A DNA stretch of 64,000 nt from Propionivibrio soli (GTDB lineage: Bacteria; Pseudomonadota; Gammaproteobacteria; Burkholderiales; Rhodocyclaceae), in NCBI RefSeq assembly GCF_025770765.1, contig NZ_JANZKY010000001.1, forward strand, positions 62,001-126,000. Reading direction: 5' to 3'. The position numbers were made by a program, and so were the translations under genes. The first letter of the stretch is position 1. Each line of letters opens with the position of its first letter. Shown here piece after piece: positions 1 through 64,000 of the stretch. The notes below the pieces were generated by a model. The model was not told where the DNA came from. It saw nothing but the letters and a program-made list of their open reading frames with translations, and searched no databases.

Positions 1-738
1 CAGTGCCAATGCAGCCCCCCCTGCATCGACAGGCAACGCGGCGGTCAGATCCTGAGCCAACGCTTCTGCTTGCGCACGCGACAGGTCTCCGACGATAGCC
101 ACGGAAGCGCGCCGCGCCGTGTAATAGCGCCTATGGAAATCGATCAGGTCCGAACGCTGGAGTCCATTCACCGACTCCGGCGTGGCTCGACCGCCATACG
201 GATGCGCCGGGTACATGGCTTCCCAAAACGCTCGTGAGGCTATGGTGTCGGGCCGAGTGAGCGCCTCCTTCAGGCCAGCGACTGCCCGCGCTTTTTCACG
301 CCCCAACACATCTTGCGGGAACTGTGGGGTGGTCAGCACGGCGCGCAGGAGCGCGAAAGCCGGCTCGCGTTTGTCGGCCTGCGACAACGTACGCAGCGTG
401 AGCGACGCACGATCGAGATCGGTATCGCCGGAAAGCAGCGCGCCAAGGTCGGCTAGCCGGCTCGCCAGCAGCGTTTCGTCCATGCCGGCGACACCGAGAT
501 CGAGCAAGGTATGCGTGAGTGACGCGAGGCCTTGCTTGCCCGCCGGGTCGTAGGCGCTGCCGGCCGCAAAGTCGATCTCGACATCGATGATCGGCAGATC
601 GTGATTCTCGACGAAGTACACGCGAGCACCGGACGGAGCCATCCAATGGTCAATGCGCGGCCCGGCGAAGGCGGCTTGCGCAAGCAACCCCAGACACAGC
701 AGGAAACCGAAGCGAAACCAGGAGATTAACGGATTCAT
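1..738 (-). CDS. M16 family peptidase-like protein, second subunit (3' end beyond window)
   Basis: Reading leftward from an ATG at 736-738, an open frame runs off the left edge with about 246 codons visible. It begins with a hydrophobic signal peptide (MNPLISWFRFGFLLCLGLL, cleavage probably after AFA), so the protein is exported. The mature start resembles M16 family insulinase-type domains. Where the active subunit has HxxEH, this protein has HTLLD, so it lacks the zinc-binding glutamate and histidine. That is the usual pattern for the non-catalytic partner in paired bacterial M16 proteins, where the partner helps form the substrate chamber. It starts 11 bp after the catalytic paralogue stops, so the two are cotranscribed and probably form a heterodimer. 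Substrate unknown. Confidence 0.85.
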   Translation of the reverse strand, partial: MNPLISWFRFGFLLCLGLLAQAAFAGPRIDHWMAPSGARVYFVENHDLPIIDVEIDFAAGSAYDPAGKQGLASLTHTLLDLGVAGMDETLLASRLADLGALLSGDTDLDRASLTLRTLSQADKREPAFALLRAVLTTPQFPQDVLGREKARAVAGLKEALTRPDTIASRAFWEAMYPAHPYGGRATPESVNGLQRSDLIDFHRRYYTARRASVAIVGDLSRAQAEALAQDLTAALPVDAGGAALAL

Positions 739-749
739 GAACAAACCTC

Positions 750-2117
750 TCAATGCCGCCCGACCGGCGCGCTGCGTGGCCGCGGCGTGGCCGGCAGAGG
801 CTGGGGATCGAGCTCGGCCACCGTGAGGCCATCGTCGTTGAAATATTTGCTGGCAACCGCCTGCACCTGCTCGGCGGTCACCGCTTGCAGTTTCTCAATG
901 AGACGACCGTGCAAGCGATACGAGATGCCCACCGCTTCGAGCTGACCGATTTCCATGGCTTGCGCGAACATCGAGTCGAGCTTGTACGTTTCGCTCGCGA
1001 CGAGCTGGACCCGCGCACGCTGTAGTTCCTCCTCGCTGACGCTGTCCCGGGCGATACGCGCGATTTCCGCCCGGAAACCGGCCTCGAGGTCGGCCGTGGT
1101 TTTGCCGGCGCTCGGCGAACCCTGCATATAGAACAACCCCGGCCCGCGCGAGGTCGGGCTGTACCCGGCACCCGCCGAAACAGCCAGCCGCTCTTCCCGG
1201 ATCAGACGGCGAGTAAAGCGCGCCGCGTCGTGACCATCTAGAACGGCCGAGAGCATTTCCAGCGCGTACGGATCAACGTCGTTGTCCACGTCGCGTACCA
1301 CGGGGACCTTGTAGGCCATCAGGACCACCGGCAACTCGGCCGGCGCCTTCACGACGAGCCGGCGGATGCCGACTTGCTCCGGCTCGTTCTGCGGGCGACG
1401 CACCGGAAGCGGACGTGCCGCAAGGGGCCCAAAGTACTTGTCCGCCAGGCGAAACGCCTCGTCGTGGTCGACGTCGCCGACGATTACGACGTAAGCATTG
1501 TTCGGCACATACCAACGCTCATACCAGTCGCGCGCATCCTGTGCGGTCATGTTTTTCAGATCGTCCATCCAGCCGATCACCGGCACGCGGTATGGATTCG
1601 CCTGGAAGGCGACCGCGCCGAGCTGCTCGAAAAGCAGCGCTTGCGGCTGGTCCTCGGTGCGCAACCGGCGCTCTTCCATGACCACCTTGATTTCCTGTTC
1701 GAACTCGGCGGGCGAAAGTGTCAAATGACGCATCCGATCCGCTTCGAGCTGCATCATCTGCTCGAGCTTTTCTTTGGGAACCTGTTGAAAATAGGCGGTG
1801 TAGTCCTTGTTGGTGAAAGCATTGTCGCGCCCGCCGGCTTCCGCCACCAGGCGGCTGAACTCTCCGGCACCGATACTCGGTGTGCCCTTGAACATCATGT
1901 GTTCCAGCACATGCGCGACGCCAGTCGTGCCGTTCGTTTCGTCGACACTGCCTGCCCGGTACCACACCATATTAGCGACGGTCGGCGCGCGCCGGTCTTC
2001 CTTGACGATGATGCGCAAGCCGTTTGGAAGGAGATGTTCGAAGGGATTGGCCAAAGCCAGGCCGGGCACAAACAATGCTAGGAGGAACGAGAACAGGACA
2101 CGGTGGCGTTTAGGCAT
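750..2117 (-). CDS. M16 family zinc metallopeptidase, catalytic subunit
   Basis: A 455-residue exported protein with a clear signal peptide ending near ALA-NP (about residue 24). The inverted zinc motif HVLEH lies at residues 69-73 (H69 and H73 zinc ligands, E72 catalytic base), and a distal glutamate at 148/149 in VMEER has the usual spacing of about 75 residues for the third ligand. The C-terminal half is the structural M16_C domain. It is expected to be a periplasmic peptidase digesting small unfolded peptides. It is first in a two-gene unit with the inactive homologue and divergent from ftsY. This arrangement beside ftsY is common in betaproteobacteria. Physiological substrate is not known. 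Confidence 0.92.
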   Translation of the reverse strand: MPKRHRVLFSFLLALFVPGLALANPFEHLLPNGLRIIVKEDRRAPTVANMVWYRAGSVDETNGTTGVAHVLEHMMFKGTPSIGAGEFSRLVAEAGGRDNAFTNKDYTAYFQQVPKEKLEQMMQLEADRMRHLTLSPAEFEQEIKVVMEERRLRTEDQPQALLFEQLGAVAFQANPYRVPVIGWMDDLKNMTAQDARDWYERWYVPNNAYVVIVGDVDHDEAFRLADKYFGPLAARPLPVRRPQNEPEQVGIRRLVVKAPAELPVVLMAYKVPVVRDVDNDVDPYALEMLSAVLDGHDAARFTRRLIREERLAVSAGAGYSPTSRGPGLFYMQGSPSAGKTTADLEAGFRAEIARIARDSVSEEELQRARVQLVASETYKLDSMFAQAMEIGQLEAVGISYRLHGRLIEKLQAVTAEQVQAVASKYFNDDGLTVAELDPQPLPATPRPRSAPVGRH

Positions 2118-2208
2118 AGGCGGCTTCTGATAGAATCTGTCGAGTAGGTCACTCGCGACGGCATCTTACCATCGCACATTCCCCATCCCCCAAAGACAAG
2201 TAACTGTC

Positions 2209-3162
2209 ATGTTTGGTTTCCTTAAGAAAACCGGGCCGACCCCGGCCAGCGTCGAGCCGTCGTGGCGCGATCGCCTCAAAGCCGGCCTGGCGCGTACTCG
2301 GGCGCAATTCACGGGGACTTTGAAGTCGATCTTCTCGCGCGGCAAGGTCGATGAAGAACTTCTCGAAGAACTCGAAGCGTTGCTGCTTACGAGCGATGTA
2401 GGCATGGAAGCGACGCAGCACCTCCTAGACGATCTGAAAGCCCGAGCCAAACGCGACCGGATCGAAACGCCCGAAGGTATCCAGGAAGCTTTGGCGGCCT
2501 CGATGTACGACCTTCTGCTGCCACTTGAGCAGCCGCTAAACATCTCGTCGCATCGTCCCTTCGTCATCATGATCGCCGGCGTCAACGGTGCAGGAAAGAC
2601 GACGTCCATAGGCAAGCTTGCCAAACATTTCCAGTCGCAAGGACTGTCCGTCCTACTGGCCGCCGGAGACACCTTCCGCGCCGCAGCGCGCGAGCAACTG
2701 CAAACGTGGGGGGAGCGAAACAACGTCACCGTGATTTCGCAACAATCAGGCGACCCGGCCGCTGTCATTTTCGATGCGATCTCGGCCGCCAAGGCACGCG
2801 GAATCGATATCGTGCTGGCTGACACCGCCGGCCGCCTGCCGACGCAGTTGCACCTCATGGAGGAAATTGCCAAGGTGCGGCGCGTGATTCAGAAGGCTGA
2901 CCCCACGGGCCCCCACGAGACGCTGCTCGTGCTCGACGCCAATTTCGGGCAGAACGCGCTGCAGCAGGTGAAAGCCTTCGACAAGTCGATTGGCATAACC
3001 GGTCTGGTCGTTACCAAGCTGGATGGTTCGGCCAAGGGCGGAGTAATCGCGGCCATCGCCCGGCAGTGTCCAAAACCGATCCGTTTTATCGGCGTCGGCG
3101 AGGGCATCGACGATTTGCGGCCCTTCAACGCCAGTGATTTTGTGGACGCGCTCTTCGACTGA
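2209..3162 (+). CDS. ftsY: Signal recognition particle receptor FtsY
   Basis: A 317-residue SRP GTPase that receives ribosome-nascent-chain-SRP complexes at the inner membrane. Helical N domain about 20-105, then the G domain: P-loop GVNGAGKT at 124-131, DTAGR at 205-209, TKLD at 269-272, and the family-typical LDANFGQNA at 242-250. The acidic N-terminal A domain seen in E. coli is nearly absent, leaving only a short amphipathic lead (MFGFLKKTG), as in many shorter FtsY proteins. The start is ATG, with no in-frame upstream alternative that would add a domain. It is followed directly by ftsE and ftsX, the classic ftsYEX operon. Confidence 0.97.
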   Translation: MFGFLKKTGPTPASVEPSWRDRLKAGLARTRAQFTGTLKSIFSRGKVDEELLEELEALLLTSDVGMEATQHLLDDLKARAKRDRIETPEGIQEALAASMYDLLLPLEQPLNISSHRPFVIMIAGVNGAGKTTSIGKLAKHFQSQGLSVLLAAGDTFRAAAREQLQTWGERNNVTVISQQSGDPAAVIFDAISAAKARGIDIVLADTAGRLPTQLHLMEEIAKVRRVIQKADPTGPHETLLVLDANFGQNALQQVKAFDKSIGITGLVVTKLDGSAKGGVIAAIARQCPKPIRFIGVGEGIDDLRPFNASDFVDALFD

Positions 3163-3168
3163 TTGCCG

Positions 3169-3831
3169 ATGATTTCCGCTAGTGCCGTAACCAAACGCTA
3201 CCCCGAAGGGCGCGAGGCGCTCAAAGGGGTGAGCTTCGAGATTTCCGCCGGCGAGATGGTTTTTGTCACGGGGCATTCGGGCGCCGGAAAGTCGACGTTG
3301 TTCCGCCTCCTTGCCGCCATTGAACGTCCCACGTCGGGCACCATCACGGTTAACGGACAGAACATTGCCGCCCTACGGCGCAGCGCCATCCCGTACCTCC
3401 GACGCAATTTTGGCCTCGTCTTCCAGGATCAGAAACTCCTGTTCGATCGCAACGTACTCGAAAACGTCATGCTGCCCCTCGCGATCGTCGGCCTGCCAGC
3501 CAAGGAAGCGCGTCGGCGCGCCCGCGCGGCGCTCGACAAAGTGGGTCTGCTCGACCGCGAGAAGGCACATCCCGTGGCGCTATCGGGTGGCGAACAGCAG
3601 CGGCTGGCCATCGCACGCGCCGTGGTCAACCGCCCGACCATCCTGCTCGCCGACGAGCCAACAGCCAATCTCGATGCGGAATCGGCGGCGGCGATCCTCG
3701 ACATCTTCCTCGCTTTCCATCAGGTCGGCGTAACGCTGGTCATCGCGACACACGACCCCTTATGGATGGCGCGCAGTTCGCCGCGGATGCTCGAACTTGA
3801 ACACGGCCGACTCGTCGGAGGCGCGGCATGA
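3169..3831 (+). CDS. ftsE: Cell division ATP-binding protein FtsE
   Basis: A 220-residue ABC ATPase that, with FtsX, forms the divisome complex activating septal peptidoglycan hydrolases. Walker A GHSGAGKST at residues 35-43, Q-loop in FQDQKLL, signature LSGGEQQR from 138, Walker B ILLADEPTANLD from 158. I place the start at the ATG at 3169, which gives the conventional MI...VTKRYP amino terminus. A TTG two codons upstream (3163), right after the ftsY stop, is the alternative. Its stop overlaps the ftsX start by 4 bp (ATGA), indicating translational coupling. Confidence 0.96.
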   Translation: MISASAVTKRYPEGREALKGVSFEISAGEMVFVTGHSGAGKSTLFRLLAAIERPTSGTITVNGQNIAALRRSAIPYLRRNFGLVFQDQKLLFDRNVLENVMLPLAIVGLPAKEARRRARAALDKVGLLDREKAHPVALSGGEQQRLAIARAVVNRPTILLADEPTANLDAESAAAILDIFLAFHQVGVTLVIATHDPLWMARSSPRMLELEHGRLVGGAA

Positions 3832-4727
3832 GAACTTGGCTCGCACAGCATTTCGCCGCTATCCGAGGTGCCACGCGTCGCTTGGTCGCTTCGCCGCTCG
3901 GCACGCTGCTTTCATTGATGGTGATCGGCATTGCCCTGGCGCTTCCCTGCGCTGGCTGGGTCGTGCTCGACAACATGAGCGCCATTGCCGGCAGCACGTC
4001 GGGCATCCAGCAAATCAGCGTGTTCATGACCTTGGACGCCGGCCGAAAGGACGTCTCCGAGATCGAATCGCGTCTGCGTCAAGCCAGCGCCGGGGAGTGG
4101 CGTTTCGTTTCGCGCGACGAGGCGCTCAAGCGGCTGCAGTCGTCGGAGGGCATGAGCGAGATCGTCGCCAGTCTGCCGAGGAATCCGTTGCCCGATGCCT
4201 TCGTCGTCGAGCCCGACGACACGCATCCCAAGGCACTGGAGCGGCTGGCCAAAACGTTCGCCGAATGGCCGAAGGTGGCGCATGTGCAGCTCGACTCTGC
4301 CTGGGTCAAACGCTTCGATGCCTTTCTGCGCATCGGCAAGCTGGCGGTCGTCATGCTCGCCGCGCTGTTCGCTACGGCACTCGTCTCAGTTACGTTCAAC
4401 ACGATCCGCCTACAGATCCTCGCGCACGCCGCGGAGATCGAAGTCTCTAAGCTGATCGGCGCCACCAACGCCTTCATCCGGCGCCCCTTCCAGTATTACG
4501 GCGCGCTGCAGGGCGCTCTGGGCGGCCTCTTCGCCGCGCTGCTTGTCGTCGGCAGCGGCTGGTTGCTGGCCGAACCGGTCGGCGAACTGATCACCTTGTA
4601 TGGCGGCTCCTATGCCGTGCGCGGCCTGTCGACTACCGGCGTTGGCGTGCTCGCCGCCGCGGGAGCCGCACTCGGCTGGGTGGGAGCGCAACTCTCGGTC
4701 AGCATTCACTTACGGCGCATCGGCTAG
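3828..4727 (+). CDS. ftsX: Cell division protein FtsX
   Basis: A 299-residue permease-like partner of FtsE. A cytoplasmic N-terminal stretch leads to a first membrane helix (about 23-43), then a roughly 130-residue periplasmic domain, and three helices in the C-terminal half (about 167-190, 220-245, 265-290), the FtsX topology. The C-terminal part carries the conserved EIEVSKLIGAT cytoplasmic loop. It carries no transport function in the family; it relays ATP hydrolysis by FtsE to periplasmic hydrolase activators. It overlaps ftsE by 4 bp. Confidence 0.95.
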   Translation: MRTWLAQHFAAIRGATRRLVASPLGTLLSLMVIGIALALPCAGWVVLDNMSAIAGSTSGIQQISVFMTLDAGRKDVSEIESRLRQASAGEWRFVSRDEALKRLQSSEGMSEIVASLPRNPLPDAFVVEPDDTHPKALERLAKTFAEWPKVAHVQLDSAWVKRFDAFLRIGKLAVVMLAALFATALVSVTFNTIRLQILAHAAEIEVSKLIGATNAFIRRPFQYYGALQGALGGLFAALLVVGSGWLLAEPVGELITLYGGSYAVRGLSTTGVGVLAAAGAALGWVGAQLSVSIHLRRIG

Positions 4728-4751
4728 CGCCAGCAACACTGGAGACCCGCC

Positions 4752-5684
4752 ATGGAAGCCTACCCAGTGACATCGTGGAAACGCTGGCCCGTCATTCTCC
4801 GGGATTACGCAACCACGCACCCGGCGACCACCCTCGGGTTTGGCATCGGCTTGCTCGGCGTCATTATTCTTTTAGGCCAAAGCCTGCTCCAGATTGTGGT
4901 TGGCGAAGCTCCGCTCGGCGTACGCAACGCGCTCATCGGCGGAACGGCGGGTTTTGCCGCCACCGCCCTCGGCGCCGTTCCCGCGTTGGCCTTGCGCGGG
5001 ATTCCGCAGAAACTCGAAGACAGCCTGCTCGGCATGGCGGCCGGCATGATGCTCGCCGCCAGCGCCTTCTCCCTGATCCTGCCGGGCATTGAGGCCGGTA
5101 CAGGAATTACGGGCAGCAAGACGCTGGGGGCTGTCGTTGTCGCGGTCGGCATGGGCATCGGCGTTTTGTTGATGCTCGGCCTCGAAGGCTTCACTCCCCA
5201 CGTGCATGAAGGCACGGGTCCGATCGGACCGGGCACAGAACGCTACAGCCGCGTGTGGCTCTTCGTCTTCGCGGTCGCACTGCACAACTTGCCGGAAGGC
5301 ATGGCTATCGGCGTTGGCTTCGCCGAAAACGATCTTTCGGTCGGCATTCCCCTGACAACCGCCATTGCGCTACAGGACATGCCCGAAGGGCTGGCGGTGG
5401 CCTTGGCGTTGCGCACGGCGGGGTTCAGTTCATTCAAGGCCGTCCTCGCCGGCGCGGCAAGTGGTTTGCTGGAACCCTTCGGTGCCCTGCTCGGCGTCGG
5501 TCTCTCCAGCGGGCTAGCGCTCGCTTATCCGACCGGCCTGGGACTCGCCGCCGGCGCAATGATCTTCGTAGTGTCGCACGAGGTGATCCCGGAGACGCAC
5601 CGCAACGGCCACCAGACGCCGGCGACGCTCGGCCTGATGGCGGGATTCGCTCTCATGATGCTGCTCGATACGACGCTCGGTTGA
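4752..5684 (+). CDS. ZIP family divalent metal transporter
   Basis: A 310-residue inner-membrane protein with about eight hydrophobic helices and the ZIP signatures HNLPEGMAIG (H178) and QDMPEGLAVA (Q208). ZIP proteins import zinc and related divalent cations using metal ligands in these two helices. The second signature normally begins with histidine (HxxPEG), but here that position is glutamine. The protein also carries an N-terminal extra helix before the core. ATG start with GGAG 9 bp upstream. It follows ftsX by 24 bp and could be read through from the ftsYEX unit. Metal specificity cannot be assigned. Confidence 0.9.
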   Translation: MEAYPVTSWKRWPVILRDYATTHPATTLGFGIGLLGVIILLGQSLLQIVVGEAPLGVRNALIGGTAGFAATALGAVPALALRGIPQKLEDSLLGMAAGMMLAASAFSLILPGIEAGTGITGSKTLGAVVVAVGMGIGVLLMLGLEGFTPHVHEGTGPIGPGTERYSRVWLFVFAVALHNLPEGMAIGVGFAENDLSVGIPLTTAIALQDMPEGLAVALALRTAGFSSFKAVLAGAASGLLEPFGALLGVGLSSGLALAYPTGLGLAAGAMIFVVSHEVIPETHRNGHQTPATLGLMAGFALMMLLDTTLG

Positions 5685-5822
5685 ATCGATGAATCAGCCT
5701 CTTCTCCTGATCGGCTGCTTTTTCCAACAGTCGTTTTCTAGCTTGCCGTTTCCGTCTCAACTCCCGCTTCAATTTCCGTCTCTGTTCTCTCCTCATACTG
5801 CCCACCTGCGGCACCGAATCTC

Positions 5823-6491
5823 ATGCGCCTGACACCCGGAACCCTAATCACCACCCGAGCCATCTTGTTCGACATGGACGGCACGCTCGTCGATTCAACC
5901 ACGGCCGTCGAGCGCATATGGGGCCGCTGGGCGCGCAACAACGGCGTTCCGTTCGAGTCATTCGTGCATCGCATGCACGGACGACGGGCGATCGACACCA
6001 TGCGCGAGGTCGCTCCGCCGGGAGTCGATCCCGAACTTGCCGTGCAACAGATTGACGAAGAGGAACTCGTGGAGACAGACGGCATCGTGGCCATTCCCGG
6101 AGCAACCGAACTGATCGCCGCGCTGCCGAAGGACAGTTGGGCGCTCGTAACCTCGGCCCGGCCGGCATTAGCCCGCGCCCGCATGACGGCTGCCGGGCTG
6201 CCGATGCCGGATATCGTCGTCGCATCTACGGACATCACGCAGGGCAAACCACATCCCGAGTGTTATGCGTGCGCGCTGGACAAGATGGGCCTCTCGGCGG
6301 GGCAGGCAATTGCCTTTGAAGACGCCTCCGCCGGCGTGGCTTCGGCAAGCGCCGCAGGTTGCCGGACGATCGCGCTGGCGACGAATGCTTCGTGGGACCA
6401 CTTGCCCGAGCAGGAGTGGCTCCCGGATCTCTCGTACATCACACTCGAAGACGTACAGGCAGACGGCACCCTGCACCTACGCGTCCGCTGA
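5823..6491 (+). CDS. HAD superfamily sugar phosphatase (HxpA/YfbT-like)
   Basis: A 222-residue HAD hydrolase. Motif I is LFDMDGTLVDST near residue 16, with nucleophile Asp and acid/base Asp. Motif II is the serine in VTSARPA; lysine in GKPHPECY is motif III; motif IV is AFEDASAGV. The small helical cap (VERIWGRWARNNG...) resembles the E. coli hexitol/sugar phosphatase HxpA (YfbT) and yeast glycerol-3-phosphatase. It likely dephosphorylates a small sugar or polyol phosphate in the cytoplasm. Its end faces the end of ugpC, so a link to glycerol phosphate is suggestive only. The 138 bp before it hold only a pyrimidine-rich tract with a repeated TTTCCGTCTC. Confidence 0.85.
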   Translation: MRLTPGTLITTRAILFDMDGTLVDSTTAVERIWGRWARNNGVPFESFVHRMHGRRAIDTMREVAPPGVDPELAVQQIDEEELVETDGIVAIPGATELIAALPKDSWALVTSARPALARARMTAAGLPMPDIVVASTDITQGKPHPECYACALDKMGLSAGQAIAFEDASAGVASASAAGCRTIALATNASWDHLPEQEWLPDLSYITLEDVQADGTLHLRVR

Positions 6492-6537
6492 CCTTCGGCT
6501 CAGCGAACGCTACGCTGCTTCCTTCTGTGCATCCGCT

Positions 6538-7554
6538 CTACTTGCGCTTGCCCGTCGCGGCGTCGAAGTAGTGCAGCCGGTCGGCCCGCGGCGTGACGTG
6601 GATCGTGCTGCCCAACGTTGGAACCGGGACGTTCTCCTCGCAACGGATCGTCATCAACTCGTCGCCGCTGCCGTGTGCCCAACGCCCGTAAACAAGCCGT
6701 TCAGCGCCTAGTGTCTCGATTGCGTCGACCACGAGCGCCCAACCGTCAGCCGTAATGTCGAGATGTTCCGGCCGAATGCCGACGATGGTTCCCGCGTCAG
6801 CCCCCGGCGCATTCTTCAGGAGGTTCATCGGTGGGGAACCGATGAAAGTGGCAACGAAGGTCGTCGCCGGACGGGCATAGACTTCTTCCGGAGTCCCGAA
6901 CTGCTCCATGACGCCGTCGTTCATAACGATCATGCGTTGAGCAAGCGTCATCGCCTCGACTTGATCGTGCGTCACGAAAAGCGAGGTAATACCGAGTTCG
7001 CGGTGCAGCTTCTGGATTTCCAGCCGCGTATGCGCACGCAGCTTGGCGTCGAGGTTCGAGAGCGGCTCGTCGAACAGGAACACTTGCGGCTGGCGAACGA
7101 TCGCGCGGCCCATGGCGACGCGTTGGCGCTGGCCGCCGGAGAGCTGGCGCGGCTTGCGTTCAAGAAACTGACCCAGTTGGAGAATCGCTGCCGCCTTGTC
7201 CACACGCGCGCGGATCTCGGCCGCCGGCACCTTGGCGATCTTGAGACCGTACGCCATGTTGTCGAACACGCTCATGTGCGGGTAGAGCGCGTAGTTCTGA
7301 AATACCATGGCGATGTCGCGCTCGGAGGGTTCCAGGTCGTTGACCACGCGGTTGCCGATGATGATCTGGCCTTCGCTGATTTCTTCCAGACCGGCGACCA
7401 TGCGCAGCAGAGTCGATTTTCCGCAGCCCGACGGGCCGACGACAACGACGAATTCACCATCGCCGATCTCGGCACTCAAGCCGTGGATGACCTGGTTGAC
7501 CGACTTGCCATTGCCGTAGCGCTTGACGACGTTCTTCAGGGATATTGAGGCCAT
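6538..7554 (-). CDS. ugpC: sn-glycerol-3-phosphate ABC transporter ATP-binding protein UgpC
   Basis: A 338-residue ABC ATPase of the MalK/UgpC subfamily. Walker [10 protein letters not shown] at residues 40-48, signature LSGGQRQR, Walker B followed by [12 protein letters not shown], and a C-terminal TOBE regulatory domain (about 240-338). The start is the ATG at 7552-7554, which overlaps the ugpE stop codon by one base (TAATG); a longer upstream reading would intrude into ugpE. Last gene of a ugpB-A-E-C operon with the same order as E. coli. It powers import of glycerol-3-phosphate or glycerophosphodiesters. Confidence 0.94.
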
Positions 7555-8405
7555 TATTTTTCGGTATCCACCAAACCTTTGACGAACCACTTCTGCATGA
7601 GAATCACGACCAGCGCTGGCGGAACCATCGCCAACATGGCCGTGGCCATGACGATGTTCCACTGCATCTCGGAATCGCCGCCGGAGATCATGCGCTTGAT
7701 GCCAATGACAACCGGGTACATGTTCTCATTGGTCGTCACCAGCAGCGGCCACAGATACTGATTCCAGCCGTAAATGAACTGGATCACGAACAGCGCGGCG
7801 ATCGACGTCGCCGAAAGCGGCAACAGGACGTCCTTGAAAAAGCGGATCGGCCCGGCGCCGTCCATACGGGCGGCTTCCAACAGCTCCTCGGGAACGGTGA
7901 GGAAAAACTGCCGGAACAGGAAAGTTGCAGTGGCCGAGGCGATCAGCGGAATCGTCAGGCCGGCGTAGGTGTCGAGCATGCCGAGGTCGGCAACGACTTT
8001 GTAGGTCGGACCGATCCGGACCTCCACCGGCAACATCAGGGTGATGAAGATCATCCAGAAGAAGAACATTCGATACGGGAAGCGGAAATACACGATGGCG
8101 AACGCCGATAGCAGCGAAATCGCGATCTTTCCGAGCGAAATGATGAGCGCCGAAATCAGGCTCACCACCATCATGCGTCCGACCGGTGTCTTCGCTCCAG
8201 CCCCACCCCCCGTACCGGTCAGGGCCGCCGTGTAATTTTCGACGAGTTGATCGCCGGGAAGGAGCGGCATCGGCGTTTGCACGATGGCCTGCGAAGTCTG
8301 CGTCGACGCAACGAACGTGAGGTAGAGCGGAAAGGCGACGACAATGACGCCGAGAATCAAGACGAGATGCGTGAACGCGGTGAGCAAGGGACGCCGTTCA
8401 ACCAT
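7554..8405 (-). CDS. ugpE: sn-glycerol-3-phosphate ABC transporter permease UgpE
   Basis: A 283-residue inner-membrane permease with about six hydrophobic helices and the cytoplasmic coupling (EAA) loop [20 protein letters not shown] near residue 185, which docks on the ATPase. Length and order match E. coli UgpE (281). It starts 29 bp after the ugpA stop and is coupled to ugpC through a one-base stop/start overlap. Together with UgpA it forms the translocation path. Confidence 0.94.
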
Positions 8406-8434
8406 GCTCGTACTCCGCTAACGATGGCGCCATA

Positions 8435-9316
8435 TCAGTAATTCACTTTCTTTTCGACGAAGCGGAACTGGATGACGGTGAGCGCGACGACGATCACCAT
8501 GAGGATGACCGACTGCGCCGCCGATCCGCCGAGGTCCATCGCCTTGAAGCCGTCGTAGTACACCTTGTACACGAGGATGACCGTGTCCTTCCCAGGGCCA
8601 CCCTGCGTCGCGGAGTCGATGATCGCGAAGGTGTCGAAGAAGGCGTAGACGATGTTGATGACCAACAGGAAAAAGGTCGTCGGCGAAAGCATCGGAAAGA
8701 CGATGGTCCAGAAGCGGCGCCAAGGGCGCGCGCCATCGATCGCCGCGGCCTCGATCAGCGATTTCGGAATACTCTGCAAGCCGGCGAGGAAAAACAGAAA
8801 GTTGTACGAAATCTGCTTCCAAACGGCGGCCATGACGACGAGCGTCATCGCGTGGTTGCCATTGAGCAGGTGATTCCATTCGAATCCCAACTTGCGCAGA
8901 GTGTACGAGACGACGCCCACGCTCGGTGCGAACATGAACAGCCAAAGCACGCCGGCAACGGCCGGCGCGACGGCGTACGGCCAGATGAGAAGCGTGCGGT
9001 ACGCGAGCGCGCCCTTGACGACGCGATCGGCAAATACGGCAAGGAGGAGAGACAAGGTCAGACCAACGACGGCCACCGACACCGAGAACACCGCCGTCGT
9101 GTAGAACGACGCTAGGTAGGTGGCGTCGTTCCATAGATTGACGAAATTCTCGAACCCCACCCACTCGACCGACGTACCGAATGCATCCGACTGTTGCAGC
9201 GACTGTACGAGCGCCTGCGCGGCGGGCCAGAAGAAAAACAGCGTAATGACCACCACCTGGGGCGCGATCAGTGCCCAAGGTAGCCAACTCGATCGGAAGA
9301 CGACGCGTTTTTCCAC
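8435..9316 (-). CDS. ugpA: sn-glycerol-3-phosphate ABC transporter permease UgpA
   Basis: A 293-residue permease of the MalF/UgpA class with six predicted membrane helices, the first in [20 protein letters not shown]. The EAA loop is [20 protein letters not shown]. Length matches E. coli UgpA (295). It lies 15 bp downstream of ugpB and 29 bp upstream of ugpE, all on one transcript. Confidence 0.94.
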
Positions 9317-9331
9317 TGGCCGGGCTCCCGC

Positions 9332-10639
9332 TTAGTTCTTGCTATTTGCTTTCTCGAAGCGCTCGATCAGCTCATTGCCGCGGCTGACGATGGCGTCGAG
9401 GGCCTCCTTCGCGGTCTTCTTGCCGGCCCAGACCTGCTCGAGTTCTTCATCCTCAATGGTGCGGATCTGCACGTAGTTGCCGAGGCGAATACCGCGCGAC
9501 TTGTCGGTCGTCTTGCGGATCATTTGCGTCGGCGCGACGTCCGTACCCGGATTCTCCTTGTAGTACCCGGATTTCTCGGTCAGTTCAAACGCCGCCATCG
9601 TGATCGGCAGGTAACCGGTCCGCTTGTGGCTTTCGGATTGCACTTCGGGGCTGGACACGTAGTTGAAGAACTCGGCGACGCCCTTGTACTCTTCAGGCTT
9701 CTTGCCTGCCATGACCCACAAGCTCGCACCGCCGATCACGGTATTCTGTGGGGCACCGGGGACGTCCGGATAGTAAGGGAGCGTGGAGAGCCCAAAGTCG
9801 AACTTGGCGTTCTTCTTCGCGTTGCCGTAGAAGCCGGACGAGGTGGTGATCATCGCGCATTCACCGGAGATGAACGTCGGTTCCGGCACGCTCGTGCGGC
9901 CCTTGTAGACGAACAAACCTTGCTTGGCCATGTTCGCCAGATTTTCGATGTGACGAACATGCAACGGCGAGTTCACCTTCATCCGCGCGTCGAGACCGCC
10001 GAAGCCGTTGTTCTTCGACGCGAACTCGACGTTATGCCACGCGGAGAAGCTTTCCAGTTGCGTCCAGCTCTGCCAGGCAATGGTGAGCGGGCATTGGTGG
10101 CCGCTGGCCTTCAGCTTGGCCGCCGCCTGTGCTACTTCGATCCATGTCTTGGGTGGCGCGTTGGGATCGAGGCCCGCCGCCTTGAAGGCGTCCTTGTTGT
10201 AGTAGAAAACGGTCGTCGAACTGTTGAACGGGAAGCTCAGCATCTGCCCGTTGGCGCCGGTGTAGTAGCCGGCGACGGCCGGAATATAGGCGTTCGGATC
10301 GAACTTTACGCCGGCGTTCTTCATCACTTCACCGACCGGAACGATCGCTTTGCGGCTAGCCATCATGGTCGCCGTACCGACCTCGAACACTTGCAGGATG
10401 TGCGGCGCGTTGCCGGAGCGGAACGCGGCCATTGCCGCCGTCAGGGACTCGTCATACACACCCTTGAAGGTCGGAATGACCTTGTACTTCGTCTGGCTGG
10501 CGTTGAAGCCCTTGGCCAGGTCGTTGACCCACTCGCCATTGACGGCGGTCATCGAGTGCCAGAAGTGGATTTCGGTCTGGGCGTGCGCGGAGAGGGAAGC
10601 GAGTGATGCAAACAATACGGCAGAAAATTTCAGTCTCAT
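9332..10639 (-). CDS. ugpB: sn-glycerol-3-phosphate-binding periplasmic protein UgpB
   Basis: A 435-residue family 1 extracellular solute-binding protein, close to E. coli UgpB in length (438). The signal peptide ends near AHA-QT (about residue 20), and the mature start TEIHFWHSM is characteristic of UgpB. The ATG at 10637-10639 is preceded by AAAGGAG at good spacing; the in-frame ATG 12 codons upstream has no such site. First gene of the ugpBAEC operon. Known UgpB proteins bind glycerol-3-phosphate and glycerophosphocholine, which imported cytoplasmic phosphatases or dehydrogenases then use. Confidence 0.94.
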   Translation of the reverse strand: MRLKFSAVLFASLASLSAHAQTEIHFWHSMTAVNGEWVNDLAKGFNASQTKYKVIPTFKGVYDESLTAAMAAFRSGNAPHILQVFEVGTATMMASRKAIVPVGEVMKNAGVKFDPNAYIPAVAGYYTGANGQMLSFPFNSSTTVFYYNKDAFKAAGLDPNAPPKTWIEVAQAAAKLKASGHQCPLTIAWQSWTQLESFSAWHNVEFASKNNGFGGLDARMKVNSPLHVRHIENLANMAKQGLFVYKGRTSVPEPTFISGECAMITTSSGFYGNAKKNAKFDFGLSTLPYYPDVPGAPQNTVIGGASLWVMAGKKPEEYKGVAEFFNYVSSPEVQSESHKRTGYLPITMAAFELTEKSGYYKENPGTDVAPTQMIRKTTDKSRGIRLGNYVQIRTIEDEELEQVWAGKKTAKEALDAIVSRGNELIERFEKANSKN

Positions 10640-10728
10640 GTGAACTCCTTTATCGATGCGGTTACTCGCGCGCAAACGCCTATGGCCGCTGTTGGATGAA
10701 CGAAGACGTGAAGGTAATTCCGGTGCCT

Positions 10729-10781
10729 GATACTGTTCCCTGGTACTGATCCCTTGTTATGTTTCCTTGTTCTGTAACATT
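10729..10781. repeat. Four imperfect 13-14 bp direct repeats upstream of ugpB
   Basis: Four consecutive units on the plus strand, GATACTGTTCCCT, GGTACTGATCCCTT, GTTATGTTTCCTT and GTTCTGTAACATT, occupy 10729-10781, about 90-140 bp upstream of the ugpB start. Each has a TACTGT/TATGTT-like core followed by a pyrimidine run at a 13-14 bp period. In E. coli ugp is controlled by PhoB at 11-bp direct repeats; the period and core here do not match a Pho box. It may be an activator array or an unrelated low-complexity tract. Confidence 0.4.
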
Positions 10782-11116
10782 GGTGTCCGGATGGTGGCCG
10801 TTAGCCAGACAGGCTGTCAAGCGACCAGGGCAGCCACAGGGCGCCGGTCCGGACACGCGTAGTAACCAACAGGGGCACACGGAACATCGTCGAAGGCGGC
10901 AAGCAGGAACGCGGCGGACTCTACGCAGCCCGTATTACCGGACCGTTACAGTTCAGACCGCCTCTTCGCCCGCTGGCAGAGACTGCAATGACGATGTTTC
11001 CTTGCCTACGAACCGATCTTTATTTGTTTCGTATTCGACCGGAGATGTTTTCGTATGCAAACATGACCCTTGAAGCGACACTATTATGGCGGTTTTTTCT
11101 TGTCAAGCGAAAACGG

Positions 11117-11136
11117 CACGTTCCGTTACGAACGTG
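11117..11136. promoter_or_regulatory. 20-bp inverted repeat, possible operator
   Basis: CACGTTC-CGTTAC-GAACGTG, a perfect 7-bp inverted repeat with a 6-bp spacer, next to an AT-rich stretch in the intergenic region upstream of ugpB. The geometry fits a dimeric repressor site. It has no U-tract on either side, so a terminator is less likely. No regulator can be assigned. Confidence 0.3.
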
Positions 11137-11315
11137 TGGTAAGGATGGTCCGGCAGCATTTCCGGAAAGAGCGCTGAAGACGCTCGCTGCTTCCCAGGCG
11201 CCCCGAAACGATGGGCAGCGAGAAGACACAAAGCGATCAACCGATCGCCTCGCTCTCCGCGCTGCGCGAGATTGGCGTTTCAGAGCCGAAAAACTCAGTC
11301 GACAAAAACGCCGCG

Positions 11316-12548
11316 TCAGGGACGAACCTGGTCGATCGTCACCCGCACGCCGCCGGTACCGATTCCTACGCCTTTCACGACACCAAAGAGATCCCCGCTC
11401 GCGCTTTGTGCTTGTCCGGATTTGGCCACCCGTGCCTCGATGGTCACCGACTTGAAGCCGGAGATTTTTCCGCCGCCGGGCAGGGCTTGCGTATCGTCCA
11501 AGGTGAATTTCAACGGCAGGTCGGCCACCCGTCCGCGCATTACGGCAAGCGGCATCCGCGAACCGTCGTCGGGCCGCGCGAACACGAAAAGCACATCGTC
11601 GGGCTGAGCTTTGGCAGCGATGGCGCCGGCGAGCATGACTTCTCCGCTGATCGCTTCCGGACGCACCGCCTTCTGCACTTCCGGCGTTGCCGACATGGCT
11701 CCCGGCGCATCTCCCCGTGCCGCCAAGTCGCGCGCCTTATCCACCGCCGCCTGCAGCGAACGCGCCTCGTCCGATCCCGGCTCGAGCTGTGGCAGCAAGC
11801 GGCCCCAATAGTCGATGACGGCTTTGAAATCGTTGCGTTCGGTCGCCGCGGCACCGGCGAGGAAGAGCGCCTGAGGCTCGCCCGGGTCGAGTTTGAGTGC
11901 GCGGATTACCAGTTCTTCGGGCTTGCCCGCCATGGCGCCACCGTTAGCCCGTGCGAGCATCTCGGCGTAATCGGCAAGCAGCGCCGGCTCGTTCTCGACC
12001 ACGGCGCTGGCGTGTGTGTAGGCGTCAGCCGCCTCTGCATACCGGCCGAGCGCCTTATACGAACGGGCGAGCATGATCCACCCCTTACTGTCGTCAGGAT
12101 TGGCTTTCAGGCGCGCCGCGAGCCCGTCGACCATCTGCGCAATCTGCTCGGCGGCGACATGGGGCCTTGATGCGTCGGGATCGAAAGCCTGCGGCGTGCC
12201 GAGCAATGCATAACCGGCGAGCGCGGCCAAGGGGATGGCGAAGAGGAGCACGAACGCCGTGCGCCGCCCCCCGCTCTTCTCGACGACATCGCCTGTCGCT
12301 CGGTTTTCCTCCAGCAATCGACGCTGCAATTCGTCCCGCGCTTCGCGGAAGTCGGCGTCAGCCAGCGCGCCTGCCGCGCGTTCGCGTTCGAGTTCCCGTA
12401 ACTGATCGCGAAAAATGCCAACGTTCAGTTGCTGCGCCCCAACTCCCGCCGTTTGGGCCGGCGCGCGCAAGAGCGGGCGCAAAAGGATGAACAATACGAC
12501 GGCCAGGAGCAGCCCCGCGCCGAGCAGAAAACCGGCGGCCGTACTCAT
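11316..12548 (-). CDS. ccmI: Cytochrome c maturation protein CcmI
   Basis: A 410-residue protein with two N-terminal membrane helices (about 5-25 and 95-115) separated by a cytoplasmic loop, then periplasmic TPR-like helices (about 140-290) and a C-terminal domain of beta character ending in VRVTIDQV. CcmI holds apocytochrome c and delivers it to CcmF/CcmH for haem attachment. Last gene of the ccm operon; its ATG overlaps the ccmH stop by 4 bp. This is the full-length form rather than the fused E. coli CcmH arrangement. Confidence 0.92.
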   Translation of the reverse strand: MSTAAGFLLGAGLLLAVVLFILLRPLLRAPAQTAGVGAQQLNVGIFRDQLRELERERAAGALADADFREARDELQRRLLEENRATGDVVEKSGGRRTAFVLLFAIPLAALAGYALLGTPQAFDPDASRPHVAAEQIAQMVDGLAARLKANPDDSKGWIMLARSYKALGRYAEAADAYTHASAVVENEPALLADYAEMLARANGGAMAGKPEELVIRALKLDPGEPQALFLAGAAATERNDFKAVIDYWGRLLPQLEPGSDEARSLQAAVDKARDLAARGDAPGAMSATPEVQKAVRPEAISGEVMLAGAIAAKAQPDDVLFVFARPDDGSRMPLAVMRGRVADLPLKFTLDDTQALPGGGKISGFKSVTIEARVAKSGQAQSASGDLFGVVKGVGIGTGGVRVTIDQVRP

Positions 12549-13060
12549 TGCTGTTCGCCCTCCATATTCAGCAACCGCTCGGCTTCACCCTGTTCCTCGA
12601 GGGACAATGGAGCAGCCACCACCTGCCTGTTCCGGCGCCGCAAATAAGCGACTAGGGCCGCTAATCCGCCGAGCAGCAGCACTACCGGCCCAAACCAGAG
12701 AAGAATTGTCGTCAGCTTGAGCGGCGGCCGATACAACACGAAATCGCCGTATCGGCTGACCATGAAGTCGAGAATTTCCCGATCGCTGCGTCCCTGCCCG
12801 ATCATCGTCCGGATTTCGCGGCGCAAGTCGTTAGCAAGTTCCGCATGCGACCCGGCCAGCGACTCGTTCTGGCAGACCAGGCAACGCAGTTCGGAGGCGA
12901 TGGCCACCAACCGCTTTTCGACGGCCTCGTCGGCAGCGAGCGGTGCGGCCTCCTTGGCGCGCGCCGGAGCGAAAACGGCCAGGCTCGCCATCACGGCAAA
13001 AAGCGCCAACCACCAGGAGTATCGATCGGCGCGCGACGACCACCAGACGAATGGGGTCAT
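12545..13060 (-). CDS. ccmH: Cytochrome c maturation thiol-reductase CcmH
   Basis: A 171-residue periplasm-facing, membrane-anchored protein. The N-terminal signal/anchor is followed by the conserved LRCLVCQNESLAGS motif, whose CxxC thiols handle the reduced apocytochrome CxxCH cysteines, and later by SRYGDFVLYRPP. A second membrane helix lies near 130. It overlaps both neighbours by 4 bp (ccmG upstream, ccmI downstream). Confidence 0.94.
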   Translation of the reverse strand: MTPFVWWSSRADRYSWWLALFAVMASLAVFAPARAKEAAPLAADEAVEKRLVAIASELRCLVCQNESLAGSHAELANDLRREIRTMIGQGRSDREILDFMVSRYGDFVLYRPPLKLTTILLWFGPVVLLLGGLAALVAYLRRRNRQVVAAPLSLEEQGEAERLLNMEGEQQ

Positions 13061-13641
13061 TTGTTGAGCTCCGCGATGAGCGGCAGGATCTTGCCCGAGA
13101 AAACGTCCGGTGTGATCGGTCCGGTGTGCTTCATCCGAATCAAGCCGGACTTGTCGATGACATATGTTTCGGGTACGCCATAGACGCCGTAGTCGATGCC
13201 AACGCGACCGTTGAGGTCAAGCGCGGAAAGCGCATACGGGTTGCCGTGTTCACGCAGCCAGGCGTTGGCGCGCTGCAAGGCAAGCCGTCGCTCGCCCTCC
13301 TCGCCCAGTTTGTCGGCATCGATCGCGCCGTCCCCGCTCACCTCCTTGTAGTTGAGGCCAATCAAGGTAATCGCGGGATTCTTCGCCATCTCGACGAGAA
13401 CCGGGTGTTCCTGGCGGCACGACACGCACCAGCTCGCCCACACGTTGAGCAACCACACTTTGCCGCGCATTTCCTGCGGCGAAAAACTCTTTTCCGGGGC
13501 ATCGACGCGGGCCAGCGTGAACACGGGGGCCGGTTTGCCGACCAGCGGCGAAGGCACGTCGCGGGGATTGAGCCCCAGCCCAACCGCAAGCAGGATAACC
13601 AAGGCAACAAAGCCAACTAGAGGCCAAAGGAAACGGTTCAT
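13057..13641 (-). CDS. ccmG: Thiol:disulfide interchange protein CcmG/DsbE
   Basis: A 194-residue TlpA-like thioredoxin fold tethered by an N-terminal helix (about 5-24). Active site WCVSC lies in VWASWCVSCRQEHP (about residue 77), replacing the WCxPxC pattern of many CcmG proteins with WCVSC. The second conserved feature GVYGVPETYVID contains the cis-proline. It keeps apocytochrome or CcmH thiols reduced. The gene starts 3 bp after ccmF. Confidence 0.94.
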   Translation of the reverse strand: MNRFLWPLVGFVALVILLAVGLGLNPRDVPSPLVGKPAPVFTLARVDAPEKSFSPQEMRGKVWLLNVWASWCVSCRQEHPVLVEMAKNPAITLIGLNYKEVSGDGAIDADKLGEEGERRLALQRANAWLREHGNPYALSALDLNGRVGIDYGVYGVPETYVIDKSGLIRMKHTGPITPDVFSGKILPLIAELNK

Positions 13642-13644
13642 GTC

Positions 13645-15639
13645 TTACGCCTTCGCTTGGTCCGCGACGCCGGCAACCGGTGCCGCCGCGCGGGCTGCCA
13701 GACGGTAGCGCCGATCGGAGAGGGCCAGGATGCCGCCAAGGGCCATCAGTACGCAGCCGCCCCAGATCCAGTCCACGAACGGCTTGTGATAAACGCGTAC
13801 GGCCCAAGGGCCGTCGGGCCGCGCCCGATCGATCGGCTCGCCGAGCGAAACGTACACATCGCGCAGGAATCCGGTGTCGATCGCCGCCTCGGTCATCGGC
13901 ATCGCCGAGGAAACGTAGCTTCGTTTCTCCGGATGCAATACGCGCAGCACGCGGCCCGAGCGCTGCAACTCGACGTCCCCGACCAGGGCCGTGTAGTTCG
14001 GCCCCTCCTCGGTGCGTACGCCGCCGAAGCGGAACGTGTATCCGCCGACCTCGACCGTATCGCCGATGTCCATCCGCACGTCCTTCTCGGCTTGGTAACC
14101 GCTGACCAAGGCCACGCCGACAACGAAAACCGCGACGCCGATGTGGGCCAGGTGCATGCCGAGAAAGCTCCTCGGCTGTTGGCGACAAGCCGCCATGAAC
14201 GGGCGGCCCGCCCGTGTCGACTGCACACGGACGACGAAGTTGAGACCGGCGGTAGCTACGATCCATACGGCGAGTACGAGGCTGAGCGCAACGAGTGGCT
14301 TCCACTCGCCCATCAGCAATGGCGCGGCACCGCCGACTATGGCAGCCGAAACGAACGCCCAGCGCAGCGTCCGCGACAACTCGGCAATACTGGCGTTTTT
14401 CCAGCGAGCGAATGGAGCGACACCGATCAGGAACAGAACCGGGATCATCAGCGGCGCAAACACCGAATCAAAGTACGGCGGACCGACGGAGAGTTTGCCG
14501 AGACCAAGCGCATCGATGACGAGCGGGTAGAGCGTACCGAGCAATACCGACGCGCAAGCGACGACGAGCAACACGTTATTGGTGAGCAGGAACGACTCGC
14601 GCGAGACGAGTCCGAAGCGCCCTCCCAGGCCGACCTTGGGCGCCCGCCAGGCGAACAGCACAAGTGAGCTGCCGATGACGACGACGAGGAAAGCGAGGAT
14701 GAAGATGCCGCGCCGCGGATCGGTCGCAAACGCATGCACCGACGTCAACACCCCGGAACGGACGAGGAACGTACCGAGCAGCGACAGCGAGAACGCAGAG
14801 ATCGCCAGCAGCACCGTCCAGTTCTTGAACGAGCCGCGCTTTTCGGTCACTGCCAGCGAGTGCACAAGCGCCGTGCCTAGCAGCCAGGGCATGAACGACG
14901 CGTTCTCGACCGGATCCCAGAACCACCAGCCGCCCCATCCCAGTTCGTAGTACGCCCACCAGGAGCCGAGCGCAATGCCGAAGGTCAGGAAGACCCACGC
15001 GGCCGTGGTCCACGGCCGGGACCAGCGCGCCCAGGCGGCGTCGAGTTGCCCTGAGAGCAGCGCCGACACGGCGAAAGCGTAGGCCACCGAGAAACCGACG
15101 TAGCCCATGTACAGCATCGGCGGATGAATGACGAGGCCCGGATCCTGCAACAGCGGATTGAGGTCGCGCCCTTCTTCCGCCCCGGGCAGCAAGCGGTCGA
15201 ACGGATTCGACGTCACCAGAATGAAGAGCAGAAATCCTGCAGTGACCAGCCCGAGGACGCCGAGAACCCGCGCCACCATCGCGTCCGGCAATTGGCGCGA
15301 GAACGCGGCCACCGCCAGCATCCACAACGCGAGCATCATCACCCAGAGCAGCAACGACCCTTCGTGGCCGCCCCAGACGGCCGCCACGCGATACGGCAGC
15401 GGCAACAACGAATTCGAGTGTTGAGCGACGTAAAGCACCGAGAAATCGTTTTGCACGAACGACGCCGTCAAACATCCGAAAGCCACGGCAATCAACAACG
15501 TCAATGCGCTGGCCGCCGGGCGTGCCAGCGCAATCCAGCGCAACTGCCGTCGATGTGCGCCAACGAGTGGCAGCACGCCTTGCACGACGGCAACACAGAA
15601 GGCGACGATCAGGGCGAATTGACCCAGTTCAGGAAGCAT
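13645..15639 (-). CDS. ccmF: Haem lyase subunit CcmF
   Basis: A 664-residue polytopic inner-membrane protein (about 15 helices). The tryptophan-rich haem-handling motif WGGWWFWDPVENASFMPW occurs near residue 235, flanked by conserved periplasmic histidines. CcmF receives haem from holo-CcmE and ligates it to apocytochrome with CcmH and CcmI. Length is normal for the family. It begins 60 bp after ccmE. Confidence 0.97.
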   Translation of the reverse strand: MLPELGQFALIVAFCVAVVQGVLPLVGAHRRQLRWIALARPAASALTLLIAVAFGCLTASFVQNDFSVLYVAQHSNSLLPLPYRVAAVWGGHEGSLLLWVMMLALWMLAVAAFSRQLPDAMVARVLGVLGLVTAGFLLFILVTSNPFDRLLPGAEEGRDLNPLLQDPGLVIHPPMLYMGYVGFSVAYAFAVSALLSGQLDAAWARWSRPWTTAAWVFLTFGIALGSWWAYYELGWGGWWFWDPVENASFMPWLLGTALVHSLAVTEKRGSFKNWTVLLAISAFSLSLLGTFLVRSGVLTSVHAFATDPRRGIFILAFLVVVIGSSLVLFAWRAPKVGLGGRFGLVSRESFLLTNNVLLVVACASVLLGTLYPLVIDALGLGKLSVGPPYFDSVFAPLMIPVLFLIGVAPFARWKNASIAELSRTLRWAFVSAAIVGGAAPLLMGEWKPLVALSLVLAVWIVATAGLNFVVRVQSTRAGRPFMAACRQQPRSFLGMHLAHIGVAVFVVGVALVSGYQAEKDVRMDIGDTVEVGGYTFRFGGVRTEEGPNYTALVGDVELQRSGRVLRVLHPEKRSYVSSAMPMTEAAIDTGFLRDVYVSLGEPIDRARPDGPWAVRVYHKPFVDWIWGGCVLMALGGILALSDRRYRLAARAAAPVAGVADQAKA

Positions 15640-15699
15640 CGCGAGACCTCATGCGATTGAAGTTTTCGTCGCGCGCCGACTGCGCCATGCCAAGCCCGT

Positions 15700-16179
15700 T
15701 CACTGACGCACCGTCTTTGCGGTGGCTTCGACGGCCGCCTTGTTGGCCAAAGCGCGTGCATGCGCGTCCCCCACCGCTTTCGCGGCTTCCGGCGGCATGT
15801 AATTCTCGTCGTGCTTGGCCAGCACCTCGCTGGCGACGAAAACGCCGTCATCGCCCAGGCGACCCTGAGCAACGGCCCCTTTCCCCTCCTTGAACAGGTC
15901 GGGGAGGATGCCTTTGTAGGCGACGGTCATGTCCTTCTCCGTATCGGTGACGACGAAACGCATCGTCACGCCGTCGACTTCACGGCGCAGCGAGCCTTCC
16001 TTCACCATGCCGCCGATGCGAAATGGCTTGCCCTTAGGCGCTTCACCGGCCGCTACCTGCGTCGGCGAGAAGAAGAAGACAAGATTGCTTTGAAACGCAT
16101 TGAGGACGAGAGCGGCGATAACGCCCAATACGGCGAGTCCCCCCAGGATCAACGCCATGCGCTTGTGCCGTGTTTTCAC
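15700..16179 (-). CDS. ccmE: Haem chaperone CcmE
   Basis: A 159-residue membrane-anchored beta-barrel haem chaperone. The N-terminal helix is about 8-28, and the conserved [13 protein letters not shown] contains H123, the residue that binds haem covalently. The start codon is GTG at 16177-16179, overlapping the ccmD stop as GTGA. It carries haem from CcmC to CcmF. Confidence 0.95.
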
Positions 16180-16448
16180 GCTTTACTTTCGGAATTGCTT
16201 GGTGTGCCCGGCGTGCTTGGAACGCCGAGTCGGTTCTGAGTTTGTCGGACGGTCGCCCGCCCGCGCTCGGATTTTTCGGCGCGGAACTGCCGCCGCAGGC
16301 GAGCCAGTAACTGCCTGTGACCTTTCACAATTAGAAGAGGTTCCGCGACCATCGCCACCGCCATGACGATGAACGAGCCCCATACATACACGCCGTGCGT
16401 GCCCATGGCGATGAATTCGGCGAAGCTATTCCAGTACATCCAGTCCAT
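16176..16448 (-). CDS. ccmD: Haem exporter accessory protein CcmD
   Basis: A small 90-residue protein starting [16 protein letters not shown], with one membrane helix (about 18-41) and a basic cytoplasmic tail; the start has the tryptophan/aromatic-rich character typical of CcmD. CcmD stabilises the CcmABC complex and is needed to release holo-CcmE. It lies 2 bp after ccmC and overlaps ccmE by 4 bp. The tail after about residue 60 is longer than in most CcmD proteins and low in complexity. Confidence 0.88.
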
Positions 16449-16450
16449 GT

Positions 16451-17212
16451 TCACGCCTCCGCCGCTTCGCCGCGCGCGATCTCGGCACGCACCCATTCGG
16501 TGTTTCGCTCGCGTTCCAGCATGATCGTGCGCACGCGCATCAGCGCCACGGCAATGGCGTACATCCAGCACGCGAGAGCACAGAACAGCATTCCCCACAA
16601 CATCGTCGTCGCCATCGACGGCGACTTCGTCAGGCTCACCGACGATCCCTGGTGCAACGTGTTCCACCACTTGACCGAGAAATAGATGATCGGAACGTTT
16701 ACCACACCGACCAAGGCCAGGACGGCGCTCGCGTTGTCGGCTCGGCGCGGATCGTCGATGGCCGAGCGCAGTGCGATGAAACCGACGTAGAGAAAAAGCA
16801 GGATTAGTTCTGAGGTCAGCCGCGCGTCCCAGACCCACCACGTGCCCCACATCGGCTTGCCCCACAGGGCACCGGTCCATAGCGAGAGGAAGGCGAACAG
16901 CGCCCCCGTGGGCGCGAGTGCCTGCGCCATCATTCCCGACAGGCGGAAGTTGAAGGCCAGCCCGAGCCCGGCCCAAAAGGCCATCACAACATAGATGAAC
17001 ATCGACATCCACGAGGCCGGGACATGCAGAAAGATGATGCGGTAGCCCTCGCCTTGTTGCGCGTCGGTCGGCGCGACGAGAAACCCGATGTAGAGCCCGA
17101 TCACGCCGAACACCGCCGCGAGTACCCAGAACCAAGGAATCATGCGGCCCGCCAGCGGATAGAACGCCTGTGGGCTTGCAAATCGATACCAGTTGATCAG
17201 CCGGTTGCTCAC
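16451..17212 (-). CDS. ccmC: Haem exporter/handling protein CcmC
   Basis: A 253-residue six-helix membrane protein with the haem-handling motif WGTWWVWDARLTSEL (about residue 125). It delivers haem to CcmE. GTG start (17210-17212) giving MSNRLINWYRF. It follows ccmB after a 125-bp gap in which I see no gene. Confidence 0.96.
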   Translation of the reverse strand: MSNRLINWYRFASPQAFYPLAGRMIPWFWVLAAVFGVIGLYIGFLVAPTDAQQGEGYRIIFLHVPASWMSMFIYVVMAFWAGLGLAFNFRLSGMMAQALAPTGALFAFLSLWTGALWGKPMWGTWWVWDARLTSELILLFLYVGFIALRSAIDDPRRADNASAVLALVGVVNVPIIYFSVKWWNTLHQGSSVSLTKSPSMATTMLWGMLFCALACWMYAIAVALMRVRTIMLERERNTEWVRAEIARGEAAEA

Positions 17213-17337
17213 GTCGTTACTCTCCAGTCACTGCGCGGTCGACCGCGTGCGCAGCCCGCCCGTCGCGCAGGGGTCGAAACATGCCCTAGCTCCCCGGGGC
17301 AGCAGGAGCATCCTTTTCAGGCGGTCGGTCGCGGCAC

Positions 17338-18006
17338 TCATTCCAAAGCGATTCGCAAGGCCGCAGCCGTCGGCCACGGTGCGAAAAACACGCCGCCGAG
17401 CGCGAGAGCGCCGAGCAGCGAAAGATGGGCGTCCGAAGCCATTCCCGTCGCCACGGCGTCCACGGCGCCGGCGCCAAATATCAGCACGGGAATATACAGC
17501 GGCAGCACCAGCAGCGACAGCAGCACGCCGCTCCCGCGCACACCAAGCGTCAAGGCCGCGCCGATGGCGCCGATTCCGGACAGTGCCGGCGTGCCGATGA
17601 GGAGTGACAGCGTGAGCGTCTTCAAACCATCGGCTGGCAGATCGAACTGAAGCCCGAGCACCGGAGCAAGCAAGGCGAGCGGCAATCCGCACACCAGCCA
17701 ATGCGCGACCACCTTACCGATCACCGTCAAGCCCAGCGGTTGCGGCGCGAGCAGCAATTGTTCGAGCGTACCGTCGCGCAGATCATCGGCAAATAGCCGC
17801 GGCAACGAGAGCATCGTCGCCAACAACGCGGCCACCCACAGAACGCCGGGAGCAAGCGTGCGTAGCAGCTCGGGCTGCGGCCCGACACCGAGCGGAAACA
17901 GGCTGACGACGATGATAAAGAAGAACAGGGCCGAAACGACGTCGGAGCGCCGCCGCATGGCGAGACGCAAATCGCGGGCGACGATGGCGCGGACGAAAGC
18001 GATCAT
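17338..18006 (-). CDS. ccmB: Haem exporter permease CcmB
   Basis: A 222-residue six-helix membrane protein. The DLRDGTLEQLLLAPQP loop near residue 75 and the length are typical of CcmB. It pairs with CcmA in an ABC-type complex that uses ATP to release haem-loaded CcmE. It overlaps ccmA by 4 bp. Confidence 0.95.
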   Translation of the reverse strand: MIAFVRAIVARDLRLAMRRRSDVVSALFFFIIVVSLFPLGVGPQPELLRTLAPGVLWVAALLATMLSLPRLFADDLRDGTLEQLLLAPQPLGLTVIGKVVAHWLVCGLPLALLAPVLGLQFDLPADGLKTLTLSLLIGTPALSGIGAIGAALTLGVRGSGVLLSLLVLPLYIPVLIFGAGAVDAVATGMASDAHLSLLGALALGGVFFAPWPTAAALRIALE

Positions 18007-18656
18007 GTCGTCGCGCTCCCGCCAGTCGACAGATCACCCAGAACCAACTCATGCGTGGCGCCGGCCGCGATCGGTACCGCCTGATGCGTCGTCAGAACGG
18101 CGAGACCGCCGCGCTGCAGGTGCGCACCGATCAATCCGGCGACAAACTCGACGGCCGCCACGTCGAGGGCGACGAAAGGCTCATCGAGCAGCCAGAGGAG
18201 CCGGCGCTCGCCGACGAGGCGCGCCAGCGCCACGCGTCGCTTCTGCCCTTGCGAGAGGTAGCGGCAGGCGAGGTCGGCGCGTCCAGCGAGGCCGAGCTGT
18301 TCGAGCGCGTCGATGGCCGCATCCTCGTCAAGCGTTTCGCCGACGAGCCGGGCGGTGGCCAGCAGGTTCTCGAGCGGCGTGAGGTCCTCCTTGATGGCAT
18401 TCGGATGCCCCAGATAACAGAGCTCGCGCCGATAGTCGTCGGCCTGGCCCCGAATCGGCGCGCCGCGCCAGCGGACTTCGCCCGCCATCGGCGTCGATAG
18501 CCCGCAAAGCATACGCAGCAACGTCGTCTTGCCAGTCCCGTTGCCGCCCTGCAGGTACAGAAGCTCACCCGCACCGAGGCGAAAACCGACGTGCGCGAAC
18601 AGGCGCCGTTCGCCCCGCACACATTCGAGATCGATTGCTTCCAGCAAGCCGTCCAT
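18003..18656 (-). CDS. ccmA: Haem exporter ATP-binding protein CcmA
   Basis: A 217-residue ABC ATPase: Walker A GGNGTGKTT near residue 37, signature LSQGQKRR (the CcmA form of LSGGQ), Walker B LLWLLDEPF. ATP hydrolysis drives release of holo-CcmE rather than haem export itself. First gene of the nine-gene ccm operon (A-B-C-D-E-F-G-H-I), all on the minus strand. This operon can mature the multihaem cytochrome encoded 5 kb away. Confidence 0.96.
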   Translation of the reverse strand: MDGLLEAIDLECVRGERRLFAHVGFRLGAGELLYLQGGNGTGKTTLLRMLCGLSTPMAGEVRWRGAPIRGQADDYRRELCYLGHPNAIKEDLTPLENLLATARLVGETLDEDAAIDALEQLGLAGRADLACRYLSQGQKRRVALARLVGERRLLWLLDEPFVALDVAAVEFVAGLIGAHLQRGGLAVLTTHQAVPIAAGATHELVLGDLSTGGSATT

Positions 18657-18734
18657 GGGATCAAAAGCGTCGAATCAGGGCCGCATTATGCACGGGAAGC
18701 CGGTTTTCCTTCACGGCATCAGCACATGACGGGC

Positions 18735-20099
18735 TCATTCATTCTCCCCGAGATCACCGCCAGTGTTGCGGATTCCAAGCTTCTTCATCTTCTGCCAGAG
18801 GTTCTTGCGGCTGATCTTCAGCGCCGCCGCGGTCTCCCCGATCCGGTTCTGATGATGATGCAGCGCCCCTTCGATATGCCGCCGTTCGCACGCCTGCAAG
18901 TATTCGTTGAGCGAGTCTTCTTCGCTGCCGGATTCGTCTTCCACCTCGTCAGCCCCGAATTCATCGCCGAAGATCAGTTCGCCGGTCAACGTCGCTTCAC
19001 CTGACAGGATGCAGGCACGCTCCAGCATGTGCTTGAGCTCGCGTACGTTGCCAGGCCACGGGTATTCGAACAACGCCTTCTCGGCCGAGTGCGACAGGTT
19101 GCGTCGATCGCCATGCTCAGCCGCCCACGCGTCGAGCATGCGGCGTGCAAGCCAGAGGATGTCCTCTTTGCGCTCGTGGAGCGGCGGAATATGCAGGTGC
19201 ACGACATGGACGCGGTAGTAGAGGTCTTCGCGGAAACGCCCCTCCTCGACCATCTTCTTGAGATCCTGATGTGTCGCACAAACAAGCCGGATCGAGACCG
19301 CGACCGACGCCTCCGAGCCGACACGAGTGACGCGGCGCTCTTGGATCGCCCGCAACAACTTGACCTGCATGATCGGCGACATTTCACCGATTTCGTCGAG
19401 AAAGAGCGTCCCGCCATCGGCCTGCTCGAATACGCCCTTCTTGTCGCGCACCGCGCCCGTGAAGGCGCCCTTGACGTAGCCGAAAAGCTCGGCTTCGAGC
19501 AGCGTCTCGGTCAGGGCCCCACAGTTCACGGCAACAAAGGGCTGCTGCCCGCCAGGATCGCCCAGCCTGTGTAGTGCGCGGGCCACCATCTCCTTGCCGA
19601 CGCCCGACTCGCCGGTGATCAGCACGGAACCCGAAGCTTGCGCCAAGCGCGGCAGCATGGCTTCGATCGAGCGCATGCTGCCCGAGATGCCGAGCGTCGG
19701 CTCGCCGGTCGCCGGCGGCCGGGCGCGGGTACACAATTCTCGGATCGTCTGCAGCAGGGCGTGGATGTCGAGCGGCTTGGTCAGATAGTCGTGGGCACCG
19801 AGCTTGAGGAGGCGCACGGCACGGTCCACCGTGCCGTAACCGGTGACAAAAACGAAGGGCGGCAGCGTTCGACCGGCCTCCTTCAACTGCACGAAGAGAT
19901 CTTCGCCGCTGACATCAGGCAACCGGATGTCGCAGATCGCCACGTGGTAGCGCTTGTGCGTCAACGCCTGCATCGCAGGATGCCCAGCCATATGCCAGTC
20001 GCAAGCGAATCCTTCGAGCGCGAAGCGTTCGACCAGGGCCTCGCCCATGATCGGGTCGTCCTCGATCAAGCAGATCCGGTACGGAACAGAATCAGTCAT
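18735..20099 (-). CDS. NtrC-family sigma-54-dependent response regulator
   Basis: A 454-residue activator with three domains. Receiver (about 8-120) with phospho-acceptor D57 in CDIRLPDVSG. AAA+ domain (about 145-385) with Walker A GESGVGKE, the sigma-54 contact loop GAFTGA, and GGTLFLDEIGEM. C-terminal Fis-type helix-turn-helix (about 410-450, ending ISRKNLWQKMKKLGI). Start chosen at the ATG at 20097-20099 (MTDSVPYRICLIEDD), because upstream codons precede the receiver and lie within the kinase gene; it overlaps the kinase stop by 8 bp. Likely target: the -24/-12 promoter of the divergent cytochrome operon at 23124. Confidence 0.95.
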   Translation of the reverse strand: MTDSVPYRICLIEDDPIMGEALVERFALEGFACDWHMAGHPAMQALTHKRYHVAICDIRLPDVSGEDLFVQLKEAGRTLPPFVFVTGYGTVDRAVRLLKLGAHDYLTKPLDIHALLQTIRELCTRARPPATGEPTLGISGSMRSIEAMLPRLAQASGSVLITGESGVGKEMVARALHRLGDPGGQQPFVAVNCGALTETLLEAELFGYVKGAFTGAVRDKKGVFEQADGGTLFLDEIGEMSPIMQVKLLRAIQERRVTRVGSEASVAVSIRLVCATHQDLKKMVEEGRFREDLYYRVHVVHLHIPPLHERKEDILWLARRMLDAWAAEHGDRRNLSHSAEKALFEYPWPGNVRELKHMLERACILSGEATLTGELIFGDEFGADEVEDESGSEEDSLNEYLQACERRHIEGALHHHQNRIGETAAALKISRKNLWQKMKKLGIRNTGGDLGENE

Positions 20100-21534
20100 G
20101 CGGCACCTCGAACGGAATGGTGACGGCGACGCGCAGGCGATCGCCGTCTCGCGTGGCGGATATCTTTCCGCCGAGTTGATGGACAATCTGGTACGTCACC
20201 CAGAGACCGAGGCCATGGCCTCCGTCGCTGAGCGAGAAGAACGGTTCGAAGAGATGCGGAATGGCGTTCTCGTCCGGAATCCGACCACCGTTGCTGACGC
20301 CGACCTGCAGCCGCCCCTCCCCATTCGTCACCTGGAAAACGACGCTCTGTTCCGACTCCGAGGCTTCGATCGCGTTCAGCAGGAGGTTGATGAGGATCTG
20401 GCGCACCAAAGTGGCCGGCAGCGCGGCCTCACCGCGGACCGCGTTTCTCGATTCGAGGCGCAAGGCTTTTTTCTCGGCAGGTGGCGCCACGAGCATCAGG
20501 ACGTCTTCGACGTCCTTGGCCGCGAAGTTGCGGCTCTTCACCTTCGCTTCGACGAGCAGTGCGCCCACCGTATCCTTGATCTGCGTCAGGCCACGTTCGA
20601 TCAGATCGATCGTCTTCATCGTGCGCGCGTCGACGTCACCATGCAGCTTCAACGTATCGATCGCAGTCAACATACCGCCGAGCGGGTTGTTGATTTCGTG
20701 CGCCATGGCGGCTGCCAGCCGCCCAAGCGCAGCGAGCCGTTCGGATTGGACGACTTGCTTCTCCATTGCCTCGTGCGAGCGCAATTCGGCGAGCATCTGG
20801 TTGAAGACGGTGAACAACTGGCCGAGTTCGTCGCCGTAGTTGTAGAGCTCGGGATTGATGTTGGGTGGCAGGCGTTTACCGACCTCACTCATGCGTTCCG
20901 TCAGGTGTGCCAAGGGCATCGCCAGACGGCGCCCCCAATACCAGCTGATCGGCAGCAGCAAACCAAGCACCGCGAGCCCTGCGAGCAGGCCCTGCCAGGC
21001 AATGGCGTAGAAGCGGGGACGGAAGTCGTTTTTTGCCACAGTGATGATGAGCGTTCCGAAGTGCACGCGGTCGTCGGCGATCGGAGTCAAGACATAGAGG
21101 TGCCCGGAATCGGACATATCAACGGTTTCGCCGCGCGTCGTTTTGATCTTTTCAGCGAGCGCGACGAAATCGGCGCCAAGATCGCGCAAGGGTGTAAGCA
21201 CCGGCGCGCGCTTCGGTTCCGAAGCGACGAAGATGTTCAGTGCGTTGTCGACGACGAACAAGGCCTCGGCCTTCACAGATTGGGCCCCCGGTGCGCGCCC
21301 TGCCGGCGCACGCACCGTCTCGAAGGCATGCCAGACGTCGTCGTGCAACATATCCTGAAGCAGGCTGGGCGCCATCGCGCGCCCCAACGTTTCGGCATTT
21401 ACGCGCAGATCGTCGCGAAGCGCGCCGTACGCCGCGAGCATCAATGCTGTTGCCACGCCAAGCGCCGAAACGATGATCAACGCGGCACCGAGCAGCGGCA
21501 GTTTGACCCGAAAACTGAGGTCGAGCAGTTTCAC
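20092..21534 (-). CDS. Membrane sensor histidine kinase
   Basis: A 480-residue kinase. Two membrane helices (about 12-35 and 180-198) enclose a roughly 145-residue periplasmic sensor domain. A HAMP-like linker follows, then the dimerisation domain with HEINNPLGG (phosphorylated H279), then the catalytic domain with N-box LLLNAIEASE and G-box GHGLGLWV. Start GTG at 21532-21534 overlaps the binding-protein stop as GTGA. It is expected to sense the liganded periplasmic binding protein and phosphorylate the NtrC-like regulator downstream. Confidence 0.93.
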   Translation of the reverse strand: MKLLDLSFRVKLPLLGAALIIVSALGVATALMLAAYGALRDDLRVNAETLGRAMAPSLLQDMLHDDVWHAFETVRAPAGRAPGAQSVKAEALFVVDNALNIFVASEPKRAPVLTPLRDLGADFVALAEKIKTTRGETVDMSDSGHLYVLTPIADDRVHFGTLIITVAKNDFRPRFYAIAWQGLLAGLAVLGLLLPISWYWGRRLAMPLAHLTERMSEVGKRLPPNINPELYNYGDELGQLFTVFNQMLAELRSHEAMEKQVVQSERLAALGRLAAAMAHEINNPLGGMLTAIDTLKLHGDVDARTMKTIDLIERGLTQIKDTVGALLVEAKVKSRNFAAKDVEDVLMLVAPPAEKKALRLESRNAVRGEAALPATLVRQILINLLLNAIEASESEQSVVFQVTNGEGRLQVGVSNGGRIPDENAIPHLFEPFFSLSDGGHGLGLWVTYQIVHQLGGKISATRDGDRLRVAVTIPFEVPHD

Positions 21535-22442
21535 AAGTCCCCCACCGCATAGGGAAGCCGCGTCACACTTTCGTAGAGCTTCGGACTGCCCGGGATGAAG
21601 CCGTCGATGTTCAATTGCCGCAGCAGGCTGCGGCCTTCCTCGTCGCCGCTCATGCCGGTCAATACCGCGCGCATTGCCGCCGCCTCTTTCTTGTCCACCC
21701 CGGCGCTGGCCACGATCGGCGGGAAACCGTATTCCTCGGAGCGCGTCACGATCCGTGTGCGCGCGGTCAATTCGGGTTGAATACGAGCCACCGTGTCCCA
21801 GACGAAACTGTCGATGGAACCGCCATCCGCAAGCCCTTCGGCAACGGCAACGATGACCTTGCGGTGCGACGACGTGAAAAAGGTCTTGCGGAAGAACCGG
21901 TTCTCGTCTTTGCCCGCCTGGCGCAAAACGAAGCGGGGAACGACGTAGCCGGTGTTTGAGTAGAGATCGGCGTAGGCGAATACCTTGCCTTCGAGATCGA
22001 GCAGCGATTGCGTCTGCGTGTCCGACGCCGGCACGATGAGGTAGGCACGGTAATAGGGGCGCCCTTGATACAAGGGAACCGCCAACAGACGCGCGTAGCG
22101 TCTCCGTTCGAGATAGGCGTACGGATACGTGGACACCCAGGCGAAATCCAGCCGCCGTTGGCGAACGAGATCAATCGTTTCCCGATAGCTGTTGCGCGAG
22201 ACGAATTCGACGTGGCGTTGCAGCTTGCGCTCCAAGTAGGCCCGCCAGTCGTCGAGCACGCCGTACTGATCGTGGACGATCGCCGGCGTGATGCCGAAGC
22301 GGATCGGCTGATCCGGAACATCGATCTTCTCTTCGGCCACGGCTGGCACCGCAAGAAAAGCGAAGATCACAAGCCACGCTTCGAGGATGTGCGCAAATGC
22401 GCGGCCATGCCGTACTTGCTTTGAACGCCATGTCGCGAACAT
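21531..22442 (-). CDS. PhnD-type periplasmic binding protein, sensory
   Basis: A 303-residue exported protein. The signal helix (about 20-38, ending AVPAVAEE) is followed by a PhnD/phosphonate-binding type II fold: RFGITPAIV, FVSRNSYRETIDLVRQRRLD, DFAWVSTYPY, and GKVFAYADLYSNTGYVVPR. The ATG at 22440-22442 is the last start before the signal peptide; frames further upstream run through the palindrome region. No permease or ATPase accompanies it, and its stop overlaps the kinase start, so its job is ligand sensing, as in AioX or TorT-type systems. Ligand unknown: PhnD relatives bind oxyanions, phosphonates and other anions. Confidence 0.88.
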   Translation of the reverse strand: MFATWRSKQVRHGRAFAHILEAWLVIFAFLAVPAVAEEKIDVPDQPIRFGITPAIVHDQYGVLDDWRAYLERKLQRHVEFVSRNSYRETIDLVRQRRLDFAWVSTYPYAYLERRRYARLLAVPLYQGRPYYRAYLIVPASDTQTQSLLDLEGKVFAYADLYSNTGYVVPRFVLRQAGKDENRFFRKTFFTSSHRKVIVAVAEGLADGGSIDSFVWDTVARIQPELTARTRIVTRSEEYGFPPIVASAGVDKKEAAAMRAVLTGMSGDEEGRSLLRQLNIDGFIPGSPKLYESVTRLPYAVGDL

Positions 22443-22606
22443 CTCCACACACCTGCGGCAACGTCCAGCGGCCACGTTGTGCGACGTCCCCCAACCGGCT
22501 GGATGACGCCGAAAAGCGCCCGCCACGAAGGCCTGGATTTCTAGATCTGAAGTCGGGCTCATCGTCGGCTCCGAGATTCTGCGTTGGGGGACTGCAAGCC
22601 CGGGTT

Positions 22607-22624
22607 GGTTACCGGCCGGTAACC
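22607..22624. promoter_or_regulatory. 18-bp perfect palindrome, candidate enhancer site 1
   Basis: GGTTACCGGCCGGTAACC is identical to its own reverse complement. It lies 165 bp upstream of the binding-protein start and about 540 bp upstream of the predicted cytochrome transcription start. A half-site CGGTAAC follows at 22658-22664. NtrC-family regulators bind such dyads as dimers, so it may serve autoregulation. Confidence 0.6.
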
Positions 22625-22966
22625 TTATTGTGCCCATTTTCACCCGATGTGGCGAAACGGTAACAACCCGCGCACTCGCGTGTTTGAGCCAGCCACCCGC
22701 TACTGCCTGATTCCCCATGAATCTCGTTCTTTCATCTGGACATGGCCGCCCAACTCCAGCGAGGCGCCTTGCGAGCCTTGGCAGGCTCATATAAGCCGTA
22801 GCTGCCCTGCCACGACATGGAAGGCAGCGCAATTTCCATGCCGCTTCCCTTTTACCGCGGCGTGTTTAGAGAGCTGATAACTTGGCCCGAGCCCCCAGCC
22901 AAGGTCTCGATTCTGATCTGCGTCGCGAAGGGACGCCGTTGTCTTTGACCCATAACGTACACCAGT

Positions 22967-22982
22967 GTTACCCACCGGTAAC
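22967..22982. promoter_or_regulatory. Candidate enhancer site 2 for the sigma-54 promoter
   Basis: GTTACCCACCGGTAAC matches the core of the 22607 palindrome at 14 of 16 positions, with both arms intact. Its centre is about 160 bp upstream of the -24 element, within the normal range for upstream activator sites of NtrC-family proteins. Confidence 0.6.
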
Positions 22983-23123
22983 GCGGTGGCGCGCGGACCT
23001 TGGCCCGTCCAGTCGCGCCAGCCGTCATCGACGAACGGCACATAGAAACACATCTATTGGAAACAATGCGTTAGGCGGATTCCGCGAGAGGAATCCACTC
23101 ACCCCTCGCCGCTTTCCAGCTAA

Positions 23124-23139
23124 TGGTATGGATGTTGCG
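23124..23139 (+). promoter_or_regulatory. Sigma-54 (-24/-12) promoter of the cytochrome operon
   Basis: TGGTATG-GATG-TTGCG compares with the consensus TGGCACG-N4-TTGCW: the invariant GG and GC are present with exactly 10 bp between them, and 9 of 12 defined positions match. The start of transcription would be near 23150, leaving a leader of about 40 bp with a GGGGGA ribosome site before the ATG at 23191. Confidence 0.75.
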
Positions 23140-23190
23140 GAGGGTTGCCCATCAAGAAACCGGTCTCAACCGGCGTCGTGTGGGGGGACA

Positions 23191-24195
23191 ATGCGGGCGT
23201 TTCATAACACCGTTCTCAGGTTCGCCGCATGCATCGCGATGATGCTGCTCGCTTCGTTCGTGCCTGCCGCTGCGTTGGCTCAGGAAAAGACCAGCGCGTT
23301 GATGACACCCGAACTGCTCGAAAAAGTCCGGCGTGCTAATAACGAGTGTTTCGCCTGCCACTCGGAAGAGGGTGTGAAAAAACCACCGCGCGCAGACCTC
23401 GATATCACCAAGCTGCGCCCCTTGGCTCACGACCCGAAGGTTTTCAACGGATCGAACCACGGGTTGATGGAATGCACGCAATGCCATGGCCAAGGCTACA
23501 CCGAGTTCCCGCATGCCGCGGATGCGCGTGAGTCGATCAGCGCCTGCGAGGAGTGCCACGCCGCCAAGGTGCTGCGCATCGAGAAGCAGCTCGATGCGTC
23601 CGTCCATGCCACGCGGGTGAAGGATAAGTTCACCTGCAGCACATGCCACGACCCTCATGTCGACTTGATTGCCTCCACGCTGATCGACCCGCGCAAGATC
23701 GTCGCTCAAGACAATCAGCATTGCCTCGATTGCCACGACTCCGAATTGGAGTTCGCGAAGTTTGCTCCCGATGACGAGCAAACCTCCACCAAGAAGAAGC
23801 GCCCGGACATCGACAAGATCCACGAGTGGCTGCCCAACACCCGCGTGCACTGGCAAGCGGTGCGCTGCGTCGAGTGCCACACGCCGGCCACCAAGACCCT
23901 CTCGCACGAGATCGTGAACAAGGAGAAAGCCGAGCGTCAGTGCCTCACCTGCCATAGCGCCAGCAGCTCATTGACCACGCGGCTCTATCGGCACCTGGCC
24001 AAGGAAGAGCAGGAACGGCTGGGTTTCGCCAACAGCGTGATCCTGGCGAGCTCGTACGTGCTGGGTGCGACGCGCCATCCCTGGCTCGACCGTCTGATCG
24101 TCGGCGCCTTCGCCGCCATGCTCCTTGGACTTCTGATCCATGGCCTCGCCCGGATCGTCGCCCGTATCGTGCGCAGGAAGAAGAATCATGGCTGA
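23191..24195 (+). CDS. Membrane-anchored heptaheme cytochrome c
   Basis: A 334-residue exported protein with a signal peptide (about 1-30, ending ALAQ) and seven CxxCH haem c motifs: C53FACH, C95TQCH, C119EECH, C149STCH, C178LDCH, C226VECH and C251LTCH. A C-terminal membrane helix (about 303-322) is followed by a basic cytoplasmic tail (RRKKNHG). Extra histidines between motifs could provide bis-His ligation. ATG at 23191 has a GGGGGA site; the longer in-frame reading upstream crosses the promoter. It presumably relays electrons between the cytochrome b encoded next and periplasmic partners. It is not a standard NapC/NirT, which is N-terminally anchored and has four or five haems. Confidence 0.92.
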   Translation: MRAFHNTVLRFAACIAMMLLASFVPAAALAQEKTSALMTPELLEKVRRANNECFACHSEEGVKKPPRADLDITKLRPLAHDPKVFNGSNHGLMECTQCHGQGYTEFPHAADARESISACEECHAAKVLRIEKQLDASVHATRVKDKFTCSTCHDPHVDLIASTLIDPRKIVAQDNQHCLDCHDSELEFAKFAPDDEQTSTKKKRPDIDKIHEWLPNTRVHWQAVRCVECHTPATKTLSHEIVNKEKAERQCLTCHSASSSLTTRLYRHLAKEEQERLGFANSVILASSYVLGATRHPWLDRLIVGAFAAMLLGLLIHGLARIVARIVRRKKNHG

Positions 24196-24802
24196 GCGTG
24201 AGTACCTGATTTCCCCCTGGATCCGCATCTGGCATTGGACCAACGCGGCGCTGATCCTCGTCCTCGGCACGACGGGCATCAGCCTCCACTTCGCCGACCC
24301 GAATTTGCCCTTCGTCGAGTTCTCGCTGGCGGTCCGCGTCCACAACATCGCCGGGGTCACGCTCGCCGCCGCGTATGCTTTCTTCGTAATCGCCAACATC
24401 GTGACTGGCAACTGGTGGCAGTTCGTACCCAAACCGCCCGGCATCGTGCCGCGTCTGGTGGCGCAGGCACGCTGGTACGCCTTCGGCATTTTCCGCGGCG
24501 ACCCGCACCCGCACTCCCCGACAAAAGACGAGCACTTCAACGTCCTGCAGGCGTTGACCTACTGGAGCGTCATGTACCTGTTGATGCCACTCATTATTCT
24601 CAGCGGGCTCATCTATCTCTATCCGCAATTCGCGCCCGACAAGATGTTCGGGTTCGACGGACTGCTGCCTATCGCCATGCTGCACTACCTGTCCGCGGCA
24701 GCCGTGCTGCTCTTCATGCTCTCGCACATCTATCTCGGCACGACGGGCAAGACGGTCGGGGCCATGTTCAAGATGATGTTCACCGGTTGGCACGAACACT
24801 AA
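24188..24802 (+). CDS. Cytochrome b561/formate-dehydrogenase-gamma-like membrane subunit
   Basis: A 204-residue four-helix membrane protein. Histidines in WIRIWHWTN, VRVHNIAG, LHYLSAA and LSHIYLG are suitably placed for two b haems, the pattern of the di-haem cytochrome b subunits of formate dehydrogenase and thiosulfate reductase. Such subunits connect the quinone pool to periplasmic electron carriers. ATG at 24188 overlaps the cytochrome c stop by 8 bp, so the two are tightly coupled. The loop between helices 2 and 3 contains a HPHSPTKDEH segment of unknown role. Confidence 0.9.
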   Translation: MAEREYLISPWIRIWHWTNAALILVLGTTGISLHFADPNLPFVEFSLAVRVHNIAGVTLAAAYAFFVIANIVTGNWWQFVPKPPGIVPRLVAQARWYAFGIFRGDPHPHSPTKDEHFNVLQALTYWSVMYLLMPLIILSGLIYLYPQFAPDKMFGFDGLLPIAMLHYLSAAAVLLFMLSHIYLGTTGKTVGAMFKMMFTGWHEH

Positions 24803-24849
24803 CAAGCCACGTGCCGGCTTCCATGTCTTTTAACGCAGGAGGGAACCAA

Positions 24850-25920
24850 ATGATCAGCATCCGGAATTCAATCGCATTGGCCGTCGGCGCCGCACTGGCA
24901 TGTTCCGGTGCGCTGGCACAGGACAAGAAGGAAAAGCCGAAGGCCTTCAAGCCCATCCCTGTCGTAGCCGTCAAGGCGGCAAGCGTGCCCAAACTCGACG
25001 GCGTAGCGGACGATGCGGTATGGAAAGACGCTCCCGTAACGAACGTCAAGGCCGTCAAAGGCGCCAACTTCAAGGACAACCAGGGGAATACCCAGGCAAC
25101 GATTCAGGCCGTCTACACCGCCGATACGTTATTCCTGCTCATCACCTACGAAGACCCGACGCTTTCGGTACGCCGCAGTCCGTTCGTCAAGAAAGCGGAC
25201 GGCACCTGGGAAAAACTCAAGGACCCGGACGACAAGGGTGGCGACAACAATAAATTCTATGAAGACAAGATGGCCCTCATCTGGAATATCGACGACTCGA
25301 TCTTCGGCTTCAATGAGCGCTTTTCGTGCCAGGCGGCTTGCCATGCTGGCGAACCCGGCAAGCCGTATGGCAACAAATACACGGGCGATGACGGGGAGAT
25401 GGGCGACATCTGGCACATGAAATACGTGCGCACGGGCGCCATCGGTCAGGTTGACGACCAGTACCTCGACAATACGCCGTTCGACCCAAAGACAGCGCCG
25501 GAGGCCGGCCGCAAATCGGACCCGAAGACGGGCGGCGGGTATGACGATATCAAGCTCGTGAACGGCAAGCCCGAGTTCATGAGCAAGGACGGCAAGCCGG
25601 CAAACGCGGGAGGGACGTATTGGCTAAAAGCCGAGGACAAGGTGCCGTTCGACGACTCCAAATTCAAGGCTGGCGACGAAGTGGCATCGATCATCATTGC
25701 CCCCTTCACCGGAGACCGCGGCGAGATTGCCACTGGGGCAAAATGGGCCAATGGCAAGTGGACGATCGAGATATCCCGCAAGCTGGTGACAGGTTCGAAA
25801 TTCGACGTCAACTTCAAGGATCTGGACAAGACCTATGGCTTCGGCATGGCGCTCTTTGACAACGCGCAGGTTCGCCACGCGTACGTTCAGGAACCCCTGC
25901 ATCTGCAGTTCAAGAAGTAA
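24850..25920 (+). CDS. Periplasmic ethylbenzene-dehydrogenase-type haem-binding protein
   Basis: A 356-residue exported protein with a signal peptide ending ALAQ (residue 24) and an EB_dh/DOMON-like domain: LDGVADDAVWKDAP (49-62), MALIWNIDDS (141-150), and GDIWHMKYVR (185-194), which carries candidate haem ligands H189 and M190. Unusually it contains C160-QAA-C164-H165, a CX3CH sequence rather than CXXCH. In known relatives (EbdC, SerC) the domain holds haem b and passes electrons to or from a molybdenum enzyme; no such enzyme is encoded here. ATG at 24850 has GGAGGG 7 bp upstream. Third gene of the operon, 47 bp after the cytochrome b gene. Confidence 0.85.
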   Translation: MISIRNSIALAVGAALACSGALAQDKKEKPKAFKPIPVVAVKAASVPKLDGVADDAVWKDAPVTNVKAVKGANFKDNQGNTQATIQAVYTADTLFLLITYEDPTLSVRRSPFVKKADGTWEKLKDPDDKGGDNNKFYEDKMALIWNIDDSIFGFNERFSCQAACHAGEPGKPYGNKYTGDDGEMGDIWHMKYVRTGAIGQVDDQYLDNTPFDPKTAPEAGRKSDPKTGGGYDDIKLVNGKPEFMSKDGKPANAGGTYWLKAEDKVPFDDSKFKAGDEVASIIIAPFTGDRGEIATGAKWANGKWTIEISRKLVTGSKFDVNFKDLDKTYGFGMALFDNAQVRHAYVQEPLHLQFKK

Positions 25921-25934
25921 GGCGTAGTATAGGT

Positions 25935-25964
25935 CGCGCTGCCTGATCCAAATCAGGCAGCGCG
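25935..25964. terminator. Strong hairpin between convergent cytochrome operon and iolC
   Basis: A perfect 13-bp stem (CGCGCTGCCTGAT and its complement) with a CCAA loop lies 14 bp after the EB_dh stop and 39 bp from the iolC stop. There is no U-run on either side, but symmetry and placement between convergent genes fit a bidirectional terminator. Confidence 0.75.
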
Positions 25965-26003
25965 GTTAGCGGGAGGTAGAGTCAGCCGTGGCGGAGACGA
26001 TGC

Positions 26004-27974
26004 TCAGCGCGGAAACGCCGGCCCCTGTCCGCGCGGCGGCCGGCGCCGCGAGCGGATGCGCTGCCAAGCGATGATCAGCTGCTCGAAGCTGTCACAGCAA
26101 CGGTCGATCAACCCCTCATCGTCGATTTCTCCCATCAGCCAGGCCCGGGTGGGGTCCTGGAAGATGCTGCGCCCGACGGCGAAGCCGCAACAGGTGCGGC
26201 TGTCCTTGGCTTCTTCAAAAGACGCGATCAACTGTTCGATGGGCGCATTCAGACCGAGCATGACGACGCCGCGGCTATACGGGTCGCGCGACTCGATCAA
26301 TTCGTCGATGCGAGCCCACTGCTCGGCTGAGGTCGGCGGCAGCTTCCACCAGTCGGGATGGATGCCCAGGTTATAGAAGCGCGTCATCGTGCGCAGGATG
26401 GTATCCGGGTCGGACGGCAAGCCCTTGGCGGGGATCAGTTCAAGGAGCAGTTCGTGCCCGCTCTCGTTGGTCGCCTCGCACAAGGTGCGCACCTGGCTTT
26501 CCTGCGCCAGCCGGCGCTCCGGCAGATCGTCCGGGTGGTAGAAGATCAGGCACTTGACCACCTGTTCCTTGGGCCAGTGCACGAGCACCGAGCCGATCGA
26601 GCTGCCGAGCTCGAAGATGACGGGGTTGGTTCCCGGTTGCTCGACCGGCCGCCCCAGCCACCAGCCGCGCCCGGTCGCCGCGTGCAGCGCGTCTTCACCA
26701 TACTGATCGTCGATCAGGGCGCCGAGACTTCCGTACAAGCCGAGACGGCGTTCGGTGCGCGCGACGGTCTCGACGAGCAGACGCTTCAGCGGCCGGAGCC
26801 GCGTTTCCGGAACGCCGAGCTGGCACGCCAGATCGTAAAGTTGGCTGCGATGGTCGAACGCGAAAATAAAGACGTCGTTCCAGATATGCCGTTTGGGCGT
26901 TACGTGGTGCAGCCAATTGAGCGTGCTGTCGTTCGCCGGCTCGGTGAGCACGTCGACGTGTTCAAGGAAGTAGTCGAGCTCTTCCTTGGTCGGCATCGCG
27001 GGCGCGCAGGCATGGCGCGAAACGACCAGTGCCCCTGCGGCATTGGCACGCCGGCAACAGATGTCGTAATCGAGTCCGCGCAACCAACCGGAGAAGAAGC
27101 CAGCGAGGAAGGCGTCGCCGGCACCCAGCACATTGAGCACCTCGACGCGCGGGCTGGGGACCGAGAAAGCGTCCTCAATGCGATCGGGAACCTCGCCTTC
27201 GACGATCGCGCAACCGAGCGGGCCAAGCTTGACGATGAGCGTCGCGGACGTCCGCCGTCGCACTTCGCGCAGGGCCGGAATCAGCTCGGCAACGCCGCCG
27301 GCGATCTCGAACTCTGCCTCCGTACCGACAATGAGATCGAAGTGCCCGAGAATTTCCTGTAGCCGGGTCGTGACCTCCCGGCTCGGGATATACCGCGTTT
27401 CCCCATCGCCCGGCGTCGTCAGGCCCCACAGCACGGGGCGGTAATCGATGTCGAGGATGGTGCGTACATTGTGCCGATGCGCGTACTCCAAGGCACGCAA
27501 GCTGCCCGCGCGCACCAGCGCCTTGGAGAAATGGGTGCCGGTGATGTGCAGAGCCATGCAATCGGCGATGAAGGACTCGTCGACGTCCTCGGGGCAGAAC
27601 GCCATGTCGGCGCAGTTGTCGCGGTAGAACAGAAGCGGAAAAGTCTGCCGGTCCTTGATGCCGAGGATCGCAAGCGCCGTCATGCGCGCCGGGTCAACCT
27701 TGATCTGGGAAACGTCGCAGCCTTCGTCGGCGAGCGTCTTGACCAGAAAGCGGCCCATCTGCTCGTTGCCCACGCGGGTAATCATCGCGCTGCGCAGGCC
27801 GAGCCGGGCGCAGCCGAAGGCGACGTTGCCGGACGAGCCGCCAAGATACTTGGCGAACGACGAGGCGTCCTCGAGGTCGCATCCGTATTGGTTGGAATAG
27901 AGGTCGACGGCGAGCCGGCCGATGGAAACGACTTCGTGTTTCCGGCCTTTCGCGAATACGGTCGGATTCTTCAT
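26004..27974 (-). CDS. iolC: 5-dehydro-2-deoxygluconokinase fused to DUF2090 aldolase-like domain
   Basis: A 656-residue two-domain protein. The N-terminal PfkB-family kinase (about 1-345) shows GGSSGNVA early and the catalytic signature GAGDAFLAG at 284-292 with D287 as base; it phosphorylates 5-dehydro-2-deoxygluconate. The C-terminal DUF2090 domain (about 355-640) is the region assigned as the 5-dehydro-2-deoxyphosphogluconate aldolase in proteobacterial IolC fusions, replacing the separate Bacillus IolJ. That split to malonate semialdehyde and DHAP is known for the family, not seen here. Last gene of the minus-strand inositol operon. Confidence 0.92.
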   Translation of the reverse strand: MKNPTVFAKGRKHEVVSIGRLAVDLYSNQYGCDLEDASSFAKYLGGSSGNVAFGCARLGLRSAMITRVGNEQMGRFLVKTLADEGCDVSQIKVDPARMTALAILGIKDRQTFPLLFYRDNCADMAFCPEDVDESFIADCMALHITGTHFSKALVRAGSLRALEYAHRHNVRTILDIDYRPVLWGLTTPGDGETRYIPSREVTTRLQEILGHFDLIVGTEAEFEIAGGVAELIPALREVRRRTSATLIVKLGPLGCAIVEGEVPDRIEDAFSVPSPRVEVLNVLGAGDAFLAGFFSGWLRGLDYDICCRRANAAGALVVSRHACAPAMPTKEELDYFLEHVDVLTEPANDSTLNWLHHVTPKRHIWNDVFIFAFDHRSQLYDLACQLGVPETRLRPLKRLLVETVARTERRLGLYGSLGALIDDQYGEDALHAATGRGWWLGRPVEQPGTNPVIFELGSSIGSVLVHWPKEQVVKCLIFYHPDDLPERRLAQESQVRTLCEATNESGHELLLELIPAKGLPSDPDTILRTMTRFYNLGIHPDWWKLPPTSAEQWARIDELIESRDPYSRGVVMLGLNAPIEQLIASFEEAKDSRTCCGFAVGRSIFQDPTRAWLMGEIDDEGLIDRCCDSFEQLIIAWQRIRSRRRPPRGQGPAFPR

Positions 27975-28030
27975 AGGATCTGATACCTGCAGCCCGGCCG
28001 AAACACGGCCGTGCCCGTCTTGTGACTTTT

Positions 28031-28891
28031 TCAGTCGGCGCTCGTTCTTTCGTCCGAGCGCTCCATATTGAGTTCGAGACGGTACGCCAGGGCGATGAAC
28101 AAGGCCTGGGCCAGACTCATCGTTCCCGCCATGGCGCGGAAGTAATATGCTTCCGCCTCCTGGACCGTCAAGGTTACCGCCGCCGCCCGGGAAATCGGCG
28201 ACAGCGAACTATCGGTGATCGCAACGACTGTCGCTTGTCGCTCGACGGCCAGTTCGGTGCAGTAACGCGTCTCCGTGCCGTACGGCGACATGCTGATCGA
28301 GAGCAGAACGTCGCCCTTCGACAGCCCCTCGATCTGTTCCTTGAACATGCCGCCCATGGCGTCGACGAGGATCACGCGCTTGCGTGTTTGCGGCAGCACA
28401 TACGCGAGATAGCTTGCCACGGGGAACATGCGCCGCACGCCCATGATGTAGATATGCTGCGCCCCTTGGAGGATACCGACCGCTTTCTCGAATGCCCGGT
28501 CGTCGAGCGTGGCGCTGATCGACGCGATGCCGGACTGGCAGGTTTCGAGGAAGCTGCGCGCAAGGTCCGGGCTTTTCATTTGCGCTGGGTGCTTGCTGAT
28601 CACGGCCCGGATGCGTTGCTGGTAATTGCCCACCGATACGCCGCTGGCGTAGGCATCGCGAAAAACCGCCTGCAAGTCGGAAAAGCCTGAGAACCCGAAA
28701 TGCTGGGCAAAACGCACCACGGCGGATGGCTGCACGCCGCAGGCATCGGCGACGTCCCGGATGCGCACGACAACCATGTGCTGACGATTCTCGGTGACGT
28801 ATTTGGCGATCAGTTTCAGTTGCTTGGAGAGCCCGTCGTACTCCTGGGCCACCCGTTGCACCAGATCCTCAACCCTGCTGTCTTGGTTCAT
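28031..28891 (-). CDS. RpiR-family transcriptional regulator (IolR-like)
   Basis: A 286-residue regulator with an N-terminal HTH_6 domain (about 1-80; RIRDVADACGVQPSAVVRFAQHFGFSGF) and a SIS sugar-isomerase domain (about 130-265; IYIMGVRRM...VILVDAMGGM), which in this family senses a phosphosugar. The start is taken as ATG 28889-28891 (MNQDSRVEDLV); upstream in-frame residues are not domain-like. In Sinorhizobium and Caulobacter an RpiR-type IolR represses inositol genes, and its position inside the operon supports the same role. Candidate operators are the GAA-N6-TTC sites at 34169, 40625 and 43050. Confidence 0.9.
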   Translation of the reverse strand: MNQDSRVEDLVQRVAQEYDGLSKQLKLIAKYVTENRQHMVVVRIRDVADACGVQPSAVVRFAQHFGFSGFSDLQAVFRDAYASGVSVGNYQQRIRAVISKHPAQMKSPDLARSFLETCQSGIASISATLDDRAFEKAVGILQGAQHIYIMGVRRMFPVASYLAYVLPQTRKRVILVDAMGGMFKEQIEGLSKGDVLLSISMSPYGTETRYCTELAVERQATVVAITDSSLSPISRAAAVTLTVQEAEAYYFRAMAGTMSLAQALFIALAYRLELNMERSDERTSAD

Positions 28892-29101
28892 ATTCTTGGT
28901 CCACGCCGTTTCCCGGACCGTCGGCGCCCCGTGCGCCTTACGGTTGCCGGATTGTAGCGCACGCCACCGCCGTCCGGCCGCCTCGTGATGCGACTTGCAG
29001 ACGCCGGGAAAACACCGCCCCGGCACGCGGCCGCCACCGGCGAACTAGGCCGGTCAGGGCGAACCCAAACGCGCCGGGGCGGCAGAACCGAAGACCAGCC
29101 T

Positions 29102-30097
29102 TCAGCGCAAGCTGATGATGCGTCCTTCCCGCCACGATGTCGTCGCGGCGTCGGCGAGTTCAAGCGCCTTGACGCCGTCCTCGATGCCGACACGGAGCTT
29201 CTCATGCCCGCCCAGTGCGGCAACGAAGTGATCAAGCTCGTTGCGGTAGGCTTTTTCATAGCGCTGCAGGAAGAAGTGTTCGGGCTTGTCGAACGAAACG
29301 ACGTCCGTACCCCATGCCGCCACTTCCGTCGGACGGTGGTTGCCAGCTTGCAACAGGCCTTTCGAACCCAGCACCTCGAAGCGCTGATCGTAGCCGTAGG
29401 CCGCACGGCGCGAGGTATGGATCTGGCACAGCTTTCCGGACACGGTACGGATCGTCACCGCGGTGGTGTCGGCGTCGTTCGCCTCGGAAGCGATCTTCGG
29501 GTCGGTCAATGCGCTGGCGGCCGCGTAGACCGTCTGTGCCTCGTCGCCGAGAATCCAGCGAAAAATGTCGAAGTCATGAATCAGCATGTCCTTGAAAATG
29601 CCGCCAGAACGTTTCAGGTAATCGACCGGCGGAGCGCCGGGGTCGCGGCTGATTACGGTCAGCGCTTCGAGAACACCGATTTCGCCTTGCTCGATACGCG
29701 CCTTCACGGCGGCGAAGGTCGGGTCGAAACGACGCTGGAAGCCGATCAGACACGCTTTGCCCGAGGCCTTCACGACCTTTTCGCACTCACGCGCCCGCGC
29801 CAAGTCGAGGTCAACGGGTTTCTCGCAGAAGATGTGCTTGCCGGCAGCGGCGGCGCGCTGGATGAGGTCGGCATGCGTATCCGTCGACGAACCGATCAGG
29901 ACGGCGTTGATCGCCGAATCGGCAAAGATCTGATCCACCGTCAGGACGCGCGTGCCGAGTTCGGCCGCGAGTTTCGCCGCCGGGTCGGGTATTGCGTCCG
30001 CCACGCCGGCGAGCCTGACCGCAGGATTGAGGGCGGCATTGCCCGCATGAATCCGGCCGATGCGGCCGGCGCCGATGACTGCCATGGTGATTGCCAT
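29102..30097 (-). CDS. Inositol 2-dehydrogenase, IdhA type (Gfo/Idh/MocA family)
   Basis: A 331-residue NAD-dependent oxidoreductase: Rossmann motif AVIGAGRIGRIHAGN from residue 6, catalytic-lysine motif CEKPVD at 91-96 (K93), and a C-terminal beta-sheet domain. It resembles rhizobial IdhA more than Bacillus IolG, and oxidises myo-inositol or a stereoisomer to an inosose. This is one of three family members in the island; the closest IolG match is at 37423. It lies 46 bp after the permease gene. Confidence 0.87.
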   Translation of the reverse strand: MAITMAVIGAGRIGRIHAGNAALNPAVRLAGVADAIPDPAAKLAAELGTRVLTVDQIFADSAINAVLIGSSTDTHADLIQRAAAAGKHIFCEKPVDLDLARARECEKVVKASGKACLIGFQRRFDPTFAAVKARIEQGEIGVLEALTVISRDPGAPPVDYLKRSGGIFKDMLIHDFDIFRWILGDEAQTVYAAASALTDPKIASEANDADTTAVTIRTVSGKLCQIHTSRRAAYGYDQRFEVLGSKGLLQAGNHRPTEVAAWGTDVVSFDKPEHFFLQRYEKAYRNELDHFVAALGGHEKLRVGIEDGVKALELADAATTSWREGRIISLR

Positions 30098-30143
30098 GAT
30101 GTGAGCTCCCTAAGAACGATTACTGGATTTAGCCATATTCCCG

Positions 30144-31175
30144 TTAAACCGAGCGACGCGTCTTCTGCCGGTATTGGTCGGCGACGACGGCGGCGACGAT
30201 GATGATGCCTTTGACGATCTCTTGATAGTAGGCGTCGATACGCAGGAAGGTGAACCCGGAGGTCATCACGCCGAGGATGATCGTGCCGATCACGGTGCCC
30301 GTGATGCGCCCCGCTCCGCCGCTCAGCGACGTGCCGCCAATGACCGCACCCGCGATCGCGTCAAGCTCGTAACCCATGCCCATGCCGGCTTGCCCGGTGA
30401 TGGCGCGCGCCGACGTGACGATCCCGGCCAGACCGGAGAGCAAGCCGGCGAGGCAATAGACGACGATCAGGTGGCGGCCGACGTTGATGCCCGAAACACG
30501 CGCTGCCTGGCGGTTGGCGCCGATGGCGTAGGTGAACTTTCCGTAGCGCGTGTAGCGCAGTGCAATATGAAAGATCAGCGCCACGATCAGGAAGATGACA
30601 ACCGGGATGGCACCCGAGCCGATCCACGCATAGTCATCGGTGAGCATGCTGACCGGCGACCCATGCGTATACCACTTGGCCAGTCCGCGCGCCGAGACGT
30701 ACATGCCGAGCGTGGCGATGAAGGGCGGTATCGCCGTGTAGGCGATCAGCGCACCGTTGATCCAGCCACAGACGAGCCCGACGAGTATGCCCGAAATGAT
30801 CGGCCAGAATACCGAGATCCCGGTGAGCGAAGGATAGACGGCGCGCGCGTACCCGGCTTCCTGCGCGAGACTTGCGGCGACCATCGCCGATAGGGCGAGT
30901 ACCGATCCGGACGAGAGGTCGATGCCGCCGGTGATGATGACCTGCGTGACACCGACAGCGATGATCCCGATGACCGACATCTGCAGGATCATCACGATCA
31001 GGCGTTCCTTGTTGAGCAGGAAGCTTTGCCCGATGATGATCCAGCCCAGCGCTTCGAAAACCAGCGCGACGCCGATCAGCACCAGGAAGATCCGGGCCTC
31101 GCTCGGCAACCTGATCTTGCGCGTCTTTTCTGTGCTCTTGGTCATGTCGACCGTGGCTGCGTTCCCTACTGCCAT
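30144..31175 (-). CDS. Sugar/inositol ABC transporter permease (IatP/RbsC-like)
   Basis: A 343-residue inner-membrane permease of the BPD_transp_2 (RbsC) family with about 8-10 helices. A cytoplasmic N-terminal stretch (to about residue 28) precedes the first helix, and the hallmark [15 protein letters not shown] lies near residue 285. With the double ATPase and binding protein upstream it forms a CUT2-type importer. In this context the substrate is most likely myo-inositol, as for Caulobacter IatP. Confidence 0.9.
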
Positions 31176-31265
31176 GACATTTCCTCCGTGTTGCGATCTG
31201 TTGTGCCGTCGAATGCGGCTTGACGAAAGAGAGCCCGGATGCTGTTGCGGCTCTCGTCGTCCGTT

Positions 31266-32816
31266 TTACTTGGCGGCCAGCTCCATGATCTTTACCTGAT
31301 CGGCTTCGGCCCGATTCAGGATTCCGGTCACCCGTCCTTCGTGCATCACCAGAATGCGGTCGCTCATGCCCAACACTTCCGGCAGTTCCGACGAAATCAT
31401 GATCACGGCCACGCCGCGTCCGGCCAGGCGGGTGATGAGCTTGTGGATCTCGGCCTTGGCCCCGACGTCGATACCGCGCGTCGGCTCATCGAGAATCAGG
31501 ATGCTCGGATTGGTGAGCAGCCAGCGGCCGATCAGCACCTTCTGCTGATTGCCCCCGGAGAGGTTCTCGACGCGCTCGTACATCGTCGGCGTCTTGACGC
31601 TGAGCTTGGCGCTCATCTCCTTGCATTCTTCGGTTAGCTTCTTTTGTTCGACGAACCCCCCGCGCACGAACTTCTGCCCGACGACCGCCATTTGCATGTT
31701 CTCGAGCACGTCGAGGATCAGGAAGCAGCCGCTTTCCTTGCGGTCTTCGGTGAGAAACGAGATTCCCTGGGCGATGGCCTTGCTCGGCGAGTCGATGTCG
31801 ACCTTCTTGCCGTTGATCTCGATCGTTCCCGACGTGGCCGGCGTCACGCCGAACAAGGCCTCGGCGACGTTGCTGCGGCCGGAGCCGATCAGCCCCGCGA
31901 AACCGAGGATTTCGCCGGCCCGCACATCGAAGGAGACGTCCTTGAAGACGCCGTCGAGCGTGAGGTTGCGCACCGAAAGCCGGATATCCCCGATCGGCAC
32001 TTCCTCCTTGGGGAACATCTGCGTGATTTCCCGCCCGACCATCATGCGGATGATGTCGTCGCGCGTCACATCGGCGGCACGTTCCGTGCCGATATAGCGG
32101 CCATCTCTGAAAACGCTGACTTCGTCGGCGATCTCAAAGAGCTCGTTCATCTTGTGCGTGATGTAGATGATGCCTTTTCCCTGATCACGCAATTGACGGA
32201 TGATCGTAAACAGGTGGCCGACCTCATGCTCGGTGAGCGCGGACGTCGGCTCGTCCATGATCAACACGTCGGAATTATAGGAAACCGCCTTGGCGATCTC
32301 GACCATCTGCCGGTTGGAGATGGATAGGTGCTGGATCTCGATCTCGGGATCGATGTCGATATTGAGTGCGTCGAACAACTCCTGCGTCTTGCGGCGCAAC
32401 TCGCCGTGATCAATGAGGCCGAGCGAATTGTGCGGCTCGCGACGGATCCAGATGTTTTCCGCCACGGTCATGAAAGGCATCAGATTCAGTTCTTGGTGAA
32501 TCATCGCGATGCCGTTCTGCAGCGCATCCAGCGGCGAAGTCAGGCGCATCTCGCGACCATGCAGGTGCATCGTGCCTTGGTCCGGCACATACACGCCGGC
32601 CACGATTTTCATCAGCGTCGATTTGCCGGCGCCGTTTTCGCCCATCAGGGCGTGTACCGTACCCGGGCGGATCCGCAGACACACGTTATCGAGCGCGACG
32701 ACGCCGGGAAACGCCTTACGCACGCCTGCGACTTCAAGCAGGTATTCGGATTTAGCCCCTTGCGGGTCAGCCGGCGCAGGCGAAGCGACGGCGCCGATGT
32801 TGTCGATACTGCCCAT
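31266..32816 (-). CDS. Sugar/inositol ABC transporter ATPase (IatA/RbsA-like)
   Basis: A 516-residue protein with two fused ABC domains. The first has a canonical Walker [10 protein letters not shown] (about residue 60) and [12 protein letters not shown]. The second has a degenerate Walker A (GLIGSGRSN) but an intact LSGGNQQK signature and [13 protein letters not shown], the RbsA pattern in which only one site is fully competent. It energises import of the sugar captured by the binding protein encoded upstream. Confidence 0.92.
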
Positions 32817-32841
32817 GATTCTTTCCTCCAGAGACTTGTAA

Positions 32842-32872
32842 GCCGGGCGCGGCGCGTGTCGTCGCGCCCGGC
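32842..32872 (-). other. Intercistronic stem-loop after the binding-protein gene
   Basis: GCCGGGCGCG and its complement CGCGCCCGGC form a 10-bp GC-rich stem with an 11-nt loop between the binding-protein stop and the ATPase start. Such hairpins commonly protect binding-protein mRNA or reduce readthrough so that the binding protein is made in excess. There is no U-tract. Confidence 0.6.
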
Positions 32873-32898
32873 GGAGTGCTTATCCGGATCCGGAAGAA

Positions 32899-33837
32899 TC
32901 AGTTCTTGCTCATGTACTGGCTGAGGTTGGCGGGAGTGACGAGTTCGAACGGAATCCAGACCATCGACGGAACCTTCTCGCCCTTCATCAGTTTCAGTGC
33001 CGTATCAACCGCGCCCTTGCCCTGGCCGGCGGCGTTCTGGAACACCGTGACCTTCATATCGCCCGCCTTCATCGAGGCCAACGCGTCCTGCGTCGCGTCG
33101 ATACCGGCGACGATCGTCTTGTCGAGCAGCTTCGAAGCTTTCAGCGCTTGGACAGCACCAAGAGCCATTTCGTCGTTGTTCGAGACGACGGCGTCGAACT
33201 TCATGCCAGCGCTGATCCAGTTCGTCATCAGGTCATTACCGTCGGTGCGCTGCCACTTGGCCGTACGCTTGTCGAGAATCTTGATACCGTTGCATTCCTT
33301 CGTGGCAACGACGTCTTCGACGTCCTGCGTACGCTGACGCGCGGCCTGGTTCGCGAGGTCACCCATCATGACCAGGATGTTCCCCTTGCCGCCCATCAAC
33401 CGGCAGACTTCCTTCATTTGCAGCGTGCCCGAATCGACTTCATTCGATCCGACATACGCGACACCGGCCGGCAGCGACTTGTCGGCAGGCTGACGGTTCA
33501 CATACACCAGCGGAATCTTGGCTTCGGAAGCGAGCCGGGTCATCTTCGGCGTTGCATCCGTATCGACGGCGTTAACGATGATCGCATCGACCTTCTGTGC
33601 GATGAAGTTCTGAATCTGGTTCAGCTGCCGACCGACGTCGGCTTGCGCGTCTTCGAACTGCAGATCGACGCCCTTCTGCGTACCGGCGTATGTCTTCATG
33701 CCGTTACGAAGCACGGTCAGGAAGTTGTCATCGAACGAGGACATCGTGACGCCGATCTTGGCCGCCGAGGCGGGCATGCTGGCGAGAGAGAGGGCGACCA
33801 AAGCGGATGCAGCAAGCGTTTTGACAAAAGGCTTCAT
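32899..33837 (-). CDS. Periplasmic sugar/inositol-binding protein (IbpA/RbsB-like)
   Basis: A 312-residue periplasmic binding protein of the Peripla_BP_4 family with a signal peptide ending SASA/SAAK (about residue 25). The mature start IGVTMSSFDDNFLTVLRNGM is typical for ribose/inositol binders, followed by FIAQKVDAIIVNAVD and AGIDATQDALASM. First gene of the minus-strand operon, which continues through the ATPase, permease, dehydrogenase, regulator and IolC. The inositol assignment rests on context. Confidence 0.9.
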   Translation of the reverse strand: MKPFVKTLAASALVALSLASMPASAAKIGVTMSSFDDNFLTVLRNGMKTYAGTQKGVDLQFEDAQADVGRQLNQIQNFIAQKVDAIIVNAVDTDATPKMTRLASEAKIPLVYVNRQPADKSLPAGVAYVGSNEVDSGTLQMKEVCRLMGGKGNILVMMGDLANQAARQRTQDVEDVVATKECNGIKILDKRTAKWQRTDGNDLMTNWISAGMKFDAVVSNNDEMALGAVQALKASKLLDKTIVAGIDATQDALASMKAGDMKVTVFQNAAGQGKGAVDTALKLMKGEKVPSMVWIPFELVTPANLSQYMSKN

Positions 33838-34276
33838 ACGTACACCTCCAATGCGTAAATCGGATATGTCCGAAGCGGACGGTTTTTATTCGACCCCGTT
33901 ACCGGGGCCTTTCACCGGACGCGTTGCAGGACGCGCCGGTGCTGCTGCGCCTACGCGTTTCGCCGTCAAACGCCGGCGAAACAGAAACACACTGCAAAAC
34001 CTTTTCCGATACCGGCCATCGACCCATGCCAGCCAGCCGACGCCAGCAAACACATTTCTTGTTTTTTCGTCGCGGTCGGTCATTTAGGCCGCCGCGTTTT
34101 TTGTGTGCGCTAACGATAAGAGGATTGAGAAAAAAATGCAAACAATATTTCACTAGAGCATAAAATTCGAAACGAGGTTCTATTTTTGTCTCGAACCGGG
34201 ACGATGGGAAAGGCGATTCGCCGCGCGGAGAACGTGCTCAGGCACCTCACGAAACGCGGTAAAACTGTGGGCCGAG
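33838..34276. other. Regulatory region upstream of the inositol import operon
   Basis: 439 bp between the binding-protein gene and the 3' end of the LacI gene, with no gene seen. It contains an 8-bp hairpin (GTTTCGCC/GGCGAAAC, 33957-33982) in the presumed leader, an AT-rich promoter-like stretch at about 34110-34190 and a GAA-N6-TTC element at 34169-34180. A long leader of 250-300 nt is implied if the promoter is in the AT-rich part. Confidence 0.55.
34169..34180. promoter_or_regulatory. GAA-N6-TTC element, candidate RpiR/IolR operator A
   Basis: GAA-ACGAGG-TTC, flanked by C and T, sits in the AT-rich region upstream of the import operon. It matches the symmetry of the GGAA-N6-TTCC motif described for RpiR-type IolR in alphaproteobacteria, with the outer pair changed. 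Related sites lie at 40625 and 43050. Confidence 0.45.
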
Positions 34277-35350
34277 TCAGCGAATGTCAGGCAAATAGGG
34301 CGTTTGGCGGGAGTTCTCGGCAAAATAGAGCCGGAAATCGACGCGTTCTCCGGCCAACGGGTCGTGTTCCACGACGCCGCACTTGAAGAGCAGGTGTTGC
34401 AGTGCGGCCATGATCTGGTTGTCCGGGTCCTGATCGATCACCACGTCGAGCAGGCCGCTTTGCATGTACTGGCGGTGATCGTCTGACATTTCGTGTGTCA
34501 CCCAGCAGATATCCCGGCCGATGCCGTATTTGCGTAGTGCCGCCTCGACACCCGGCGAACCGGCTCCGCTGTTGTAGATCGCGGCGATCGGCTCGCCGTC
34601 GCGCAAGGCGCTGGCGACGCCAAGGAAGCAGCGGTCGGGATCGTCGTAGGTTTCCACCGTCCGCACGTCGCACACGAGCCGGGGGGCGAAGCGGGCCAGC
34701 ACGTCGCGGCACCCCGCCGTGCGATCGACGTGTCCCTGATAATCGGTGCGGCTGCTCAGGATGACCACGCGGCCGCTGTTCTGAGCCAAATGGCCGATGA
34801 GGTAGCCGGCCGTGCGCCCCGCGCGGTAGTTGTCGATTCCGGCGTATTGAAGCGCTGGGACACCACCGATGTTGGTTACCACGGCGACGGCCGCTTCGCC
34901 GCCTGACGTCGCATCGAGCAGCGCCGCTCGCACCTGCTCGGTATCCGGGGCCGCCAGAATCAGCCCCTGCCGGCGATATGGCGGTTGCCGTATCGCTTTA
35001 GCGAAGAGATCGTTACGGTGCTCAGGCAGAAAGGCGCGGTGCACGACGATGCGGCGATCGAGCATCTCCATCAGGCGCTGCAACGCGAACCCGAGGCGCC
35101 GGAAGAACGGCGTGTCGTTGACCGGCAGCAGGACATCAAGATGAATCAGGCCGTGCCGTGTCTGCGGAAGCAGGCGCGGCACGCCGAGACGTTTGGCCGC
35201 CGTAACAACCTTTTCACGCGCGGCCGCCGAAACACTGCCGCGTTCGTTGAGAACGCGGTCGACCGTGGAGGCACTCACCCCCGCCGCCGCGGCGATTTCG
35301 ACAAAACGCGGTGTTTTCTTGCGACGCTCGCCGGTAGCCAAGCGACCCAC
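34277..35350 (-). CDS. LacI-family transcriptional regulator of the inositol island
   Basis: About 357 residues: N-terminal LacI helix-turn-helix (RFVEIAAAAGVSASTVDRVLNE) and a periplasmic-binding-protein-like sensor domain (about 65-340) with GIDNYRAGRTAGYLIG. The start is uncertain: GTG at 35348-35350 with GGAG close by, or TTG at 35339-35341. It diverges from iolH-iolI-iolG, with two back-to-back inverted repeats between them (35421-35454), so it probably controls that operon in response to an inositol-type ligand. Confidence 0.88.
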   Translation of the reverse strand: MGRLATGERRKKTPRFVEIAAAAGVSASTVDRVLNERGSVSAAAREKVVTAAKRLGVPRLLPQTRHGLIHLDVLLPVNDTPFFRRLGFALQRLMEMLDRRIVVHRAFLPEHRNDLFAKAIRQPPYRRQGLILAAPDTEQVRAALLDATSGGEAAVAVVTNIGGVPALQYAGIDNYRAGRTAGYLIGHLAQNSGRVVILSSRTDYQGHVDRTAGCRDVLARFAPRLVCDVRTVETYDDPDRCFLGVASALRDGEPIAAIYNSGAGSPGVEAALRKYGIGRDICWVTHEMSDDHRQYMQSGLLDVVIDQDPDNQIMAALQHLLFKCGVVEHDPLAGERVDFRLYFAENSRQTPYLPDIR

Positions 35351-35420
35351 CTCACTCCGCGCAAGCTTTACCTTGGCGAAAAAGAATAACGAAACAGAAC
35401 TCTGGCTGCACCCTACGTCG

Positions 35421-35454
35421 TTTGACGATAAATCGTCAAATTCGCAGATGCGAA
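35421..35454. promoter_or_regulatory. Two abutting inverted repeats, candidate LacI operators
   Basis: TTTGACGAT-AA-ATCGTCAAA (35421-35440) is followed immediately by TTCGCA-GA-TGCGAA (35441-35454). Both are perfect dyads with a 2-bp spacer. They lie 71 bp upstream of the lacI GTG and 128 bp upstream of iolH, a position that could control both directions. Confidence 0.6.
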
Positions 35455-35581
35455 GCGGAGGCACGTTTCCTATATTGGCCGACATCGAAGTGCCTCTGTC
35501 GTCGTATTCACAGCCGATGGCGCCTCGCGCATCGGCGCCCCGCACTGCCCGACAAGGCATAGAAACGGAAAGGAGACCCGG

Positions 35582-36487
35582 GTGAAAATCGCTCTTGACC
35601 CCTACATGCATCGCCACCTCGATCTGCCCGGCCTCTGCCGCTTGACGGCCGAACTCGGTTACCAGTACATCGAACTCTCCCCGCGCGCCGACTTTCTCGA
35701 CTGGTGGGTCATGCCACATGCCTTTCCGGAACGGATCGCCGAGTTCAAGAAGGCGATGCGGGAACACGGCGTGCAACTGGCAACGCTGCAGCCGATGTAC
35801 CGTTGGGCGAGCCCGTTCGAGGACGAGCGCCAGGTGGCAATGAAGTACTGGAAGCGCGCGATCGACATCGCGGTCGAGATGGGCTGCGAGTTGATGATCT
35901 CGGAGTTCGGCCGCGGCGCATCACCCGAACGCTCCGTGGGCATGGGCCCGGCCGTGAATGGTAAGGAAGCGTGCGAAGCGGCGTTCTGGCGCTCGATGGA
36001 AGAACTCGTGCCGGTCTTCGAACGGGAAGGCGTCGTTCTCTCGATCGAGCCGCATCCGGAAGACTGGGTGGAGACGTTTCATCCCGCGTACGACGTGATC
36101 CGCATGATCGGCTCGCCCAACGTGAAGATGTCGTATATCGCCCCCCACACCTTCTACTACGGCGATGACATGGCCGCCATGTTGCGCGAGGCGGCCCCGG
36201 TTCTGAGCCACGTACGGGTCGCCGACACCTACAACCACAAGGCGTCGTCCGGCCTCCGCTACATTGTCAACCCGCCGGGGGCGCAGGTGCGCGTGCACCA
36301 GCATCTCGACATCGGGCAGGGAGAGATCGACTGGGATGTCTTTTTCGCCACACTGGCCGAGATTGGCTTCGACGGCGTTTTGTCGTCCTGCGTGTTTGCC
36401 TGGGAAGACCGCGCCGAGGAGTCGTCACGCTTCATGCGTCGCGAGATCCAGCGCTATGTCGACAAGTACTGGCACCAGGCTGCCTGA
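35582..36487 (+). CDS. iolH: IolH-like sugar phosphate isomerase/epimerase family protein
   Basis: A 301-residue TIM-barrel protein of the AP-endonuclease-2 family. It matches Bacillus IolH along its length in the segments YIELSPR, KYWKRAIDIAVEMG, SMEELVPVFEREG, APHTFYYGDD, SHVRVADTYNH and RYIVNPPG. GTG start at 35582 with AAGGAG 6 bp upstream. IolH belongs to the Bacillus iol operon, but its reaction is not firmly established. First gene of the iolH-iolI-iolG unit, divergent from lacI. Confidence 0.85.
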   Translation: MKIALDPYMHRHLDLPGLCRLTAELGYQYIELSPRADFLDWWVMPHAFPERIAEFKKAMREHGVQLATLQPMYRWASPFEDERQVAMKYWKRAIDIAVEMGCELMISEFGRGASPERSVGMGPAVNGKEACEAAFWRSMEELVPVFEREGVVLSIEPHPEDWVETFHPAYDVIRMIGSPNVKMSYIAPHTFYYGDDMAAMLREAAPVLSHVRVADTYNHKASSGLRYIVNPPGAQVRVHQHLDIGQGEIDWDVFFATLAEIGFDGVLSSCVFAWEDRAEESSRFMRREIQRYVDKYWHQAA

Positions 36488-36569
36488 CGAGAGTCCACGG
36501 GGCACAGCACTCGACGATTGGCCCGACACTAAAGCCGCGCTTCAACAACTTCAACAGGAGGTCGCAAAC

Positions 36570-37385
36570 ATGAGCCGCATTCGTTTTTCCATCAACCGCA
36601 TCAGCTCGCCACGCATCTCTTTCGATGCTTTCCTTGCCATGTGCAATCGCTTGGGCGTCGACAGCGTCGAGATCCGCAACGATCTGCCGGGCACCGAACT
36701 GCAGGACGGCACGCCGGCACCGATAATCAAAAACTCAGCCGCCGCAGCGCACATCACGGTGCGTACGATCAATGCGCTTTATCCGTTCGACGTCTTTACG
36801 CCGGAACTGCGCGAGAAGGCCGTGACGCTCGCCAAGTACGCAAAGGAGAGCGGCGCCGAAGCGCTCGTCATGTGTCCGCTCAACGACTGGAACGACAAAC
36901 GCACGCCCGCCGAACGCTACGCCGACCTCGTGCGCTCTTTGTGCGAACTGCGCCCCATCCTTGAAGACGCGGGGTTGCTTGGCCTCGTCGAACCGCTCGG
37001 TTTCCAGCAGTGCTCGCTGCGTCGCAAGTCGGACGCCATCAAGGCTATCTACGACGCGGGCGCTGAGCGCGCGTATCGCCTGGTCCACGACACTTTTCAC
37101 CATTACCTGTCGGGCGAGGACATTTTCTATCCCGACATGACGGGCCTCATCCACATCTCGGGCGTCGAGGACAAGGCATTGCAGGATGCCGACATGCGCG
37201 ACGAGCATCGCGTCCTTGTCGGCACGGCTGATCGGCTTGGCAATCTACGGCAGCTCAAGATCATGCTCGACCGCGGTTACCAGGGCGTCGTTTCCTTCGA
37301 GCCGTTCGCCCCCGAGATCATGGACGCCAGCGATAGCGAAAGCCGCCTGCGCGCCAGCATGGACTTCGTGCGCGCCAACGTTTGA
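36570..37385 (+). CDS. iolI: IolI-like 2-keto-myo-inositol isomerase (TIM barrel)
   Basis: A 271-residue TIM-barrel isomerase. The [10 protein letters not shown] start, VEIRNDLPG and [10 protein letters not shown] resemble Bacillus IolI (278 residues), which interconverts 2-keto-myo-inositol and 1-keto-D-chiro-inositol and so admits chiro-inositol to the pathway. Metal-ligand candidates include the histidines of [16 protein letters not shown] at 36570 has AGGAG 9 bp upstream; upstream in-frame sequence is iolH-overlapping noise. Confidence 0.8.
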
Positions 37386-37422
37386 GTTCATCCCGGTCTT
37401 TTCCAAAACAAGAGGAACGATC

Positions 37423-38436
37423 ATGACTCTGAAAATCGGCGTCGTCGGAACCGGCGCCATCGGCCAGGATCACATTCGCCGGATTACGCAGGCGCTGTCC
37501 GGAGCTGAAGTCGTGGCGGTTAACGACATCAATCCGCAACAGGCCCGCGACACGGTCGCCAAATACGGGTTGCACGCCGAAGTGCATGCCGACGGAGAAG
37601 CGCTCATTGCGTCGCGCGACGTCGAGGCCGTCCTCGTCACTTCATGGGGCCCAACGCACGAACTCTTCGTTCTCGCCGCGCTGGCCGCCGGCAAACCGGT
37701 GTTCTGCGAGAAGCCGCTGGCGACGACGGCGGACGGATGCCGCCGCATCGTCGACGCCGAAATCGCGGCCGGCAGGCGCCTCGTGCAGGTCGGCTTCATG
37801 CGCCGCTACGATGTCGGCTATCGCGATCTCAAGAAGACGATCGAACAGAACGCCATCGGCACCCCGCTCATGGTGCACGGCGCTCACCGCAATCCGGCCG
37901 TCGGCGACGGCTACAAGACGGACATGGCGATCACGGATACGCTGATCCACGAGATCGACGTTCTGCGCTGGCTGCTGCGTGACGACTACACGTCGGCGCA
38001 GGTCATCTATCCGCGCAAGACGCGCAATGCGTCCGGCCACCTCGCCGATCCCCAGATCATTCTCCTGGAAACGACGACGGGCATCCGCATCGACGTCGAG
38101 GTCTTTGTGAATTGCGTCTATGGCTACGACATTCAGTGCGAGGTCGTCGGCGAGACAGGCATCGCGCGCCTGCCGGAACCTGCGCGCGTGTTGATGCGCA
38201 GCGGCGCCAAGCGTTCGGTCGAGATTCTCACCGACTGGAAGGAACGCTTCATCGATGCCTACGACGTCGAGATTCAAGCCTTCATCGACGGTGTTCGCAC
38301 TGGAGAGCTCACCGGCCCCACGGCGTGGGACGGCTACGCCGCAGCGCTTATCGCCGACGCCTGTGTCAAGGCGCAACGCACGGGGGCGATCGAACCGATC
38401 GCGATACCGCCGCGGCCATCGTTTTACGACGCGTAA
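37423..38436 (+). CDS. iolG: myo-Inositol 2-dehydrogenase IolG
   Basis: A 337-residue NAD-dependent dehydrogenase, the first step of inositol catabolism (myo-inositol to 2-keto-myo-inositol). Rossmann motif [13 protein letters not shown] at 6-18; catalytic residues fall at the same numbers as in the characterised Bacillus enzyme: K97 in CEKPLATT, D172 and H176 in TDTLIHEID. The sequence follows Bacillus IolG closely ([29 protein letters not shown]). ATG at 37423 has AGAGGA upstream. It ends the iolH-I-G operon before a strong terminator. Confidence 0.95.
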
Positions 38437-38438
38437 CG

Positions 38439-38469
38439 AAAGTGGCCCCGCCTCGCCGGGGCCACTTTT
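38439..38469 (+). terminator. Rho-independent terminator after iolG
   Basis: A 12-bp stem (AAAGTGGCCCCG and complement) with a 6-nt loop, followed by TTTT, located 3 bp after the iolG stop. It separates iolHIG from the chemoreceptor gene. Confidence 0.88.
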
Positions 38470-38590
38470 GCGTGCCGCTTCTGCCAGAGCTCTCGGCCGT
38501 CTTCACCCTCCACGTTTCGCCCTCGGCTATTGCGTTGACGTTCGATCATGCGATACTCGAAAAAGAAGTCGCAGCAAACGCCAGCTCGTA

Positions 38591-38605
38591 TGTAGATTAA
38601 CTACA
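38591..38605. promoter_or_regulatory. TGTAG-N5-CTACA dyad upstream of the chemoreceptor gene
   Basis: TGTAGATTAACTACA is a 15-bp sequence with perfect 5-bp arms, 62 bp upstream of the mcp ATG. Its arms resemble the HexR/RpiR-type consensus TGTARTNNNAYTACA at all but one position. Possible operator for an RpiR-family protein; no other evidence. Confidence 0.4.
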
Positions 38606-38666
38606 AGAATATGGACAGACACGCTGGGCGCCAGGGATAACTCATACGTCATGCAGAGGGGGTTCT

Positions 38667-40370
38667 ATGATCGGCATCGGCTTGGGCAATTTCAGCGTCA
38701 AGAAAAAGCTCGGCTTTTTGATACTGTTCGCGATTCTGATGCTCTTGGTCGTCGGCGTCGCGGGACTAGCTGGGGCGAAGCGCATCGACGGCGCGCTCAC
38801 AGTCGTTTCTGAAGACAAGCTGCCGGCGGCAAACGAGCTGGCAACGATCCGCAACAGCATGGCGACGCTACACAGCGTGTGCCTCGAAGCGTCGCTGTGG
38901 CGCGAGAAGAAATACTCGCAGAAGTACTTCAAGAACATTTTCCGCCGCATCGAGCCACTCAATACCGAGCTGATGAAGGCAATGGAGAATTACGAGAAGC
39001 TCGGCCTTTCGGAAGAAGAAACCGAAGCCTGGAAGAAATTCAAGGAGACGTCGGCCAACTGGCACACCTACGCAAAACGCACGGCGAAGGTCATCGAGCA
39101 ACTGGCAAACAACGACGACAACGGCAGCAACACCGAAGAGGCGATGGCCAAACAGGCGCAGTACTTCGACGATTACGACATGTCGATGGCGCCGTGGGGT
39201 GTCGTCGAACCGGCGTTGCAGAAGGCGCTGACCGCTCTCGTCGAAGCCAACGCGAAATCGGGCGAAGGCGCCGTTGAAGCGGGCAGAACGGCGAGCAAGG
39301 CGGCGTCGGTCGCGATCATCGGCGTCTCGGCCGTCGCCGCCTGCATCCTGGTCGTCCTCGGTTTCTTCATGAGCCGGGGGATCATCGCGCCGCTCGAGAA
39401 CATGCGGCGCTCGATCGTCACCGTGGCGACCGACAACGACTTCACAAACCGCGCGGCGGTTACGTCGCGCGACGAGGCGGGACAAACCGCTGTAGCGTTC
39501 AACGAACTCATCGAGCAGATGCAACGTTCGTTGCGCGAGGTTCTCGATAACGCCGGGCAGGTGTCGAGTGCCGCGCACCAGGCGGCCGACGTTTCTAAGC
39601 AGGTTTCCGACGCGTCGAACAACCAGAGCGAAGCTGCGTCGGCGATGGCCGCGGCCATCGAGCAGATGACCGTGGCGATCACGCACATCAACGACTCGGC
39701 GCGCAGTGCGCTGCAGCGCGCGCAGGAAGCGGGAGCCGCGGCGGACTCCGGAGCGGAAACGATTTCCGGGGCGAACGCCGAGATGGCCGAAATCGCCGGC
39801 ACGGTGCACAACGCGGTGCGCGACATCAACGAGGTCGGTGTGCAGTCTGGCAAGATTTCGATGATGGTGCAGGTGATCAAGGATGTCGCCGATCAGACCA
39901 ACCTGCTGGCTCTGAACGCCGCGATCGAGGCGGCACGCGCGGGAGAACAGGGGCGCGGATTCGCCGTCGTCGCCGACGAAGTACGCAAGCTGGCCGAGCG
40001 GACGGCTTCCTCGACGACCGATATCGCGGGCGTCGTCGCGGCGATGCAGGCGTCGACGAAGAACGCCGTCACGGGCATGGACTCCGTCGTGCAGCGCGTC
40101 GACGTCGGGCAGAAGCTCTCGGATCAGGCCGCGCAGCGGATGGGCGAGATCCAGGGCGAAGCCAAGCACGTCGCAGACGCGATCCACGACATCGCTATCG
40201 CGCTCGACGAACAGAGCACCGTCGCCCAGGACATCGCTCGGCGCGTCGAAACCGTCGCCCGCATGTCGGAGGAAAACACAGCCGCAGCGACCAACACAGC
40301 CAAAGTCGCCGAAGGGCTGGACCAACTGGCCGGCGCCTTGCGGCAGACCGCCGGGCGGTTCAAGGTGTAG
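38667..40370 (+). CDS. Methyl-accepting chemotaxis protein
   Basis: A 567-residue chemoreceptor: membrane helix 1 (about 14-34), a periplasmic four-helix-bundle ligand domain (about 36-210), helix 2 (about 213-235), HAMP (about 236-290), and the cytoplasmic signalling coiled coil with its conserved tip [19 protein letters not shown] near 410-428. It lacks a C-terminal CheR-tethering pentapeptide. It lies inside the inositol island between iolG and the transaldolase-like gene, separated from each by regulatory sequence. Sensing of inositol or a related metabolite is a contextual guess. Confidence 0.93.
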
Positions 40371-40624
40371 TTCCGCAGAGCGGTTGGGCGCCCGCTGCCC
40401 AGAGCGGCGGGCTTCGCCGCCTTGCGATGCCCACCGGTACTCCTGGCTTTCTCTCCTCAGCGCGAATCCGGCCCCGAGCGCCCGACCCTCTGCCTCGCAG
40501 TTCTCGGCACGTTCCTTCCAGCAATTCCCCCGCGAACCCAGCCACGGCCTTTCCACGTCTCGCGCCACGCCAGAAAAATGTTCATCTAGCGCGTCGAGAT
40601 AGGGCGTTAAAAAAAGACAAAATA

Positions 40625-40636
40625 GAATGCTAGTTC
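40625..40636. promoter_or_regulatory. GAA-N6-TTC element, candidate RpiR/IolR operator B
   Basis: AGAA-TGCTAG-TTCT (with flanks) is a symmetric site ending 3 bp before the -35-like TTGACT of the downstream promoter, a good position for a repressor. Same half-sites as at 34169 and 43050. Confidence 0.5.
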
Positions 40637-40639
40637 TAA

Positions 40640-40668
40640 TTGACTTTGATATTTAGAAAATATATTGT
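40640..40668 (+). promoter_or_regulatory. Candidate sigma-70 promoter for the transaldolase-like operon
   Basis: TTGACT at 40640-40645 with TATTGT at 40663-40668 (17-bp spacer); TATATT at 40661 with a 15-bp spacer is an alternative. It lies in the only AT-rich stretch of this intergenic region. Confidence 0.5.
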
Positions 40669-40855
40669 TTACGCAAGGTTGAGAGGGTCAATGACGAGTG
40701 GATTCGGAAAGCGGTAACACGATCAAGAAAACCGCGACCGGTGCACAACGAAATTCGCCTTGATCAATGAACTGGTCGCGCTCCGCTTGCGGGGCACGCA
40801 CGAATCAACCTCAGGGCCATTCATCTACCGCTAGCCACTAACGAGGTATGTGCAA

Positions 40856-41950
40856 ATGAACAACAGTCAGCAAGCCGCTCAGAGCCCCCTATCCCTGACG
40901 ACCGCCAACTACGTGACGGATTTCTGGAACGACTCCTGTGCGGTCGACGAACTGCAGTACGCGATCGCCAACGGCGGCGTCGGCGCGACGACCAACCCGA
41001 GCATCGTGCTCAACGTGCTGAAGAAGGAACTGCCGGCGTGGCGCGACACCTTGGTGCGCATCTTCAATGAGAACCCGACCTGGGGCGAAGAGCAGATCGC
41101 CTGGAAATTGATCGAGGAGATGGGCCTGAAGGGCGCCCAGTTGCTGATGCCGATCTTCGACCGCGAACGCGGACGCAAGGGGCGGTTGTCGATGCAGACG
41201 AACCCGGCGTTCTACCGCAACCCCGAGGCGCTCGTCGAACAGGCCGTTCATTTCAACAGCCTCGCGCCGAACGTGCAGGTGAAGATTCCGGTGACCGCTG
41301 CCGGCATTCCCGCGCTGGAAGAAGCCACCTACCGCGGCGTAACGATCAATGCCACGGTCTGCTTCACCGTTCCGCAAGCCATTGCCGTTGCAGAGGCCGT
41401 TGAACGCGGATTGAAACGCCGGGCGGCCGAAGGCAAGAACTGCGACATCTTCCCGGCTTGCACAATCATGGTCGGCCGCCTCGACGACTGGATGAAGGTC
41501 GTCGCACAACGCGACGGCATCGCGCTCACTCCGGGATACGCCGACTGGGCCGGCGTGGCGACAATGAAAAAGGCGGCGGCCATCTTCAAACAGCGCGGCT
41601 ACCGTGCGCGTCTGCTCTCCGCGGCCTACCGTCATCACCTGCACTGGTCCGAGTTCATCGGCGGCGACATCATCCTGACGATTCCGCACGAGTGGCAGGT
41701 GCTGTTCAACAACTCCAAGGTCGAGGTCAAGGAGCGCATGCAAAACCCGGTCGATCCGAAGATCGTGGCCGAGCTTTACGACCTGGTCCCGGACTTCCGG
41801 CGTGCCTACGACGAAGACGGCATGACGGTCGCCGAATTCGACGACTACGGCGCCACCCGGCGCACGCTGCGCGGCTTCTGCGACCACTACCACGAACTGC
41901 TGTCGATCGTGCGCGACGTGATGATCCCGAACCCGGACAAGAAGAAGTAA
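40856..41950 (+). CDS. Transaldolase-family protein in the inositol island
   Basis: A 364-residue class I aldolase of the transaldolase family: GATTNPSIVLNVL at 43-55 and the Schiff-base lysine K143 in VKIPVTAAGIPALEEA. It is longer than the small fructose-6-phosphate aldolases (about 220) and differs from classical TalB in the C-terminal half (IILTIPHEWQVLFNNS). I place the start at the ATG at 40856, which has GAGG 9 bp upstream; a GTG two codons earlier is too close to that site. It is cotranscribed with the Gfo/Idh gene 28 bp downstream. Role unknown: perhaps an aldolase step for a deoxy-keto-sugar or an alternative inositol isomer. Confidence 0.82.
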   Translation: MNNSQQAAQSPLSLTTANYVTDFWNDSCAVDELQYAIANGGVGATTNPSIVLNVLKKELPAWRDTLVRIFNENPTWGEEQIAWKLIEEMGLKGAQLLMPIFDRERGRKGRLSMQTNPAFYRNPEALVEQAVHFNSLAPNVQVKIPVTAAGIPALEEATYRGVTINATVCFTVPQAIAVAEAVERGLKRRAAEGKNCDIFPACTIMVGRLDDWMKVVAQRDGIALTPGYADWAGVATMKKAAAIFKQRGYRARLLSAAYRHHLHWSEFIGGDIILTIPHEWQVLFNNSKVEVKERMQNPVDPKIVAELYDLVPDFRRAYDEDGMTVAEFDDYGATRRTLRGFCDHYHELLSIVRDVMIPNPDKKK

Positions 41951-41978
41951 TCCCTGTAACCAAGACACGGGAAACGTC

Positions 41979-43001
41979 ATGACGGAAAACGTACGCATCG
42001 GCATCGTCGGGCTTGGCCGGCTGGGCAAGCGCCACGCGCTGAACCTCGCCGGTTCTGTTCCCGGAGCATCGTTGATCGCCGCCGCCAGCCCGGTCGAAGA
42101 GGAACGGCGCTGGGCGCGCGATCATCTGCCGCAAGCCAGCAGCTACGCCTCGCTCGAAGAGTTGCTGCGGCACGACGGGCTGGATGCCGTCTGGCTCGTC
42201 ACACCGACCTCGCTACACGTCGAACAGATTGAAGCTGCGCTGCTCGCCGGCAAGCACGTCTTCTGCGAGAAGCCGCTGGCGCTGACGCTGGAATCCTGCG
42301 ATCGCGTTCTGGAACTGGCGGAGAAACGTCCACGGCAGGTGGCAATGATCGGCTTTACCCGCCGTTTCGATCCCGCCTACGCGATGTTGAAGGAGCGTAT
42401 CGACGCAGGCGAGCTCGGCCGCGTATATCGCCTGCACTTTGAATCGCACGATCCGATCGATCCGCACGGTTTCTTCGTCAAATTTGCTCCTACGTCAGGC
42501 GGCCTGTTCCTCGATTGCGGTATCCACGACGTCGACCTGGCACGCTGGATGGCGGGAAACTCGCGGGCGGTACGCGTAAGCGCGAGCGGTTGCTGCCACC
42601 AATATCCCGGACTTGCGGAATGCGGCGACATCGACACCGGTGTCGGCACGATCGAGTTCGAGAACGGCCTGATCGCTACACTGTTCATCTCGCGTACCTC
42701 GCATCGCGGCTACGAAGCTACGCTGTGGGCCAACGGAACCCTGGGCGGAATGCTGGCCGGCAAGGACATCGCGGCCCCGGCCCTGATTGCCGAATCCGGA
42801 AACATGCAGCATCGGCAAGGGCTGCCCGATTTCTTCGCACGCTTCTCCGACGCTTTTCTCGTCGAAGCCAAAGCCTTCGTCGACGCTTTGCGCAGCGGCC
42901 AACCGTCGCCGCTGACACTTGCCGACGCGCGCGAGGCGACACGCATTGCGATCGCTTTGCGTGAGGCCTACGAAGGCCGGCGGACGATCGAACTCGACTG
43001 A
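41979..43001 (+). CDS. Gfo/Idh/MocA family oxidoreductase (third inositol dehydrogenase-like)
   Basis: A 340-residue NAD(P)-dependent oxidoreductase: Rossmann motif IGIVGLGRLGKRHA at 7-20, catalytic EKP at 97-99 in FCEKPLALT, and GFTRRFDPAYA in the second domain. It differs from the IolG at 37423 and the IdhA-type protein at 29102. The family oxidises inositols (myo-, scyllo-, chiro-) and sugars. Pairing with a transaldolase-like gene suggests a side branch for another stereoisomer. It is followed by a 258-bp promoter region before iolD. Confidence 0.85.
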   Translation: MTENVRIGIVGLGRLGKRHALNLAGSVPGASLIAAASPVEEERRWARDHLPQASSYASLEELLRHDGLDAVWLVTPTSLHVEQIEAALLAGKHVFCEKPLALTLESCDRVLELAEKRPRQVAMIGFTRRFDPAYAMLKERIDAGELGRVYRLHFESHDPIDPHGFFVKFAPTSGGLFLDCGIHDVDLARWMAGNSRAVRVSASGCCHQYPGLAECGDIDTGVGTIEFENGLIATLFISRTSHRGYEATLWANGTLGGMLAGKDIAAPALIAESGNMQHRQGLPDFFARFSDAFLVEAKAFVDALRSGQPSPLTLADAREATRIAIALREAYEGRRTIELD

Positions 43002-43049
43002 ATCTCGAAATGTGTATCACCGGAATACGCCTCCTGCCATCTGCGATTA

Positions 43050-43061
43050 GAATTTTTGTTC
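43050..43061. promoter_or_regulatory. GAA-N6-TTC element, candidate RpiR/IolR operator C
   Basis: AGAA-TTTTTG-TTCC (with flanks) lies about 200 bp upstream of iolD, just before a TATGAT (43065-43070) that could be a -10 element. It is the closest of the three sites to the published GGAA-N6-TTCC motif. Confidence 0.5.
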
Positions 43062-43259
43062 CGTTATGATAAATATCGAGAATTTCCGTTGCACTAAAGC
43101 CGAAGGCGCGCTATCTTTCCCGAGTGGGAAATGGAGCAATTTGGGGAGCAATCCCGGTCCCCGGGAGAGCACCCGGCGAGGCGCGCCGAGCACGTTCGCA
43201 GAAGACCTAAACGGGCGTTTTTGCGCGGTGCGGGAGACAAAAACAGCGGAGGTCAGGTA

Positions 43260-45113
43260 ATGACGACAATTCGTTTGACGATGGCGCAGGCACTGGTGCG
43301 TTATCTCACTGCACAACGCGTAACAACCGGCAACGGAACCGAGCCGCTTTTCGGCGGCATGTGGGCGATTTTCGGGCATGGAAACGTGAGCGGTCTGGGT
43401 GGGGCGCTGTATGCGGTTCGCGAGACGTTCCCGACGTTCCGTGCGCACAATGAACAAGGCATGGCTCTTGCGGCGGCGGCGTACGCCAAGGCACACTTCC
43501 GCCGACGCATCATGGCCGTGACGACGTCGATCGGCCCGGGCTGTACGAACCTGGTGACAGCCGCCGCGACCGCGCACGTCAATCGTCTGCCGATGCTCTT
43601 GCTTCCGAGCGACGTCTTCATCTCGCGCGCGCCGGATCCGGTTCTGCAACAGGTCGAGGACTTCCAGGACGGTACGGTTTCGGCCGTCGACTGCCTGCGT
43701 CCGGTGTCGCGTTATTTCGATCGCATCGTCGCGCCTTCGCAATTGCTGACCGCATTGCCGCGCGCCATCGCCGTACTCACCGACGCAGCGCAATGCGGAC
43801 CTGTTACCCTGGCCTTGCCGCAAGACGTGCAATCGATGGCCTACGACTGGCCGGAAGAATTCTTCGCCGAGCGCGTTGTGCATTTCCGTCAGCCGCCCGC
43901 CGACCCGGGCGAAGTGGCCGCCGTCGCGGCAGTGCTGCGTAATGCCAAGCGCCCGCTGGTGGTCAACGGTGGCGGCGTTCTCTACAGCAAGGGCGGCTGT
44001 GCCGCGCTACGCGCGTTTGTCGAAAAACACGGCATTCCGGTCGGCGAGTCGCAGGCCGGCAAGGGCGCCCTGCCCTGGGACCACCCGATGCTCTCCGGCG
44101 CGATCGGTGTGACCGGCTCCACGGCGGCCAACGCACTTGCCGAAGAAGCGGACGTGGTCATTGCCGTCGGCACCCGATTGCAGGACTTCACCACCGGCTC
44201 ACATGCTTTGTACGCTCAGGCCAAGCTCGTTTCGATCAACGCGGCACCTTTCGACGCCATCAAGTGGAGCGCGACGGAAATGGTCGCCGACGCGGCGGTC
44301 GGGCTCGCGGCGTTGTCCGCTGCCCTCGGTACGTGGCAATCTGAGACCGCCTGGCGCGAGAAGAGCGTGAAGCTCAACGACCAGTGGCGGCGCATGGTGA
44401 AAGAGATTGTCGTCAGTCCGCGCGCCGACCTGCCTACCTACGCCGAAGTCATCGGTGCGGTGCAAGCCTCGTCGCCGGATTCCGAGACGCAGGATATCGC
44501 GGTGTGCGCCGCAGGAACGCTGCCGGCGGAGCTGCACAAGCTCTGGCGCACGTCGACACCTGGCGGTTATCACATGGAATACGGGTATTCGTGCATGGGC
44601 TACGAGGTCGCGGGTGGCGTCGGCGTCAAGATGGCGCATCCTGACCGCGAAGTCATCGTCATCGTCGGCGACGGCAGCTACCTCATGCTCAACAACGAGC
44701 TCGCGACGTCGGTGATGCTGGGTCTGAAGATCATCGTCGTCGTCACCGACAACGCCGGCTACGCCTGTATCACCCGACTGCAGAAAGCCTGCGGCGGTGC
44801 CCCGTTCAACAACATGTATGTCGATTGCCTGCAGGGACCGCACGGCATCCCGGCGATCGACTTCGCGCTCAACGCACGTTCGCTCGGTGCCAACGCGGAG
44901 ACGGTGACCAGCGTCACCGAGTTGCGCGAGGCGATGGTCCGCGCACGCGCTTCAGACAAATCGACCCTGATCAGCATCACCATCGACGGGCCGCAATGCA
45001 CCGAGGAAGGCGGCGCTTGGTGGGAAGTTGGCATTCCGGAAGTATCGGAACGCGCCGAAGTTCGCGCCGCACGTGCGCAGTTGGAGCAGGACAAGAAGAA
45101 GCAGAGGCTTTGA
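43260..45113 (+). CDS. iolD: 3D-(3,5/4)-trihydroxycyclohexane-1,2-dione hydrolase IolD
   Basis: A 617-residue thiamine-diphosphate enzyme that opens the inositol ring, giving 5-deoxy-D-glucuronate. N-terminal PYR domain with the activating glutamate in AHNEQGMALAAAAYAK; central domain with GTRLQDFTTGSH; C-terminal PP domain with the ThDP/Mg motif GDGSYLMLNNELATS and an asparagine in VVVTDNAGYACI. ATG at 43260 with GGAGG 8 bp upstream; further-upstream readings lack family similarity. First gene of iolD-E-B-mmsA. Confidence 0.96.
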   Translation: MTTIRLTMAQALVRYLTAQRVTTGNGTEPLFGGMWAIFGHGNVSGLGGALYAVRETFPTFRAHNEQGMALAAAAYAKAHFRRRIMAVTTSIGPGCTNLVTAAATAHVNRLPMLLLPSDVFISRAPDPVLQQVEDFQDGTVSAVDCLRPVSRYFDRIVAPSQLLTALPRAIAVLTDAAQCGPVTLALPQDVQSMAYDWPEEFFAERVVHFRQPPADPGEVAAVAAVLRNAKRPLVVNGGGVLYSKGGCAALRAFVEKHGIPVGESQAGKGALPWDHPMLSGAIGVTGSTAANALAEEADVVIAVGTRLQDFTTGSHALYAQAKLVSINAAPFDAIKWSATEMVADAAVGLAALSAALGTWQSETAWREKSVKLNDQWRRMVKEIVVSPRADLPTYAEVIGAVQASSPDSETQDIAVCAAGTLPAELHKLWRTSTPGGYHMEYGYSCMGYEVAGGVGVKMAHPDREVIVIVGDGSYLMLNNELATSVMLGLKIIVVVTDNAGYACITRLQKACGGAPFNNMYVDCLQGPHGIPAIDFALNARSLGANAETVTSVTELREAMVRARASDKSTLISITIDGPQCTEEGGAWWEVGIPEVSERAEVRAARAQLEQDKKKQRL

Positions 45114-45192
45114 ACGCTGGCGGCGAGCACCTCGCAATCCGCATCGATCGAAAAACCGGACAAGACTGACTAAGCGTAAATAAGGGACAGAC

Positions 45193-46095
45193 ATGGGAAA
45201 ACTAAGTGTACGCATCGGGATCAACCCGATCTCTTGGACCAACGACGACCTTCCTCAGCTCGGTGGCAATACGCCGCTTGAGACCTGCCTTTCGGAAGGC
45301 ACGGAGATTGGTTATACGGGTTTCGAGCTCGGCAACAAATTCCCGAAAGACCCGGCGGAGCTCAAGTCGAAGTTGGCAGGCTACGGTGCCGTCGTGGTTT
45401 CCGGCTGGTACTCCGGAAATCTCGCGGAAGGTACGCTGAAGGATGAAATCGAAGCCGTCGGCCCGCACCTGAAGAAGCTCGTTTACAACGGCTGCAAGGT
45501 GATGGTTTACGGCGAAGTCGCCGGTTCGGTTCAGGGCCAGCAGCAGACACCGCTGTCGCGCCGTCCCAAGTTCGAAAACCTCGATCAGTGGAAAGCGTAT
45601 GCCGAAAAGCTCGATGCCTTCGGCGCCTACCTCAAGAGCAACGGCATCACGCTCGCTTACCACCATCACATGGGCGCGTACTGCGAAAGCCCGCAGGATC
45701 TCGACACGCTGATAAAGCTGACGACGCCGAATGTTGGCCTGCTGTTCGACACGGGCCACATCACTTTCGCCGGTGGCGACGCCCTCGCCGAGTTGCGCAA
45801 GCACATCGGGCGGGTGGTGCACGTGCATTGCAAGGACGTGCGCAAGGCCGTGATGCAAAAGGCGCGCAACAACGACCAGAGCTTCCTGAATTCGGTGCTC
45901 GACGGCGTATTCACCGTTCCAGGCGACGGCATGATCGACTTCGAGCCGATCCTCTCGCTGCTCGCCGATCACAACTACAGCGGCTGGCTCGTTGTCGAAG
46001 CGGAACAGGACCCGGCCGTCGCGCCTAGCTATGAGTACGCGAAGAAGGGCTTCGATTACCTGACCGCGCTCGTCGCGAAGATCAACGGAAAGTGA
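45193..46095 (+). CDS. iolE: Inosose dehydratase IolE
   Basis: A 300-residue TIM-barrel dehydratase acting on 2-keto-myo-inositol to give the trihydroxycyclohexanedione used by IolD. Family-typical segments: GINPISWTNDDLPQLGG at 10-26, YHHHMGAYCE and LLFDTGHITFAGGD with probable metal-binding histidines and acids, and VHCKDVRK. It lies 79 bp after iolD, preceded by AAGGGACAG. Confidence 0.95.
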   Translation: MGKLSVRIGINPISWTNDDLPQLGGNTPLETCLSEGTEIGYTGFELGNKFPKDPAELKSKLAGYGAVVVSGWYSGNLAEGTLKDEIEAVGPHLKKLVYNGCKVMVYGEVAGSVQGQQQTPLSRRPKFENLDQWKAYAEKLDAFGAYLKSNGITLAYHHHMGAYCESPQDLDTLIKLTTPNVGLLFDTGHITFAGGDALAELRKHIGRVVHVHCKDVRKAVMQKARNNDQSFLNSVLDGVFTVPGDGMIDFEPILSLLADHNYSGWLVVEAEQDPAVAPSYEYAKKGFDYLTALVAKINGK

Positions 46096-46105
46096 GGGCG
46101 CCCGC

Positions 46106-46906
46106 GTGAGCAGCAAGCTTCTCGTAAAAGCCCGCCCGGGCAAGGAGATCGCCTCGGTCACACCGGAATCCGCCGGCTGGGGATACGTCGGCTTCGTCGC
46201 CTATCGTCTGCAACCCGGCGAATCAGTTTCGTTCGCCGACCCGAAGCGCGAGGCCTGTCTTGTCGTGTTGAGCGGCAAGGCGCGCGTGCAGGCCGGCGAT
46301 CTCGATTGCGGCGAAATGGGAACGCGCGAAAGCGTCTTCGACGACAAGGCGCCGGACGCGGCTTACGTCCCGAACAACTGCCGCGTCAGCGCGACGGCAG
46401 TAACCGCTTGCGAGATCGCGATCGCGCACGCACCGGGATTTGGCACCTATCCTGCCAGGGCGATTCCCTCCACGTCGATCAAACGTTCGGTGCGCGGCGA
46501 AGGAACCAATCAGCGCTTCGTGACGGACATCCTGCCGGCCAGCGAACAGGCCGACAGCCTGCTGGTCGTGGAAGTCATCACGCCGTCGAGCCACTCGTCA
46601 AGCTACCCTCCGCACAAGCACGACACCGACGCGTTGCCCAACGAGAGCTCGCTCGAAGAAACTTACTATCACCGGCTCAATCCGGCGCAAGGCTACGTGC
46701 TGCAGCGCGTGTATACGGACGATCGGAGCCTGGATGAAGCCGTCGCCGCGGAGGACCACGACGTGGTGATGGTTCCCAAGGGGTACCACCCGGTCACCGT
46801 TCCACACGGCTATACCTCGTATTACTTCAACGTCATGGCCGGGGAAAAGCGTAGCTGGGTTTTCCGCAACGACCCGGCGCACGAGTGGATGTTGCGCAAG
46901 GACTGA
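46106..46906 (+). CDS. iolB: 5-deoxy-glucuronate isomerase IolB
   Basis: A 266-residue bicupin isomerase converting 5-deoxyglucuronate to 5-dehydro-2-deoxygluconate. The second cupin shows SYPPHKHDTD and PKGYHPVTVPHGY, with the histidines and glutamate expected to hold the metal. GTG start at 46106 with GAGGG 7 bp upstream, 10 bp after iolE. Confidence 0.94.
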   Translation: MSSKLLVKARPGKEIASVTPESAGWGYVGFVAYRLQPGESVSFADPKREACLVVLSGKARVQAGDLDCGEMGTRESVFDDKAPDAAYVPNNCRVSATAVTACEIAIAHAPGFGTYPARAIPSTSIKRSVRGEGTNQRFVTDILPASEQADSLLVVEVITPSSHSSSYPPHKHDTDALPNESSLEETYYHRLNPAQGYVLQRVYTDDRSLDEAVAAEDHDVVMVPKGYHPVTVPHGYTSYYFNVMAGEKRSWVFRNDPAHEWMLRKD

Positions 46907-47036
46907 ATCGCTCCGGCCGCCCGCTGAACCAACGGGCAAGTGCCGGAAATGCCGCAGAAAGGCCGCACGGACCGGATACGCCGCCGCGGCATCGGGCAGG
47001 AATCCGTATTCGAGTACTTTTTGGAGGAAGCAAGCA

Positions 47037-48554
47037 ATGGCCGGTATCAAGCGTTTGAAAGTCTGCATCAACAACGAGTGGGTTGAATCGAGCACGTCCA
47101 AATACATGCCGGTCATGAACCCGAGTCTCGGCGTCCAGATCGCCGAGGCGCCCTGCTGCACGCAAAGCGAAGTCGATGCCGCGGTGAACGCCGCTGCCGC
47201 CGCTTTCCCGGCCTGGTCGAACACACCCATCCCTCAGCGCATCCAGCTGATGTTCCGTTTCAAGGCCCTGCTCGACCAACACCTCGACGAGTTGACGACG
47301 CTGCTCGCAACAGAAATGGGTAAGGTACTCGCCGAAGCCAAGGGCGACGTGCTGAAGGCGATCGAAGTCGTCGAATGTGCCTGCTCGTCGCATTACCTGA
47401 TGCAGGGCGATACGTGCATGAACGTCGCCAACGGCTACGACACGGTGTCCTTCCGCGAACCGCTCGGCGTCTTCGTGGGTATCGCACCATACAATTTCCC
47501 GGCGATGATCCCGATGGGTTGGATGCTGCCGTTCTGCATCACCACCGGCAACACCTTCGTCCTGAAGGCCGCCTCGATGGTGCCGCAGACGTCGATGCGC
47601 ATGCTCGAACTGCTGATCGAAGCCGGCTTGCCCAAGGGCGTCGTCAACCTCGTGACGTGCTCGCGCGTCGAGGCGGACTCGCTGCTCGTCAATCCGAAGG
47701 TCAGAGGTATCACCTTCGTCGGCTCGACCTCCGTCGGTCTGCATATCTACTCGACCGCCGCCGGCGCAGGCAAGCGGGTGCAAGCCCTCTGCGAAGCCAA
47801 GAACCACGCACTGGTGATGGAAGACTGCGTGCTTGAGCGCACCGTCTCCGGCATCATCAACTCGACCTACGGCTGTGCCGGCCAGCGTTGCATGGCCCTG
47901 CCGGTGGTCTGCGTGCAGGAATCGATCGCTGACGAGTTCGTCGCGTTGCTCAAGAAGAAGGCGCAAGAACTGAAGCTCGGCGCTGCGTACCTGCCCGAAT
48001 CGCAACTCGGGCCGTTGGTCTCGGCCGCGCAGAAGCAGTCGGTTGAAAACTGGATCGCCCGCGGTGTCGAAGAAGGCGCCAAACTCGTGCTCGACGGTCG
48101 TGGCGTGAAGGTGCCCGGCTTCGAGGACGGTTATTTCGTCGGGCCGACGATCTTCGACCACGTGAAGCCGGAACATGCGATCGGCAATGACGAAGTCTTT
48201 GGACCGGTCACCTGCGTCAAGCGCGTGAAGAGCTTCGAAGAAGGCCTGGCGATCATGAACGGCAACCGCTTCGCCAACGGCTCGTGCATCTACACCAGCT
48301 CGGGCTACCACGCCCGCGAGTTCGCCAAGCGCACGCACGGCGGCATGGTCGGTATCAACGTCGGCATCCCGGTCCCGTTCTCGATCTTCCCCTTCACCGG
48401 GCACAAGGATTCGTTCTTTGGCGACCTGCACGCGATGGGCAAGGATGGCGTGGCCTTCTTCACCGAAACGAAGGCGGTCACTTCGGTTTGGTTCACCGAC
48501 GAAGACGCCCGCAAGGCGGTTTCAACGTGGGATGGAACGCTGACACGGAACTGA
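47037..48554 (+). CDS. mmsA: Methylmalonate/malonate semialdehyde dehydrogenase (acylating)
   Basis: A 505-residue CoA-acylating aldehyde dehydrogenase (IolA/MmsA). Catalytic cysteine C285 in GCAGQRCMALP; NAD-fold motif GITFVGSTSVG from 224; IAPYNFPAMIPMG from 149. Unlike most ALDHs the general-base glutamate region is the MmsA form (EAKNHALVMED). It converts malonate semialdehyde to acetyl-CoA, the last inositol step. The ATG has GGAGG 9 bp upstream; 130 bp separate it from iolB without a clear terminator, so it probably belongs to the same transcript. Confidence 0.94.
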   Translation: MAGIKRLKVCINNEWVESSTSKYMPVMNPSLGVQIAEAPCCTQSEVDAAVNAAAAAFPAWSNTPIPQRIQLMFRFKALLDQHLDELTTLLATEMGKVLAEAKGDVLKAIEVVECACSSHYLMQGDTCMNVANGYDTVSFREPLGVFVGIAPYNFPAMIPMGWMLPFCITTGNTFVLKAASMVPQTSMRMLELLIEAGLPKGVVNLVTCSRVEADSLLVNPKVRGITFVGSTSVGLHIYSTAAGAGKRVQALCEAKNHALVMEDCVLERTVSGIINSTYGCAGQRCMALPVVCVQESIADEFVALLKKKAQELKLGAAYLPESQLGPLVSAAQKQSVENWIARGVEEGAKLVLDGRGVKVPGFEDGYFVGPTIFDHVKPEHAIGNDEVFGPVTCVKRVKSFEEGLAIMNGNRFANGSCIYTSSGYHAREFAKRTHGGMVGINVGIPVPFSIFPFTGHKDSFFGDLHAMGKDGVAFFTETKAVTSVWFTDEDARKAVSTWDGTLTRN

Positions 48555-48566
48555 TGTAAGCAACAC

Positions 48567-48600
48567 CGGCCCGCGGCGGCGGGCCGCTTTCTTTCTCTCC
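48567..48600 (+). terminator. Rho-independent-like terminator after mmsA
   Basis: An 8-bp stem (CGGCCCGC/GCGGGCCG) with a GGCG loop at 48567-48586, followed by a pyrimidine- and T-rich tract (CTTTCTTTCTC). It starts 13 bp after the mmsA stop and ends the iolD-E-B-mmsA operon. Confidence 0.75.
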
Positions 48601-48723
48601 TCTCAAGGCCATGGTCTCGCGGCGCCTGTCCGATTCTCCCAAGACTGGCGCCGTCTTTTTTTGTGCGCGTTGAAAAGCGTCAGCAGAAGATGGCGTTGCT
48701 CCACCGCACCACATTGAGACCGC

Positions 48724-49179
48724 TCAGGCCGCCGCCCGGATACCGTTGATGGGGGCAATGGAGCAAGCCGACAGTTGGGTCTCAAGCCGCTCGACGATAC
48801 GTGGATGCGGCCACAAGGCCAGTGTTTCCAGCCCCTGCACCTCGACCCGGGTCGCCGCCGTCTCCTGTCCTTCGAAGTAGATGCTGAATGCACCAGTGAA
48901 GGCGTCTTTCACGACGTAGCGCTGCGGCAACAGGAACGACGGAGGAATCCCCGCCCGGCCGACCTTCTCCCACCCGTAGCGGTTGGGCGTGTCGTTGCAT
49001 ACCGGAACCCGGAACGCTACCGGGAGCGAGATGATCTCTGCGCCCGCGAGGCTGGACGCGCACGCGGCGAGGAAGACTCGTGCCGTGCCGTCAGCGAGCC
49101 ACTGACAGTAAGCGTGCGTGCCCGCCTCCGAGAGTGGGAACTTCAGCAGGTCGCCAGGCTTCTTGATGATGCGTGCCAT
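48724..49179 (-). CDS. Small conserved-looking protein of unknown function
   Basis: A 151-residue soluble protein (MARIIKKPGDLLKFPLSEAG). I do not recognise it with confidence. The start (GDLLKFPL...AYCQWLADGTARVFL) is faintly reminiscent of Imm26-type beta-barrel domains. No signal peptide, membrane helix or cysteine-pair motif is seen; basic and aromatic residues occur mid-protein (NRYGWEKVGRAGIPPSFLLPQRY). Codon use matches its neighbours. It lies 164 bp downstream of the ABC ATPase gene on the same strand and may be the last gene of that operon. Confidence 0.65.
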   Translation of the reverse strand: MARIIKKPGDLLKFPLSEAGTHAYCQWLADGTARVFLAACASSLAGAEIISLPVAFRVPVCNDTPNRYGWEKVGRAGIPPSFLLPQRYVVKDAFTGAFSIYFEGQETAATRVEVQGLETLALWPHPRIVERLETQLSACSIAPINGIRAAA

Positions 49180-49343
49180 CGTGTCCTCGGTGCTTACTGC
49201 GCCAACGGCCTCCGGATGCCGGTTAGCCGCTCTGCCGGCAAGAGATCCCCGTCCGTGCGAGTTTTGTCGCTCGCTCGGTTCGGGACCGTGAACCGGCCCT
49301 TTGCTCGGGATAGTGTCGCCGCACTAACGCTGCGGCACGCGCC

Positions 49344-50456
49344 CTACGCGTTACCTCCGACGATCGCCAGCCCGTGATCGGCGAAGCCGATGCCCACCCG
49401 ACGGCCGAGGGGATAGGTGTTGAAAACGTCGCTGGAACGCACGAAGAGTTCGCCCAAGGGAGTCTGCAATGTGTACTGCATCTCTGTACCCAGGAACGAC
49501 GCGTAGACGATCTCTCCGCACAGAGGCTGATTGTCTGTCTCCCCTGTAAGCCGTATGGCATCCGGACGCACGGCGATGCGCACATCACCTCGGCGGGCCT
49601 TTCGGTCTGGAACGATCACCGTGACGCCGCCGATGACGCATTCGCTGCGCCCGGCCTCATGACGCTGCGCCTCACCCGAAACGAGATTGGCATTGCAGAT
49701 GAAGTCGGCCACGAACTCATCGGCCGGCGTCTCGAACAGGTCGCGCGGTGTTCCGTGCTGCGCGATGCGTTGCTTGTTCATGACGATGATCTGATCGGAA
49801 ACAGCCATCGCTTCTTCCTGATCGTGTGTCACATACACCGCGGTCAAATTGAGCTTGAGTTGAATGCCACGGATCTCGTCGCGCACATGGCGACGCAGCT
49901 TCGTGTCGAGATTCGACAAGGGTTCGTCGAGCAGCAACACCTGCGGCTCGAGCACCAGCGCGCGGGCAACCGCGACACGTTGTTGTTGGCCGCCCGAGAG
50001 TTCGCTCGGCAGTCGCGGGCCGTAGTCGGCGAGGCCCACGAGGCTCAATCCATCCAGCGCACGCTGGTTCGCCTCGCGCGTAGGCAAGCCGCCGACGGTG
50101 AGCCCGTAAGCGACGTTTTCGAGCACCGTCATATGCGGAAATAGCGCGTACGATTGGAACACCATGCTGACGTCGCGCTCAATCGCCGACTGGTGCGTCA
50201 CGTTCTCTCCGTTGAGCAGAATGCGTCCCTCCGTCACGGCTTCGAGGCCGGCGATCATGCGCAATGTGGTCGTTTTGCCGCAGCCGGACGGGCCAACGAG
50301 CGTGACCAGCGAGCCGCGCGGAATGCTGAACGAGACGTTGTCCACCGCCACGACGCGTCCGTATTTCTTCGTCACCTGATCGAACACAAGCGAGATGTCG
50401 TTGGCCTTGGCGTTCGATGCGGCGTTCTCGACGCCGGGATGAGCTGCATGATTCAT
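49344..50456 (-). CDS. AfuC/PotA-like ABC transporter ATPase
   Basis: A 370-residue ABC ATPase: Walker A GPSGCGKTT near residue 56, signature LSGGQQQR, Walker B with [16 protein letters not shown], and a C-terminal TOBE domain (about 290-365). The subfamily serves Fe3+, 2-aminoethylphosphonate, polyamine and hexose-phosphate importers. Start ATG at 50454-50456 overlaps the permease stop by one base (TGATG), so they are coupled. Ligand inferred only from neighbours. Confidence 0.9.
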   Translation of the reverse strand: MNHAAHPGVENAASNAKANDISLVFDQVTKKYGRVVAVDNVSFSIPRGSLVTLVGPSGCGKTTTLRMIAGLEAVTEGRILLNGENVTHQSAIERDVSMVFQSYALFPHMTVLENVAYGLTVGGLPTREANQRALDGLSLVGLADYGPRLPSELSGGQQQRVAVARALVLEPQVLLLDEPLSNLDTKLRRHVRDEIRGIQLKLNLTAVYVTHDQEEAMAVSDQIIVMNKQRIAQHGTPRDLFETPADEFVADFICNANLVSGEAQRHEAGRSECVIGGVTVIVPDRKARRGDVRIAVRPDAIRLTGETDNQPLCGEIVYASFLGTEMQYTLQTPLGELFVRSSDVFNTYPLGRRVGIGFADHGLAIVGGNA

Positions 50457-52654
50457 CAGATCGCTTCCTTCTGCAGGATGGGTTTGACCGGTATCGAAGG
50501 CTTATCGAGGTCGTTGAGCACGCGGTCCTGGCGCCGCAGCCGGCGGCGGCCAACGAGCTTCTGCACACCGATGACGCAGGAGAGCATGACAACGATCAAC
50601 ATGCTCGAGTAGGCGATCGCGGTTCCGTACTGACCGTTTTCGACGAGCCCAATGATGTAGGAGGTCGCCATGTCGTACTTGGCGCTGACCAGGAAGATGA
50701 TGGCGCTGATCGACGTGATCGAACGTACGAAGCTGTAGACGAGCGCGGTGGTGATCGCCGGCTTGAGCAACGGGAAGATGATGCGGCGCGCGGTAGTAAA
50801 GCTGCTCGCCCGCAGCATCGTCGAGGCTTCGTCGAGGCTCTTGTCGAGCTGGCTCATCGCCGCGATGCCGCCACGCAGCCCGGTCGGCATGTTGCGGAAA
50901 ACAAAGCACAGGATCAGGATCAAGCCCGTACCGGTCAGTTCGATCGGCGGCACGTTGTACGCCAGAATGTAGCTCACGCCAATCACCGTCCCCGGCACGG
51001 CGAAGCACATCATCGTGCCGAACTCGAACAGGCTCTTGAGCGCGAACTTCTGCCGGACCAACAACCACGCCGTCATCATGCCGAGCGTCGCGGTGAGCGG
51101 CGCGGCGATGCCGGCGATCGTCATGCTGGTGAAGAACGACGACCACGCGGTGCCCGTCCAATTGATTCCGTGTTGGCCGAAGTCGATGCCGAACGCGTTG
51201 ATGTAGTGACGGAGCGTGAAGCTGTTGTCTCGTCCCCACTGATGGACGAAGCCGCCACTCAGCACCATGCCGTAGATCACGATCGTGAATGACGTCCAGA
51301 TGACGACGACAGTCGTGATGACGCGGGCGAAAAGCGGTGAAAGCGCTACGTGCTGCCCGTTGTCGGCTTTGCCCGTCACCGTCGCGTAAGATTTGTTGCC
51401 GAGCCAGCGCCGCTGCAACAGGAAGGCAATCACGGCAAACGAGAGCAGGATCAGGCCAAGGCTTGCTGCCCGCCCTTCGTCGGTCTGCGCGCCGACAATC
51501 GCGAAGTAGATTTCCGTCGACAACACGCTGTAGCTGCCGCCGAGAACCATCGGGTTGCCGAAGTCCGCCATGCTTTCGATGAAGGTCACCAGGAAAGCGT
51601 TGGCCAGGCCCGGCTTCATCAGGGGCAGGGAAACGCGCCACAGGGTTTGCCAGCGTGACGCACCGAGTGTTTGCGACGCTTCCTCGACCGATGGGCTAAC
51701 ACCTTCGACGACCCCGATCAGCACCATGAAGGCGATCGGCGTATAGGCGAGCACCTGTGACAGCCAGACCCCAAAGAATCCGTAGACCCAGCGGCCGGGG
51801 GCAACACCGAACCAATGGGCGACGAGCGTCGTCAGCGCACCGTTGCGGCCGAGCAGCAGAATCAACGCCAAGCCGATCACAAAAGGCGGCGTGATGATCG
51901 GCAACAAAGTGAGCGCGCGCAGCGAGCCTTTCCAGCGGAAGCCGGTGCGCGTTACGACGAGCGCGAAGCACAGACCCAGCAGCATGCAGCAGGTGGCCGT
52001 CGCGGCGGCGAGATAAAGCGTGTTCCAGGCGACGCCACAGCGGCCGCCGCCGAAGACGCAATTGAGTCCCCAGGTTCTCTGATCCGTCATACGGCCGAAC
52101 CACGAGCCGACGCTGAACAAGCCCTCGGGATCAACAAAGGCCTTCGCCAGCACATGGCCGACCGGCATGATCACGAAGAGCGAAATCAACGCGATGATGA
52201 GCCCGATCATGCCGGTGACGAACATGTCGCCACGGCAGGCACCGAGGAGCGCACAGCCGCCGGTAAGCAGGAACAGGAAACCGGCCGCAACGAGCAATGC
52301 ACCATAGCCCAGTCCTACTTGGGGGCCCAGCCCGAGCCAGCCGGGCCTGAAGCCGAGAACGAGTAGATAGGCGATTCCCGCCACGCCGACAGCAATAAAC
52401 AACAAACCCCGCGCACGCCGTGAGAACGGCGCGAGCAACGCCGCCGTCGCCGCGGCGACGAGGCCGACCAGCGGCCACAAGACCGCTTGGCCGTGTTTGA
52501 GCATCAGAAAGAGCGCGGAGGCCGCGTCCTTCTTGTCCGACCAGTCGGCCGAAAGCCAACGGCCCGCAAAGAACCCCGCCTCCTGCTGATGCCAGGGGAC
52601 GAGCGCCAGCGCGAATGCCATCAGCGCCAGCCAGCCTCCGAGCGACTTCTTCAC
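50456..52654 (-). CDS. Fused two-domain ABC transporter permease (AfuB-like)
   Basis: A 732-residue membrane protein with about 16 helices and two BPD_transp_1 domains, each with a coupling loop: EEASQTLGASRWQTLWRV near residue 330 and LDEASTMLRASSFTTARR near 615. An N-terminal block of four extra helices (about 1-140) precedes the first domain. A single fused permease of this size is typical of the AfuB/FbpB class, shown in Actinobacillus and Citrobacter to carry sugar phosphates in the AfuABC case. It starts 2 bp after the binding-protein gene. Confidence 0.9.
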   Translation of the reverse strand: MKKSLGGWLALMAFALALVPWHQQEAGFFAGRWLSADWSDKKDAASALFLMLKHGQAVLWPLVGLVAAATAALLAPFSRRARGLLFIAVGVAGIAYLLVLGFRPGWLGLGPQVGLGYGALLVAAGFLFLLTGGCALLGACRGDMFVTGMIGLIIALISLFVIMPVGHVLAKAFVDPEGLFSVGSWFGRMTDQRTWGLNCVFGGGRCGVAWNTLYLAAATATCCMLLGLCFALVVTRTGFRWKGSLRALTLLPIITPPFVIGLALILLLGRNGALTTLVAHWFGVAPGRWVYGFFGVWLSQVLAYTPIAFMVLIGVVEGVSPSVEEASQTLGASRWQTLWRVSLPLMKPGLANAFLVTFIESMADFGNPMVLGGSYSVLSTEIYFAIVGAQTDEGRAASLGLILLSFAVIAFLLQRRWLGNKSYATVTGKADNGQHVALSPLFARVITTVVVIWTSFTIVIYGMVLSGGFVHQWGRDNSFTLRHYINAFGIDFGQHGINWTGTAWSSFFTSMTIAGIAAPLTATLGMMTAWLLVRQKFALKSLFEFGTMMCFAVPGTVIGVSYILAYNVPPIELTGTGLILILCFVFRNMPTGLRGGIAAMSQLDKSLDEASTMLRASSFTTARRIIFPLLKPAITTALVYSFVRSITSISAIIFLVSAKYDMATSYIIGLVENGQYGTAIAYSSMLIVVMLSCVIGVQKLVGRRRLRRQDRVLNDLDKPSIPVKPILQKEAI

Positions 52655-52656
52655 AA

Positions 52657-53694
52657 TTACATCCTTTGCGCGGCGAAGATTTCGTCATCCCAGCGCTTGA
52701 GCAAGCGCTTGCGCACATCGTCTTGCCCGAACTTGGCGAAGTCATAATTGATCAGCTTCACCTCGTCGGGACGCGGCGCCTTGGGCGGAATCGATGCCGA
52801 GGCGTTGGACGGCAATTGCAGCGCATTGGCCTTGAACGCCAGGGACTGAACGTCGGCGCGCAGCGCGAACTCGTAGAATTTCTTGGCGGCTTCGAGGTTG
52901 CGGGCGCCCTTGACGATGCTCATCGAGCCGATTTCGAAACCGGTGCCTTCGCACGGAGCGAACACTTCAACCGGCATTCCGGCCATCGTTTCCTTGAGCA
53001 GATCGTGCAGGAAGGTGATGCCGATACCTGTTTCGCCACGTGCCAGCGCCTTGGCCGGCGCAGAGCCGGACTTGGTGTATTGGCTGACGTTCTTGCCGAG
53101 TGACTTCATGAAGGCGAACGCCTCGTTCTCACCGAAAATCTGCACGAAGGTGGCCAGCGCCGTGTAAGCCGTTCCCGACGAATTGGGGTTCGAAATCTGG
53201 ATTTCGCCGGCGAACTCGGGTTTGAGAAGGTCTTTCCAGCACTTCGGCACGGCAAGTTTTTTCGCCTTCAATACCTCCGGGTTGTAGCCGACGCCGAGCA
53301 GGCCCATATACACGCCGACAGTGCGATAGCCCGAAATACGCGCCTGCTCCTGCGCCCAGGAATGCAGCTTCTCGAGTTGCGGTGATTTGTAGACCTCCGT
53401 GTAGCCGGCGTTCGCGGCTTGCAGGTGAGGGTCGCCGGTACCGGCCCACCAGATGTCGGTCTTGGGATTGGCCGCTTCGGCACGAATCTGCGCGAAGATT
53501 TCGCCGGCACTTTTACGTACCATCGATACCTCGATACCGGTCTCTTTCTGGAAAGTGTTGCGCATCAGCTCGCACCAATCGTTGTCCGAGGCGCAAAGGA
53601 CATTGAGCTGTTCGGCGGCCACCCCCGAGAGGGGGATGAGAGGCAATGCAAGGGCGGCTGAAACGAGAAGGCTACGCAAACGGCGTCTGATCAT
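52657..53694 (-). CDS. AfuA/FbpA-class periplasmic binding protein
   Basis: A 345-residue type II periplasmic binding protein with a signal peptide ending GVAAEQ (about residue 26). NVLCASDNDWCELMRNTFQK opens the mature part; DIWWAGTGDPHL and ISNPNSSGTAYTALATF are the conserved ligand-pocket segments of the class. The GTGDPH and NPNSSGTAY loops are the kind used for phosphate-group binding in AfuA, and I do not see the paired tyrosines that bind iron in FbpA. ATG at 53692-53694 with GGAGAGAG upstream. An operator-like dyad lies 59 bp upstream. Confidence 0.88.
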   Translation of the reverse strand: MIRRRLRSLLVSAALALPLIPLSGVAAEQLNVLCASDNDWCELMRNTFQKETGIEVSMVRKSAGEIFAQIRAEAANPKTDIWWAGTGDPHLQAANAGYTEVYKSPQLEKLHSWAQEQARISGYRTVGVYMGLLGVGYNPEVLKAKKLAVPKCWKDLLKPEFAGEIQISNPNSSGTAYTALATFVQIFGENEAFAFMKSLGKNVSQYTKSGSAPAKALARGETGIGITFLHDLLKETMAGMPVEVFAPCEGTGFEIGSMSIVKGARNLEAAKKFYEFALRADVQSLAFKANALQLPSNASASIPPKAPRPDEVKLINYDFAKFGQDDVRKRLLKRWDDEIFAAQRM

Positions 53695-53752
53695 GATCTC
53701 TCTCCAGTTTCAATGAGCACTAGCGGCCGGGGTCCGATGCTCGGTAAATGGA

Positions 53753-53766
53753 TGCACGCAGGTGCA
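53753..53766. promoter_or_regulatory. TGCAC-N4-GTGCA operator, copy 1 (upstream of binding-protein gene)
   Basis: TGCACGCAGGTGCA, perfect 5-bp arms with a 4-bp spacer, lies between the phosphatase stop and the binding-protein start. The arms equal those at 54701 and 55882, so it is a likely site for the LacI protein at 54806-55840 and implies an internal promoter. Confidence 0.65.
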
Positions 53767-53813
53767 ACCCCCGATTGACGTTTGTTCCTCTCCCTATCCT
53801 GTTACGAGTTTGT

Positions 53814-54635
53814 TCAAGTTGTTTCCAGCGCGAGGCCGGCATGGGTGGCAATCTGCCCCCAGACGGCCTGATTTCCGACGACCACGACGTTGCCATGGAG
53901 CAAGCCGTTGCCAGCAAGAAAGTCGCTCACCCTGCCTCCGGCCTCACTGACAAGCAGATAACCAGCGAGCGCATCCCAGGCGTTCATGTGCGGCTCGAAG
54001 TAGCCGATGAGGCGACCTGCCGCGACGTACGCGATCATCAGCGCCCCGGAGCCATTCCGAATGAACATGCCGCCGTCGCGCAACACGGCATCGAGAAATG
54101 GGATGAAATCGTCCACTCCGACGCGGAACGAGGTGCCGACGCCAAGAACGCCGTCCTTCAATGTGGGCCCGGGATGGACGCGCATCGGTTCAGGTCCGCA
54201 GAACGCCCCCCCGCCAAGGCGGGCATGGAAGAGCTCGTTCGCATTCGGGTCATACACGACGCCGACGACGACTTGGCCGCGGTAAAGGACGGCGATGGAG
54301 ATGCACCAAGCGTACATTCCGTTCACGAAACAGGCCGTGCCGTCGATCGGATCGACAACCCAGATGTATTCCGCGTCGCCGACGTCCGCCCCGCCTTCTT
54401 CGCCGAAAAAGCCGTCGCCGGGAAACATCGCGCGGACACGTTCCTTCACGTACTGCTCGACGTTCCGATCGGCGGCGCTGACCATGTCTTGCGGGCCTTT
54501 GGATTCAATGACCAGTTGCGCGCGCCGGCGGAACATTTCGAGGGCCATGGCCCCCGCGTGCACCGCGATCGCTTGCGCGAGCAGATAGCGGGGATCATGC
54601 ATGGCGGCATCGGAGGGCTGGCAGGGAGCCTTCAT
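53814..54635 (-). CDS. Inositol-monophosphatase-family phosphatase
   Basis: A 273-residue member of the IMPase/SuhB family with the metal-site motifs GEEGG, WVVDPIDGTACFVNG and AWDALAGYLLVSEAGG (WDxxxG form). Such enzymes hydrolyse inositol-1-phosphate, fructose-bisphosphate, 3'-phosphoadenosine or histidinol phosphate. AGGAG 9 bp before the ATG at 54633-54635 supports this start over M12. No export signal, so it is cytoplasmic. First gene before the AfuABC-like importer and under a candidate LacI operator, so it may dephosphorylate the imported compound. Confidence 0.88.
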   Translation of the reverse strand: MKAPCQPSDAAMHDPRYLLAQAIAVHAGAMALEMFRRRAQLVIESKGPQDMVSAADRNVEQYVKERVRAMFPGDGFFGEEGGADVGDAEYIWVVDPIDGTACFVNGMYAWCISIAVLYRGQVVVGVVYDPNANELFHARLGGGAFCGPEPMRVHPGPTLKDGVLGVGTSFRVGVDDFIPFLDAVLRDGGMFIRNGSGALMIAYVAAGRLIGYFEPHMNAWDALAGYLLVSEAGGRVSDFLAGNGLLHGNVVVVGNQAVWGQIATHAGLALETT

Positions 54636-54699
54636 GGCGTTGTACTCCTGGTCGGTAAAGGTCTGGGGCAGCTCGCAAATCTCAGGAGCCCGACCCGTA

Positions 54700-54714
54700 T
54701 TGCACTCGTGTGCA
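54700..54714. promoter_or_regulatory. TGCAC-N4-GTGCA operator, copy 2 (upstream of phosphatase gene)
   Basis: TTGCACTCGTGTGCA contains the dyad TGCAC-TCGT-GTGCA, 66 bp upstream of the phosphatase ATG. A 14-bp segment (TTGCACTCGTGTGC) is identical to the site in front of the lacI gene. Confidence 0.7.
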
Positions 54715-54805
54715 GTCTAGGCGTCTGAAATCTCGATTGCAAGAGAAATTTCAACTGAAAATTAAATTCTATTTGGCGTGGGGTCGTGCAGCGGGCGGAA
54801 GCGCA

Positions 54806-55840
54806 TCAGGACTTGCTGGTAGCCCGAGGGACCAGTTGCACAGGAATACGGCGCGTTCGTGCCAGCGTGGTCGGTTCGGCCATTCGTTGCACGAGCAGGC
54901 CGACCGCCTCACGGGCAAGTGCTTCGACGTCCTGGCGGATAGTGGTCAATGCAAAACCCTGCGTAGACGCCATCGGGATATCGTCGAAACCGACGATCGC
55001 GATGTCCTCCGGCACGCGCAACCCGAAGTCGTAGCGTGCCGCATCGAGGAAACCGAACGCGAGCAAATCGTTGGCACAGAACACCCCGTCCGGCCGCCGC
55101 TCCGGCGGGCGATCGAGCAACTGCGCGGCAACGTCGACGCCGCCGGCATAGTCCGGAATCGTTCCCTGCACAAGTTCAAGCGAGATCGAAGCAATTCCCG
55201 ATCGGGCGACAGCCTCCGAAAAGCCTGCGCCGCGCGAAATCCCCGAATACGTGCCTGATGGGAGGTTTACGTACGCCAAGCGACGCGCGCCGCCCTTGAT
55301 CAGGCAGTCGGCCGCAAGGGTTCCCCCCTCCTGGTTGTCGCTCGTCACGACGTCGACGCTTTCCAGATTGGCGTCGCGGTTGATCATCGCTACCGGGACG
55401 CGCAGGCGGAGATACTCCTGCGCCAGCTCGATCGGCGGCGAGCCCGACGTGAAGATGACGCCGGCAACGCGGTATTGCAGAAGATAACGGAGCTTGCTCG
55501 CCATCTGCGCCGGGTCGCGGGCGTCGATCAGGAGCGGTGCCAGCGAATGGTGCGCGAGGTTTTCCGCCAAAGGCCCGAGCAATTGCACAACAAATTCGTT
55601 CTGCATGCCAGGGACGACGATTCCGACGAGGCTGCTCTGACGTTGGATCACACTCCGGGCCAGGCGGTTTACCTGGTAGCCGAGTTCCTCCGCCGCCTTC
55701 AGCACGCGCGCCCGGGTTGCGGGAGAAACGCTGGCGCCCTCGGTAAATGTGCGGGAAACGGCCGATCGCGAAACCCCGGCCCTGGCCGCCACATCGGCCG
55801 ACGTCGCCCAGCCTTTGGGTAAAGCATCCTTTTTCTTCAT
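54806..55840 (-). CDS. LacI-family transcriptional regulator
   Basis: A 344-residue LacI protein: N-terminal helix-turn-helix SADVAARAGVSRSAVSRTF (about 13-31), hinge VNRLARSVIQR, and a Peripla_BP_3 sensor domain (about 70-335) with VGIVVPGMQNEF and VGFDDIPMASTQGF. Start ATG at 55838-55840 (MKKKDALPKG); a GTG three codons upstream is possible. An identical 14-bp operator sequence lies before this gene and before the phosphatase gene, pointing to autoregulation and control of the downstream operon. Confidence 0.92.
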   Translation of the reverse strand: MKKKDALPKGWATSADVAARAGVSRSAVSRTFTEGASVSPATRARVLKAAEELGYQVNRLARSVIQRQSSLVGIVVPGMQNEFVVQLLGPLAENLAHHSLAPLLIDARDPAQMASKLRYLLQYRVAGVIFTSGSPPIELAQEYLRLRVPVAMINRDANLESVDVVTSDNQEGGTLAADCLIKGGARRLAYVNLPSGTYSGISRGAGFSEAVARSGIASISLELVQGTIPDYAGGVDVAAQLLDRPPERRPDGVFCANDLLAFGFLDAARYDFGLRVPEDIAIVGFDDIPMASTQGFALTTIRQDVEALAREAVGLLVQRMAEPTTLARTRRIPVQLVPRATSKS

Positions 55841-55880
55841 GTTGGCCACGGTCCCGCAGAAACACGCATGACAGTATGTT

Positions 55881-55894
55881 TTGCACTCGTGTGC
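55881..55894. promoter_or_regulatory. TGCAC-N4-GTGC(A) operator, copy 3 (upstream of lacI)
   Basis: TTGCACTCGTGTGC, 41 bp upstream of the lacI ATG, is identical over 14 bp to 54700-54713; the last base of the dyad is T here instead of A. The position fits negative autoregulation. Confidence 0.68.
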
Positions 55895-56050
55895 TTCGTC
55901 AATAGGAACGCATGCCGGAGCCGACGGTAACGGGCTGCCCAAGCTCGTTGAGCGTTCCGTACAATTTCGGATTCCCGTTCCCTGCCCCATGCGATAGAAT
56001 GCGCGGCGTTCAAGGCGGGTGATCCTCAGCGAGGTTCGATAGAAAAGCTG

Positions 56051-58399
56051 ATGGAATCCTCGCCTTTCCGCTTTTCTTGGACCTACCGCGTGGAAATACA
56101 CGACGATTCCGCCTTTGTCTGCCAAAGAATCCGGCTGAGCGGCGTTGTTCAAGGGGTCGGTTTCCGGCCTTTGGTGTGGCGTATTGCAAAAGAGCTGAAA
56201 CTCACGGGGTGGGTGCGAAACGACGCTAAGGGCCTCGAAATAGAAGCCTGCGGCCCCGCAAACGACATCGATCTCCTGATCCGCCGCTTGCACGAGGATT
56301 CGCCCCCGCTCGCCCGCATCGACGCCATTACTTCTCGCCCGACCGACTCGGTGTCCGTCGCCGATGATTTCTTCATCCTTGACAGCCGGGGCGGCCGCGC
56401 CGCAACGATGATTGGCCAGGACACGGCGATCTGCCGGGATTGCCTGAGCGACGTTTTCGATCCGTCCGGTCGCCGTTGGAGATATGCATTTTCCAACTGC
56501 GCGCATTGCGGCCCGCGCTACACCATCTGCCGCGGGCTGCCGTACGACCGGGAAAGAACCAGCCTCAAGCCGTTCGGCATGTGCAAGAAATGCCTGGCGG
56601 AATACACGCGGGCGGATGACCGCCGTTTACACGCCGAAGGCAACTGCTGCCCGAAGTGCGGGCCGCAGCTTTCACTCGTCGACGCCAAGGGCAAAATCAT
56701 CGCCGAGGACCCCATTGCCGGCGCGTACAAGCTCCTCCTCGACGGACGCATCGTCGCCATCAAGGGGCACGGGGGATTCCACCTCGCCTGCGACGCGCGC
56801 AACCCTGCCGCCGTCGCGCTGCTCCGCAAGCGCAAGCACGGATCTTCCAAGCCCTTCCCGGTGATGTTCGCCGGCACAGCGTCGGCGACGAGTTATGTGC
56901 AATTCAGCGTCGGCGAACCGGGGCTGCTGAACCTGCCGGAACGACCCATCATCCTGCTCAAGAAACGCGCCGCTTGCGACGCGGCAATGCCGGACGTAGC
57001 TCCAGACCTGCATTGGCTGGGCGTGATGCTTCCATTTTCGCCAATTCATTACCTGCTCTTCCACGAGGCCGCGGGACGTCCCTCCGGCATCGCCTGGCTC
57101 GATGAAGCGCAGGACTTCGCCCTCGTCATGAGCGGCGGGAATCCCGACGAAGAACCACCGGCGATCGACAACGAAGAGGCGCGCGAACGTCTTGCCGGTC
57201 TAGCGGACGCATTTCTTGAACATGATCGCGAGATCGTGGTCCGTTGTGACGACAGCATTGCCCGCTCAGGCCCGGGCGGCCTGCAACTGATCCGCCGCGG
57301 GCGCGGTTACACGCCACGCGCCGTGAAGCTGGCGCATTCCGGTCCCTCGATTCTGGCTGTCGGCGGCCCGGTCCGGAACTCGATCTGCGTCGTCCGCGGG
57401 CACGAAGCCTTTCTCTCGCAACATATCGGCGAGCTGACCAACCCGGCCTCTTGCGCCTTCTTCGATTCAACGATTGCGCATCTGCTCAAGATGCTAGAGA
57501 TTTCGCCCGCGGTCGTTGCGCATGATCTGCACCGGGACACACACGCAACCCGGTTCGCGGAGACGATGGCAGCACAACGGGGCATTCCGGCGCTCGCCGT
57601 GCAACATCATCATGCGCACGTTGCTTCGGTACTTGCCGAGCACCACGTCAAGGAACCGGTTTTTGCACTGGCGCTCGACGGCGGCGAACTCGGCACGGAC
57701 GGCACGATTTGGGGGGGCGAACTGCTCCGCGTGCAAGGCGCCCATTTTGACCGCCTCGGCCACCTCACCCCGCTCGATGTCGTTGGGGATGAACGCAATT
57801 CGCATACGTCCTGGCGCCTCGCCTCCAGCGTCCTGCACGCGCTTGGGCGAACCGACGAAATCGCGCGACGTTTCGGGGCACACTCCGATGCCCCCGCGCT
57901 TGCCCAGGATCTGGCGAACGGGCGCAAGAGTGCGCGCGGAACGAGCCTCGGATGGCTGACGAAAGCGGCCGCGGCTCTCCTCGGGGTCAATGAGGTCGCG
58001 GTTTACAGCAGCCAGGCGAGTCTTCTTCTCGAGGGACTCGCCGAGCGCCATGGAGAAACGTCGCCGCTGGCCGGGGGTTGGGCCATCAAGGACGGGAATC
58101 TCGACCTGACACCCTGCTTGGCGGCGATCGCCGATCAGAAAGATGCAGCTTTCGGTGCGGCTTTGCTGTACGCCACGATCGCCGAGGGCCTCGTCGAATG
58201 GCTGTGCTCCGTCGCGCCCGAAGGCAGCCCAGTGGCGGCAGGCGGTAGCAGTTTGCAGAACCAGGTCCTCGCGCGTCAGGTGCGCTCGCGACTCGCGGAA
58301 CACGGTTTCCATCTGCTGGAAGCGCGTCGCGTCCCTCCCAACGACGGGGGCTTGGCACTCGGGCAAGCCTGGATCGCACAGCAATATCTGCAGAACTGA
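56051..58399 (+). CDS. hypF: Carbamoyltransferase HypF
   Basis: A 782-residue hydrogenase maturation factor that activates carbamoyl phosphate and passes the carbamoyl group to HypE for the CN ligands of NiFe hydrogenase. Domains: acylphosphatase (about 24-112; RLSGVVQGVGFRPLVWRIA), two zinc fingers (C128/C131/C150/C153 and C178/C181/C200/C203), YrdC-like (about 215-400), and Kae1-like transferase with QHHHAHVASVLAEH at 518-531. It has a roughly 15-20 residue longer N-terminus than E. coli HypF; a later start is possible. No other hyp or hydrogenase gene is in the window. Confidence 0.95.
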   Translation: MESSPFRFSWTYRVEIHDDSAFVCQRIRLSGVVQGVGFRPLVWRIAKELKLTGWVRNDAKGLEIEACGPANDIDLLIRRLHEDSPPLARIDAITSRPTDSVSVADDFFILDSRGGRAATMIGQDTAICRDCLSDVFDPSGRRWRYAFSNCAHCGPRYTICRGLPYDRERTSLKPFGMCKKCLAEYTRADDRRLHAEGNCCPKCGPQLSLVDAKGKIIAEDPIAGAYKLLLDGRIVAIKGHGGFHLACDARNPAAVALLRKRKHGSSKPFPVMFAGTASATSYVQFSVGEPGLLNLPERPIILLKKRAACDAAMPDVAPDLHWLGVMLPFSPIHYLLFHEAAGRPSGIAWLDEAQDFALVMSGGNPDEEPPAIDNEEARERLAGLADAFLEHDREIVVRCDDSIARSGPGGLQLIRRGRGYTPRAVKLAHSGPSILAVGGPVRNSICVVRGHEAFLSQHIGELTNPASCAFFDSTIAHLLKMLEISPAVVAHDLHRDTHATRFAETMAAQRGIPALAVQHHHAHVASVLAEHHVKEPVFALALDGGELGTDGTIWGGELLRVQGAHFDRLGHLTPLDVVGDERNSHTSWRLASSVLHALGRTDEIARRFGAHSDAPALAQDLANGRKSARGTSLGWLTKAAAALLGVNEVAVYSSQASLLLEGLAERHGETSPLAGGWAIKDGNLDLTPCLAAIADQKDAAFGAALLYATIAEGLVEWLCSVAPEGSPVAAGGSSLQNQVLARQVRSRLAEHGFHLLEARRVPPNDGGLALGQAWIAQQYLQN

Positions 58400-58411
58400 A
58401 AGAGACCGAGG

Positions 58412-58444
58412 AGCCTCGGGCGCCGGTGCCCGAGGCTTCTCACG
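58412..58444. terminator. Terminator between convergent hypF and rlpA
   Basis: A 10-bp stem (AGCCTCGGGC/GCCCGAGGCT) with a 6-nt loop at 58412-58437, 12 bp after the hypF stop, followed by a T-containing tract and TTTTTT at about 58450. The symmetric stem may serve both directions. Confidence 0.75.
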
Positions 58445-58462
58445 TCTTGTTTTTTGAATCGC

Positions 58463-59539
58463 TCAGCGCCTGACGAAAGCCGGCTTGTAACCAAGAGCAG
58501 CGGCAATCTTCACGGCCACTTTCTCGGCATCCGCCCGCGAAGCATATGGCCCGAGATGGACGCGGTGCATACCGCCGCTAGCAATGATCTCGATCCCCTC
58601 GTTCAACCAGTCGAGTTCTCGCGACAGATGCGAACGCAGGCTTTCGGCGTTGTCGGCACTCGAAAAGGCGCCAAGCTGCAGGAAGACGCCGCGCGCGGCA
58701 TTCGCTGGACTCGAGGCCGCTCCGCCGTTGGGCGATGGCTTGGCGTTTTCCTCGCCAGCCAGCCGTGCCGTCAACAGCTCAATCTCGTCGGGTTCCGAGG
58801 CGGCCGCAATCTTCGTAGGCGATTTTGCAGGTTCAGTCGCGACCGGCTTGGCGTCAGCGTAGAGCGTCTGGGAATCGCTCGGCCCCTCAGGCACGATGGA
58901 CTCCACTTCAACCACGGTGCTGCCGTTGTTGACGTACCCCAACCGATACGCCGCCGCATACGAAAGGTCGATAATGCGATCGGCATGGAACGGGCCGCGG
59001 TCGGTCACGCGGAGAATGACCGACTTGCCATTGCTCACGTTCGTCACGCGGACATACGAAGGGATTGCCAGCGTCGGGTGTGCCGCTGTCATCGCAAACA
59101 TGTCGTACGGTTCGCCGATCGATGTCTTTTGCCCGTGGAATTTTTTCCCGTACCAACTCGCGACGCCGCGTTGCCGCATCGGTTTGAGCACGGTGTATGG
59201 GACATACGATTTTCCGAGCACCACGTACGGGTTGTTCGCAAAACGATGTAGAGGTTCCCAGCGCGGAATCGCGTCGGGGATCTCGTCCAGGTTATCGGGA
59301 ATCTCGTCGCCCGGGCCGTCGTCCTTGTAGTAACCGCCGCCGCGCTTTTGAACGACAGTGCCGGGCTTGCGTCCGGCCGTCGGCGTGGCTGGCGCCGTCG
59401 CCTCCGTTCCGGTTCCCGGTACGGAGGCCGGGCCGGAGGGTGCGGCCGAGCGCGGCGGCTGAACGCTGCATCCCGCCAGAATCGCCGCGGCAAGGAAGCC
59501 GAGCGTCGGAGTTCGAAGGTTTGCGCCGCGATTCAACAT
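58463..59539 (-). CDS. rlpA: Septal ring lytic transglycosylase RlpA
   Basis: A 358-residue lipoprotein: lipobox LAGC (about residue 24), a proline/threonine-rich linker, a double-psi beta-barrel domain (about 125-215; RGVASWYGKKFHGQKTSIGE, VTDRGPFHADRIIDLS) and a C-terminal SPOR domain (about 285-358) that binds denuded septal glycan. RlpA cleaves glycan strands lacking stem peptides. It is last in the mreC-mreD-mrdA-rodA-rlpA group and starts 15 bp after rodA. Confidence 0.93.
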   Translation of the reverse strand: MLNRGANLRTPTLGFLAAAILAGCSVQPPRSAAPSGPASVPGTGTEATAPATPTAGRKPGTVVQKRGGGYYKDDGPGDEIPDNLDEIPDAIPRWEPLHRFANNPYVVLGKSYVPYTVLKPMRQRGVASWYGKKFHGQKTSIGEPYDMFAMTAAHPTLAIPSYVRVTNVSNGKSVILRVTDRGPFHADRIIDLSYAAAYRLGYVNNGSTVVEVESIVPEGPSDSQTLYADAKPVATEPAKSPTKIAAASEPDEIELLTARLAGEENAKPSPNGGAASSPANAARGVFLQLGAFSSADNAESLRSHLSRELDWLNEGIEIIASGGMHRVHLGPYASRADAEKVAVKIAAALGYKPAFVRR

Positions 59540-59554
59540 ACCGTCCTCGTTCCC

Positions 59555-60661
59555 CTACTTTTTCACCAGCATCCGATGCGACTGGATGCTCATGAGGACA
59601 CCAAGTCCGAGGAAGAGCGTTACCAGCGCAGTTCCGCCGTAACTCATGAAAGGCAGCGGGACGCCGACCACGGGCAGGATGCCGCTGACCATGCCCATGT
59701 TGACGAAGGCGTAAGTAAAGAAACTGAGCGTCACCGACCCGGCAAGCACACGGGCAAACAGCGTCGAGGCGTTGGCCGTAATCATCAAGCCGCGGGCGAT
59801 CAACAGCAGGTAGAGAACGACGAGAATGCTCGTGCCGATCAAGCCGCGCTCTTCCGAAAACACGGCGAAGATGAAGTCCGTATGTCGCTCTGGAATGAAC
59901 TCGAGGTGAGTCTGCGTACCTTGCAGCCAGCCCTTTCCGAAGGGCCCGCCGGAACCGATTGCGATTGTGGACTGGATGATGTGGTAGCCGGCGCCCAATG
60001 GATCGGTGGTCGGATCGATCAGCGTCAGGATGCGTTTGCGCTGGTAGTCGTGCAGGATCGTCCACACGAACGGGGCGGCAGCTCCGACGCCGACGATCAT
60101 TCCGAGAAGCACCTTCCAAGGCAGCCCGGCGAAGAAGATCACGTAGAAACCGGCGGCGCCGACAAGGATCGCCGTCCCGAGATCCGGCTGCTTGGCGATC
60201 AGTCCGAACGGGACGAGCAATAGCACGCCGGCGATCAGGTAATGGCGGAATCTCAACACCGCCTCGTATTTGTGGAAGTACCAAGCCAGCATCAGCGGCA
60301 TGGCGATCTTCAGGATTTCCGAGGGTTGTATGCGGGTGAAACCGAGCGACAGCCAGCGGCGGGCGCCGTTGACCTTCACACCGGCGATGAACACGAGGAC
60401 GAGCAGCACCACACCGATCACATACAAGGGCACGGCAAAACGCATCAGCTTCTGCGGCGGGAGCTGCGCGACGGCCCACATGGCGACGAAGCCCACGGCC
60501 ATGTTCAGCGCCTGAGCGAACGCCCGGTTGTTTGCGTCGTAGGTAGCGCTGTAAATCGTGGCCAGCCCGGTGGCCATGATCATTAAGGTGATCAGCAGCA
60601 ACGGTGTGTCCAGATGTTCAACGAGCCGTTCCCGCAAACGGTGCAATAGATGATCGAACAC
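59555..60661 (-). CDS. rodA: Peptidoglycan glycosyltransferase RodA
   Basis: A 368-residue SEDS-family protein with about ten membrane helices. FIPERHTDFIFAVFSEE, the conserved SEDS periplasmic loop, carries the catalytic aspartate; LGFTRIQPSEILKIAM and VVGVPLPFMSYGGTALV are further family signatures. It polymerises glycan strands for elongation with PBP2. Its start overlaps the mrdA stop by one base. Confidence 0.96.
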   Translation of the reverse strand: MFDHLLHRLRERLVEHLDTPLLLITLMIMATGLATIYSATYDANNRAFAQALNMAVGFVAMWAVAQLPPQKLMRFAVPLYVIGVVLLVLVFIAGVKVNGARRWLSLGFTRIQPSEILKIAMPLMLAWYFHKYEAVLRFRHYLIAGVLLLVPFGLIAKQPDLGTAILVGAAGFYVIFFAGLPWKVLLGMIVGVGAAAPFVWTILHDYQRKRILTLIDPTTDPLGAGYHIIQSTIAIGSGGPFGKGWLQGTQTHLEFIPERHTDFIFAVFSEERGLIGTSILVVLYLLLIARGLMITANASTLFARVLAGSVTLSFFTYAFVNMGMVSGILPVVGVPLPFMSYGGTALVTLFLGLGVLMSIQSHRMLVKK

Positions 60662-62562
60662 TATTCTTCCTCCGTTGCGGATTCGTCTTCCTTCGCCGGC
60701 CCATCCGGCGTCTTGCCGAGAAGATAGTAGTCCATCACCATGCGGGCGATCGGTGCAGCGCTTTGCGCGCCGAATCCACCGTTCTCGACCAGGACGGCCA
60801 ACGCAATCTTCGGTTGGTCGGCGGGCGCGAAGGCAATGAAGAGCGCATGGTCGCGCAGTTCCTGTTTAAGCTTGCCAGCCCGGTAATCGCTACCCTTCAA
60901 GCTGAAGACCTGTGCCGTCCCTGTTTTACCGGCCGACTCGTACGACGCCCCGGCGAAAGCACGCGCCCCTGTTCCCTCCTTATTGACCCCGACCATGGCC
61001 TTTTTGATGGTATCGATATTCTGTTGTTTCCATGGAAGCCGGCGCAAAGGCTCCGGCTCGATCATCGTCTTTTCGCCGGTCTTGCTGTCGGTGACGTACT
61101 TCACCAGGTGCGGGCGGTAAAGCACACCGTTGTTGGCAAGCGCCGCCACGGCCTGCGCGAGCTGGATCGGCGTGTACGCGTTATAGCCTTGGCCGATGCC
61201 GATTGAAATGGTCTCGCCGGCGAACCACTTCTGTTGTTCCGGCTTGCGGAACCGGCGCTTCTTCCACTCTGGAGACGGGAGAACCCCTTCGGATTCGCCT
61301 TCAATATCCACGCCGGTTTTGCTCCCCAGCCCGAGCGGCCCCATGAAGCGCGCGATGTTGTCGATCCCGAGATCGTTCGCCAGCATGTAGTAGTAGGTGT
61401 CGCACGATTGCACGATCGACTTGTACATGTCGACCATGCCGTGGCCACCCTTTTTGTCGTCGCGGAACGTATGGCCGCCGAACGTAAAGAAACCCGGATC
61501 GGCAATCGCCTGCGAAGGCGTCCGCTTGCCTAACTCCAGCGCGGCGAGCGCCATGAACGGCTTGAACGTCGAACCCGGCGGGTAGGCGCCGTTCAGCGCG
61601 CGATTGACCATCGGCTTGTCGGGTGAGTTGTTGAGCAGGTCCCAGTCTTCCGAACGGATGCCGTCGATAAAGAGATTGGGATCGAAGGTCGGCGTCGAAA
61701 CAAGCGCCAGAATGCCTCCCGTCGACGGTTCGATGGCAACCAAGGCTCCGCGCCGGTCGCCGAAAGCCTTCTCGGTCATCTGCTGGAGGCGGACGTCGAG
61801 CGTCAGAGTGAGGTTGTTGCCCGACACCGGAGGAATGCGCTTGAGGCTGCGCACAGCACGGCCGCCGGCGTCGGTCTCGACTTCCTCGTATCCGGTCTCA
61901 CCATGCAATTGGAATTCGTACTTCTGCTCAAGCCCCGTCTTCCCGATGTGATCCGTACCGCGATAGTTCGATTCCTGCCCCTTCTCTTCAATCGCAGCAA
62001 GGTCCGTCTTGTTGATACGGTTGATGTAGCCAATCACATGCGAGGCGATCGGGCCCAGCGGATACTGTCGAAACAACCGCGCCTTCACTTCGACGCCCGG
62101 AAAAAGGTACCGGTTGGCAGCGAAGCGCGCGACCTCTTCGTCGCTCAAGCGCGTTCGGATCGGCAGACTCTCGAAGGATTTGCTTTCATCCAGGAGTTTC
62201 TTGAAGCGCCGTTTATCCTTGTGTTCGATCTCTACGACCTTGCCCAAGCGCTCGATCGTGTCGTCTAGATCGTCGACGGTGGACGGCGTGATCTCAAGGG
62301 TAAACGCCGTGTAGTTGCGAGCGAGCACGGTACCGTTGCGGTCGACGATAACGCCTCGGTTCGGCGGGATCGGCACCAGCGAAATGCGATTATCCTCGGC
62401 ACGCGTCGTGTAGTACTCATGCTGGAATACCTGCAAATAAACGAACCGGCCGATGAGAACTGAAAACGCCAGGACGACCACAGCCGCCGCAATAACGATA
62501 CGGAAGCGGAAACGGTCGAGTTCGCTATCCTGAGACGCGAATGGCGAATGCCGGTTGTACAA
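60661..62562 (-). CDS. mrdA: Penicillin-binding protein 2 (elongasome transpeptidase)
   Basis: A 633-residue class B PBP: cytoplasmic lead and one membrane helix (about 22-45), a pedestal/dimerisation domain (about 60-250), then the transpeptidase. Active-site S331 and K334 in GSTFKPF, SCD in VQSCDTYYY as the second motif, and K546-T-G as the third. It cross-links peptidoglycan during side-wall growth together with RodA and MreC. It follows mreD by 11 bp. Confidence 0.96.
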   Translation of the reverse strand: MYNRHSPFASQDSELDRFRFRIVIAAAVVVLAFSVLIGRFVYLQVFQHEYYTTRAEDNRISLVPIPPNRGVIVDRNGTVLARNYTAFTLEITPSTVDDLDDTIERLGKVVEIEHKDKRRFKKLLDESKSFESLPIRTRLSDEEVARFAANRYLFPGVEVKARLFRQYPLGPIASHVIGYINRINKTDLAAIEEKGQESNYRGTDHIGKTGLEQKYEFQLHGETGYEEVETDAGGRAVRSLKRIPPVSGNNLTLTLDVRLQQMTEKAFGDRRGALVAIEPSTGGILALVSTPTFDPNLFIDGIRSEDWDLLNNSPDKPMVNRALNGAYPPGSTFKPFMALAALELGKRTPSQAIADPGFFTFGGHTFRDDKKGGHGMVDMYKSIVQSCDTYYYMLANDLGIDNIARFMGPLGLGSKTGVDIEGESEGVLPSPEWKKRRFRKPEQQKWFAGETISIGIGQGYNAYTPIQLAQAVAALANNGVLYRPHLVKYVTDSKTGEKTMIEPEPLRRLPWKQQNIDTIKKAMVGVNKEGTGARAFAGASYESAGKTGTAQVFSLKGSDYRAGKLKQELRDHALFIAFAPADQPKIALAVLVENGGFGAQSAAPIARMVMDYYLLGKTPDGPAKEDESATEEE

Positions 62563-62573
62563 GGTGCGGTCTC

Positions 62574-63095
62574 TCAGATGGGCCGGTTCGCGTCATGATC
62601 GACCGGTTGAAACTGCGGCAGCAGCAGAATGAAAGTGAGCGGCCACCACAATAGAGTACCAACGAACGGGCCGATGAAGTATCCCCATCCCGGTAGTTCA
62701 ATCCCGGGCATGGCGCGGACGGCAAACTGCACGCACTGCACAATCAGCAGCAACGGCAACACATGCAGCGCCTGCTGCCCCAACGGGAACCAGAGAATGC
62801 GCCGCGACAAGGCGGCCGCGGCATAGGTGGCCAGCACGTACGCCAGCGCGTGCTGACCCATCAGGCTCGCATCGGCGACATCCATCGCCACCCCAAGGAC
62901 GAATCCCCATCCCATGCCCACATGTCTGGGCTCGCGGATGCTCCAGAAAATGAGCACCAAGGCGACCCAGTCGGGCATCCAGAACCAGGCGTCCGTGGGC
63001 AGGAAGTTCAACACGAGCGCAACCAACAGGCTCGCCACGATGAACCAGGGCCTCACCGGCTGCAGGATGCGCGAAGACGAAAATGTCGGTTGCAT
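62574..63095 (-). CDS. mreD: Rod shape-determining protein MreD
   Basis: A 173-residue membrane protein with about five helices. PTDAWFWMPDWVALVLIFWS and a C-terminal WWPLTFILLLPQ are consistent with the family. MreD bridges MreC and the other elongasome proteins in the inner membrane. It starts 4 bp after mreC. Confidence 0.92.
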   Translation of the reverse strand: MQPTFSSSRILQPVRPWFIVASLLVALVLNFLPTDAWFWMPDWVALVLIFWSIREPRHVGMGWGFVLGVAMDVADASLMGQHALAYVLATYAAAALSRRILWFPLGQQALHVLPLLLIVQCVQFAVRAMPGIELPGWGYFIGPFVGTLLWWPLTFILLLPQFQPVDHDANRPI

Positions 63096-63099
63096 GGCG

Positions 63100-64000
63100 C
63101 TAATCCTTCTTCAATGCCCGTTTCTTCGCCGGCGCGGGCTTTGCCGCCGGCTTCGGTCCGCTGTTAGCCTCCTTGTTCAATTCAGGGGGCAACGCGGCGA
63201 CTTCGCGCGGGTCGAGGACAAGCACTTCGCCGTAGTTCTCGACGCCAGCCACCGGCTCGCAATTGATCCGAGCGAAGGAGTACGACGTATCACGCTCGAT
63301 ATGCACGACTTTGGCCACCGGCAAACCGGGCTGAAAGATCCCGTCAAGCCCCGACGTTACAAGCAGGTCGCCGTTCTGTACATCGGCGTTGGCCGGCATG
63401 AAACGCAACTCGAGTTGCCCGTTGCCCAGGCCGAAAACCACCGAGCGCAGACCATTACGGACAATCTGGACGGGAACGGCCTGTTCCTTATCGGTAATCA
63501 AAGTAATTTCAGAGACGAAGGGAAACACGCGGGTCACCTGTCCGACGACCCCGGCGGCGTCCACTACCGGCTGCCCGGCCACGATCTTATCCTGCAAGCC
63601 CTTATCGACCACCACACGCCGCGAGAACGGATCACGCGCTGCGTACAGGATCTGAGCCACATGACCACTCACCTGCTGCCGCCCCTTCACTTCGAGCAAC
63701 TTGCGCAAACGCTCATTCTCCGCCTCGAGCTGTTCGGCACGAAGGAGCGTTCCCGCCCGTTCAAGCTGCTCGCGCCGCAGACGGACGGCTTCCTCCTCGA
63801 AACGAGCGACACTGGAAAAGAAATCGCCGGCATTGCGCAACGAATCGATCGGCGCATGCGCCATTTGCTGTATGGGATGCGTAAACACCGAGATCGCCTG
63901 ACGGGCGAGTTCCAGTGTGCGAAATCGCGAATCGACAAACACCAGCGCCAACGACAACGCCGCGTAGAACGACAGGCGCGCCAACGGCGCCGGGCCGCGC
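63100..64000 (-). CDS. mreC: Rod shape-determining protein MreC (5' end beyond window)
   Basis: The reading frame continues to the right edge: upstream of LARLSFYAALSL it reads RGPAP, the usual MreC N-terminal lead, so the apparent TTG at 63984 is an internal leucine and not a start. About 300 residues are visible: one membrane helix, a coiled coil (about 70-115 from the edge; RLRREQLERAGTLLRAEQL), then the beta-rich MreC domain (GVVGQVTRVFPFVSEITLIT) and a lysine/alanine-rich tail. MreC forms periplasmic filaments that activate PBP2. Confidence 0.95.
   Translation of the reverse strand, partial: RGPAPLARLSFYAALSLALVFVDSRFRTLELARQAISVFTHPIQQMAHAPIDSLRNAGDFFSSVARFEEEAVRLRREQLERAGTLLRAEQLEAENERLRKLLEVKGRQQVSGHVAQILYAARDPFSRRVVVDKGLQDKIVAGQPVVDAAGVVGQVTRVFPFVSEITLITDKEQAVPVQIVRNGLRSVVFGLGNGQLELRFMPANADVQNGDLLVTSGLDGIFQPGLPVAKVVHIERDTSYSFARINCEPVAGVENYGEVLVLDPREVAALPPELNKEANSGPKPAAKPAPAKKRALKKD

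Follow-up and report, generated by a model that had tools for sequence, protein, structure and literature searches.

The sensor genes studied here have their closest described relatives in the AioXSR, ArxXSR and ArrXSR systems, and the published descriptions of AioX-type sensors that we found concern arsenic sensing only. Cys106 of AioX binds arsenite, and ArrX binds both arsenate and phosphate (PMC5908839). The consensus site of the regulator AioR is GTTN10AAC (PMC5335332). On the side of electron transfer, CbcL, MtrH and MtoC are single polypeptides with an N-terminal multihaem c part and a b-type membrane part, mostly of six helices, and they carry 3 to 23 CxxCH motifs (PMC6295460).

We analyzed a window of 64,000 nucleotides from Propionivibrio soli, in which ORF and domain inspection identified two divergent operons with six genes in all, each of them intact. 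An earlier sequence-only reading had described this arrangement at the same coordinates, and its gene assignments and overlaps also proved right: a PhnD-type binding protein, a sensor kinase and an NtrC-family regulator in the AioX-AioS-AioR architecture, facing a heptahaem, C-terminally anchored cytochrome c, a cytochrome b and an EB_dh-type protein. The sensor operon has the gene order of AioXSR and lies on the minus strand. It comprises an AioX-family periplasmic binding protein (21531..22562; Pfam Phosphonate-bd, 4.8e-58), an AioS-like sensor histidine kinase of 480 aa with a GTG start (20092..21534; HAMP, HisKA, HATPase_c) and an AioR-like, NtrC-type sigma-54 response regulator of 454 aa (18735..20099; Pfam Response_reg, Sigma54_activat at 3e-66, HTH_8). 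The kinase gene overlaps its neighbors by 4 bp (GTGA, 21531-21534) and 8 bp (20092-20099). On our reading, the binding-protein gene has another possible ATG start at 22442. The plus strand encodes a heptahaem c-type cytochrome of 334 aa (23191..24195; signal-like N-terminus, C-terminal hydrophobic stretch), a cytochrome b561-type membrane subunit of 204 aa (24188..24802; Ni_hydr_CYTB, 1.7e-23) whose gene overlaps the preceding one by 8 bp, and an EB_dh-domain protein of 356 aa (24850..25920; PF09459, 9.8e-39; signal-like N-terminus). Downstream of the sensor operon and on the same strand, with a gap of 78 bp between the regulator gene and ccmA, are the cytochrome c maturation genes ccmA, B, C, E, F and dsbE (13057..18656), all above the cut-offs of the NCBIfam models CcmA, CcmB, CcmC, CcmE, CcmF/NrfE and DsbE. 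No Rfam match reached the gathering score. We consider it somewhat probable that the six genes form a sensor-switched, quinone-linked and molybdenum-free periplasmic electron pathway that is not for arsenite.

The binding protein has AioX as its top relative in the PDB (1.6e-58; ArrX, 1.7e-35), but it carries a serine at the position of Cys106, which argues for a pathway of this kind. As this cysteine is absent, AioX specificity should not be transferred to the window's sensor. AioX positions 88, 106, 131, 161, 163, 192 and 210 are occupied by Y, S, Y, S, T, H and D; five of the six other pocket residues (Tyr88, Tyr131, Ser161, Ser163, His192, Asp210) are thus identical, and Ser163 is replaced by Thr. 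This pattern speaks for a sensor that still responds to arsenic, in which the Ser106 protein, like ArrX in the article cited above, would bind arsenate or anions resembling phosphate, and the three haem proteins would take part in arsenate metabolism. However, ArrX itself keeps the cysteine in our alignment, and all 67 sensors of the family that lie opposite a molybdenum enzyme have Cys106; an arsenic response is in our view improbable. No molybdenum enzyme was found within 9 kb on the divergent side of the window's sensor. An AioX-lineage switch that lacks the arsenic-gripping residue and adjoins no molybdenum enzyme points to a respiratory substrate other than the arsenic type. The sensor of the same-genus genome G776 likewise has Ser106.

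The survey of AioX-type sensors in this bacterial family covers 82 loci, namely 81 places from 297 genomes plus G742, after removal of three duplicate rows; the G776 locus (L179) stands outside both this set and the tree. In the relatives, genes were predicted by a home-made caller based on codon usage. A molybdenum enzyme lies opposite 67 of the 68 scorable Cys106 sensors (six more Cys106 loci were not scorable, with less than 5 kb upstream and no enzyme there) and opposite 0 of the 8 Ser106 sensors, a split that favors the molybdenum-free reading (Fisher p 4.8e-10, although the loci are not independent of one another as this test assumes). The sole scorable exception, L168 at 9414, has no kinase or regulator of AioSR type behind it. 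These enzymes were called with a home-built profile from three local proteins; since it missed AioA, three loci were added manually: L166 on the basis of Pfam, and L156 and L167 because their N-terminal sequence matched. MtrA and MtrB, an MtrAB-type conduit, lie opposite 6 of the 8 Ser106 sensors, as called from likeness to the L007 proteins (23-58%), with family models confirming MtrB in L007 and L119 only. In the tree, which excludes the partial L169 and duplicates, the seven Ser106 proteins, the window's included, form one clade (support 96/84), in line with the preferred reading. Because the clade is single, the association of Ser106 with molybdenum-free modules may rest on one evolutionary event. 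The pairing of the window's protein with L132 has a support of 95/76 only, and the long branches of L132, L133, L123 and L119 make their placement unsure. Both L132 and L133, members of this clade, carry a fused multihaem c and b-type protein beside MtrAB, which again argues for an electron pathway without molybdenum. Across the family loci, the sensor trio lies opposite many other modules.

The haem proteins of the window probably pass electrons between membrane and periplasm. The seven CxxCH motifs of the heptahaem cytochrome are invariant in 14/14 aligned proteins. It aligns with the multihaem region of the fusion protein in L132, which was assigned to the CbcL/MtrH/MtoC type from its build alone, and this similarity counts for the molybdenum-free reading (hhalign E 9.1e-17, partly driven by the CxxCH motifs). 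The poor alignment of the cytochrome b with the b part of L132 counts against it (hhalign probability 1.5%); Ni_hydr_CYTB is found in both, with a Pfam score under the cut-off in L132. The cytochrome b histidines H16, H34, H52, H166 and H180 are invariant in 14/14 proteins, and the match to PRK15006 (thiosulfate reductase cytochrome b) reaches 170.9 bits, under the cut-off of 204. MtrAB adjoins a heptahaem and b561 gene pair in L007 and a heptahaem gene in G559, which also favors a conduit. EB_dh subunits are classically partners of molybdenum enzymes. In the EB_dh protein of the window, the CX3CH motif (C160, C164, H165) is invariant in 19/19 aligned proteins, so that a covalently bound haem is likely; we rejected an ordinary haem b subunit on the same grounds. 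The protein matches nitrite oxidoreductase subunit C (7b04_C) at 1.3e-9 in a profile comparison, and scores 20 bits with TIGR03477, whose curated cut-off is 169.85.

An EB_dh match was found in 19 of 395 genomes of the family. The order heptahaem cytochrome, cytochrome b, EB_dh protein is contiguous in 10 of these, among them the window's; contig ends interrupt it in 3, it was not seen in 5, and 1 has a broken EB_dh gene. This order is conserved beyond chance. The proposal that all six genes form one module held only in part. All six occur together in G597 and G672, and in G456 they are spread over a contig break; G776 holds the set as far as its contigs reach, with the kinase cut and the regulator not seen. 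In seven other genomes, however, the genes preceding the triad encode another kinase and another NtrC regulator (the dCache_3 domain of this kinase was checked in 2 of the 7), and we thus rejected a fixed six-gene unit. Spread by plasmids was also rejected, the single plasmid match being 27.6% identical. At 1e-20, the P0001 query matched only the window's genome among 399 from the order, as well as four contigs in genome_contigs.

The sequence-only reading had also remarked that the catalytic partner is missing. This is true beside the window's triad, but in four cousins (G597, G672, G435 and, across a contig break, G456) an ArrA-like molybdenum enzyme, with ArrB-like and TorD-like genes, comes after the triad. 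Hence, the triad may have arisen to serve such an enzyme, which counts against the preferred reading, and the window could hold the remnant of an arsenate-respiration island that lost its ArrAB-TorD block, leaving triad and sensor functionless or residually linked to arsenic. The cousins' enzyme reaches about 900 bits with solved ArrA, and 1012 against an ArrA cut-off of 1600 when tested in L030. Loss of function fits poorly with the dN/dS of 0.10-0.21 between the window and G776, given for five genes that are 68-80% identical (the regulator could not be compared). Moreover, G776 shares Ser106 and yielded no ArrA-like enzyme, in a genome only 75% complete; its heptahaem gene lies with the sensor, and on another contig the cytochrome b and EB_dh genes are followed by hypF, with no molybdenum enzyme. 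Triads with no molybdenum enzyme seen alongside, under the other sensor, occur in six further genomes, although G539 has an ArrA-like gene elsewhere and the contig of G589 ends about 1 kb behind the triad. A remnant island therefore seems quite unlikely to us, and both the dN/dS values and the layout in G776 argue for the molybdenum-free pathway.

A third explanation places the triad's partner, a molybdenum enzyme or an outer-membrane conduit, at another site in the genome. It would suit the usual company of EB_dh subunits, and related heptahaem-cytochrome b pairs adjoin a PhsA-like gene in L008 as well as the MtrAB genes of L007. Yet the genome encodes just four PF00384 proteins, none ArrA-like. 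They resemble an assimilatory nitrate reductase, a BisC-family protein, NuoG and, going only by its length, NarG. No ortholog of the cousins' ArrA-like enzyme was found in it, the only match to this query being the assimilatory-nitrate-reductase-like protein (28%, query positions 55-303, E 2.9e-19). TIGR03509 gave nothing in this genome, nor in its controls; an MtrB protein used as query matched in 4 of 5 other genomes and found no MtrB in the window's. The genome has one EB_dh protein, and the exact palindromes described below are confined to this locus. A divergent conduit, or regulator sites with mismatches, may exist elsewhere; we rate a partner elsewhere as unlikely. The missing ArrA-like ortholog, the missing MtrB and the single EB_dh protein all count for the molybdenum-free pathway.

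The sequence between the operons carries candidate regulatory sites. The pattern GTTACCN4GGTAAC occurs exactly twice in the 4.76 Mb genome, both times at this locus, which favors the proposed pathway; a control pattern occurs once, so a lone palindrome would mean little. One copy, GTTACCGGCCGGTAAC (22608..22623), is a candidate regulator site, and the other, GTTACCCACCGGTAAC (22967..22982), a candidate shared enhancer, lies between two candidate sigma-54 promoters: CGGCATGGAAATTGCG for the sensor operon (-24/-12 type, 22828..22843, minus strand) and TGGTATGGATGTTGCG for the haem operon (23124..23139, plus strand), both scoring 32 of 39. Both palindromes fit the AioR consensus, in an arrangement of regulator site before sigma-54-like promoter as expected of an AioXSR-type system. 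Against this evidence, the promoter-like sites are not significant alone (for the sensor-operon one, 27.5% of shuffles reach the top score), and the palindrome is missing at L132, the window's neighbor in the tree (palindromes were counted at the 81 loci with 500 or more upstream bases). A sensor-strand promoter score of at least 32 is found in 7/9 Ser-type loci, relative to 0.9 expected. The layout in G776 is similar, which favors the preferred reading: its palindrome GTTACCAATTGGTAAC sits between its two candidate promoters, and the haem-side one, TGGCATGGATATTGCG, scores 35.

The earlier idea of an anion-like signal switching on a quinone-linked conduit survives as regards the AioXSR-like sensor and, as an inference, the conduit, but not as regards any ligand specificity taken from AioX. 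A periplasmic ligand other than arsenite would bind the Ser106-type protein, which, once loaded, would trigger the kinase and lead to phosphorylation of the regulator. The latter would bind GTTACCN4GGTAAC and act on two divergent sigma-54 promoters, one for the haem operon and one for its own operon, whose transcription perhaps runs on into the ccm genes. Acting like CbcL/MtrH/MtoC but encoded by two genes, the cytochrome b and its heptahaem partner would connect the quinone pool to the periplasm, and electrons would be passed to, or taken from, the EB_dh protein, which would occupy the place of the cousins' molybdenum enzyme or of MtrAB. It is a more tentative and, for now, doubtful proposition that position 106 works as a code, with Cys for arsenic-type molybdenum modules and Ser for molybdenum-free conduits, and that the Ser106 sensor here runs a complete, self-sufficient chain that ends at the CX3CH EB_dh protein instead of a molybdenum enzyme or MtrAB and has the sensor's ligand as substrate. 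If true, such a one-residue rule would guard against labelling these loci as arsenic genes and help to predict the signals of uncharacterised respiratory operons in the family. The substrate of the pathway should then be revealed by what the binding protein binds, and the locus would exemplify an easily overlooked module type in which EB_dh proteins, together with a multihaem cytochrome and a cytochrome b from separate genes, work without a molybdenum partner.

Compared with known systems, the locus shares with AioXSR, ArxXSR and ArrXSR the gene order, AioX as the nearest solved relative, and a GTTN10AAC-type palindrome with a sigma-54-like promoter before the divergent operon; it differs from them by a serine for the arsenite ligand Cys106 and by the lack of an adjoining molybdenum enzyme. 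The ArrA-like, ArrB-like and TorD-like block that follows the triad in the cousins recalls ArrAB, and none was found in the window's genome. With the gamma subunits of type II DMSO reductases (EbdC and kin) and with NxrC, it shares the EB_dh domain, as in the NxrC match given above, whereas the CX3CH motif, the absence of alpha and beta subunits alongside and a score far under the TIGR03477 cut-off set it apart. With CbcL/MtrH/MtoC and the accompanying MtrAB/MtoAB, it differs in having two separate genes, seven haems, no MtrB found and an EB_dh protein instead. It nevertheless shares with them a multihaem c part and a b-type membrane part, its sensor relatives in L132 and L133 lie opposite MtrAB and a fused protein of that build, and its seven CxxCH motifs fall inside the range of 3 to 23 given in PMC6295460.

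The six-gene module described by the sequence-only reading, a sensor operon divergent to a haem operon, stands with all six genes intact. The minus strand codes for a binding protein of the AioX family at 21531-22562, a sensor kinase at 20092-21534 and a sigma-54 regulator of NtrC type at 18735-20099; the genes overlap by 4 bp (binding protein and kinase) and 8 bp (kinase and regulator). The plus strand carries what we call the triad: at 23191-24195 a heptahaem c-type cytochrome that has a hydrophobic stretch at its C-terminus, at 24188-24802 a protein of cytochrome b561 type, and at 24850-25920 a protein with an EB_dh domain. Behind the regulator, on the same minus strand, lie ccmA, ccmB, ccmC, ccmE, ccmF and dsbE (13057-18656), whose products are the machinery attaching haem to c-type cytochromes; inositol-catabolism genes are found on the other side of the module. 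The place adjacent to ccm varies by genome, and holds the sensor and triad (in the window, beside 13057-18656), MtrAB with a heptahaem gene, an EB_dh with a heptahaem gene, or MtrAB (L181, L185 and L119, where the ccm genes were named by likeness on reading). Judged from this gene order, it resembles an exchange site for cytochrome modules. Elsewhere in the window, at 33139-33216, the one tRNA-like match reported by ARAGORN has a four-base anticodon, lies within a predicted coding sequence and is likely to be spurious.

The best solved relatives of the binding protein are AioX (1.6e-58) and ArrX (1.7e-35). Among the seven AioX pocket residues named in the accessible part of Badilla et al. (2018, PMC5908839), where Cys106 holds arsenite, the window protein keeps Tyr88, Tyr131, Ser161, His192 and Asp210, replaces Ser163 by Thr and, at the arsenite-holding position, Cys106 by Ser. 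At least one AioX-family protein occurs in 60 of 297 genomes of the family (81 places); these places and G742 gave a set of 82 loci, each examined over as much as 9 kb on its upstream side, which carries the divergent module. Residue 106 is Cys in 74 loci and Ser in 8. A molybdenum enzyme accompanies 67 of the Cys106 loci (one has none and six have too little sequence to score) and none of the eight Ser106 loci, six of which face MtrA-MtrB, an outer-membrane electron conduit, and one (L123) cytochrome c and YceI genes, the window being the remaining one. G776, a genome from the same genus as the window, has a further Ser106 locus, outside the 82; here too the sensor faces a heptahaem gene. The binding-protein tree (83 sequences) contains seven of the Ser106 type, which group in a single clade (96/84) surrounded by Cys106 proteins. 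A single change passed on by descent may thus account for the association, which the Fisher value (4.8e-10), treating the loci as independent, overstates.

Other pockets in the survey differ as well. In the Ser106 sensors of L124 and L131, which precede MtrAB, the pocket is strongly remodelled by its sequence (Tyr88 to Asp, Tyr131 to Phe, Ser163 to Gly, His192 to Asn). Five Cys106 sensors (L103, L105, L108, L109, L113), all beside a distant molybdenum enzyme, have Asp210 replaced by Ser and perhaps represent another specificity class. A solo Cys106 protein in L168 (9357-10112) groups with ArrX in the tree, on long branches; the genes after it encode a protein of 1072 aa and others instead of the usual kinase and regulator.

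The available part of PMC5335332 gives GTTN10AAC as the AioR consensus, and a footprinted 16-bp palindrome. Two exact GTTACCN4GGTAAC palindromes, candidate regulator sites, occur at 22608-22623 and at 22967-22982, whereas chance predicts 0.02 for the window when up to one mismatch is allowed. The latter lies between the candidate promoters of the two operons, both of which it could serve. The 4.76-Mb genome has no further exact copy; the backward-read pattern, taken as a control, occurs there once. Across the survey, GTTACN6GTAAC with at most one mismatch was found in the first 700 bp upstream at 70 of 73 Cys106 and 7 of 8 Ser106 loci (reversed pattern, 0 and 0); the Ser106 locus without an exact palindrome is L132. 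With G776 counted in, 7 of 9 Ser106 loci have a sigma-54-like site scoring at least 34 of 39 on the haem or conduit side, and 5 of 9 have one on the sensor side; chance would give about 0.2 for each side. The window's two sites score 32 each, unconvincing alone, and its plus-strand site, just beyond the 700-bp slice, is scored here as absent; in G776 the arrangement is the same, and the site scores 35.

A scan of genome_contigs gave four relatives of the heptahaem protein, in MAGs of Propionivibrio (76%), an uncultured Rhodospirillaceae (57%) and a reactor Rhodocyclaceae (54%), and in Candidatus Accumulibacter sp. 66-26 (44%). Of the family's 395 genomes, 19 have an EB_dh relative. The co-occurrence of six genes that the sequence-only reading had proposed to check holds in part for the triad: it is contiguous on one strand in 10 of these 19 genomes, window included, and additionally in the Rhodospirillaceae MAG (L006), whereas in the others it is cut by contig ends (G559, G776, G456), the EB_dh gene has no heptahaem or cytochrome b gene nearby (5) or is broken (1). 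The seven CxxCH motifs of the heptahaem protein are invariant in 14 of 14 aligned proteins, as is the CX3CH of the EB_dh protein (C160, C164, H165) in 19 of 19; the EB_dh profile has a match in subunit C of nitrite oxidoreductase (7b04_C, 1.3e-9). Rough dN/dS values between the window and G776 for five genes (dS about 0.9-1.3) range from 0.10 (EB_dh) to 0.21 (binding protein).

The same reading asked for any molybdopterin enzyme regularly beside the six genes. Genes for an ArrA-like molybdenum enzyme, an ArrB-like iron-sulfur protein and a TorD-like chaperone come after the triad in G597, G672 and G435, and in G456 they do so across a contig break (families tested on the G597 copy, with which the others cluster). 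The ArrA-like enzyme is close to ArrA, the respiratory arsenate reductase subunit (about 900 bits to the solved protein), yet fails to pass as ArrA (1012 bits against a cut-off of 1600). Elsewhere the heptahaem-cytochrome b pair lies behind a PhsA-like enzyme (L008) or adjoins MtrA-MtrB (L007), a second heptahaem gene adjoins MtrA-MtrB in G559, a genome from the same genus as the window, and another EB_dh-family protein adjoins a heptahaem gene in G637 and G742. Given such varied neighbours, the pair looks like an adaptor for several periplasmic or outer-membrane ends. Separately, an ArrA-like clade (66-74% identical to its L030 member, which is at about 900 bits to solved ArrA and under the ArrA cut-off) faces Cys106 sensors without any triad in L098, L111, L117, L118, L121, L134, L136, L139 and L140; it may represent an arsenate reductase not yet recognised as such, or else a sister of that enzyme. 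An iron-sulfur gene precedes the molybdenum enzyme, divergent to a Cys106 sensor, in L102, L111, L114, L125-L130, L135-L137 and others, an arrangement like that of arxB2ABCD in the accessible text of PMC6549141.

The window's genome was searched for a catalytic partner encoded elsewhere. Close ArrA-like orthologs (66-100% identity to the query) occur in 6 of the 19 EB_dh genomes (G435, G672, G597, G456, G742, G539), and the window's is not among them. MtrB was not found there with the G597 query, which matched its own source, G559, G067 and G610, and gave no match in the 75%-complete G776. Four proteins carry PF00384: one shows, on reading of the sequence, the cysteine pattern that assimilatory nitrate reductase has at its C-terminus, one is a BisC-family S/N-oxide reductase with no export signal evident on reading, and one reads as NuoG type; the other, a frame of 1312 aa, is of NarG size by length alone. 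The genome has no EB_dh gene besides that of the triad. The confinement of exact palindromes to this locus, genome-wide, speaks against a similarly controlled partner at another place.

These genomic data are best explained by a sensor-switched, quinone-linked periplasmic electron pathway working without a molybdenum enzyme, whose controller would be an AioX-lineage sensor without the arsenite ligand residue. Among the open-access papers listed by literature searches, no title or abstract opening described AioX-family sensors with Ser106, a connection between them and MtrAB, or the triad. A link to known conduits comes from two other Ser106 loci, L132 and L133, where a single gene of about 650 aa beside MtrA-MtrB encodes 9 and 8 CxxCH motifs, respectively, and a b561-type part (Pfam score under the cut-off in L132, slightly over in L133). 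This fused gene shares the build of the CbcL/MtrH/MtoC quinone oxidoreductases, which the accessible part of PMC6295460 places in bacteria that reduce Fe(III) and in others that oxidise Fe(II). The window's heptahaem protein aligns with the multihaem part of the L132 protein (hhalign E 9.1e-17), and the b parts align poorly; the window's heptahaem and cytochrome b genes may thus be the equivalent, split over two genes, of a CbcL/MtrH/MtoC-type protein.
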